Source: Peptostreptococcus anaerobius VPI 4330 = DSM 2949 (lineage in GTDB: Bacteria; Bacillota; Clostridia; Peptostreptococcales; Peptostreptococcaceae). From it: DNA of 36,680 bases. Shown one piece after another: positions 1-36,680 of this stretch. Each line of letters starts with the position of its first letter. Position 1 is the first letter of the stretch. The DNA lies in assembly GCF_000381525.1 (NCBI RefSeq), contig NZ_KB906624.1, positions 1 to 36,680 of the forward strand, read 5' to 3'. The notes under the pieces are model-generated. The model was not told where the DNA came from. It did no database searches and saw only the letters and a list, made by a program, of their open reading frames with translations. A program made the position numbers and the translations under genes.

Positions 1-233
1 TTTTTACTCTTATAACCGTTTCTGCTGTTTTCAACGTCTTCATCCCTAGAATATTTCTCATATCCTAAATGCTCATTCATTTCTGCTTCTAACATATCCT
101 GTAGTGTTTCTCCTAACAAGTCTTTTAAAGCTTCTTGAATATCATTAGCTGTTTTTATATCATAAGTTTTTATTAATTCCCTTACAATATTTTTCTTAGC
201 TGGATTCATTGGTTCTCTTTTTCTTCTTCCCAT
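1..233 (-). CDS. IS256-family (Mutator) transposase, N-terminal part
   Basis: This gene runs off the left edge; 77 codons are visible from an ATG at 233. A ribosome-binding site AGGAG lies about 12 bases upstream on the minus strand. The protein begins MGRRKREPMNPAKKN and contains the block LQDMLEAEMNEHLGYEK (about residues 45-61), a hallmark of the N-terminal region of IS256-family DDE transposases, which move the element by cut-and-paste or copy-out transposition. The catalytic DDE residues would lie in the missing C-terminal part, so whether the copy is functional cannot be judged. It reads away from the neighbouring small ORFs and belongs to the mobile mosaic that fills the left third of the window. 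Confidence 0.85.
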   Translation of the reverse strand, partial: MGRRKREPMNPAKKNIVRELIKTYDIKTANDIQEALKDLLGETLQDMLEAEMNEHLGYEKYSRDEDVENSRNGYKSK

Positions 234-302
234 AACAAAAGTTCTCCTATGATAATAATTTTACCATAGAAGGACTTACAATTTTACAGACTTTTTTACA
301 TA
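1..302 (-). mobile_element. IS256-family insertion sequence, partial (5' end only)
   Basis: The window opens inside an insertion sequence read on the minus strand. It holds the first 77 codons of a Mutator/IS256-type transposase plus its upstream end. The terminal inverted repeat probably lies around 275-302, where the minus strand reads TGTAAAAAAGTCTG and then TTGTAAGTCC, resembling the ends of this family. The exact outer end is a guess because the other end and the target duplication are outside the window. Confidence 0.7.
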
Positions 303-308
303 CACTCC

Positions 309-503
309 TTAGATGCCACCCGTTTTTTTCAGTTCTTTTTTTCTTATTTTCATCAAATTTTCCATCTCTTCAATATCATCTAGAGTAGCCTGTTTTTTGA
401 TGAAATTTCTTGCTGTAGAACGATTTCTTAAATATCTAGCATATTCCCTATTTTTTTCTTGCCACTTTTTATTTGATATTGTTTGTTTGTTTTTATCTTC
501 CAT
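309..503 (-). CDS. Small basic hypothetical protein
   Basis: I do not recognise a function. The ORF is open for 84 codons from 563, but the best start is the ATG at 503, giving 64 residues beginning MEDKNKQTISNKKW, because GGAAGG lies about 10 bases upstream of it. The product is highly charged and soluble, rich in Lys, Arg and Glu, and ends in a Lys-rich tail. It has a probable helical segment with IEEMENLMKIRKKEL near the C-terminus. No membrane segment is visible. Such short charged proteins are common passengers on plasmids and conjugative elements. It lies between the IS256 fragment and another small ORF on the same strand and may share that ORF's promoter. The opposite-strand ORF here is its shadow. 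Confidence 0.55.
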   Translation of the reverse strand: MEDKNKQTISNKKWQEKNREYARYLRNRSTARNFIKKQATLDDIEEMENLMKIRKKELKKTGGI

Positions 504-599
504 CACCTTGTATCCTTCCTCTTGCTCTGATATAATTAAATCACTAGAGAGGTGAGCAAGCACCTCAGTAGTGTTTTTTGTATTTGCCCTGCTATTTGA

Positions 600-740
600 T
601 TACTTATTTAGTAGGGCTTTGATTTTTGTTTCGATTTCTTCGACACTCTTACTTTCTTTTACTAGAAGTAACATTTCAGTAAGTACTCTCTTTTCAATTT
701 CTTCTTTTAAAGTTTCTGCCAAATTCATTTCCTCGTCCAT
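600..740 (-). CDS. Very small acidic hypothetical protein (46 aa)
   Basis: This 46-residue ORF starts with ATG at 740 and ends in TAA at 600-602. The start is supported by AAAGGAG placed 6 bases upstream (minus strand reads AAAGGAGACAAAAATG). The product begins MDEEMNLAETLKEEIEKRV and is mostly charged and probably helical, with no signal peptide or membrane segment. I do not recognise the family. It is the first gene after a promoter-like region at about 799-830 and may be co-transcribed with the small ORF at 309-503. It may be an element-borne accessory or regulatory peptide. The long opposite-strand ORF over it has no comparable start signals. Confidence 0.5.
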   Translation of the reverse strand: MDEEMNLAETLKEEIEKRVLTEMLLLVKESKSVEEIETKIKALLNK

Positions 741-798
741 TTTTGTCTCCTTTCTGCTCTTGCTAGCTTACTTGCAAGTTATTGCTTACTATACTTAC

Positions 799-816
799 AT
801 TATACTACCGATAGTA
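799..816 (-). promoter_or_regulatory. Promoter -10 with overlapping inverted repeat for the small minus-strand ORFs
   Basis: On the minus strand a perfect TATAAT lies at 804-799, about 60 bases upstream of the 46-aa ORF. An inverted repeat, TACTA at 803-807 and TAGTA at 812-816 around CCGA, touches the -10 box and could be a repressor site. No good -35 box is visible. Confidence 0.4.
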
Positions 817-850
817 AAATATGCCGATACTTTTTATAAACTTTTTTAAA

Positions 851-888
851 AAAAATAAGGGGGCCTTAAGGGGCTCTTAATTAGGGAT
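851..888 (-). repeat. 38-bp G/C-tract motif, inverted copy of 13831-13868
   Basis: Read on the minus strand this stretch gives ATCCCTAATT, about eight variable bases, then CCTTAAGGCCCCCTTATTTT. The same blocks in the same order occur on the plus strand at 13,831-13,868. The two copies thus form imperfect inverted repeats flanking the whole accessory region. The role is unknown; an element terminus or a mobilisation (nick) region are possibilities. Confidence 0.6.
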
Positions 889-905
889 TTATTTCCTTAA
901 AATTT

Positions 906-938
906 AATCGGCATGAAGGTATGACCTTTGTGCCGATT
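906..938. repeat. Two-part hairpin behind the recombinase remnant
   Basis: AATCGGCA at 906-913 pairs with TGCCGATT at 931-938, and inside it AAGGT (916-920) pairs with ACCTT (924-928) around an ATG loop. It sits just beyond the original stop codon of the serine recombinase remnant. It may be a transcription terminator or part of an element end; on the plus strand it is followed by a short T run. Confidence 0.5.
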
Positions 939-939
939 T

Positions 940-1090
940 TTATATGTCAATTTTCCCTATAAAGTTCCAATAAATCCAAATGCTTTGTTTCTTTTAATTT
1001 GTACCTGGGACTTTTTCTGATTGTTCTACATAAATCTTATCTACAAAAGTTCTTATTATTTCTGGATCGAGTTCCTTTATCCTGATTGAC
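940..1090 (-). pseudogene. Large serine recombinase, C-terminal remnant
   Basis: Reading the minus strand from about 1090 gives IKELDPEIIRTFVDKIYVEQ, then SEKVPGTN, a TAA at 996-994, and then, still in frame, KKQSIWIYWNFIGKIDI before a second TAA at 942-940. This is the typical C-terminus of large serine recombinases of the TndX/TnpX/Tn5397 class, which excise and integrate conjugative transposons. Only about 50 codons survive. The N-terminal catalytic and DNA-binding domains are replaced by parA sequence on the other strand, so the fragment cannot be active. The internal TAA shows further decay. Its likely original job was mobilising an element that formerly occupied this site. Confidence 0.75.
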
Positions 1091-1519
1091 TGCCAGCTCT
1101 CCTTGGGGATGCTCACGGTCAACGCCTTGGCTGCTGCCAACAGGGCCATAATCCCCGTCCAGGCGGAGTATTTGCCCGCCAAGGGCCTGGAACAGCTTCT
1201 ATCTACGGTCAGTAAGGTGAAACGGCAGATCAATCCAAAGCTCCAGATTGACGGTATCCTGCTGACGATGGTGGATAACCGCACCAACTTTGCCAAAGAG
1301 ATTGCTGCTTTGCTGCGGGACACCTATGGAAGTAAAATCAAAGTCTTTGGAACGGAGATTCCACACTCTGTCCGTGCAAAGGAAATTAGCGCAGAGGGAA
1401 AAAGTATTTTCGCCCATGACCCTAGCGGCAAGGTGGCAGAGGGGTATCGAAATCTGACGCAGGAGGTGACGAAACTTGAAAAGCAGCGCGAAAAAAGTAG
1501 AGCTGGCATCGGTAGATGA
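1082..1519 (+). pseudogene. parA: ParA-type partition ATPase, 5'-truncated
   Basis: The reading frame is recognisable from about 1082 (LIDCQLSLGMLTVNALAAA) to the TGA at 1517-1519. It matches the C-terminal half of ParA/Soj-like ATPases of Tn1549-type conjugative elements, including LPAKGLEQLL, KIDGILLTMVD-like (here QIDGILLTMVD) and the conserved IPHSVRAKEISAEGKSIF. The deviant Walker A and the beginning of Walker B are missing because the gene is cut at the junction with the recombinase remnant near 1085. A TTG at 1103 could give 138 residues, but without the nucleotide-binding motif the product would not be a functional ATPase. It overlaps parB by 44 bases. Confidence 0.85.
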
Positions 1520-2402
1520 CTTGTTTTCCACCGAGGAAAGCCGTTTGGAAGAACGGCTGGAGAAGATTCAGGAAATCCCCTTGTCTGAACTGCATCCTTT
1601 TAAGAACCATCCGTTCAAAGTCAAGGATGATGAAGCCATGCTGGAAACTGCGGACAGTATCAAGCAGTATGGTGTGCTGGTTCCGGCGATTGCAAGACCT
1701 GACCCGGAGGGCGGCTACGAGCTGGTAGCCGGACACAGGCGGCACAGGGCCAGTGAACTGGCTGAGAAAGAAACCATGCCGGTCATTGTCCGGGATTTGG
1801 ACGATGATGCTGCCACCATCATTATGGTGGACAGCAACTTTCAGCGTGAAAGCCTGCTCCCCAGTGAGAGAGCTTTCGCTTATAAGATGAAGCTGGAGGC
1901 TATGCGACATCAGGGAGAACGCATGGATTTAACTTCCGCCCAAGTTGGGCGGAAGTTGGCTGGTAAAGAATCCAGAGAAATTTTGGCAGAACAGGTCGGC
2001 CAAAGCCGTAACCAGATTTCCCGCTATATACGCCTGGCCGAACTGATTCCCGAACTGATGGATATGGTGGATGAGCGAAAAATCGCTCTCAATCCGGCGT
2101 ATGAGCTGTCGTTCCTACTGGGGGCCGGGTACAGTGAATCAGAAATCCGTGCGGTGCTGGCCGGAGAAAAACAGCATACGCCCCGTAAAAAATCCATCGT
2201 GCAGCCGGAGCCGCCCAAGGTCAAAGACCTGCAAGCCGAGTATGCCAAACTGCTGGAGGAAAAGAAGAAAACCTACGCCGAGTACCGGCGTTCCCGTGAA
2301 GAGATGCGGGAGCTTTTGACTGCCAAAGCCAATGTGGATCGGCTGCTGAAAATGGACGAAGAACAGAAAAAGGAACAGGAAAAAGACCACGGCCAGCGGT
2401 AA
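1476..2402 (+). CDS. parB: ParB/Spo0J-family partition protein
   Basis: This 308-residue protein is complete. I take the TTG at 1476 as start because AGGAGGTG lies 7 bases upstream, inside the end of parA; translational coupling of the pair is typical. The N-terminal ParB/Srx-type nucleotide-binding domain is visible, with IPLSELHPFKNHPF (about residues 33-46), the ELVAGHRRHRASE block carrying the GxxRxxA-type motif, and VDSNFQRE. A helix-turn-helix DNA-binding segment follows (ILAEQVGQSRNQISRYIRLA), then a Lys/Glu-rich coiled-coil tail. ParB binds centromere-like sites and works with ParA; here the ParA partner is truncated, so partitioning in cis is probably lost. It is G+C-richer than the chromosome to the right, consistent with import on a Tn1549-like element. 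Confidence 0.9.
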   Translation: MKSSAKKVELASVDDLFSTEESRLEERLEKIQEIPLSELHPFKNHPFKVKDDEAMLETADSIKQYGVLVPAIARPDPEGGYELVAGHRRHRASELAEKETMPVIVRDLDDDAATIIMVDSNFQRESLLPSERAFAYKMKLEAMRHQGERMDLTSAQVGRKLAGKESREILAEQVGQSRNQISRYIRLAELIPELMDMVDERKIALNPAYELSFLLGAGYSESEIRAVLAGEKQHTPRKKSIVQPEPPKVKDLQAEYAKLLEEKKKTYAEYRRSREEMRELLTAKANVDRLLKMDEEQKKEQEKDHGQR

Positions 2403-2440
2403 GCTGGTCCTGGTCAAAAGTGTTCGTAGAACGCGTAGCC

Positions 2441-2534
2441 ACAGAATGAAATTCTGTGTTCAAAGGGGTTTGGGGGCGCTGCCCTCAACAAGCAAAGCGG
2501 AGGGGAAAATCACGGCAGGATTTTTCCCTCTGCG
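2441..2534. other. Intergenic hairpins downstream of parB
   Basis: Two inverted repeats lie between parB and the ABC genes. ACAGAAT (2441-2447) and ATTCTGT (2451-2457) flank GAA. GCGGAGGGGAAAATC (2497-2511) pairs with the stretch at 2519-2534 apart from one wobble. Between them is a G-rich run (GGGGTTTGGGGGCGC). The second hairpin could terminate parB transcription. In conjugative elements such G-rich DNA with hairpins can also be part of a transfer origin, but no relaxase gene is present here. Confidence 0.4.
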
Positions 2535-2601
2535 GGCCGAGTGTATTAACACCGGCATTGCTTGCTACAATGAGTTTGCCCCTGAAAAGTACTTAACTTA
2601 A

Positions 2602-4326
2602 TTAGAGTGCCCATCCAGCGGATTCAAGTTTTTGCTTTAAGAAATTTCTATAAATTCCTTCTTGTGAAATCAAAGAATGATGAGTTCCCCGCTGAACAAT
2701 TCTACCTTGATTTATTACAACAATTTGATCTGCGTTCTGCACCGTACTCAAGCGATGGGCAATCGAAATCAATGTTTTATTCTTTGTTAGTTCTGCAATG
2801 GCCGACAGAAGTGCTTGCTCATTTTCTGGATCGACGCTGGAAGTGGCTTCATCTAAAATGATAATGGGGGCATCTTTTAGCATGGCGCGAGCAATAGAAA
2901 TCCGTTGCTTTTCGCCTCCGGAAAGTGTAGAACCGCCCTCACCAATGATTGTATTGTAACCATTTGGCAATGCAGAAATAAAATCATGGCAGCAAGCGCG
3001 TTTTGCGGCGGCTTCCACTTCTTCATGTGTGGCGTCCGGCTTACCAAATTTGATATTGTTTTCAATGGAATCGTGAAAAAGATACACATTCTGAAAGACC
3101 ATGCTGATATATTCCAAAATACTATCCGCAGTATAGTTTTTGACATCTTTTCCTCCAATCCGAACAGCGCCGTCCTGCACATCCCAAAATCGGGCAATTA
3201 AATTACACAAAGTTGTTTTACCGCTGCCGGATGGCCCTACAATAGCACAGGTTGTATGTTCTGGAATTTCCAAAGAGATGTCATGGATAACCTGCCGCTT
3301 GCCATAGCCAAACGAGATATAATCCAGTGCTATATCGTAGTGGGAAGTTTCTAATTTATCTGTGCTGGTATCCATTTGCGGTATATTGGTGACTTCTTCC
3401 AAACGTTCCAGTTCTGTGATTATTTTCTTGCTCAAAAAAGCACTGTTTCCCATAGTTTCCAAATCAGAGTACACCGTAAACGCACAAAACAGGAAAGTCA
3501 AACAATACGGCAAACTAATTTCTCCTGCCATGAAAATCAATGCTGCCACAGCAATCAGCACACAGCTCATGAGCTTATATACCAGAATATAAAAACGAAG
3601 AACTCCGGTTGTGGCTTTTTCCTGCCCATAATCTGCATCCCACTTTTTTTGAAATGCGCTGCGTACTTCTCGTTGTCCTTCCTCACCTTTGGAGAAAGAG
3701 CGTAGAACAGAAATCCCTCGGATATATTCCATTGATTTACTCACCAGATTTTCCTGTGCTTCTTGATAAATGGGAGTATATTGTGCGGCTCTACTGCGGA
3801 CCCAACGAAGAGCAAGTAAACCTAATAATAGCCCGATCAGACTCAAAATGGCAATAATTGGGTTGAAAAAGAACATCATAATTGACATGAGAGCTGCCAT
3901 AGCAACACCGCTTGTCATCTGCTCGATTGCAAGCATGGAGTAACCCTCTAAATCCGCAATCGTCGTAGTAAGTATTGTCTGAATAGTTCCTAAATTTTGC
4001 TCTGAAAAGTAGCCCATAGGAGCCTGTTTCAATTTTTCTCCTATTTCCAGACGATAATCACGGAAAATATCATATCCCGTTCCACTCATGGTACGGTCAT
4101 ACATCCATTGGAAGAAAAAGCGTCCGATAACACTTCCTAATACAACGCCAAAGGCTTGCAGGATAATAGTGGGTGTAAGATTTTCTAAATGCAATAAAAT
4201 CCAAAAAACACCGAACATCATAAAACTGTTGAAAAAGGATTTGAGAATATTAAATGTGATGCCAACGATGATTTTCTTTCGGCTTCTACCCGCAATCTTA
4301 AAAATTCGGCGTATCATTTCAAACAT
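2602..4326 (-). CDS. ABC half-transporter, YbtQ/IrtB-like (second of pair)
   Basis: This 574-residue protein has an N-terminal six-helix transmembrane domain (about residues 15-300) fused to an ATPase domain. Walker A GPSGSGKT is at 364-371, the Q-loop Gln at 412, signature LSGGE at 468-472, Walker B IIILDE at 488-493 and the switch His at 524, so the ATPase looks intact. Pairs of such half-transporters form heterodimers. The closest known logic is YbtP/YbtQ and IrtA/IrtB, which have the exporter fold but import metal-siderophore complexes. This assignment rests on overall look and on the neighbouring ECF and DtxR genes; a drug or peptide exporter is the alternative. Its start overlaps the end of the partner gene by 8 bases, indicating translational coupling. 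Confidence 0.85.
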   Translation of the reverse strand: MFEMIRRIFKIAGRSRKKIIVGITFNILKSFFNSFMMFGVFWILLHLENLTPTIILQAFGVVLGSVIGRFFFQWMYDRTMSGTGYDIFRDYRLEIGEKLKQAPMGYFSEQNLGTIQTILTTTIADLEGYSMLAIEQMTSGVAMAALMSIMMFFFNPIIAILSLIGLLLGLLALRWVRSRAAQYTPIYQEAQENLVSKSMEYIRGISVLRSFSKGEEGQREVRSAFQKKWDADYGQEKATTGVLRFYILVYKLMSCVLIAVAALIFMAGEISLPYCLTFLFCAFTVYSDLETMGNSAFLSKKIITELERLEEVTNIPQMDTSTDKLETSHYDIALDYISFGYGKRQVIHDISLEIPEHTTCAIVGPSGSGKTTLCNLIARFWDVQDGAVRIGGKDVKNYTADSILEYISMVFQNVYLFHDSIENNIKFGKPDATHEEVEAAAKRACCHDFISALPNGYNTIIGEGGSTLSGGEKQRISIARAMLKDAPIIILDEATSSVDPENEQALLSAIAELTKNKTLISIAHRLSTVQNADQIVVINQGRIVQRGTHHSLISQEGIYRNFLKQKLESAGWAL

Positions 4327-6088
4327 GGTTTTCCACTCCTCCCTTCATGTCTGCTTCTTCTATGGTTCCGGCATAATCTTGCCACATCTTTTGATAGATG
4401 AGGCATTCCCGGAGAAGTTCTTCTTGTGTCCCACGGCCTGCAATATTTCCGTTTGACACAACCAGAATTTGGTCGGCATTGCGAATCGTATTCAAACGGT
4501 GCGCTACAACAATCAATGTCTTTCCAGCCACTAATTTGCTGATTGCCTGTTGAATGAGTGCCTCATTTTCTGGATCAGCATAGGCAGTGGCCTCGTCTAA
4601 AATGACTACGGATGCCGGTTTTAGCATGGCCCGCGCAATCGTAATACGCTGGCGCTCCCCGCCAGAAAGACGGTCTCCGGCATAACCGGCCAGTGTGTCA
4701 TACCCCTGCTCTAACTGCATAATAAAGTCATGACAGTTAGCAGCTTTTGCGGCAGCTTCTACTTCTTCATCTGTTGCTGCCGGATTACCCATGCGGATAT
4801 TTTCCCGAATGGATTTGTCGAATAGGAAATTGTCCTGTGCCACATAACTGATTTCACCCATCAACTGCTCAAAAGGGATTTGACGAATATCCTGGCCGCC
4901 GAAACGCACAGAGCCGGAAGTCACATCCCAAAAACCAGCCATCAGTTTCGCAATCGTGGATTTACCAGAACCGGAAGGTCCAACAATAGCCGTCATAGTG
5001 CCGGGTCTGGTTTGAAAAGAAATACCGTGGAGAACTTCGGTTTCTTTATAACCGAAATGTACGTCCTCGAATTGGTAAGTACGTTCTCCCAAAGATACAG
5101 GTTCAGAGGGGCGAACAAGTTCCGGGGTTTTTAGGAAAGCTGTTACTTGCTCCAAATTACCTTTTATCATGCTGACTTGCTCCATCGCTTCAGACACTTT
5201 CATCAATGGAGCAACAAACCCCAGCGGAACTACTAAAGATATTAAAAATACGGGAAGTGAAAGCGTTCCTTCCATATAGAGCCATGCGCCAACTGGTAAT
5301 GTACCCAAAAGAGTAGAGGGCAGAACGGCCCTCGCTGCGGCGTTCCAGAACCAGCATTGGCTCCACCACTCCATTGTGGAATCGTGAAAATAGTTGACAG
5401 ATTCCGAGTATTTTCCATAAGAAGAAGCAGAGCGATTAAAGGCTTTAATGACTTGAATACCGTTGGCGTATTCCACTAAAGAACTATTCATATCATTCGC
5501 AGAGCGCATATAATTCTCCATTCGGGGGCCATAACCGCGCATCATAGCAGCAAAAAAGAGAATACCCAGTGGAATTGTGATTAGGGATGCAAGCCCCATG
5601 CGCCAGTCCATAATAAAAATCAGGAGGATGCTGCACAACGGCGCTGCAATATTCGATAGCAACTCTGGCATAAAATGAGCCATAGAATCTTCCAGCTTCG
5701 CAACATTGTCTACAATCAGGTTTTTGAAAGTTCCTGTGGGCGTTTCCAGCATAACACCCATTGGGACTTTTGCCATCCGATCTGTGATTGCTTCACGGAT
5801 ATTTTTCAAAATCGTGAAAGAGATTTTGTGGGACATAAGAGAGGAACGCCATGTAAGAAGCATTTTTATAATCTGACATATGGCAGCAATTCCGCTGAAA
5901 AACAAAACGCTCTGCGGAGTAGCTGTACCGTGATAGAGTTCATCTGCTAACAGTGCCACCATTAGGAATGGTACGATACCAAATATCTCTCCCAACACAG
6001 CAAGAAGAATAGAGATGCGCATTTTGCCATTACTCTCACCTACAAAAGCAAATAGTTGGCGGATTGCACCCGGTTTTTTTTGGGACAT
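4319..6088 (-). CDS. ABC half-transporter, YbtP/IrtA-like (first of pair)
   Basis: This 589-residue protein is the first gene of a two-gene minus-strand operon. The ATG at 6088 follows a GGAGG about 8 bases upstream. A membrane domain spans about residues 25-310. The ATPase domain shows Walker A GPSGSGKS (370-377), Q-loop Gln 418, signature LSGGE (474-478), Walker B VVILDE (494-499) and switch His 530. The D-loop reads EATAYADPENEA, a form I associate with the YbtP/YbtQ/IrtAB siderophore-transport subfamily rather than with the usual SALD form of drug exporters. The gene is divergent from a tetR gene across a palindromic operator, so TetR control is likely. Substrate is inferred, not shown. 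Confidence 0.85.
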   Translation of the reverse strand: MSQKKPGAIRQLFAFVGESNGKMRISILLAVLGEIFGIVPFLMVALLADELYHGTATPQSVLFFSGIAAICQIIKMLLTWRSSLMSHKISFTILKNIREAITDRMAKVPMGVMLETPTGTFKNLIVDNVAKLEDSMAHFMPELLSNIAAPLCSILLIFIMDWRMGLASLITIPLGILFFAAMMRGYGPRMENYMRSANDMNSSLVEYANGIQVIKAFNRSASSYGKYSESVNYFHDSTMEWWSQCWFWNAAARAVLPSTLLGTLPVGAWLYMEGTLSLPVFLISLVVPLGFVAPLMKVSEAMEQVSMIKGNLEQVTAFLKTPELVRPSEPVSLGERTYQFEDVHFGYKETEVLHGISFQTRPGTMTAIVGPSGSGKSTIAKLMAGFWDVTSGSVRFGGQDIRQIPFEQLMGEISYVAQDNFLFDKSIRENIRMGNPAATDEEVEAAAKAANCHDFIMQLEQGYDTLAGYAGDRLSGGERQRITIARAMLKPASVVILDEATAYADPENEALIQQAISKLVAGKTLIVVAHRLNTIRNADQILVVSNGNIAGRGTQEELLRECLIYQKMWQDYAGTIEEADMKGGVENHV

Positions 6089-6128
6089 AAGAAAGCCTCC
6101 TTTCAGGCCACAAAATGCAAGAAAGGTA

Positions 6129-6157
6129 TTGCATTTTTCGTGTAACCGTGCTATAAT
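6129..6157 (+). promoter_or_regulatory. Promoter of the tetR-type gene
   Basis: TTGCAT (6129-6134) and a perfect TATAAT (6152-6157) are separated by 17 bases, an ideal sigma-A-type arrangement. The expected start of transcription falls at about 6164, inside the palindromic operator that follows. Confidence 0.75.
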
Positions 6158-6161
6158 TCAA

Positions 6162-6187
6162 ATTACGGTGTAATATTACAATGTAAT
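6162..6187. promoter_or_regulatory. Palindromic operator between tetR and the ABC operon
   Basis: TGTAATATTACA at 6169-6180 is a perfect 12-bp palindrome. Outside it, ATTAC (6162-6166) and GTAAT (6183-6187) are placed exactly symmetrically about the same centre, leaving two unpaired bases on each side. Such nested dyads are typical binding sites for TetR-family dimers. The site covers the predicted tetR transcription start and the probable -35 region of the divergent ABC operon, so one repressor could control both directions. Confidence 0.7.
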
Positions 6188-6212
6188 ATAAGTATAGGAT
6201 GGAGGGATAGAA

Positions 6213-6830
6213 ATGTCAAGGGATTTTCAACAGACCCATGAAAATCTTTTGGCCTGTGCAAAAGAACATTTTCTGGAAAACGGGTTTGAACGTGCCAGTA
6301 TCCGTGAAATCTGCAAGGCTGCTCATGTGACAAATGGGGCTTTTTACAATCACTTTGAGGATAAAGAGGCTTTGTTTGGCGCACTTGTAGAGCCAGTAGT
6401 TCAGGCGGTATCCGAGATGTATTCCGATTCTGTTGTCAAGCACTTTGAATTGGCCCGGACGGATGAATTAAAGCAGCTCTGGAAACTGTCGGAGGATACG
6501 ATCCGTCAGATTATCGAATACATTTACGAACATTTCGATGTATTCAAATTGTTGCTGATGCAGTCTGCCGGCACAAAATATACTTCTTTTCTGGATGATG
6601 TGGTGCGTTCCGATGTTCGGGAGACACAAAAGCTAATAGCAGAGCTGAAAGATCGCGGAGTTTCCGTACATGATCTGGAGGATGACGAGTGGCATATGCT
6701 CGTTCATTCTTACTATTCATCTATCGCAGAAATTGTCTTGCACAATTATTCAAAAGATGCTGCGATAAAATACGCTCATACATTAGCCACTTTTTTCAGT
6801 TCCGGGTGGCAAAACGTTTTGGGGATTTGA
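6213..6830 (+). CDS. TetR/AcrR-family transcriptional regulator
   Basis: This 205-residue protein begins at an ATG preceded by GGAGGG about 6 bases upstream. The N-terminal TetR DNA-binding domain is clear: AKEHFLENGFERASIREI (16-33) followed by the helix-turn-helix CKAAHVTNGAFYNHFEDKEA (34-53). The C-terminal ligand-binding domain is helical and not diagnostic. It is transcribed divergently from the ABC pair, with a symmetric operator between them, and lies upstream of the ECF genes behind its own terminator. Autorepression and control of the ABC operon are inferred from layout. The ligand is unknown; a metallophore or a toxic compound handled by the ABC pair are candidates. Confidence 0.88.
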   Translation: MSRDFQQTHENLLACAKEHFLENGFERASIREICKAAHVTNGAFYNHFEDKEALFGALVEPVVQAVSEMYSDSVVKHFELARTDELKQLWKLSEDTIRQIIEYIYEHFDVFKLLLMQSAGTKYTSFLDDVVRSDVRETQKLIAELKDRGVSVHDLEDDEWHMLVHSYYSSIAEIVLHNYSKDAAIKYAHTLATFFSSGWQNVLGI

Positions 6831-6844
6831 TCCCCAAAATTTTT
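6817..6844 (+). terminator. Intrinsic terminator of the tetR gene
   Basis: TTTTGGGGAT (6817-6826) and ATCCCCAAAA (6830-6839) form a perfect 10-bp stem with a 3-base loop, followed by five T residues. The tetR stop codon TGA lies across the loop. Confidence 0.85.
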
Positions 6845-6850
6845 AACCAT

Positions 6851-6870
6851 AAGTTAGCGTAGTCTAACTA
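6851..6870 (+). promoter_or_regulatory. Candidate iron-regulator box in the ECF leader
   Basis: GTTAG (6853-6857) and CTAAC (6864-6868) are inverted repeats separated by six bases. The half-sites match the GGTTAG/CTAACC core of DtxR/IdeR boxes, although the canonical sites have a one-base spacer. A DtxR-family gene is encoded at the end of this same operon, which makes autoregulation plausible. The leader also contains an isolated AGGAGGT at 6877-6883 that serves no ORF. Confidence 0.4.
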
Positions 6871-6963
6871 TATATAGGAGGTGCGTCTGTAGCATTGCTT
6901 TTGCATAAAGAAATTTTTGTTTCTCATTTATTTATCTAATTATATGGAAAGGACTTTTTGAAA

Positions 6964-7551
6964 ATGGAAAATACAAATAAACTCACAGGTAAAGACCTTA
7001 TTAACATCGGCATCTATTCTGCCATGACCTTGGTTGTTTTCTTTGTTGTTGGACTGCTGACTGCGTTGCCGGTAGTATACCCGTTCTTGTTCCTGATCTG
7101 GCCGATCGTTTGCGGCATCCCTATGATGCTGTATTACACGAAAATCAGAAAATTCGGAATGCTTACCATTACTGGCACTATTGGTGGTATTTTCTTCTAC
7201 CTCATTGGTTATGGATGGATTGGCCTGCTCGGCTGGTTTCTCGGCGGTATTCTAAGCGATGTCGTGCTCAAAATCGGTGGCTATCAGAAATTTAAGGTCA
7301 ATGTTCTGAGCTATGCCTGCTTTTGCTTCGGCTTCATGGGCTGCCCCGCCAATCTCTGGTTTGCCGGCGAAGCATATTGGAAAAACATTCACACCTCCAT
7401 GGGTGATCAGTACGCAAATACTTTGCAATCCATGATGCCATCCTGGATGATGTATGTGGGCTTTGCGCTCCTGTTTGTGGGCGGTATTCTGGGCGCGCTT
7501 CTGGGCCATAAAATGCTGAAAAAACACTTTGAAAGAGCGGGGATTGTGTAA
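6964..7551 (+). CDS. ECF transporter substrate-binding (S) component, MptD/Trep_Strep family
   Basis: I choose the ATG at 6964 (195 residues) because AAAGGA lies 10 bases upstream; a TTG at 6958 would be too close to it. The protein is almost entirely membrane-embedded with about five to six hydrophobic segments (near residues 15-35, 38-55, 62-80, 84-100, 110-130 and 155-180). It resembles the Trep_Strep/MptD group of S components, which give substrate specificity to energy-coupling factor importers. The true substrates of this group are poorly known. It is followed without a gap by the T component (the stop TAA and next ATG share one base) and then by a double ATPase, so this is a complete dedicated transporter. 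A metal or metallophore is the likely cargo given the DtxR neighbour. Confidence 0.8.
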   Translation: MENTNKLTGKDLINIGIYSAMTLVVFFVVGLLTALPVVYPFLFLIWPIVCGIPMMLYYTKIRKFGMLTITGTIGGIFFYLIGYGWIGLLGWFLGGILSDVVLKIGGYQKFKVNVLSYACFCFGFMGCPANLWFAGEAYWKNIHTSMGDQYANTLQSMMPSWMMYVGFALLFVGGILGALLGHKMLKKHFERAGIV

Positions 7552-8282
7552 TGGAGCAGCTTCAAGCAGTTGTTGAAAACAGAACAGGCTTTTGCTTAGA
7601 CCCTCGAACCAAACTTTTGCTAATGGCCGTTGTCGCTACTGCAGAATTCCTATACAGCCACACCGCCTTTATGATTGCGGTAGCGATGATCCCATTTATC
7701 CTGCTGTTGACTAACCGGCAGTATAAAACGGCAACCGTGTTCTTCTGTCTGTTTGTGGTCGGGCTGTTTGTGCAGGCCATCCAGAACTCAGTCCAGTTCC
7801 CCATGATCGTCAATATGCTGGTAGTCCTGCTGGTGGGGCTGGTCCTGCGGCTGTTTCCGGCCTATGTGATGGGGGCCTACATCATCAAATCGACCACGGC
7901 CAGCGAGTGCATTACCGCGCTGGGCCGGATGCACATTGGGCGGCAGATCACTATTCCACTCTCCGTCCTGTTTCGATTCATCCCCACTATGCAAGAGGAG
8001 TCGGCAGCCATCAAAGATGCCATGCGAATGCGTGAGGTTCAGTTCGGAACAAAGAAATTCTGGCAAAACCCCGCCGCTCTGATTGAATACCGTTTTATTC
8101 CCCTGATGATCTCGGTGGTCAAAATCGGGGATGATCTCTCTGCGGCGGCCCTGACCCGCGGCCTGGATAACCCGGTCCAGCGCACCAATATCACAAAGGT
8201 CGGGTTTACCGGCTGGGATCTGCTGGCGGTGCTGATTGCCGTAACTGCACTGCTCTCTACATACTTTTTCAGCCCGTTGTAA
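7551..8282 (+). CDS. ECF transporter transmembrane (T) component, CbiQ/EcfT family
   Basis: This 243-residue membrane protein begins MEQLQAVVENRTGFCLDPRTK; the DPRTK motif after a short cytosolic stretch is typical of CbiQ/EcfT. Hydrophobic segments lie at about 25-50, 60-80, 82-105 and near the C-terminus (220-240). The two cytosolic coupling elements that touch the ATPases are visible: RFIPTMQEESAAIKDAMRMR (about 147-166) and the AALTRGLD block (about 199-206), which carries the conserved Ala/Arg/Gly motif. It couples ATP hydrolysis by the following ATPase gene to movement of the S component. Its start overlaps the S gene stop by one base. Confidence 0.9.
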   Translation: MEQLQAVVENRTGFCLDPRTKLLLMAVVATAEFLYSHTAFMIAVAMIPFILLLTNRQYKTATVFFCLFVVGLFVQAIQNSVQFPMIVNMLVVLLVGLVLRLFPAYVMGAYIIKSTTASECITALGRMHIGRQITIPLSVLFRFIPTMQEESAAIKDAMRMREVQFGTKKFWQNPAALIEYRFIPLMISVVKIGDDLSAAALTRGLDNPVQRTNITKVGFTGWDLLAVLIAVTALLSTYFFSPL

Positions 8283-8294
8283 GGAGGTGATACT

Positions 8295-9800
8295 GTGATT
8301 GAATTGAAAGATGTTTCCTTTACCTATGAGAGTGGGGAAACCGAGAACAACCTAAGCCATATCAATCTGACAATCCAGGATGGCGAAACCATCCTGCTCT
8401 GCGGAGAGTCCGGCTGCGGCAAGACGACGCTGACTCGGCTAATCAACGGCCTGATCCCGCATTATTACGGCGGGAAGCTGACCGGGCAAGTCCTTTTAGA
8501 TGGGAAAGAGTTAAAAGACTATCCTCTTTATCAAATCGGGCAACGGGTGGGATCTGTATTCCAAAACCCAAGAACACAATTCTACAATGTGGATACCACC
8601 AGTGAGATCGTTTTTGGGTGTGAAAACATGGCCCTGCCGGTCCCGGAGATGCGGGAGCGCCTGGAAGAGACTGCCCGCAGCCTCAAGCTGGAAAAGCTGC
8701 TGAACAGGAGCTTGTTTGCTCTCTCCGGCGGAGAAAAACAGAAAATAGCCTGTGCCTCTGCCGACGCAATCCACCCGGACATCTTTGTACTGGACGAGCC
8801 ATCCTCCAACCTAGATATTGCCACTATCGAAGATTTGATTGGTATGATTCGGCACTGGCAGTCAGAGAAAAAGACTGTGATTGTCGCGGAACACCGACTT
8901 TATTATCTCGTTCCCTATGCAGATCGAATTCTCTATATGAAGCATGGAAGTATTGTACGGGAATTTACCGGGGCGGAGTTTCAAAAATTATCGCCCGATG
9001 AATTGCAGGGGATGGGGTTACGGGCACTGGACCCATTCCACCTGTCCCCAGAGGCTGCCCCCAAACCGACCGCTCCGAAATTGCATATCAAAGGATTCCG
9101 GTTCTCCTATGAAAAGCACGGCCCCCTCAATGTGGATGTTCCAGACCTAAACTTGCCTCAAGGCGAGATTATCGGCATCATCGGATACAACGGCGCAGGA
9201 AAATCCACCTTCGCCCGGTGTCTGTGCGGTCTAGATAAAAAAGCGAGAGGTGTGCTTGAAATGGATGGGGCCTCCTATGACGCGAAGCAGCGCAGGCATA
9301 TCTCCTATATGGTCATGCAGGATGTAAATCATCAGCTATTCACGGAAGATGTGATGGACGAATTGCTACTTAGTATGGATGGCGAGGACGAGAAAGCAGA
9401 CACAGACTGCGCCAAGGAGATACTGACAAGCCTTGACCTGTTGGAGAAGGCAAAGCTGCACCCCATGTCCCTGTCAGGCGGTGAAAAACAGAGGGTGGCG
9501 ATTGGCAGTGCAATAGCCTCGGACAAAAAGATCCTGATATTTGACGAGCCTACCAGTGGATTGGATTACCGGCATATGCTGGAGGTATCAGACAACTTAA
9601 ACCGCCTGAAAGAACTGGGAAAGAGCCTGTTCCTGATTACACATGACCCGGAACTTATTTATAAATGCTGCACCTACCTGTTGTTCATTCAGGGGAGCAA
9701 GGTGTTGTGGCATCGACCTATGGACGGGGAGGCTGAGAGTCTCTTATTGGATTTCTTCTCCCGCGAGCAAGAAGCAGGTTCAGTCAATGACTCCCGGTAA
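8295..9800 (+). CDS. ECF transporter ATPase, two fused ATP-binding domains
   Basis: This 501-residue protein contains two ABC ATPase domains in one chain, replacing the usual EcfA1/EcfA2 pair. The GTG at 8295 is chosen because AAGGAGGTGA lies just upstream with 7-base spacing. Domain 1: Walker A GESGCGKTT (37-45), signature LSGGEKQ (143-149), Walker B FVLDEP (164-169), His 200. Domain 2: Walker A GYNGAGKST (297-305), signature LSGGEKQ (393-399), Walker B LIFDEP (413-418), His 450. All key residues are present, so both sites should hydrolyse ATP. It energises the S and T components encoded immediately upstream. Its end overlaps the DtxR-type gene by 14 bases. Confidence 0.92.
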   Translation: MIELKDVSFTYESGETENNLSHINLTIQDGETILLCGESGCGKTTLTRLINGLIPHYYGGKLTGQVLLDGKELKDYPLYQIGQRVGSVFQNPRTQFYNVDTTSEIVFGCENMALPVPEMRERLEETARSLKLEKLLNRSLFALSGGEKQKIACASADAIHPDIFVLDEPSSNLDIATIEDLIGMIRHWQSEKKTVIVAEHRLYYLVPYADRILYMKHGSIVREFTGAEFQKLSPDELQGMGLRALDPFHLSPEAAPKPTAPKLHIKGFRFSYEKHGPLNVDVPDLNLPQGEIIGIIGYNGAGKSTFARCLCGLDKKARGVLEMDGASYDAKQRRHISYMVMQDVNHQLFTEDVMDELLLSMDGEDEKADTDCAKEILTSLDLLEKAKLHPMSLSGGEKQRVAIGSAIASDKKILIFDEPTSGLDYRHMLEVSDNLNRLKELGKSLFLITHDPELIYKCCTYLLFIQGSKVLWHRPMDGEAESLLLDFFSREQEAGSVNDSR

Positions 9801-10173
9801 AAAACTGTACGCTTCCGGCGAGGACTATCTGGAGGCTGTGTTGGTAATCCAGAAAAAGAAAGGCATGGTACGCTCCGTGGATGTATCTCGGCACATGGAG
9901 GTGTCAAAGCCCAGCGTGAGCTATGCGGTAGCGACTTTACGGGATGGCGGATTTCTCACAATGGATGAAGATCGCTTTCTCCATCTGACCGATATGGGCC
10001 GCGAAGTTGCTGAGAAAATTTACGAGCGGCACTGTTTCTTCCGCGACAAGCTCATCGCCGCAGGCGTTGATCCCAAGAGAGCGGAATACGACGCCTGCCG
10101 GATGGAACACAATATCAGTATAGAATCCTTTGAGAAACTTCGGGATTACTATTCTTCTCAAAAGGGTAAATAG
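9787..10173 (+). CDS. DtxR-family metal-dependent repressor, short iron-type
   Basis: The frame is open from 9643 but the start is the ATG at 9787, giving 128 residues (MTPGKKLYASGEDYLEAV...). The N-terminal winged helix is visible, with the recognition region HMEVSKPSVSYAVATLRDGG (36-55). Metal-site residues align well with the family: Asp13 and Glu16 in GEDYLEA, His82 in ERHCF, and Cys104, Glu107, His108 in ACRMEH. Cys at 104 corresponds to the DtxR Cys102 position rather than the Glu found in MntR, which favours Fe(II) over Mn(II). There is no C-terminal SH3-like domain, so it is half the length of DtxR. It probably represses the ECF operon, and perhaps the ABC pair, when iron is plentiful. 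Confidence 0.88.
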   Translation: MTPGKKLYASGEDYLEAVLVIQKKKGMVRSVDVSRHMEVSKPSVSYAVATLRDGGFLTMDEDRFLHLTDMGREVAEKIYERHCFFRDKLIAAGVDPKRAEYDACRMEHNISIESFEKLRDYYSSQKGK

Positions 10174-10199
10174 TTGGCCCATACAGTAACGGACAGAGC

Positions 10200-10230
10200 A
10201 ATGCGGCCGGGCAATACACCCGACCGCATT
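10200..10230. terminator. Terminator between the DtxR and XRE genes
   Basis: AATGCGGCCGGG (10200-10211) pairs with CCCGACCGCATT (10219-10230) apart from one mismatch, with a 7-base loop. It lies between two convergent genes and contains the start of the XRE stop codon, so it probably stops transcription from both sides. Confidence 0.7.
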
Positions 10231-10561
10231 ATTTGTCAGATTTCTTCTCTTTGGTATCCAGCATTTTGTCAACCGGGGTAAGTAGCAACTCCTGATCCCG
10301 CTGGCTACATTGTGGAACCAACCGCATGATCCGGTCAACGATTTCGCTGTCTGCGTTCACCTGCGGTGCAAGAATTTCATCAAAAGAAGCGCCAATGGCA
10401 TTGACAAGGCGAATCAGGACATCCAGGCTCGGCTTGCGCCTGCCGCTTTCTATGGCCGCTAAAAAACGAGGACTGATTTCTTCACGCTCCGCAATCTGTT
10501 CTCTCTTATAGTTTCGTTTTTCTCTGGCATTCCGCAAGGATGTCCCAAACGAAAAATCCAT
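10229..10561 (-). CDS. XRE-family helix-turn-helix regulator
   Basis: This 110-residue protein starts MDFSFGTSLRNAREKRNYKR and has a complete Cro/C1-type helix-turn-helix: REQIAEREEISPRFLAAIES (about 20-39) followed by GRRKPSLDVLIRLVNAIG (about 40-57). The C-terminal half is polar and without recognised motifs. Similar regulators occur in Tn1549-like conjugative elements, where they control element genes; here no target operon of that type is left. It converges on the DtxR gene with a shared terminator. Upstream of its start there is a large inverted repeat (10,578-10,649), and no strong ribosome-binding site is visible, so expression may be low or altered. Confidence 0.85.
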   Translation of the reverse strand: MDFSFGTSLRNAREKRNYKREQIAEREEISPRFLAAIESGRRKPSLDVLIRLVNAIGASFDEILAPQVNADSEIVDRIMRLVPQCSQRDQELLLTPVDKMLDTKEKKSDK

Positions 10562-10577
10562 AAGTCGTATTTTTTAT

Positions 10578-10649
10578 CCACTCTCCGTCACCTCACATAA
10601 TAATATTTTACGGGTTACAAATATTATTATGTGAGGTGACGAAGAGTGG
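10578..10649. repeat. 31-bp inverted repeat upstream of the XRE gene
   Basis: The arms 10,578-10,608 and 10,619-10,649 are complementary over 31 positions with a single mismatch; the inner 22 bp are perfect (they start GTCACCTCACATAATA). The loop is TACGGGTTAC. No T run follows, so it is not a normal terminator. It sits at the right limit of the G+C-richer segment and directly upstream of the XRE start codon. It could be an operator or cruciform, or a scar of an element end that was duplicated in inverted orientation. Confidence 0.9.
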
Positions 10650-10802
10650 TTTTTTACTTTATAGGAAAGTGCATTAACTCATGAACAGGACATAACATAT
10701 GTTCTATAGAAAAAAAGTGTAAATCAAAGAAATGGTCTGGATAGAACATCCAAGACAGGGTATAATGAAATCGATAGTTTCCGACCGTGGTGGAGGGGAA
10801 AC
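10650..10802. other. Intergenic sequence between inverted repeat and IS91-type gene
   Basis: No gene is visible in this stretch. It contains the short palindrome AACATATGTT at 10,687-10,696 and a TATAAT at about 10,761 without a good -35. It may include one end of the adjacent IS91-type element, whose ends are often hairpins rather than long inverted repeats. Confidence 0.35.
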
Positions 10803-12121
10803 TTATCGTTTAGTTGTGTGCCGTTGGTAAGAGTATCTTATTAGATGTGGCTTCATGTTTCTGCATAAAGAAGTTTTTGTCATCAAGAGACTGTCTTCTT
10901 TAGCGTGTAGTTTAATGATAGCCTCTCTATAGATTTCTTCCAACGGTATTTTTTTGTATTGAAAATATAGTGCTGCGAAGATCATGGTCTCACCGCATTT
11001 GGCACAAATGAGTGGATCATACCCAAAAGATTTAAGGATGGAGTCCCTCAAGTTCGTAAAAGATAAAGATTTCGTGCCATGCTTGGCTTTGAACTTTTTT
11101 GCATGGATCCTGACTTTGCACTTACTTGCGTAGAACCCTCCGTAGCGGATCATCTTAAAGTTTTTTTCTGGAAGATGCATAAAGACAAGCTTTAAGAATT
11201 CAAGAACAGGCTGTGAAACCGTAACAAGTGTTTCGTCTTCGTGCTTGTTATAGTGCCAGACGACAGTCTGGCCATCATAAGAGTCAATCCTGGAGGTGGC
11301 GATCACTGGCCTGCCGAGATAGCGACTCACATACTTGACGACATCCTTTCTGGACATGTCACCCTGCAAGTGCTCTTTTCCTTTATCATCTATGAAGGGC
11401 TGGGCATAGACATAGAAACCGTCCTTATGATGTTTATAACAGGAAACTTTTTGCTTTTGAAAAGAAGGACCGATAGAAAGACGTAGTTTATCAAGAAGAA
11501 CCTTTTGAAAAGATTTTCGAAGAAACTCATAAGGGAAGAACTCCACAGGGCGCCATGCACCCCATTGATTAAAGGCACCTTCGGTGCATAAAACGTGAAT
11601 ATGTGGATTCCATTCAAGGGGTCAAAGGTATGGAGAGTCATAGTAAAACCGGGCCTGAGGATCTCGCACTTTGTCTTATGGGCAATGTTTTGAAAGAAAC
11701 AGGTTAAAACTTCTTCAACGGAATCAAAGAGGAGATTCAAGAGTGAACGGTCATGCAGGAAAAAAGGGCGCAAGGCTTCATCAATGGTAAAAACGATGTG
11801 ACGATGTTTGACATCGATCATGATGGATTGCATTGTCTGAGCACGTTTAAGAGAGTAGATGGCGCCGCAGGTGCTGCATAGTTTTGAATGACAACGGTAA
11901 GGAACAAATTTAATCTCACCGCATTCGGGACAGATAAAAAGAGCGCCGCCATAATCAGGGTCACCGCAACGGATCAGTCGGTTGATGTTGTCCATAACAA
12001 CCGGCCGAGGCTTGAGAATATACTGAATTTCTTCGTAATGCTCAAAGCACATCTGCTGAATGAGGTTACGGCGAGAGTTCAGCTAGACTGTTTCTTTTCC
12101 AAAAAGGACCCACTTATCGTT
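10801..12121 (-). mobile_element. IS91-like element, approximate extent
   Basis: The transposase pseudogene is bracketed by identical 10-base sequences ACTTATCGTT in direct orientation at 10,801-10,810 and 12,112-12,121. IS91 elements do not make target duplications, so these may be part of the element ends or chance. The true ends (an origin and a terminator hairpin) were not identified with certainty. Confidence 0.45.
10803..12052 (-). pseudogene. IS91-family (HUH, Y2) transposase, frameshifted
   Basis: Two overlapping minus-strand frames together make one transposase of about 416 residues. The first (ATG at 12,052) has an N-terminal zinc ribbon, CPECGE...CHSKLCSTCG (about 41-63), and the block KHRHIVFTID. 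The frame is lost after LHTFDP, and the homology resumes in the next frame as LEWNPHIHVL, which holds the HUH motif (HIH). Farther on comes YVSRY, the two catalytic tyrosines of the Y2 class. A C-terminal CAKCGETM zinc-like motif follows. The break is explained by one missing base in a run of four G on the plus strand at 11,618-11,621. Such enzymes move DNA by rolling-circle transposition and can carry adjacent DNA. As read, the catalytic domain is untranslated from the main start. Confidence 0.88.
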
Positions 12122-12162
12122 CATGTATCTATTATGGATGAAAAGTGGAAGGAAAGAAAGCC

Positions 12163-13753
12163 TTTAAACTTTCCACCCTGCCAATAGTTTTAGGGACAAT
12201 CTTATCTTGGGCTTTTGCAAATTTGCTCTTATATTTGTTGTGATTTAACAATTCTATCTCTTATAAAAAAATATCAAATATTTTAGGAGAAAGTCTAAAA
12301 TCTCCAGGCTTTAATTTAGTAATACCAAGTATTGGGTCTATTTTAATAATTATTTTGTTATCCATTATTAATGGTTTATTTTTCAGCATTGATTCCTGCA
12401 AAGAAAAGCTCAAAGATAAAGGTTATTGAGGGATTAAATGGCATTACAGAAAAAAATATTAAATTTGGTAAGTCAAAAATAAATGGACCTATAGAAAAGA
12501 CTTTAGCAAAAGATTATTATAGGTCATATCGATCAACCTATCGAATTATTGTAATCTCAATGGCTCTTTCTGCCTTTGTACTGACTACAATTTTAGTTAG
12601 CCAATCATATAGAACTTTGAACGAAAAATATAACTCTTATAAAAGTCCTTACAATTTTAATTCAAGTATTTACACTGATAAGAATTTAGATAAAAACTTA
12701 TTAGCTGATTTAGAAAAAGTTGACGGAATAAAAGAGCTTCACCTATATCAAAGAAATGACACAAAATTTTATGTTGACGATAATAAAGATTTAATTTCTA
12801 AGGACTTAAAAGATTCTTTAGCTAGTGGCAAAATAGCAGAAGATGGACTATATGCTAGTATATACGCTTTAACAGATGAAGATTTTGAAGAGCTTTTAAA
12901 AGAAAATAACATCTCCCATGCATCTTATTTATTGCTTAATAAGATAAGAAAAGATAATAAAACACCTTACGCTTTTAGCGAGTATATAAAAATTTCTGAT
13001 GAGGGATTTGGAGATATTACTTTAAAATATAATGCAGATGGTAAGTCTATGTCTATAAAGATAGATTCAAGTATTGATGGAATGCCTTATAATCTATAAG
13101 CTTATAATGACAATCAAATATCTATTTTTACAAGTGAAAGTACTATGAAAAAATTTGTTGATGAGTATGGAATAGATGAGGGCAACCCAGTTTATTATTA
13201 TTTTGTAAAAATAAATGCTGATAATAATAAAGAAAAAGTATTTGAAGATTCCGAAAAAGTGATTTCTAATTATGTACCAAAGTCTGACCATGGAACAGCT
13301 ACAGACATTGTAAGAGAAGCAGCAAGTAAAGAGCAAACAAGGAATGAAAGACTTTTAAACCTAGCTATTCAAATCATTCTAATAACAATCGCTCTTTCCA
13401 ATGCCTACAATAGTTTTAAAGGCAACCTTAGAGCAAGAACCAATGATTTTAAACTCCTATCAACAGCAGATATGACAGAAAAACAAATGGAAAAGATGGT
13501 CTTCGGAGAATGAAAAATACTGTTTGAAAATATTTTCTTAGCCTATATCTTTATGTTCATTATGGGAATTACACTTAGAGCCTACAGGAGCAACTATGAA
13601 CTAGGATTTGCTGTAAAAGGTCTGATAATAAATATGAATTATATCCCTCTACTAATAGTATTTGTATTTATGATTGCAGGAGTTTTACTAGCAATAAAAA
13701 GTGGATTTAAAACAATAAACGAAAACTCAGATAATACTTTTAAGAGTATTTAA
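12163..13753 (+). pseudogene. FtsX-type ABC permease, multiply disrupted
   Basis: A single permease gene can be traced through four lesions. It begins inside a hydrophobic segment (LSTLPIVLGTILSWAF) right after the IS91-type element, so its 5' part is missing. There is an in-frame TGA at 12,241-12,243, a one-base shift in a T run at about 12,379-12,384, a TAA at 13,097-13,099 and a TGA at 13,511-13,513; the parts after the last two remain in the same frame. The block ALIPAKKSSKIKVIEGLNGI just after a membrane segment is diagnostic of FtsX-like permeases, as in BceB/VraG-type peptide-antibiotic transporters. A large extracellular domain and C-terminal membrane segments follow. No partner ATPase gene remains nearby. 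Confidence 0.85.
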
Positions 13754-13755
13754 GA

Positions 13756-13789
13756 AAAAGGCTATGAGTATTAAAACTCATAGCCTTTT
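13756..13789 (+). terminator. Terminator of the permease pseudogene
   Basis: AAAAGGCTATGAGT (13,756-13,769) pairs perfectly with ACTCATAGCCTTTT (13,776-13,789) around a six-base loop, two bases after the permease stop codon. A-rich before and T-rich after, it can work in both directions. Confidence 0.85.
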
Positions 13790-13830
13790 CTCTTGCCAGC
13801 TAAAGACTCTCTAAATCAGTTTTTTTTAAA

Positions 13831-13874
13831 ATCCCTAATTCAATGAGCCTTAAGCCCCCTTATTTTTATGGGGG
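13831..13874 (+). repeat. 38-bp motif, inverted copy of 851-888, with C/G-tract hairpin
   Basis: ATCCCTAATT at 13,831-13,840 and CCTTAAGCCCCCTTATTTTT at 13,849-13,868 match the minus strand of 851-888, with differences only in the short spacer. Immediately overlapping is CCCCC (13,855-13,859) and GGGGG (13,870-13,874), a potential hairpin, followed by TTTGGTGGGGG. It lies at the right limit of the accessory region. A nick region or element terminus is possible; nothing nearby proves either. Confidence 0.6.
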
Positions 13875-14039
13875 TTTGGTGGGGGTTTTCTTCCATCATA
13901 TGAATAATCATAAATAATAACCCATGACCTAGAAGCCTTGCAAATACTCAATAAATAATAAAAAGAAATTATTTAATGTATGCAGTCAAGTTATGTGGTA
14001 AAATATAAGAAAGAAGGAAAAGTCAAGGAGGTAGGCATT

Positions 14040-14435
14040 ATGGTAAATATTAATAAGGACAAAATATTAGCTAGTTTAACCACATACAGGAAACTTGATA
14101 GGACTAGTAGGGGAATTAATATGGTTGCAAATTCACTTTTGGGTCACAATAAATCTTCAGGACCTGAGCCAGATTTGTATACTATATATTTGACAGAGGA
14201 CAAGTTTTTAGCCGAGTATAGTAGGACTAGTTTGCATGGTAGCCGACCAAAGAAGATAACTAAACTTGACATACCATTAGTTGATATAGTGGATATGAAG
14301 CTTGATAAGAAGGATAATATGGATTGTATCCACATAGAGAGTGCTTGGGGAAAACATTACTACTTCGAGATAGAAAATAGTGAAAAGAAAGAACAAGCAA
14401 ATGATATAATTGAAAAATATAAGGGTATAATATAA
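14040..14435 (+). CDS. Hypothetical protein, possible PH-like fold
   Basis: The frame is open from 13,980, but AAGGAGG at 14,025-14,031 points to the ATG at 14,040, giving 131 residues (MVNINKDKILAS...). The protein is soluble, without a signal peptide or membrane segment. The middle shows alternating beta-like strands (LYTIYLTEDKFLAEYS, KLDIPLVDIVDMKLD, MDCIHIESAWGKHYYFEIE) and ends in a helix (ANDIIEKYKGI). That order is reminiscent of bacterial PH-like domains, but I cannot name a family. It is the first gene with chromosomal base composition after the island and lies upstream of uvrB with a 111-base gap. No function is proposed. Confidence 0.6.
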   Translation: MVNINKDKILASLTTYRKLDRTSRGINMVANSLLGHNKSSGPEPDLYTIYLTEDKFLAEYSRTSLHGSRPKKITKLDIPLVDIVDMKLDKKDNMDCIHIESAWGKHYYFEIENSEKKEQANDIIEKYKGII

Positions 14436-14546
14436 AGATATTAAGTAATTAAAGAGAAAAGTTAGTAAAGACCTGTGTCTATTTTTGTAGATATGGGTCT
14501 ATATAAATTGGTGAAATAAAGGTTATATATTTTATAAAGGAGAACT

Positions 14547-16526
14547 ATGCCTGAATTTAAAATACAATCAGATTTTAAGCCTATGGGTGACCAACCCAAG
14601 GCCATAGATACAATATGTAAATCTATAGAAAATAAAAATAAATTTCAGACCCTAGTCGGCGTAACTGGATCGGGTAAGACTTTTGCAATGGCCAATATAA
14701 TTGAAAGAGTAAAAAAACCGACATTGATATTGGCCCACAACAAGACTCTTGCAGCCCAGCTATATGGTGAGTTTAAGGAGTTTTTCCCAGACAACGCTGT
14801 TGAGTATTTTGTTTCGTATTACGATTACTACCAACCAGAGGCCTACGTTGCTCATTCTGATACCTACATAGAAAAAGATGCCAGTATCAATGATGAGATC
14901 GACAAGCTAAGGCATTCGGCTACAGCTGCCATATTAGAAAGACAAGATACCATAATAATTTCGTCAGTTTCTTGTATATATGGTTTGGGTGATCCCAAGG
15001 ACTACAAGGAATTGATGTTGTCGCTGAGGCCAGGCATGATGAGGGATAGGGATGATGTGATAAGAAGGCTCGTTGAAATCCAGTACGAGAGGAATGATGT
15101 CAACTTCATCCGTGGTACATTTAGGGTTAGAGGGGATATATTAGAGATATTCCCAGCATCGACTGATGACAAGGCTATAAGGGTTGAGTTCTTCGGTGAT
15201 GAGATAGACAGAATTACAGAGATAGACTATATAACTGGCAAGGTCGTCGCTGAACGTGGTCATATAGCCATATTCCCGGCTTCCCACTATGTTACAACGC
15301 CAGAGAGGATAGAATCGGCGATCATTTCTATCGAGGAAGAATTAGAAAAGGCCATAGCTGATTTTAAGGCCAATGACAAGTTGTTAGAGGCCCAGAGGAT
15401 TGAACAAAGAACTAAATATGATATAGAGATGTTGAGGGAGATAGGTTTTTGCCAGGGTATAGAGAACTATTCTAGGCATATAACTGGAAGAAAAAAGGGT
15501 GAAAAACCATATACATTGATGGACTTCTTCCCAGATGATTTCTTGCTGATTGTAGATGAGTCACACGTAACACTCCCACAGGTAAGGGGTATGTATGGCG
15601 GAGATAGGTCTAGAAAAAAATCCCTTATAGAAAATGGATTTAGACTTGAATCTGCCTATGACAATAGACCCCTTAACTTTGAGGAATTTGAATCCAACTT
15701 AAATCAGGTCCTATTTACAACAGCTACACCAGGACCATATGAGATGGAACACACCGATGTATTTGCAGAGCAGATAATAAGGCCTACAGGTCTACTTGAT
15801 CCGTTAATCGATGTAAGACCGGTAAATAACCAGATAGATGACCTTTTAGTAGAGATAAATAAGACTATAGAAAGTGGAGAGAGGGTTCTAATCACAACTC
15901 TTACAAAGAAGATGTCAGAGGACCTTACAAATTATTTAAAGGGAGTAGGCATCAAGGTCAAATACCTTCACTCAGACATAGTAACACTTGAAAGAACTGA
16001 GATAATAAGAGACCTAAGACTTGGTAAATTTGACGTATTGGTAGGGATCAACCTCCTAAGAGAGGGACTGGATATACCAGAAGTGTCCCTTATAGCAATA
16101 CTTGATGCTGACAAGGAAGGCTTCCTACGTTCAGAGACATCCCTAATACAGACCATTGGTAGGGCTGCCAGAAATTCAAATGGTAGGGTAATAATGTATG
16201 CAGACAAGATTACGGACTCTATGAAGAGGGCAATTGATGAGACTGAGAGAAGAAGGTCAATCCAGATGGCCTACAATGAAGAACATGGCATTGTACCAAA
16301 GACTATTTCAAAAAATATCAGGGACAATATAGCCATAACAAGGGTAGCAGAAGAGGCAGAATCATATGACCTATCAGGAATAAAGGGTCTTAAGGACCAG
16401 GATGAAATAGCTACGACTATTATAATACTTAAGTCTAAGATGATGGAAGAGGCGGAAAAGTTAAACTTTGAGTTGGCAGCTGAATTAAGAGATAAGGTTA
16501 CTGAACTAGAGAAAAAATTAAAATAG
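14547..16526 (+). CDS. uvrB: Excinuclease ABC subunit B
   Basis: This 659-residue protein has the usual UvrB length. It is the damage-verifying helicase of nucleotide excision repair, loaded by UvrA and then bound by UvrC. Walker A GVTGSGKT lies at 38-45. The beta-hairpin that clamps DNA is in the [12 protein letters not shown] region (about 91-102). The helicase motif [10 protein letters not shown], the motif [13 protein letters not shown], and [14 protein letters not shown] (motif VI) are all present. The C-terminal UVR domain, which binds UvrC, is seen as [20 protein letters not shown]. The ATG at 14,547 is preceded by AAAGGAG. uvrA follows after 31 bases, so the two are probably one operon. 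Confidence 0.98.
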
Positions 16527-16557
16527 CTACTAGAAATAAAAAGAGAAAGAGGTATTG

Positions 16558-19383
16558 ATGAAGGATTTAATAAAGATAAGAGGCGCTAGAGAAAACAACC
16601 TGAAAAATGTAGACCTAACCCTTCCTAGAGACAAGTTTATAGTGTTTACGGGTTTGTCAGGTTCAGGAAAATCGTCTTTGGCCTTTGATACAATATATGC
16701 AGAAGGCCAGAGAAGGTATGTTGAAAGTTTGTCTTCTTACGCGAGACAGTTTTTGGGGCAGATGAGCAAACCAAATGTAGAATCAATTGAAGGCTTGTCT
16801 CCTGCAATATCTATAGACCAGAAGACAACTTCCAAAAACCCTAGGTCTACTGTTGGTACGGTAACAGAGATATATGACTACCTAAGGCTCTTGTTTGCGA
16901 GGGTAGGCAAGGTACATTGTCCTGTATGCGGTCAGCTTATAAGCCAGATGACAGTCCAGGAGATAGTGGACTCAATAATGGAGCATGAGCAGAGGACAAA
17001 AATACAGATATTATCTCCTATAGTTAGGGGACAAAAGGGAAGTCATAAAAAGGTAATAGACAACATCAGGAAGGAAGGTTTTGTAAGGGTTAGGATAGAC
17101 GGAGAAACCTATGATGTAAATGATGAGTTTGAGTTAGAGAAAAATAAGAAACACACTATTGAGGTAATAGTAGATAGGATAGTTATCAAGGAAAATATAG
17201 AAGCAAGGCTTGCTGGATCTGTTGAGACAGCTGTAAAATTGTCTGATGGATTAATTATATGCCATGTTATAGATGGTGAAGAAACCATGTATTCTACTAA
17301 GTTTGCCTGTCCTGACCACGGTATCGGCATAGAAGAATTATCGCCTAGGATGTTCTCGTTTAATGCTCCATTTGGTGCCTGTGATGTATGTAATGGGCTT
17401 GGAGAATCAAGAGAGGTTGATGTAGACCTAGTTGTTCCAAATAAGGAGCTGAGCTTGAAGCAGGGAGCCATTGCTGCATGGTCTACAAATGGTCTCAACG
17501 ATAACACATATTACTCGATGATGGTAAAGGCTCTTTGTGACAAGTATAATGTCTCTATAGAAACACCTTTTAAGGACTTGCCAGATGATTTTGTTGAGGA
17601 GTTGCTTTACGGTAAGGAAAACACCCTGCTTACATTTGAATTTGATTCCAAGTTTGGTGGTATGAAGACCTATCAAAATTACTATGAGGGTGTTGTTGTA
17701 AACTTGGAAAGAAGATATAGAGAGACCAACTCAGATGCAATGAGGGATAGGCTGGATGATTTTATGGCAGATAGGCCTTGTCCAAAGTGTAAGGGCAGGA
17801 GGTTAAAACCAGAAGTCTTAGCTGTCAAGGTAGGTGGCAAAAATATTATGGAGGTTACAGACCTGTCAGTTGAGGACCTGATCGACTATATTGAGGGGCT
17901 AAACCTATCTGAAATGGATATGCATATAGCCAAGGATGTCGTAAAGGAAATTAGGGAGAGGGCATCTTTTTTGAAAAACGTAGGTCTTGGCTACCTTACC
18001 CTTTCAAGAAAGGCAGGAACCCTATCAGGTGGGGAGGCCCAGAGAATTAGGCTGGCTACCCAGATAGGTTCTGCGCTTACAGGAGTCTTGTATGTCCTTG
18101 ACGAACCTAGTATAGGTCTGCACCAGAGGGATAATGACAAGTTGATAGCAACCCTAAGAAACTTAACTGACCTAGGTAATACCCTAATAGTAGTCGAACA
18201 CGATGAAGATACTATGAGGGCAGCAGACTACATTGTAGACATTGGACCAGCTGCAGGTATCCATGGTGGTGAAATAGTAGCCCAGGGTCCAGTTGAAGAG
18301 ATAATAAAAAATCCAAACTCCATAACAGGTAAGTACTTGAGTGGAGAAATCAAGATACCAGTACCTGAAACTACAAGAGAAGGAAACGGTAATTTTGTAG
18401 AGGTGGTCGGTGCCAAGGAAAACAACCTTAAAAATATAAATGTAAAATTCCCTCTTGGAAAGTTTACCTGTGTAACTGGAGTATCTGGATCAGGCAAGTC
18501 AACCTTGGTAAATGAAATCTTGTACAAGGGCTTAACCCACAAAATAAACAAGTCCAGGGTAAGACCAGGAGACCACAAGGAGATACTTGGAACTGAGCAT
18601 ATAGACAAGATAATAAATATAGACCAGTCACCTATAGGAAGGACACCAAGATCTAATCCTGCAACCTACACAGGAGTATTTGACATGATAAGAGACCTAT
18701 TTGCTTCTACAAATGAGGCAAAGGCAAGAGGCTATAAAAAGGGCAGGTTCTCATTTAATGTCAAGGGAGGTAGATGTGAAGCTTGTAAGGGAGATGGTAT
18801 ACTCAAAATAGAGATGTTCTTTTTACCTGATGTATATGTACCATGCGAGGTATGCAAGGGGGAAAGGTATAACAGGGAGACCCTTCAGGTAAAATACAAG
18901 GACAAGTCTATAGCTGACGTCTTGGATATGAATGTAGAAGAGGCTCTTGAATTCTTTGAGAACCATGCATCCATAAAAAGAAAGTTGGAGAGTCTTATGG
19001 ACGTTGGTCTATCCTATATCAAACTAGGTCAACCTTCAACCCAGCTATCAGGTGGTGAAGCTCAGAGAATAAAGCTAGCTACAGAGTTATCAAAGAGACC
19101 TACAGGTAGGACCATGTACATACTTGACGAACCAACAACAGGTCTTCATTCAGAAGATGTGAGGAAACTTATAGAGGTTCTTCAGAGATTGGCAGATACG
19201 GGCAATACTGTGGTAGTAATCGAGCATAACCTAGATGTAATTAAGACTGCTGACCATATAATAGACCTTGGTCCAGAGGGAGGTACCATGGGAGGTACTA
19301 TCATAGCAACCGGAAGACCAGTGGATATATGTAAGGTAGAGTCTTCTTATACAGGCCAGTACCTAAAAAAGGTTATGAAGTAA
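16558..19383 (+). CDS. uvrA: Excinuclease ABC subunit A
   Basis: This 941-residue ATPase scans DNA for bulky lesions and loads UvrB. I choose the ATG at 16,558 rather than the TTG at 16,555 because AGAGG is only two bases from the latter. Domain features include a first Walker [10 protein letters not shown] (32-40), zinc-binding clusters such as CPVCG and CDVCNGLG, a signature [15 protein letters not shown], a second Walker [10 protein letters not shown], the C-terminal zinc finger CEACKGDG...[10 protein letters not shown], and the second signature [12 protein letters not shown]. Both ATPase sites look intact. The stop codon lies in a 20-bp tandem duplication. uvrB is directly upstream; uvrC is two genes downstream, so all three excinuclease genes are clustered. 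Confidence 0.98.
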
Positions 19384-19404
19384 TAAAAAAGGTTATGGAG
19401 TAAG
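19365..19404 (+). repeat. 20-bp tandem duplication across the uvrA stop
   Basis: AAAAAAGGTTATGAAGTAAT (19,365-19,384) is followed directly by AAAAAAGGTTATGGAGTAAG (19,385-19,404), with two differences. The first copy supplies the uvrA stop codon, and the second copy lies just after it. Confidence 0.8.
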
Positions 19405-19561
19405 AAAAGAAACTATATTGAAGACATTGCATACAGAAAAATGAAATATATAGGTGTTTATCTTTCATATATAAGGTGTTTTTTAATAAGGGGTTTAACC
19501 TATAAAATGCCTAAAACACTAATGATTAGACTGTTTTAAATTTTTTATAAAAATTCTAAAT

Positions 19562-19597
19562 AAAGAATGGTTTTTCTATAGACCATTCTTTTTTTTT
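19562..19597 (+). terminator. Terminator after uvrBA
   Basis: AAAGAATGGT (19,562-19,571) pairs perfectly with ACCATTCTTT (19,582-19,591) around a ten-base loop and runs into a continuous T tract to 19,597. It separates the uvrBA genes from the symporter gene. Confidence 0.88.
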
Positions 19598-19601
19598 ATT
19601 G

Positions 19602-19607
19602 TATAAT
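19602..19607 (+). promoter_or_regulatory. Candidate -10 box for sstT
   Basis: TATAAT lies 56 bases upstream of the sstT ATG, immediately after the uvrBA terminator. No convincing -35 hexamer is visible because the expected position falls in the terminator stem and T tract. Confidence 0.45.
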
Positions 19608-19662
19608 AGCAATATCAACTTTTCACAGTTGAAAATATATTAATAAAAGGAGGAAATGAATA

Positions 19663-20931
19663 ATGAAAAATTTATTCGAAAAATGGAACAGCATAAGCCT
19701 CGTTAAGCGTATTATATGCGGTATGATTATCGGTGCTGTGCTCGGTATGGCTGTCCCGAACGCCAAGGCAATAGCTATACTCGGTTCACTGTTCGTTGGT
19801 GCTTTAAAGGCAGTAGCGCCAGTATTGGTATTTTTCCTTGTAATTGCGGCTATAGCCCAGCACAAGGAAGGTCATAAGACAAATATGAAACAAATTATAG
19901 TACTTTATATGATAGGTACTTTAGTTGCATCCTTAGTTGCAGTAATAGCAAGCTTTGCTTTCCCAGTGACTTTAGTACTAGCTGAGGGAGCTAAAGACGT
20001 GACCGCACCGGGTGGCATATCAGAAGTTTTAAAGACGCTTCTTATGAATGCCGTAGACAACCCAATCAACGCAATCATTAACGCTAATTTTATAGGAATT
20101 TTAACGTGGTCCTTGATATTTGGTTTTGCACTAAGAAAGGCTTCCGATAGAACGAAGGAAATACTAGTGGACGTATCAGATGCTATATCTGGAGCAGTAA
20201 GGGCAGTAATCAGTCTTGCTCCATTTGGTATCATGGGACTTGTATTCGATACAGTTTCAACTAATGGTATATCAGTATTTACAAACTATGGAAAATTATT
20301 GTTGGTATTGGTTGGATGTATGTTATTTGTTGCCCTAGTTGCCAACCCAATTATAGTATGGTTGAACATCAGGACAAATCCATACCCAATAGTTCTTAGG
20401 ACACTAAAGGATTCTGGTCTGTATGCATTCTTCACTAGAAGTTCAGCAGCCAACATTCCAGTTAACATGAAGCTTTGTAAGGAACTAGGACTAGATGAAG
20501 ATACATATTCAGTATCAATACCTCTAGGTGCTACTATCAATATGGGTGGTGCAGCTATAACAATAGCAGTACTTGCTCTTGCGGCAGCTCATACGGTAGG
20601 TATCAAGGTAGATATAGCTACTGCAGTTATACTTTGCGTACTATCAACTGTTTCAGCTTGCGGTGCATCTGGTGTTGCAGGTGGTTCATTGTTGTTGATA
20701 CCTCTTGCTTGTTCTCTATTCGGCATAAATATAGATATAGCAATGCAGGTTGTAGGAGTTGGATTTATAATAGGAGTTATCCAGGACTCTTGTGAGACTG
20801 GTCTAAATTCATCTACAGACGTATTGTTTACAGCTACTGCCGAACTTTGCAATAGGAGAAAAGAAGGTAGAAAAGTAGATTATAAGACTGTTAAGGCTGA
20901 TGCAAAGGCCTACAATGAAGCTAATTTATAA
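19663..20931 (+). CDS. sstT: Serine/threonine:Na+ symporter
   Basis: This 422-residue integral membrane protein belongs to the dicarboxylate/amino acid:cation symporter family, and its overall sequence is that of SstT, which imports serine and threonine with sodium. Multiple hydrophobic segments span the protein. The conserved ligand-binding region is visible: the re-entrant loop serine-rich motif [12 protein letters not shown], the sodium-site motif [11 protein letters not shown], the second re-entrant loop around [12 protein letters not shown], and [13 protein letters not shown] near the C-terminus. The ATG has AAAGGAGG upstream. It is flanked by terminators on both sides, so it is a single-gene unit inserted between uvrBA and uvrC. 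Confidence 0.95.
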
Positions 20932-20950
20932 TATTTAATATCAACTATTA

Positions 20951-20980
20951 AAGGGATGGGTCTAGTACTCATCCTTTTTT
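20951..20980 (+). terminator. Terminator after sstT
   Basis: AAGGGATGGGT (20,951-20,961) pairs with ACTCATCCTTT (20,967-20,977) using two wobble pairs, with a five-base loop and a run of T to 20,980. It lies about 20 bases after the sstT stop. Confidence 0.75.
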
Positions 20981-21199
20981 ATGATATATTTTATATTGAT
21001 TTTTGGGTATATAAGTAGTAGTAAAGTTAAGGTTTTTATAGTATCATGATATAATAAATATGGGATATGATAATAGCATATATCTCAGTATATATTAAAT
21101 TTAAAATTAGGAAACTATAATGAATAATAATATAAATAAAAAAGATAAGGGCAGTATGGAAATATAAACGGAAAAGCAATATAGCGAGGAGGTGATCAG

Positions 21200-23023
21200 G
21201 TGTTCGATATAGAGGGTCATTTAAAGAAACTACCAGCCAGCCCGGGTGTTTACCTGATGAAGGACAGGGACAATAATATAATATATGTAGGGAAGGCTGT
21301 ATCCCTAAAGAACAGGGTAAGGCAGTACTTTCAATCATCTAGGAACCATTCTAAAAAAGTCGTTTCCATGGTTAAAAATATTGATAGCTTTGAATACATA
21401 ATCACTGACTCAGAGGTAGAAGCTCTTATACTTGAGTGTAACCTAATTAAAAAGTATAAGCCCAAGTACAATATACTTCTAAAGGATGATAAGACTTATC
21501 CTTATATAAAGGTTACAGTGAATGAGGACTTTCCTAGGGTTTTGAAGGTGAGGAAGATATTAAAGGATAAGGCTAAGTATTTTGGACCTTACACAAATGT
21601 ATCCGCAGTAAATGATGTTCTAGACCTCATAAGGGATATTTACCCGATTAGGACCTGTAACATAGATATAGATAGGGCTATTAGAACTGGTATGAGGCCA
21701 TGCCTAAACTACCATATAAAAAAATGTACAGGACCCTGCACAGGATATGATATAAAAGAAGATTACAAGAGGATGATAGATGAGATAATTATGTTTCTCC
21801 AGGGCAAGGAAGAAAAACTTGTAACTATGTTTGAAGACAAGATGAAAAAGGCAGCTATGGACCTTGATTTTGAAAATGCTGCCATATACAGGGACAAGAT
21901 CAACAGCCTAAACGAGGTTGCCCAAAAGCAGAAAATCAGTAAGCTACAGAGTGATAATGATCAGGATGTAATTGCCATGGCAAACTTTGACCAAGAAGCC
22001 TGTGTCCAGATATTCTTTATCAGGAATGGCAAGATTTCAGGTAGGGAAAGATTTATGCTAGATGGTATAAAGGACAACGACAGGTCCGAAATACTGGGAT
22101 CTTTTGTAAAGCAGTTTTATATGTCACAGGAATATGTACCCAAGGAGCTGATAGTTGAAGAAGAGATATTTGACCAAGAAATAATAGCCCAAATGTTGTC
22201 TTCTAAGAGGGGGTCAAATGTTTCAATCAAGGTACCTAAAAAGGGAGAAAAAAGAGCCCTTGTTCTTATGGTTAGGAAGAATGCAGAGGAATATCTTGTT
22301 AAGTTTGACGACTTGAAGAAGAAAAAGTATCAAAAGAGCCTTGGAGCCCTTGATGAGCTAAAGGCAGTCCTAGATATAGAGAGTGATCTACACAGGATAG
22401 AGGCCTACGATATTTCAAATATACAGGGTGTCGATTCTATAGGTACCATGGTTGTCTACACAGATGGCATCAAGGACAAAAAAGAATACAGAAGGTTCAA
22501 GATTAAGACTGTTGAGGGACCTGATGACTATGCTTCTATGGCAGAGGTCTTAGACAGGAGATTGAAACATGGCAAGCTACCAGACCTCATACTACTGGAT
22601 GGTGGTAAGGGCCAGGTGTCAGCAGTAAAAAGGGTGCTAAAAGACAATGGCCTAGAGATACCTCTTTGGGGCATGTATAAGGATGATAGACATAGGACCA
22701 AGGGGCTTATAAATTCAGACAAGACAATAGAACTAGATAGGACATCTAGCCTATACAGGTTTGTGTATGGTATTCAGGAAGAGGTACATGGGTATTCCAT
22801 ATCCTACCATAGGAGTCTGAGAGATAAGAAGCTTACTAAATCCATTCTTGATGATGTTCCAGGTATTGGACCTAAGAGAAAGTTGGCCTTGATAAGCAAG
22901 TTTAAGGATATAGGCAAGATAAGGTCTGCAAGTATAGATGAGATAATGGAAGTTGACGGTATAAGTAAGAAGATAGCAGAGGATATAGTAAATATTTTAG
23001 AAAAAGGGGAATACAATGGTTAA
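21200..23023 (+). CDS. uvrC: Excinuclease ABC subunit C
   Basis: This 607-residue protein makes both incisions beside a DNA lesion in complex with UvrB. The start is a GTG at 21,200, supported by GAGGAGGTGAT with 7-base spacing. The N-terminal GIY-YIG nuclease domain is clear (GVYLMKD...IYVGKA, about 16-33). A UVR domain for UvrB contact follows (MKKAAMDLDFENAAIYRDKI, about 214-233). The C-terminal RNase H-like nuclease is marked by AYDISNIQG, and the tandem helix-hairpin-helix by DVPGIGPKRKLALISKF and VDGISKKIAEDI. Its end overlaps hprK by 8 bases, linking DNA repair and carbon-control genes in one transcript. Confidence 0.97.
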   Translation: MFDIEGHLKKLPASPGVYLMKDRDNNIIYVGKAVSLKNRVRQYFQSSRNHSKKVVSMVKNIDSFEYIITDSEVEALILECNLIKKYKPKYNILLKDDKTYPYIKVTVNEDFPRVLKVRKILKDKAKYFGPYTNVSAVNDVLDLIRDIYPIRTCNIDIDRAIRTGMRPCLNYHIKKCTGPCTGYDIKEDYKRMIDEIIMFLQGKEEKLVTMFEDKMKKAAMDLDFENAAIYRDKINSLNEVAQKQKISKLQSDNDQDVIAMANFDQEACVQIFFIRNGKISGRERFMLDGIKDNDRSEILGSFVKQFYMSQEYVPKELIVEEEIFDQEIIAQMLSSKRGSNVSIKVPKKGEKRALVLMVRKNAEEYLVKFDDLKKKKYQKSLGALDELKAVLDIESDLHRIEAYDISNIQGVDSIGTMVVYTDGIKDKKEYRRFKIKTVEGPDDYASMAEVLDRRLKHGKLPDLILLDGGKGQVSAVKRVLKDNGLEIPLWGMYKDDRHRTKGLINSDKTIELDRTSSLYRFVYGIQEEVHGYSISYHRSLRDKKLTKSILDDVPGIGPKRKLALISKFKDIGKIRSASIDEIMEVDGISKKIAEDIVNILEKGEYNG

Positions 23024-23963
23024 AGTAACAGTAAAGAATTTGATTGAAGATTTGGGACTAAAGGTATTAACAGGCAAACTAGAAGCGGCAAAAGAAATAT
23101 ATATAACAGAAAAGGAAGTCAATAGGCCGGGTATACAACTTGCCGGTTATTTTGACTACTTTACTCCAGAGAGAATCCAGGTAATAGGAAAAACAGAGTA
23201 CACATTTTTCGGTAGTTTTTCAACAGAGCACAGGGAAAAGGCCTTGGGAGAATATTTTTCTTATGATATACCTATTATTATTGTTACTAGGGGTATGGAA
23301 CTTAGGGAGGATTTTAGTAAATTTGCCAAGGCATCAGATATAATAGTCTGCTCTACTGAAAGCACTACTACTAGGTTTATCAACAAGCTATCATCTTATC
23401 TTGAAGACAAGATGGCTCCATTTGAGACAATACACGGTGTTATGGTAGACATAAATGGAGTAGGGGTCTTGATCAGGGGAGAGTCTAGTATAGGTAAGTC
23501 GGAAACTGCCCTTGAGCTAGTCCAAAACGGAAATAGGCTAGTGGCTGACGATGCAGTAGAGATAAGACGTATAGATGATGGATTCTTGTCTGCATCTGCA
23601 CCAGAGATCCTAAGGCACTACCTTGAAATAAGAGGAATAGGTATAATAGATGTCAAAAAACTATACGGAGCACGAGCTGTCAAGCCTACCAAAAAAGTTG
23701 ATATTTTAGTTTATCTAGAAAATTGGAATCCAGACAAATTCTATGACAGGCTAGGTCTAGATAGGGAGTATGAAGAGATATTAGGGGTAAGGGTTGAAAA
23801 ATTGATAGTTCCTGTCAAGCCGGGTAGAAATACAGCCATGGTTCTAGAAGTAGCCGCCATGAACTATAGACAGAGGGAAATGGGGGATGATGCAGCCCTA
23901 GAATTTTCTGACAAGCTGATGAATGAAATAGAGAAAAATAAACAAATAAATAAAAATAAATAG
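23016..23963 (+). CDS. hprK: HPr kinase/phosphorylase
   Basis: This 315-residue enzyme phosphorylates and dephosphorylates Ser46 of HPr, the switch for carbon catabolite control in Firmicutes. The N-terminal domain is followed by His140 (in ETIHGV), the P-loop GESSIGKS at 155-162, acidic residues ADD at 177-179 and the family signature EIRGIGIIDVK at 204-214. The P-loop has Ser in place of the more common Gly at its fourth position, but it still fits the G-x4-GKS form. The start overlaps uvrC by 8 bases. The C-terminus ends in an Asn/Lys-rich tail. No promoter is visible directly upstream, consistent with co-transcription. Confidence 0.97.
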   Translation: MVKVTVKNLIEDLGLKVLTGKLEAAKEIYITEKEVNRPGIQLAGYFDYFTPERIQVIGKTEYTFFGSFSTEHREKALGEYFSYDIPIIIVTRGMELREDFSKFAKASDIIVCSTESTTTRFINKLSSYLEDKMAPFETIHGVMVDINGVGVLIRGESSIGKSETALELVQNGNRLVADDAVEIRRIDDGFLSASAPEILRHYLEIRGIGIIDVKKLYGARAVKPTKKVDILVYLENWNPDKFYDRLGLDREYEEILGVRVEKLIVPVKPGRNTAMVLEVAAMNYRQREMGDDAALEFSDKLMNEIEKNKQINKNK

Positions 23964-24054
23964 AATAAAATTATCAAAACTATTGTTATTTTTCACTAGA
24001 TTAGATATTATATAAGGTGGCGTGAAATATATAAATTTCTAGAAGGAGGTAGTT

Positions 24055-24975
24055 ATGGATAAACAATTGACTTTTGAACTCTTGAAAAATGAATTAGACA
24101 AAAGTGAGATTATGGTAGATGAACCCATGCATAATCACATTTCCTTCAAGGTAGGAGGTCCAGCAGATATACTTGTTAGACCAAGGACAGAGGAGGAAAT
24201 ACAGAAAGTATTTAAAATAGCAAAAGAAAATAATATTCCGTTCATAATAAAGGGCAACGGCTCTAATATATTGATAAAAGATGGTGGATTTAGAGGACTA
24301 GTAATTGAAATAGCAGACAATTTCAGTGACTATAAAATAGAAGAAGAAACAATGACAGTACAGGCAGGTGCCCTGCTGTCTATTATAGGTAAAAAGGCGA
24401 TGGAGGCTAGTCTTACAGGCTTTGAATTTGCTTCAGGTATACCGGGTACTCTTGGTGGTGCCCTTGCCATGAATGCAGGTGCATACGGTGGAGAGATGAA
24501 GAATATAGTCGAATCTGTAAGGATAATGGATGAAGATGGAAATATAAAAGAGTATTCAAACGAAGAGATGGCATTTTCATACAGACATAGTAGACTATCC
24601 GATACAAAGCACATAGCCCTATCAGCAAGGATTAAGCTTCAAAAGGGTATCTATGAAGATATAAAAGAGATAATGGATGACTTGAGACTTAAGAGAACTT
24701 CAAAACAGCCTCTTGAATACCCTAGTGCTGGTTCAACTTTCAAGAGACCAGAAGGGTATTTTGCAGGCAAGCTAATACAGGATTCAGACCTAAAGGGATA
24801 CCAAATGGGTGGAGCTCAAGTATCTTCAAAGCATTCAGGTTTTATAATCAACTATGACAAGGCAAGTGCCAAAGACATAATTAACCTTATAGACCATGTA
24901 AAGGAAAGAGTATTTGAATGTTTTGGTGTTCGCTTAGAAGAAGAAGTCAAGATACTTGGAGAAGATGAAGAATAG
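24055..24975 (+). CDS. murB: UDP-N-acetylenolpyruvoylglucosamine reductase
   Basis: This 306-residue flavoenzyme reduces UDP-GlcNAc-enolpyruvate to UDP-MurNAc in peptidoglycan synthesis, in the cytoplasm. FAD-binding motifs are present: NHISFKVGGPADILVRP (about 23-39), GNGSNILIKDGGFRG, and ASGIPGTLGGALAMNAGAYG. Catalytic-region motifs YRHSRL and PSAGSTFKRP (which contains the catalytic Ser) follow. The ATG is preceded by AGAAGGAGG. It heads a compact run of genes (murB, PHP hydrolase, rapZ, glmR, Nudix, whiA) seen widely in Clostridia, where glmR and rapZ connect cell-wall precursor supply to metabolism. Confidence 0.96.
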   Translation: MDKQLTFELLKNELDKSEIMVDEPMHNHISFKVGGPADILVRPRTEEEIQKVFKIAKENNIPFIIKGNGSNILIKDGGFRGLVIEIADNFSDYKIEEETMTVQAGALLSIIGKKAMEASLTGFEFASGIPGTLGGALAMNAGAYGGEMKNIVESVRIMDEDGNIKEYSNEEMAFSYRHSRLSDTKHIALSARIKLQKGIYEDIKEIMDDLRLKRTSKQPLEYPSAGSTFKRPEGYFAGKLIQDSDLKGYQMGGAQVSSKHSGFIINYDKASAKDIINLIDHVKERVFECFGVRLEEEVKILGEDEE

Positions 24976-24991
24976 TATCTGGAGGTAAAAC

Positions 24992-25729
24992 ATGAAGATA
25001 TTAGGAGACTACCACACTCATACGAGATATAGTTGTGGTAACAATGAAAATAGGCTACATGCAAAGGGTACAATAGAAGAGAACGTCAAGGCTGCAATAG
25101 CCAAGGGCATCAAGACTATAGGTATATCCGAACATGGATTTAGACATAATTTTTATGGCCTATCAAAGGAAAATGCCCTAAAAGAGAGGGCTGAAATAGA
25201 CCGCCTAAATGAAAAATATCCTGAGATAAATATATTGATGGGTATGGAGTGTAATATATTGGATGACAAGGGAAGGATTGATATGGATCCAGACCTAATT
25301 CATATATTTGACTATATGTTGGCTGGCTACCACTATGGATCAAAGCCTACATCATTTAAGAATTTGCTTCATCATGCGGACAATCTTTTGACAAATGGTT
25401 TTTTCTCAAAAGAATACAATACTAGGTCAGTTATAAATGCCATGAAGAAGAATAACTTGTTATACATATCCCATCCTGGTGACAAGGGTAGGATAGATAT
25501 AGAAAGGGTTGCTAAGGTAGCTGTAGAAACAGGCACAGGTCTTGAGATAAATGGATATCACGACAGGCTAAGTGCTGACATGATAAGGCAGATTAAAGAT
25601 ATGGATGTCAAATTCTATATTGGGTCTGATGCACACGCACCGGACACAGTTGGAAGGTTTGATCTAGCCATGCAGATAGTCAAAGAAGCGGGAATTAATG
25701 AAGACAGGATAGAAAATATAGAAAAATAA
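24992..25729 (+). CDS. PHP-domain phosphoesterase
   Basis: This 245-residue protein is a polymerase-and-histidinol-phosphatase (PHP) domain hydrolase. The metal-binding motifs are all visible: DYHTHTRYS at 6-14, SEHG near 47-50, a Glu in GMECNI, LYISHPGDKGR in the second half and SDAHAP near the C-terminus. These residues bind a cluster of metal ions that hydrolyses phosphoesters. The substrate is unknown; histidinol phosphate is possible but no histidine genes are nearby. The gene sits 16 bases after murB and 13 bases before rapZ, an arrangement common in Clostridia, which suggests a role linked to the cell-envelope and regulatory cluster rather than to histidine. Confidence 0.9.
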   Translation: MKILGDYHTHTRYSCGNNENRLHAKGTIEENVKAAIAKGIKTIGISEHGFRHNFYGLSKENALKERAEIDRLNEKYPEINILMGMECNILDDKGRIDMDPDLIHIFDYMLAGYHYGSKPTSFKNLLHHADNLLTNGFFSKEYNTRSVINAMKKNNLLYISHPGDKGRIDIERVAKVAVETGTGLEINGYHDRLSADMIRQIKDMDVKFYIGSDAHAPDTVGRFDLAMQIVKEAGINEDRIENIEK

Positions 25730-25742
25730 TGGGGGTGTTGGT

Positions 25743-26627
25743 ATGAAATTTGTAATTGTAACTGGTTTATCCGGATCTGGTAAGAGTTCAGCTATGAAGG
25801 CTCTAGAAGATATGGGATTTTACTGTGTGGATAACCTACCACCAGCTCTAATTTTTAATTTTGCTGAGTTGTTTTTCCATTCTAATACTGGAGAGGACAA
25901 GTCAAAGTCTAATATGGACAAGGTTGCTCTTGGAATAGATATCAGGGGTAGGGAGTTTTTTGAAGAATTAAACTCAGCACTTGACCAGTTGGGAACAGCA
26001 AACTACAAGTATGATATGATCTATCTGGATTGTGATGATGAAGTCCTTGTCAAAAGATACAAGATGACTAGGAGAAACCATCCTTTGGCCAGTAATTCAC
26101 AGATACCAGATGGTATCAAGAAGGAAAGGTCAATCATGGAGCCCCTTAAGAAGCTGTCTAATATGATAATAGATACATCTAATATGAAGCCAAAGGACTT
26201 GAAGGCTGAGATAGCTAGTATGTATGATGAGGGTGATGGGCTTGAAAGTCCTAATATAACAATATCAGTAGTATCTTTTGGATTTAAATATGGTATACCA
26301 ATCGATGCCGACTTGGTATTTGATGTTAGATTCTTGCCAAATCCTTATTACGTTCAAGAATTAAGAGAAAAAACTGGCGATTATCAAGAAGTTAGGGACT
26401 ATGTTATGGATTCTGATGTTAGTCATGAGTTTTTGGATAGATTATTCGATATGTTTAACTTCTTGATACCTCAGTATATAGAAGAAGGTAAGCAGCACCT
26501 AGTAATAGCTATAGGTTGTACAGGTGGTAGACACAGGTCTGTTACTATAGCCAATCTTACATATGATTTTCTTAATTCAAATGGTTATAGGGCTGTTAAA
26601 AAGCATAGAGATGCCAAGCTTGACTAG
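25743..26627 (+). CDS. rapZ: RNase adapter/nucleotide-binding protein RapZ (YvcJ)
   Basis: This 294-residue protein has the usual RapZ/YvcJ length. A Walker A motif GLSGSGKSS is at 8-16 and the conserved EDMGFYCVDNLPP follows at about 22-34. The C-terminal domain ends with the hallmark GCTGGRHRSV. In Enterobacteria the protein senses glucosamine-6-phosphate and guides RNase E to a small RNA; in Firmicutes (YvcJ) it hydrolyses GTP and its target is less clear. It lies between a PHP hydrolase and glmR, both close by, and is almost always next to glmR in Firmicutes. Confidence 0.96.
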   Translation: MKFVIVTGLSGSGKSSAMKALEDMGFYCVDNLPPALIFNFAELFFHSNTGEDKSKSNMDKVALGIDIRGREFFEELNSALDQLGTANYKYDMIYLDCDDEVLVKRYKMTRRNHPLASNSQIPDGIKKERSIMEPLKKLSNMIIDTSNMKPKDLKAEIASMYDEGDGLESPNITISVVSFGFKYGIPIDADLVFDVRFLPNPYYVQELREKTGDYQEVRDYVMDSDVSHEFLDRLFDMFNFLIPQYIEEGKQHLVIAIGCTGGRHRSVTIANLTYDFLNSNGYRAVKKHRDAKLD

Positions 26628-26638
26628 GAGAAATCAAT

Positions 26639-27778
26639 ATGATAGAGGGATTAACTAAAATGGAATCTATCCTCTTTGTACTTACTGTATTTTCTATGGT
26701 TGCTTTTTTGGCTACAGTTATAGTCTTGTATAAGTTTTTTAACCTATACAAGAACACAGTAGTACAGAATATGAGGAAGATAGAAGATATAGAAGGGTCT
26801 AAGAAGGATAAGAAAATAGTTGTAATAGGTGGTGGTACTGGTCAGTCAGTATTTTTGAGGGGCCTTAAGCACCTGACTAAGAATATTACAGCTATAGTAA
26901 CAGTAGCAGATGACGGTGGTGGTTCCGGAGCTCTTAGGGAAGATCTTGGAATGTTGCCACCGGGTGATATAAGAAACTGCCTACTTGCCCTTGCCAATAT
27001 AGAGCCAACCATGAGTGAAGTAATGCAGTATAGGTTCAAGGAAGGGGCTCTTAGGGGGCAGAGTTTTGGCAACCTATTTTTGGCAGCGATGACAGGCTTG
27101 TATGGCAACTTTGAAAATGCTGTATACAGGATGAGTCAGATATTTGCAATAACAGGAAGAGTACTTCCAGTCAGCCTAGATGATATTAACCTAGTTGCTG
27201 AATTGGAAAATGGTGAGATAATTGTGGGTGAGTCTGTGATTCCCAAGGAATCAAAAAGATATAACTCCAAGATAAAAAAAATATCCCTAGACAATAAAAA
27301 GGCCAAGCCACTTGATGAGGTGATTTCATCTATCAAGTCAGCGGATGCAATAGTGATAGGTCCGGGAAGTTTATATACTAGCATTCTTCCAAACCTTTTG
27401 GTGGAGGGGGTAGTAGATGCACTTTCTACATCTAAGGCTCCGGTTATTTACCTATGTAATATAATGACCCAGCCAGGAGAAACCGACAATATGGACGTAG
27501 TAGACCATATAAGGGCCCTTATAATGCATGCTGGTGTCAACTTTATAGATTATGTTATAGTCAATAATGAGGAACTTCCTATGGGTGTATTCGAAAGGTA
27601 TGCCAAGGATGGGGCTCAGATGGTTGTGCTTGACCATATTCAAAGGGAGAAGATAAAGAGCTTTAACATAAGCCTTAGGGAAGAAAAATTGATAGAGATA
27701 AAAAGCGGCTATATAAGACATGACTCTGAACTTGTGTCAAAGGTCGTTATAGATATATGTAATGAGATAAGGAATTAG
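26639..27778 (+). CDS. glmR: GlmR/YvcK-family protein with N-terminal membrane anchor
   Basis: This 379-residue protein carries the GlmR/YvcK (CofD-like) domain: KIVVIGGGTGQSVFLRGL (about 59-76), VADDGGGSGALR, the LPPGDIRNCL motif, GNLFLAA, and VIGPGSLYTSI. GlmR binds UDP-GlcNAc and stimulates GlmS, directing carbon into cell-wall precursors. The B. subtilis protein is about 317 residues; here about 58 extra residues precede the domain and contain one strongly hydrophobic helix (about 10-32). This would tether the protein to the membrane with the domain in the cytoplasm. The ATG at 26,639 has AGGAG 8 bases upstream, so the extension is real. A Met at residue 8 is a possible alternative start that keeps the helix. 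Confidence 0.94.
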   Translation: MIEGLTKMESILFVLTVFSMVAFLATVIVLYKFFNLYKNTVVQNMRKIEDIEGSKKDKKIVVIGGGTGQSVFLRGLKHLTKNITAIVTVADDGGGSGALREDLGMLPPGDIRNCLLALANIEPTMSEVMQYRFKEGALRGQSFGNLFLAAMTGLYGNFENAVYRMSQIFAITGRVLPVSLDDINLVAELENGEIIVGESVIPKESKRYNSKIKKISLDNKKAKPLDEVISSIKSADAIVIGPGSLYTSILPNLLVEGVVDALSTSKAPVIYLCNIMTQPGETDNMDVVDHIRALIMHAGVNFIDYVIVNNEELPMGVFERYAKDGAQMVVLDHIQREKIKSFNISLREEKLIEIKSGYIRHDSELVSKVVIDICNEIRN

Positions 27779-27809
27779 TATTTTAACGTTTGATTTAAGG
27801 AGTGGTATG

Positions 27810-28223
27810 ATGAGAGAAGAGGTAAGCGCAGGAGGAGTCGTCTTAGTAGGAAATGCTATTTTGCTACTTAAAAAATATAATGGTGATTGGGTACTTCCAA
27901 AGGGCAAGGTAGAGCCAGGAGAGACCCATGAAGAGACAGCCTTGAGAGAGGTAAAGGAAGAGACCGGTGTAAAGGCTAGCATCGACAAATATCTAGGAGA
28001 AATTCACTACACATACAAGGAAAATTGGGACCAGACAAAGTCAGTCCACAAGATGGTATATTGGTATCTAATGCATACTAAGAACATGGATACACAACCT
28101 CAGAGAGAAGAGGGATTTGTAGAAGCCAAGTTTGTCCATGTAGACAGGGTTGTAGATATGGCAAGATATGATGATGAAAAAGAGATCATAAAGGTAGCCT
28201 TAAAGGAAATAAAGAGGAAGTAA
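27810..28223 (+). CDS. Nudix hydrolase
   Basis: This 137-residue protein consists of one Nudix domain. The Nudix box is complete: G, then E seven residues later, then REVKEETGV (from [11 protein letters not shown] through about residue 53), with all catalytic Glu residues present. The family hydrolyses nucleoside diphosphates linked to another group; members with this short length include diadenosine polyphosphate and (d)NTP hydrolases. I choose the second of two adjacent ATG codons (27,810) because AAGGAG lies 7 bases upstream; the first, at 27,807, is possible. The gene is placed between glmR and whiA, four bases before whiA, so it is probably co-transcribed. Confidence 0.92.
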
Positions 28224-28227
28224 GAAG

Positions 28228-29193
28228 ATGTCTTTTTCAACAGATGCAAAAAGTGAACTGACTAGGATAAAAAATGAGGACTTTAGGCTGGATAGGGCAG
28301 AGCTATCGGCAATAGTTAGGATGTCAGGATCCATACAACTGGCTGGTAATATGCAGTTGAGCCTAAAGATTACAACAGAACTAAATGCCATAGCTAGAAA
28401 GGTATTTAAGATTCTAAAAGACTCCTACAATATAAATACATCGATCACAGTAAACAAAAATCAAATGTTAAAAAAAACAAATAGCTATGTTTTGACGATT
28501 ACACCAGAGATGGGGGCGGGTAAACTACTAGTTGATCTTGGCATAATAGACAATGAAAGGACATTCTTCCCTAAAAATGAGATATCGTCGAGGATAGTTT
28601 CAGAACCTGATGAAGCATATGCCTATCTCAGGGGGGCATTTTTGGGTGGTGGCTCAATAAATGATCCTGAAAAGAACTACCATATGGAGTTTGTATCAAA
28701 CAGTGAAGACTATGCATTTGAGCTTAGTGATATGATCAATTCCATGGGATTTTCTAGTAAGATAGTGACTAGAAAGAACTACTATGTAGTATACTTAAAA
28801 GAGAGCGAACAGATCTCAGACCTTTTGACTTTTATAGGTGCTCATAAGGCTATGTTGTCACTACAAAATATAAAGATAATGAAAGAGATGAGAAACAACG
28901 TAAATAGGATAGTCAATTGTGAGACAGCCAACCTATCAAAGACAGTTGATGCAGCAGTCAAGCAGGTTGAGAATATACTCATAATACAAAAGACTATAGG
29001 AATAAAAAAACTGCCAGACAACCTTCAGGAGATAGCCCTATTGAGGCTAGAAAATGAAGATATAAGCCTTAAGGAGCTAGGAGAGATGTTGAATCCACCA
29101 CTTGGCAAGTCTGGTGTCAATCATAGATTTAAAAAAATTGAAAAAATAGCTGACAGGTATAGAGACCAAGTCTCACCAGAAGATTTATTTTAG
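28228..29193 (+). CDS. whiA: DNA-binding protein WhiA
   Basis: This 321-residue protein has the standard WhiA architecture: an N-terminal pair of LAGLIDADG homing-endonuclease-like domains without nuclease residues (the [18 protein letters not shown] block at about 131-148) and a C-terminal helix-turn-helix ([20 protein letters not shown], about 272-291). WhiA controls sporulation septation in Streptomyces and affects cell division and chromosome segregation in Bacillus. The preceding order rapZ-glmR-whiA is widely conserved, here with a Nudix gene between glmR and whiA. The ATG has only a weak AGAGGAAG upstream and may rely on coupling with the Nudix gene four bases before. Confidence 0.96.
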
Positions 29194-29195
29194 GC

Positions 29196-29268
29196 TGATA
29201 CTTATGTCAGCCATTATTATTAGGCTGAGAACCATATCTGATACTTATCAGAATTTGGTAATCAGCTA
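29196..29268 (+). terminator. Tandem hairpins after whiA
   Basis: GGCTGA and TCAGCC form a stem within 29,195-29,212, just after the whiA stop. A second larger structure at about 29,222-29,268 nests GCTGA/TCAGC, ACCA/TGGT and TCTGAT/ATCAGA. The first half of each begins with the same TAGGCTGA, as if duplicated. T runs are short, so termination strength is uncertain. Confidence 0.5.
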
Positions 29269-29301
29269 TTTTCGTTTATAAAATAGGAAAGGAGGATTAT
29301 C

Positions 29302-32300
29302 ATGGAGGAAAATAAAGATTTTTGTCACCTACACGTCCATACAGAATATAGCCTACTTGATGGATTTTCAAGGTTAGATAGGTTGATTCCTAGGCTAAAA
29401 GAGCTGGGCATGACTTCGTGTGCAATCACAGACCACGGTACTATGTTTGGTGCTATAGACTTTTATAAGAAGTGCAAAAAAGAAGGTATAAAGCCTATTA
29501 TAGGGTGTGAGGTATATGTAGCTCCTAGGACTCTTGACCAGAAGGATTCAGTATTGGACAAGTACTCTTCCCACCTGATATTGCTAGCTGAAAATAACGA
29601 GGGCTATGAGAACTTGATAAAGATAGTGTCAGACTCATATGTAGATGGATTTTACTACAAGCCTAGGACAGACAAGGACCAGTTGAGGAAGTATTCTAAG
29701 GGTATAATCTGTCTTTCTGCCTGCTTAAATGGGGAAGTAGCCAAGGCCTTACTAGCCAGAAACTATGAAAATGCATTAAACTACGCTGTAGAGTACAGGG
29801 ATATATTTGGTAAAGATAATTTTTACCTAGAGATGCAGGACCACAAGCTGGCTGAAGACAAGGAAGTTAATGCAGGTCTTATTAAGATATCCAAAGAACT
29901 TGGAATACCCCTTGTAGCTACAAATGACGCCCACTATGTCTATAGGGAAGACTCTAAAATCCAGGATGTCTTGATGTGTATAGCCATGCAAAAGACCCTT
30001 GGTGATCCTTCTAGGATGAAGTTTCCAAATGATGAGTTTTATATAAAGTCTAGGGAAGAGATGGAGGGCCTCTTCAAGTTTGTACCAGAGGCCATAGATA
30101 ATACACTTGAGATAGCTAAAAGATGTAATGTTGAGTTCGATTTCAACAACTACCACATACCTACCTTCAAGGTGCCTGAAGGTTATACAGAGGAGTCCTA
30201 CCTAAGGTATCTTTGCCAAAAGGGTCTAGAGGAGAGGTATGAAGATATCACTGACGAGATAAGAGACAGACTTGAATTTGAGATAAATACTATAGCGAAT
30301 ATGGGCTATATAGAGTACTTCTTGATAGTTTGGGACTTTATAAATTTTGCCAAAGAGAATAATATAATGGTCGGACCTGGTAGGGGATCTGCTGCGGGTT
30401 CTATAGTTGCCTATACCCTTAAGATAACGGATATAGACCCTATAAAGTACAACCTGCTTTTTGAACGTTTCCTAAACCCTGAAAGAGTTACCATGCCCGA
30501 TATAGATATAGATTTTTGTTATAAGAGGCGTGAAGAAGTAATAGAATATGTCAAGAGAAAGTATGGATCAGACCACGTTGCCCAAATTATAACCTTTGGT
30601 ACAATGGGGGCAAAGCTTGCTATAAGAGACGTAGGTAGGGTACTTGATATAGCCTACAATAAGGTCGATGCAGTTGCCAAGGAGATACCTTTTGAACTGA
30701 ATATGACAATAGACAAGGCCTTTGATAAAAATCCTACCTTGACGGAAATGTATGAGTCTGACCAGGATGTAAAGGAAGTAATAGATGTATCAAGAAAGCT
30801 CGAAGGAATGGTAAGGCACGCTTCAACCCATGCCGCTGGGGTGGTTATATCAAAAAGACCAGTCCACGATTATGTACCGCTTTACAGGAACCAAGACTCC
30901 ATTACTACCCAGTTTACAATGACTACTCTTGAAGAGCTAGGACTTCTAAAGATGGACTTTTTGGGTCTAAGAACCCTTACAGTTATAAGAGATGCCCTAG
31001 ACCTTATAGAGATAAACAGGGAGGACAGGGGCTACACTGAAAAGATAGATTTTTCAAAGATGGACTACGATGATCCAAAGGTCTATGAGCTGCTTTCGTC
31101 AGGCAATACCCTAGGAGTCTTCCAGCTGGAAAGTTCAGGCATGAGAAACTTTATGAAGCAGTTAAAACCGGACTCATTTGAAGATATAGTTGCGGGTATA
31201 TCCCTATTTAGACCGGGTCCAATGGATTCTATACCTAGGTATATCAGCTTTAAGAATAACCCTGAGGAGGCAACCTACCTACACGAAAAACTAAGGCCTA
31301 TCTTGGAGGTTACATATGGTTGTCTAGTATATCAGGAGCAGGTTATGCAGGTGGTTAGAGAGCTTGCAGGTTACAGTTTTGGTAGAAGTGACCTTGTCCG
31401 CCGTGCCATGTCAAAGAAAAAGATGGATGTCATGGAAGAAGAGAGACAGTACTTTATACATGGTAAGTTTGACGATAAGGGAAATATCGAAATACCTGGC
31501 TGCATCAGAAACGGGGTACCAGAAGATATAGCCAACCAGATATTTGACGATATGATAGACTTTGCAAAGTACGCATTTAACAAGTCTCATGCAGCTGCCT
31601 ATGGGGTGCTTGCCTATGAGACAGCCTATCTTAAGACCTACTATCCAGTTGAGTTTATGGCGGCTCTGATGACTTCTGTAATAGGCAACACAGACAAGGT
31701 CGTTGAATATATGAGAGAGTGTAGCAAGCTTGGTATAGAGGTATTGCCGCCGGATATCAACAGGTCATATTCAATGTTTTCAGTAGACAAGGGTCACATA
31801 AGATTTGGTCTTGTGGCAGTAAAGAATGTTGGAGCCAATGTGATTGACGGTATTGTAAAGGAAAGAGAAGAAGGCGGAGAATTTACGGACTTTGTAAATA
31901 TGATAAAAAGACTCGACTCAAGGTTTACCAACAAGAGGGCGATTGAGAGCCTTATAAAATGTGGTGCCCTAGATTCACTTGGAGAGACAAGGGCTAGCCT
32001 ATTATTATCTTTTGAAGACATACTAGACAGTGTCAGCAGGGACAAGAAAAGAAATGTAGAAGGGCAGATATCCTTGTTTGATATGGTGTCAGACCAGGGA
32101 CAGGGCCTAGGAATAATAGACAACACTAGCATCAAGCACTACGATGAGTTCAAGCAAAAAATCATTCTGGACATGGAAAAAGAAGTAATGGGTATGTATA
32201 TATCAGGTCATCCCCTATCTGAATACGAGGACATCCTAGCCAGGAGGACATCTATAAACAACTTTAAGATCAAGGAACTAAAAGAAGATCCTAAATTACT

Positions 32301-32883
32301 GCAAGAACTAAACGACCAAGAGCATATAGTTGGCGGTATAGTCGTGTCATCTAGGTTGATGACTACAAAGAAAAATGAAATGATGGCCTTTGTAGAGATT
32401 GAAGATATATTTGGTAGTCTAGAAGTGGTTGTATTTCCCAAGACATACACAGAATATAAGTCCTTATTAAAAGAGGATAGTATAGTTCTCATAAAGGGTA
32501 GGATGAGTATTAGAGAGGATGAAGATGTTTCAATCCTCGCTGGTCAGATAAAAGACATAACAGATGAAAGTGAGTTTGAAGACTCATATTCAAGTTCTAA
32601 GAAAAACACATACAAAAAAGAAGCTAGACCTAGTCTTGAAGCTACAGGAAAGAAGCTTTTTATCAGGGTGAATAGCATGAAAAATACAGACCTTATCAAT
32701 TCTATCTACAGGGTTATAATGAAGCACCAAGGATTAGACAAGGTGGTTATTTTCCCTGAAGATGAAAATATAGGGGATAAGAAAAAGACCTACCAACTGT
32801 CTGAAATGGGTGTTTACGCCGATGATAAACTAAGAAGTGACCTTGAAGAGATAATAGAAAAATTTAATATAGTAATCAAGTAA
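29302..32883 (+). CDS. dnaE: DNA polymerase III alpha subunit, DnaE type
   Basis: This 1193-residue replicative polymerase subunit has the family's usual length and order. An N-terminal PHP domain starts with HLHVHTEYSLLDG (8-20). The polymerase palm holds the GPGRGSAAGS block (about 357-366) and the catalytic PDIDIDF (about 398-404). The fingers region includes the Gly-rich GCLVYQEQVMQ and FNKSHAAAYG. A helix-hairpin-helix region precedes the C-terminal OB fold (HIVGGIVVSSRL...VLIKGRM, about 1008-1070). It lacks the proofreading exonuclease domain of PolC, as expected for DnaE. In Firmicutes with PolC it extends RNA primers. AAAGGAGG precedes the ATG. It is separated from whiA by hairpins and from pfkA by a 351-base gap. 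Confidence 0.97.
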   Translation: MEENKDFCHLHVHTEYSLLDGFSRLDRLIPRLKELGMTSCAITDHGTMFGAIDFYKKCKKEGIKPIIGCEVYVAPRTLDQKDSVLDKYSSHLILLAENNEGYENLIKIVSDSYVDGFYYKPRTDKDQLRKYSKGIICLSACLNGEVAKALLARNYENALNYAVEYRDIFGKDNFYLEMQDHKLAEDKEVNAGLIKISKELGIPLVATNDAHYVYREDSKIQDVLMCIAMQKTLGDPSRMKFPNDEFYIKSREEMEGLFKFVPEAIDNTLEIAKRCNVEFDFNNYHIPTFKVPEGYTEESYLRYLCQKGLEERYEDITDEIRDRLEFEINTIANMGYIEYFLIVWDFINFAKENNIMVGPGRGSAAGSIVAYTLKITDIDPIKYNLLFERFLNPERVTMPDIDIDFCYKRREEVIEYVKRKYGSDHVAQIITFGTMGAKLAIRDVGRVLDIAYNKVDAVAKEIPFELNMTIDKAFDKNPTLTEMYESDQDVKEVIDVSRKLEGMVRHASTHAAGVVISKRPVHDYVPLYRNQDSITTQFTMTTLEELGLLKMDFLGLRTLTVIRDALDLIEINREDRGYTEKIDFSKMDYDDPKVYELLSSGNTLGVFQLESSGMRNFMKQLKPDSFEDIVAGISLFRPGPMDSIPRYISFKNNPEEATYLHEKLRPILEVTYGCLVYQEQVMQVVRELAGYSFGRSDLVRRAMSKKKMDVMEEERQYFIHGKFDDKGNIEIPGCIRNGVPEDIANQIFDDMIDFAKYAFNKSHAAAYGVLAYETAYLKTYYPVEFMAALMTSVIGNTDKVVEYMRECSKLGIEVLPPDINRSYSMFSVDKGHIRFGLVAVKNVGANVIDGIVKEREEGGEFTDFVNMIKRLDSRFTNKRAIESLIKCGALDSLGETRASLLLSFEDILDSVSRDKKRNVEGQISLFDMVSDQGQGLGIIDNTSIKHYDEFKQKIILDMEKEVMGMYISGHPLSEYEDILARRTSINNFKIKELKEDPKLLQELNDQEHIVGGIVVSSRLMTTKKNEMMAFVEIEDIFGSLEVVVFPKTYTEYKSLLKEDSIVLIKGRMSIREDEDVSILAGQIKDITDESEFEDSYSSSKKNTYKKEARPSLEATGKKLFIRVNSMKNTDLINSIYRVIMKHQGLDKVVIFPEDENIGDKKKTYQLSEMGVYADDKLRSDLEEIIEKFNIVIK

Positions 32884-33011
32884 AGTCAAAAAAACAGTAT
32901 TTATCAAAGGAGTATCCCGATTTATATGTTTAAGCTATTGATGTGTGTTAAATATATTGAAAATAGTAGCTTTTAAAATTCAAGCTATCAGTAAAATTAT
33001 AAAAAAAATAT

Positions 33012-33068
33012 AACTGAAACGTCTATTTTGTGGTATAATACAAGAAAAGAACGTTTCAGTTTTTTTTT
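33012..33068 (+). promoter_or_regulatory. pfkA-pyk promoter framed by an 11-bp inverted repeat
   Basis: AACTGAAACGT (33,012-33,022) and ACGTTTCAGTT (33,051-33,061) are perfect inverted repeats 28 bases apart. Between them is TGGTATAAT (33,031-33,039), a perfect -10 hexamer with the extended TGn motif. The right arm runs into nine T residues. The structure can be read as an operator pair around a promoter, as a long-loop terminator for dnaE, or both. The predicted transcript has a leader of about 190 bases before pfkA. Confidence 0.55.
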
Positions 33069-33234
33069 GGAGTTTATGGGATAAAATTTGTACACTTGGG
33101 ATTATAAACGACCCGACCTAAGGATCATTTAATTTTAATAGGTCTTAAATTTAAATTTTAGCCTAAGATAGATCGAATTAGTGTATTAATTTATTATAGA
33201 AGGTAAATGAAATAAGCGTGTTAGGAGGAAAGTC
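33069..33234 (+). other. pfkA leader sequence
   Basis: The leader contains GACCTA (33,115-33,120) and TAGGTC (about 33,140-33,145), which could pair, and an AT-rich tract after it. No known riboswitch core or T-box motif was recognised. It ends with TTAGGAGGAAAGTC before the pfkA ATG. The preceding stretch 32,884-33,011, between dnaE and the promoter, shows only a weak six-base stem (TAGCTT/AAGCTA, 32,967-32,987). Confidence 0.4.
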
Positions 33235-34206
33235 ATGAAAAGTTTAGCCGTATTAACAAGTGGTGGAGATGCACCAGGTATGAATGCTGCTATCAGAGCA
33301 GTAGTCAGAACAGCAATATACTATGGATATAAGGTATATGGTATAGAAAGAGGATATAAGGGACTATTAGAAGAAGAATTTATAGAAATGGACCTTTCAT
33401 CAGTTGGTGATATCATCCAGAGGGGTGGTACTATACTGAAATCTTCAAGATGCAATGAATTTAAGACAGCAGAAGGAAGAGAAAAGGCTGCAAAGATACT
33501 AAAGAAAAAGGGAGTAGAGGCCCTAGTAGTAATAGGTGGAGATGGATCATTTAACGGAGCCAACCTACTTAGTGAATTGGGTGTATCAACTATTGGAATA
33601 CCGGGTACAATAGACAATGACTTGGCCTACACTGATTATACAATAGGTTTTGACACAGCAAGTAATACAATAATAGATGCAATAAGTAAGATAAGGGATA
33701 CATCATCTTCTCATGAAAGAATAAATATAATAGAAGTAATGGGTAGAAACTGTGGAGACCTTGCCCTATATGCAGGTGTTGCAGGTGGTGCCGAATCTAT
33801 AGTAGTACCTGAGGTACATATAGATAGAGAAGAGATAGTAAAGAGAATTAGAACAACACAAAAAAGAGGTAAGAAGCATAGTATCATAGTCCTTGCAGAG
33901 GGTGCAGGAGACTTCGTTGATGGAGCTATTGGACTAAAGAATGCCCTAGTTGAAAAAGACCATGCAGACGTTAGAGTTACAGTTCTTGGACACGTTCAAA
34001 GAGGTGGATCTCCATCATCTTTTGATAGACTTCTAGCAAGTAAGATGGGGAACAAGGCAGTAGAACTATTGATAGAAGGTAAGACTGCAAGAGTTGTAGG
34101 TATAAGAGATAACAAAATAATAGATATGGATATTAAGGAAGCACTTTCTTTACCAAAGGAATTTGATGTAGAAACATATGAAATGGCCAAGGTCCTATCT
34201 ATATAG
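33235..34206 (+). CDS. pfkA: ATP-dependent 6-phosphofructokinase
   Basis: This 323-residue enzyme phosphorylates fructose 6-phosphate, the committed step of glycolysis. The ATP-binding loop [13 protein letters not shown] (7-19) is intact, and [11 protein letters not shown] (about 99-109) has Gly rather than Asp after GGD, which marks ATP rather than pyrophosphate use. The substrate motif PGTIDND (with Gly instead of the Lys of PPi enzymes) contains the catalytic Asp. EVMGRNCGD and the GHVQRGG motif bind sugar phosphate and the allosteric effector. It has standard bacterial length and is followed 81 bases later by pyk, as in many Firmicutes. AGGAGG precedes the ATG. Confidence 0.98.
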
Positions 34207-34287
34207 TAATTTAGGTGGTAGACATAGGTTATAAACATTGTTTAATATATGTATATAAAAATAAGTAAGTGATAAGGGGTGGAGTGA

Positions 34288-36024
34288 ATGATAAACAAGA
34301 AGACAAAGATAGTTTGTACAATGGGTCCTTCAACAGACTCAGACGACATACTAAGAGAACTTATTTTAAACGGGTTAAATGTATGTAGATTTAATTTCTC
34401 ACATGGTTCACATGAAGAACATAAGGAGAGAATGGACCGTACAAAGAGAATTAGAAAAGAATTAAATGCTCCAGTAGCAATCCTACTAGATACAAAGGGT
34501 CCAGAAATAAGGACAGGTGACTTTGAAGAGCCAATTGAGCTAGTTGAAGGCGACAAGTTCGTAGTTACAATGGATGACTGTGTTGGTAACAGAGAAAGAT
34601 GTACAGTATCTTATAAGGATATGGCTAAGGACCTAAAGGTAGGAGACACAATCCTAATAGATGACGGTCTAGTATCATTAAAGGTTGTAGAAATATCAGG
34701 ACAGGATATAATTACAAGAGTAGAGAATTCAGGTAAGGTATCTTCTAAGAAGGGTGTAAATCTTCCGGGAGTAGAAGTAAATCTTCCAGCCATTACTGAA
34801 AAGGATAGGGAAGATATAGAGTTTGGTATCGAACAGGGTATAGACTTTATAGCTGCTTCATTTGTAAGAAAGGCTGCTGACGTACTTGAAATAAGAAAGA
34901 TATTAGAAGAAAAGGGAGCAACTGACATCCAGATATTCTCAAAGATAGAGAGTCAAGAGGGTGTAGACAATATAGATGCAATTATCCAGGTATCAGACGG
35001 TATCATGGTAGCAAGAGGAGATATGGGTGTTGAGATACCTAGTGAAGAGGTGCCAATCGTTCAGAAGATGATCATATCTAAGTGTAATGAGCTTGCTAAG
35101 CCAGTAATAACAGCTACACAGATGATGGACTCAATGATCAGAAACCCAAGACCAACAAGAGCTGAGGTAACAGACGTTGCCAACGCTATATATGATGGTA
35201 CAGATGCTATCATGCTATCAGGTGAAACAGCTGCTGGTAAGTACCCAGTTGAAGCTGTAAAGGCTATGAACAGAATAGCTATTAGAACAGAAGAAACACT
35301 AGATTATTCAAATATTAGAGGATATTCAAACTGCGTAAACGGCGTAACTGTTACAGATGCTATATCACACGCTACTTGTACAACAGCTCTAGACTTAGAA
35401 GCTAGTGCTATCATAACTTGTACATCTTCAGGACATACAACTAGAATGGTGTCAAAGTTTAGACCTAAGGCACCTATCATAGCTGCAACAGCTGACGAAA
35501 GAGTAATGAGAAGAATGTCACTTACTTGGGGAGCCTACCCAGTATTATATAGACTATCTAAGAGCACTGACGAAGTGATTGATGAAGCCATAGAAGCGAC
35601 TCAGGAAGCTGGCTATGTAAATGCAGGCGACCTAGTTGTTATCACAGCAGGTGTTCCAGTTGGTAAGACAGGAAAGACTAACTTAATCAAGGTATCTACA
35701 ATAACTGAATTCATCGGAAGAGGTGTAGGTGTCGGAAGAGGTGTTGTCGAAGGTAAGGTAAGAGTAGTCAACCCAGGTGAAGAAGTAGATTTCAACGAGG
35801 GAGACATCCTAGTTACAGTAGGAACTGACAAGCAGATGGTTAAGTATATTGAAAAAGCTTCTGCAGTAGTAACTGAGACTGGTGGAATGACATCTCATGC
35901 AGCAATTGCAGGTATCAACCTAGGTGTACCTGTAGTAGTGTCAGTACAGGGTGTTACAAGCAAGGTTAAGACTGGTGATGTGATTATGGTAGAGACTGCT
36001 ATCGGGACTATTACTAGGGCTTAG
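34288..36024 (+). CDS. pyk: Pyruvate kinase with C-terminal phosphohistidine-type domain
   Basis: This 578-residue enzyme converts phosphoenolpyruvate and ADP to pyruvate and ATP. The catalytic core begins KKTKIVCTMGPSTDS and includes LLDTKGPEIRTGD (about 69-81), the catalytic Lys region IQIFSKIESQEG, ARGDMGVEIP and the TATQMMDSMIRNPRPTRAE motif. The last about 100 residues form the extra domain seen in Bacillus-type enzymes, related to the PEP-utilising mobile domain; the TETGGMTSHAAIAG motif has the conserved Thr and His. The extra domain's role is unclear in the family. The ATG has AAGGGGTGGAG upstream. pfkA and pyk probably share the promoter before pfkA. Confidence 0.98.
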   Translation: MINKKTKIVCTMGPSTDSDDILRELILNGLNVCRFNFSHGSHEEHKERMDRTKRIRKELNAPVAILLDTKGPEIRTGDFEEPIELVEGDKFVVTMDDCVGNRERCTVSYKDMAKDLKVGDTILIDDGLVSLKVVEISGQDIITRVENSGKVSSKKGVNLPGVEVNLPAITEKDREDIEFGIEQGIDFIAASFVRKAADVLEIRKILEEKGATDIQIFSKIESQEGVDNIDAIIQVSDGIMVARGDMGVEIPSEEVPIVQKMIISKCNELAKPVITATQMMDSMIRNPRPTRAEVTDVANAIYDGTDAIMLSGETAAGKYPVEAVKAMNRIAIRTEETLDYSNIRGYSNCVNGVTVTDAISHATCTTALDLEASAIITCTSSGHTTRMVSKFRPKAPIIAATADERVMRRMSLTWGAYPVLYRLSKSTDEVIDEAIEATQEAGYVNAGDLVVITAGVPVGKTGKTNLIKVSTITEFIGRGVGVGRGVVEGKVRVVNPGEEVDFNEGDILVTVGTDKQMVKYIEKASAVVTETGGMTSHAAIAGINLGVPVVVSVQGVTSKVKTGDVIMVETAIGTITRA

Positions 36025-36043
36025 TTAAAAGTTAATAATAGGT

Positions 36044-36213
36044 AAGGGTGTTATGTCTGGTTTTATAACTGGTCGATATTTTTGATACATCATATGCTTG
36101 GGTCATTAAAAATCCAATCGTTCACTGCGTTCAGTGGATTTTTGGCCATGACTCTTCGCATTGATGTATGGTAAAAATATCTCTATGTTATTTCAACCAG
36201 ACATAGCACCCTT
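36044..36213. repeat. 170-nt nested palindrome downstream of pyk
   Basis: The outer arms 36,044-36,062 and 36,195-36,213 form a 19-bp stem with one wobble pair. Inside, GATATTTTT (36,075-36,083) pairs with AAAAATATC (36,173-36,181), ATACATCA-ATGC sequences pair next, GTCAT (36,102-36,106) with ATGAC (36,148-36,152), AAAAATCCA (36,108-36,116) with TGGATTTTT (36,135-36,143), and the tip has CACTG/CAGTG. A run of five T follows the outer arm, so it may also terminate pyk. No ORF is present. A miniature transposable element is a likely origin. Confidence 0.88.
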
Positions 36214-36248
36214 TTTCGTGTTGGTGATTGGTAGTGTGTATAGATGTT

Positions 36249-36435
36249 GTAGTATATCCCTGTCGGGAGCCTGTGTAGGTATGGTTTAGTATGTCTCTGT
36301 CTGGAGCCTATGTAGAGATGTGTTGTAGTGTGTCCCTGTCGGGAACATGTGTAGGTATAGTGTAGTGTGTCTCTGTCGTGAGCCTGTGTAGGTAGTTTTA
36401 GTGTGTCCTTATCGGGAGCCTGTATAGGTAATTGA
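36249..36435 (+). repeat. Degenerate tandem repeat, about 37-bp unit, five copies
   Basis: The unit is roughly GTAGTGTGTCCCTGTC, GGGAGCCTGTGTAGGTAT and a few variable bases. Its centre (TGTC or TATC before GGGAGC) recurs at 36,261, 36,298, 36,337, 36,374 and 36,410, giving periods of 37, 39, 37 and 36. Copies differ at several positions. Units are contiguous with no spacers and no ORF runs through them. Confidence 0.85.
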
Positions 36436-36539
36436 TGTGAAATCCATTCGGGGTAAATTGAATAGTTTGAGCTATAGGTGCAGGAATAAAATAGATTTGT
36501 AATGTGCTATAACATATGTTACACAATTGAATAAAAAAA

Positions 36540-36598
36540 GAGAGGAACTCTGATACAATAGTAATATCAACAAAACCATTTAGTAAAGGAGTCCTCTC
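36540..36598 (+). promoter_or_regulatory. Hairpin that can hide the transposase ribosome-binding site
   Basis: GAGAGGAACTC (36,540-36,550) can pair with GAGTCCTCTC (36,589-36,598) with one bulged A. The right arm overlaps the end of AAAGGAG and reaches the ATG. A TACAAT lies inside the loop at 36,554-36,559. Confidence 0.5.
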
Positions 36599-36680
36599 AT
36601 GTCTATTATAACAGAAGAAATGCGTTACCGCCAAAAATTATGTGAATTTGCTAAAAAATATGGAGTTACAAAAGCCGCAA
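36599..36680 (+). CDS. Transposase, N-terminal fragment at window edge
   Basis: Twenty-seven codons are visible from the ATG at 36,599, preceded by AAAGGAG with 7-8 base spacing. The product starts MSIITEEMRYRQKLCEFA and KKYGVTKAA, which looks like the first helices of a helix-turn-helix DNA-binding domain of a DDE transposase (IS481- or IS3-like). The family is not certain because the catalytic domain is outside the window. Confidence 0.65.
   Translation, partial: MSIITEEMRYRQKLCEFAKKYGVTKAA

Follow-up and report, generated by a model that had tools for sequence, protein, structure and literature searches.

The window analysed here, the whole stretch of 36,680 nucleotides from Peptostreptococcus anaerobius VPI 4330 = DSM 2949, carries seven genes between positions 2602 and 10173, all of which are open and in place in an ORF check (Table 1). 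Two YbtPQ/IrtAB-like half-transporters, a TetR regulator, a complete ECF importer and a short DtxR regulator had been read from this range in an earlier note, and all are present. S, T and two ATPase domains are encoded together, giving a complete ECF transporter with a dedicated motor. Both sequence family and fold of the S component fit an ECF S protein; its profile drew two matches from the PDB sequences, both phage coat proteins at E ~0.2, which we take as chance. The count of three regulators holds for TetR and DtxR only. The third could only be the XRE protein, which lies outside the range and is present in only 2 of 26 related loci (L008 and L009), so it is not part of the core. Rfam gave zero matches at gathering scores across the window.

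Table 1. Genes and candidate regulatory sites of the cassette and its edge.
Feature	Position	Strand	Basis or remark
ABC half-transporter 1, YbtPQ/IrtAB-like, presumed EqbK/L counterpart	2602..4326	-	ABC_membrane + ABC_tran
ABC half-transporter 2, 8-base overlap with half-transporter 1	4319..6088	-	Pfam matches; PDB sequence ranks
Candidate TetR operator, perfect palindrome TGTAATATTACA	6169..6180		divergent promoter region
TetR-family regulator	6213..6830	+	PF00440 E 2.5e-13
GTTAG-N6-CTAAC box, within AGTTAG-N6-CTAACT, candidate DtxR operator	6853..6868		motif match
ECF S component, Trep_Strep / MptD family	6958..7551	+	PF09605 E 7.3e-55; TIGR02185 132.9 bits, cut-off 76.45
ECF T component, CbiQ family	7551..8282	+	PF02361 E 1.2e-13
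ECF double ATPase, A and A' fused	8295..9800	+	two ABC_tran stretches
Short DtxR/MntR-family metalloregulator, 128 aa	9787..10173	+	PF01325, PF02742 above cut-off (profiles run on 9793-10173)
XRE protein	10229..10561	-	beyond 2602-10173

The DtxR-family gene starts at ATG 9787, so that its first 14 bases lie within the ATPase gene, and both the DNA-binding and the metal-binding/dimerisation domain of the DtxR/MntR family are detected (PF01325 and PF02742, respectively). No second PF02742 regulator is found in the 2.1-Mb genome, where the cassette's protein is the sole match. Residues D13, E16, H82, C104, E107 and H108 sit exactly where they had been named. Their description as an iron-type site applies to C104; the alignment has this residue in 16 of 16 regulators sharing the window's type and in the 9 remaining locus rows. 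Position 13, however, is Asp as in MntR, while DtxR has Met and EqbA Asn (EqbA from PMC3672683). Since D13 is MntR-like and C104 is the iron-type residue, the metal site is a hybrid.

Ahead of the S gene lies a GTTAG-N6-CTAAC box, which the DtxR protein would bind. The window holds one match against 0.01 expected, and the palindrome printed for EqbA (PMC3672683) is identical in core and spacing. The locus in this way shows the combination of a Cys104 DtxR-family regulator and a GTTAG-N6-CTAAC site that marks equibactin-type systems, with operator binding predicted. It is also the sole exact match in the genome. The reversed control gives roughly two matches per whole genome (by eye), so this uniqueness is not itself significant and we rejected it as an argument from number. 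At least eight boxes occur in 22 genomes (by eye), and at least eight reversed matches in four; one of these four, G205, also belongs to the 22.

The box is more telling in its position. We compared a named set (L008-L033; 28 S matches, the close copy in the congener MV1 among them) with a class-draw set (the window, L103, L105 and L108-L138; 36 S matches). In the 350 bp preceding S, a box is present at 22 of 28 named-set and 17 of 36 class-draw loci, and the reversed motif at none of either set; L022, with a mis-called S frame, was scored as lacking its box at 8913. The S-bearing loci, 1.06 Mb in total, contain the N6 spacing 90 times, with four boxes counted twice because L115 and L032 are the same locus, once in each set. 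The reversed pattern occurs 0 times, the complemented pattern twice and all other spacings from N2 to N11 together five times. Boxes also lie ahead of FecCD (L013), flavodoxin and NRPS operons, and in divergent regions ahead of FeoB in L028 and L032 (in L032 ~480 bp away, adjoining a ZIP gene). Counting against an iron-uptake reading, they also precede enolase, phosphatase, MATE and DUF3793 genes. The remaining 19 of 36 class-draw S loci have no box, nor do six more S paralogues in the window's genome, which indicates that the S family has uses beyond siderophore uptake.

In line with the earlier note, the window contains no biosynthesis genes: NRPS, reductase, thioesterase, Ppt and ligase were all unmatched by tblastn, and the whole genome has no thiazolinyl imide reductase. 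The NRPS genes of an equibactin-type system are found neither in the locus nor in the genome, in which PF00668 matches a single 732-aa condensation-adenylation protein on contig C3 with no detected carrier domain. Among the 13 genomes behind L008-L020, six lack a condensation-domain match. Relatives of the cassette do adjoin synthesis genes. At L019/L047 it is joined to an NRPS with thiazolinyl imide reductase (S 93% identical, half-transporters 88 and 93%), and in Blautia schinkii (L021/L048) it is likewise joined to an NRPS. MV1 carries an S component 98% identical to ours and, in the same genome, an equibactin-type locus, with regulator, box, thioesterase, Ppt, adenylation and NRPS genes in this order on contig C72; its contig C6 has two Irp3-like reductases. 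Its own NRPS is adjoined by a different S (34-36%); therefore, the close copy of the cassette need not serve that product.

The co-occurrence with NRPS genes that the earlier note had proposed to examine was followed in modified form, through the reductase, and came out favourably. In the class draw, 8 of 391 genomes have a reductase, and an S relative is present in seven of these eight versus 20 of the 383 others (Fisher p 2.6e-8, kinship ignored). Reductase and S lie at most 10 kb apart in five class-draw genomes. A separate NRPS flag marked 6 of 36 class-draw and 3 of 28 named-set loci; it missed L103 (MV1 contig C6), which is NRPS-linked by coordinates, rests for L130 on a weak match (26%), and included both L112 and L021 two times. 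On the S tree, which omits L047, L060, L061 and L115 as well as S matches scoring below 45 bits or shorter than 150 aa, the NRPS-linked label requires five changes, as few as in 209 of 500 shuffles. As this label is not clustered, the exact siderophore cannot be read from the tree, and we rejected naming it in this way.

The cassette DNA is imported by recent horizontal transfer. It has 46% GC and shares 97.5% nucleotide identity over 8.3 kb with a Peptoniphilus, and the cassette is flanked by mobile DNA, namely a ParA/ParB piece and a Y2 transposase in two overlapping frames. L008-L017 and L020, drawn from four families, retain the gene order with protein identities of 62-100% and no NRPS in the flanks examined; L011 and L016 hold tandem receiver sets. 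The plasmid collection contains no close copy (one record at 31%), nor does the phage collection (two phage-labelled contigs at 37 and 33%), and a pattern search of viral_contigs, reaching close relatives, gave zero matches.

Half-transporter 1 occupies the same place at 78-99% identity in 13 of 15 loci (L008-L022). For both half-transporters the best half-size PDB chain among the matches listed is chain A of YbtPQ (6p6i_A, presumably YbtP, chain B of 8vsi bearing the name YbtQ), followed by YbtQ for half-transporter 1 and IrtA for half-transporter 2. Full-length eukaryotic ABCB chains rank above the half-size chains in this search, via two matched stretches. Between the pair and TetR, the palindrome TGTAATATTACA directly follows a TTGACA-17-TATACT promoter-like site facing the half-transporters (two such sites observed versus 2.8 expected by chance). 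The palindrome is kept in place in L008, L009, L010, L015, L017, L019, L020 and L021, precedes TetR in L027 and L028, and is found in none of the remaining 16 of 26 related loci.

The closest described relative is the equibactin locus eqbA-N on ICESe2 of Streptococcus equi (Heather et al. 2008, PMC3672683). As described there, it shares with our locus a YbtPQ-like pair, a Cys104 DtxR-type regulator, the GTTAG-N6-CTAAC operator core, a mobile element and a three-gene importer; EqbHIJ are given as permease, permease and ATPase, and were called cobalt/ECF-like in the earlier note. We liken EqbHIJ and EqbKL to the importer and half-transporters by gene kind. Unlike the equibactin locus, ours has no NRPS, thioesterase, ligase or reductase, adds TetR, and places the regulator last in the ECF operon, with Asp13 instead of the Asn13 of EqbA. 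The siderophore cluster of Clostridioides difficile 023_CTn1 (PMC6814731) likewise has two ABC genes, a further ABC ATPase, an ECF cobalt-type gene and a membrane protein on a conjugative element, but with an AraC-type regulator instead of TetR and with an NRPS with thiazolinyl imide reductase. With YbtPQ (yersiniabactin) and IrtAB (mycobactin), our locus shares paired half-size ABC transporters, as judged from sequence rank, which here adjoin an ECF importer. LhaSTA of Staphylococcus lugdunensis is also a three-gene, iron-regulated ECF importer, but differs in Fur control, isd neighbours and its heme ligand (PMC7299338).

We consider it probable that the cassette is a mobile, iron-repressed, receiver-only siderophore uptake set. 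The co-occurrence and the candidate operator support the proposal that the cassette, on imported DNA, represents the transport and sensing functions of an equibactin-type locus with synthesis missing. When iron is short, the DtxR protein would leave the box and the S-T-AA-DtxR operon would be made. S would then bind a ferric metallophore, most likely an equibactin/yersiniabactin-like thiazoline, which the ECF motor would carry in. Such a siderophore would derive from other cells, amounting to theft of a foreign metallophore. TetR would exert separate control over the two half-transporters; its signal would most likely be the metallophore or a product of its breakdown. For the pair itself, the direction of transport we infer is either outward, returning the emptied carrier, or inward, helping with import. 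Because the regulator gene comes last in the operon under its presumed repression, the circuit would be closed and need nothing from the host.

The identity of the ligand invites other readings. The ECF importer could take up heme or another tetrapyrrole, iron control and NRPS neighbours being secondary; Gram-positive ECF heme importers such as LhaSTA have been reported, and heme S components of other species have little sequence in common (PMC7299338). This is quite unlikely given that thiazoline NRPS genes are joined to the same cassette elsewhere, the reductase accompanies the wider S family, EqbHIJ imports a siderophore (PMC3672683) and the Pfam-scanned neighbours, a small fraction of all neighbours, include no heme genes. 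Uptake of a metallophore for Zn, Mn, Cu or Ni, or of a non-thiazoline one, would suit the MntR-like D13 and the box-bearing ZIP transporter genes of L028 and L032. EqbA bound DNA with Fe2+ and Zn2+ and, incompletely, with Mn2+ (PMC3672683), and for the S. lugdunensis NRPS with ECF importer, a Staphylococcus survey from 2025 brings up Zn, Mn or Cu (PMC12709192). We regard this, too, as unlikely in view of the conserved C104, the boxes near FeoB, FecCD and flavodoxin, and the reductase adjoining the same cassette. That the cassette is a decaying transport half left after NRPS loss, with no present use, would fit its place between mobile DNA pieces, but is very improbable: all seven genes are open, relatives keep the order without flanking NRPS, the window holds no NRPS traces and receiver sets occur in tandem.

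A weightier alternative concerns the half-transporters, which could form a TetR-controlled multidrug or apo-siderophore exporter, leaving the ECF part as the only importer. TetR beside half-transporters is a usual efflux layout. Half-transporter 1 is barely nearer YbtPQ (266 bits) than MsbA (252 bits). In S. equi, equibactin-dependent iron toxicity persists after eqbKL deletion, and the supernatant is less active, suggesting efflux (PMC3672683). Against an exporter, 30 of 36 class-draw loci have two or more half-transporters no farther than 10.5 kb from S (raw count), and 9 of 90 iron boxes, in a slightly different set that omits L115, lie no more than 400 bp ahead of the second half-transporter. 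Half-transporter 2, moreover, ranks nearest YbtPQ chain A and IrtA among the half-size chains listed. We give this alternative a substantial, though less than even, chance. It is compatible with the uptake cassette and may be the correct second half of that claim. Membership of the YbtPQ/IrtAB family is drawn from sequence rank, and ferric-siderophore import by the pair is putative, with the EqbKL result arguing against it. As EqbKL is not needed and may export (PMC3672683), calling the half-transporters importers is unsafe.

Neither is the uptake route new as such, a possibility raised in the earlier note, since EqbHIJ was shown genetically in 2008 to be needed for most equibactin-dependent 55Fe uptake (PMC3672683). 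Among the matches listed, drawn mostly from outside the subscription journals, we found no description of a stand-alone ECF siderophore cassette. Beyond this locus, we see an even chance that Trep_Strep/MptD S components of this clade are siderophore receptors in many Clostridia, working without a binding lipoprotein and circulating between families as self-regulated receiver cassettes with their own sensor and operator. If true, producers and thieves would coexist, even inside a single genus. An orphan ECF S family, named 'putative ECF transporter S component' in NCBIfam, would gain a testable ligand class. The box would offer a candidate regulatory site marking iron-controlled uptake in Clostridia, and the cassette a case of mobile DNA carrying the receiving half of a siderophore system alone. 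In a 2026 survey of siderophore receptors in Gram-positives, recognition is assigned to lipoprotein binding proteins, and the words 'ECF' and 'energy-coupling' are absent from its main text (PMC13293324). If our reading is right, lipoprotein-based receptor surveys would overlook a route that several gut anaerobe families possess.

The cassette outlined in the earlier note comprises seven genes, and all are present and open where it placed them. Its layout stands as described except for the DtxR-family gene, which starts at an ATG overlapping the end of the ATPase gene. The third regulator it had counted, an XRE protein, falls outside the stated range and was seen in just 2 of 26 related loci (L008 of Peptostreptococcus sp. 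MV1, and L009). The six metal-site residues it named in the DtxR-family protein match in our alignment. When aligned to the solved MntR, D13 falls on an aspartate, and C104 stands where MntR carries glutamate. In the available text of Heather et al. (PMC3672683), a Cys at the position matching C104 in EqbA, the DtxR-type repressor of the Streptococcus equi equibactin locus, is interpreted as iron-type.

The intergenic stretch between TetR and S contains AGTTAGCGTAGTCTAACT. Its core, GTTAG-N6-CTAAC, is shared with the 36-bp palindrome that, in the same text (PMC3672683), forms the EqbA operator, bound by EqbA with Fe2+, Zn2+ and, incompletely, Mn2+. The core occurs once in the window against 0.01 expected. 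Across 1.06 Mb of S-bearing loci it occurs 90 times (4 counted twice), with 0 matches to the reversed pattern, 2 to the complemented pattern and 5 to the other spacings from 2 to 11 pooled. The 350 bp ahead of S contain it at 22 of 28 S loci in the named set and at 17 of 36 in the class-draw set, where 19 lack it; the reversed control gave 0 in both. As that control has about two matches per whole genome (by eye), the position of the site, not the site count, is what weighs.

Other copies precede FeoB, FecCD, flavodoxin, ZIP transporters, half-transporter pairs and NRPS operons, and additionally enolase, a phosphatase, MATE and DUF3793. Counted by eye, at least eight sites occur in 12 of 27 S-bearing genomes versus 22 of 364 others. 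The box appears to mark a wider Clostridia regulon, with enolase and an unexplained family (DUF3793) among its putative members. The window's genome holds a single site, and its sole PF02742 match is the cassette's own DtxR, which together suggest a closed circuit.

Related cassettes are physically linked to siderophore synthesis. At L019/L047 the cassette, in which no DtxR gene was seen, continues into a thioesterase, an adenylation-carrier protein (methyltransferase match below cut-off), a condensation protein and a pair of large NRPSs; the thiazolinyl imide reductase that follows scores above cut-off. In Blautia schinkii (L021/L048), downstream of a 78% cassette come another S-T set with a box, genes likest thioesterase, Ppt and AMP-ligase, and also NRPSs and an AraC-like regulator; no reductase in that genome exceeds the cut-off. 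MV1 carries, besides a close cassette elsewhere, an EqbA-like regulator (its two metal-site positions read Asn and Cys by eye, the Cys also in alignment), box, thioesterase, Ppt, AMP-ligase and NRPS on contig C72, where relaxase and MobC genes lie upstream. Its contig C6 (L049) holds more NRPS with two Irp3-like reductases, then a different ECF set and half-transporter pair. Judged by gene content, C72 and C6 together represent a putative equibactin-type locus.

One version of the co-occurrence check proposed in the earlier note favours its reading. In a draw of 391 genomes from the class, 27 have S relatives (at E 1e-25 or better), 8 the reductase and 7 both (Fisher p 2.6e-8, genomes treated as independent and kinship ignored); S and reductase are at most 10 kb apart in five of the eight (G172, G143, G194, G290, G375). 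At that threshold, no reductase was found in 20 of the 27 S-bearing genomes.

Positions of features in the window and in compared loci
Feature	Sequence	Position
DtxR-family start (ATG)	window	9787
XRE regulator	window	10229-10561
Y2-type transposase across two overlapping same-strand frames, immediately beyond the cassette	window	10803-12052
First transposase frame, covered by family scan	window	10803-11546
81% identity to the transposase end adjoining the MV1 cassette (L008 1366-1681); ParA/ParB piece between it and the cassette	window	1-311
Putative ABC-permease-like gene pieces in more than one frame, near the transposase (by eye)	window	12371-13513
Boxes, often two or three consecutive, before ZIP, FeoB, enolase, flavodoxin and DUF3793 genes	L028; L119; L024; L031	23-1606 and 5934; 11585-11707; 4176; 2908
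EqbA-like regulator to NRPS, MV1 C72	L050	3700-11643
Condensation-adenylation protein, 732 aa	L149	2341-4539 (-)
Tandem receiver sets, Flavonifractor An82	L016	1061-17161
Tandem receiver sets, Diplocloster	L011	440-17117

The cassette itself lacks biosynthesis genes, as had been claimed: no NRPS trace was found across the window and no thiazolinyl imide reductase in the whole genome. The genome's only PF00668 match is a condensation-adenylation protein in which no carrier domain was detected, and MV1 encodes a protein sharing its domain-match pattern. Of the 13 genomes behind L008-L020, six have no condensation-domain match and two a reductase over cut-off. Flavonifractor An82 (no condensation match in the genome) and Diplocloster carry several tandem receiver sets, i.e. 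ECF or half-transporter genes accompanied by a box, a DtxR gene or both, and NRPS is absent within the stretches examined. In the S tree, the window, Peptoniphilus and MV1 group together within a set of six (support 100/81) to which the NRPS-linked L019 also belongs. Five changes are needed to account for the NRPS label, which does not cluster.

The cassette is imported and mobile. Its GC content is 46%, against 37.5% in the window from 12371 onward and 32-35% around the genome's six other S loci, and it is 97.5% identical across 8,288 bases to Peptoniphilus rachelemmaiella, a member of another family, which upholds the earlier claim of imported DNA. Identity to MV1, of the same genus, is 96.6% across 8,038 bases; in the class draw, where MV1 is G172, it and the window's genome are the two of six genomes of the genus with a close cassette. 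S proteins of 87-98% are found in Peptostreptococcaceae, Peptoniphilaceae, Lachnospiraceae and Oscillospiraceae. The flanks vary between copies. Those in the window contain ParA/ParB and a Y2 transposase; MV1 has a Mutator transposase there, Eisenbergiella porci a serine recombinase, and Peptoniphilus redox and histidine-kinase genes.

With the genes, the control site, the linkage to synthesis genes and their absence here observed, we propose that iron-loaded DtxR would repress S-T-AA-DtxR, and that under iron scarcity S would capture a ferric thiazoline-type metallophore for import by the ECF motor. TetR is probably a ligand sensor; its candidate site is a palindrome preceding the half-transporters, found again in 10 of the 26 related loci. 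In the available text of PMC3672683, most siderophore-dependent 55Fe uptake required the importer EqbHIJ, whereas the YbtPQ-like pair EqbKL was dispensable and may export. That the half-transporter pair here is an exporter is for this reason quite possible, falling somewhat short of an even chance.

The chief rival has heme instead of a siderophore as ligand. Six S paralogues in the same genome (L143-L148; contigs C35, C9, C13, C1, C40, C52), all in Trep_Strep ECF loci, lack the box, and five adjoin half-transporter pairs, so the S family has other uses. Since MV1's NRPS has its own adjacent S, 34-36% identical to that of the window, the ligand may also be a different compound. The best reading of the sequence is that the cassette would serve equibactin-type siderophore uptake. 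The earlier note's suggestion of a new uptake route does not hold as such, as such uptake via an ECF-like importer is already described in the available text of PMC3672683; what is new here would be its receiver-only, self-regulated and mobile form.
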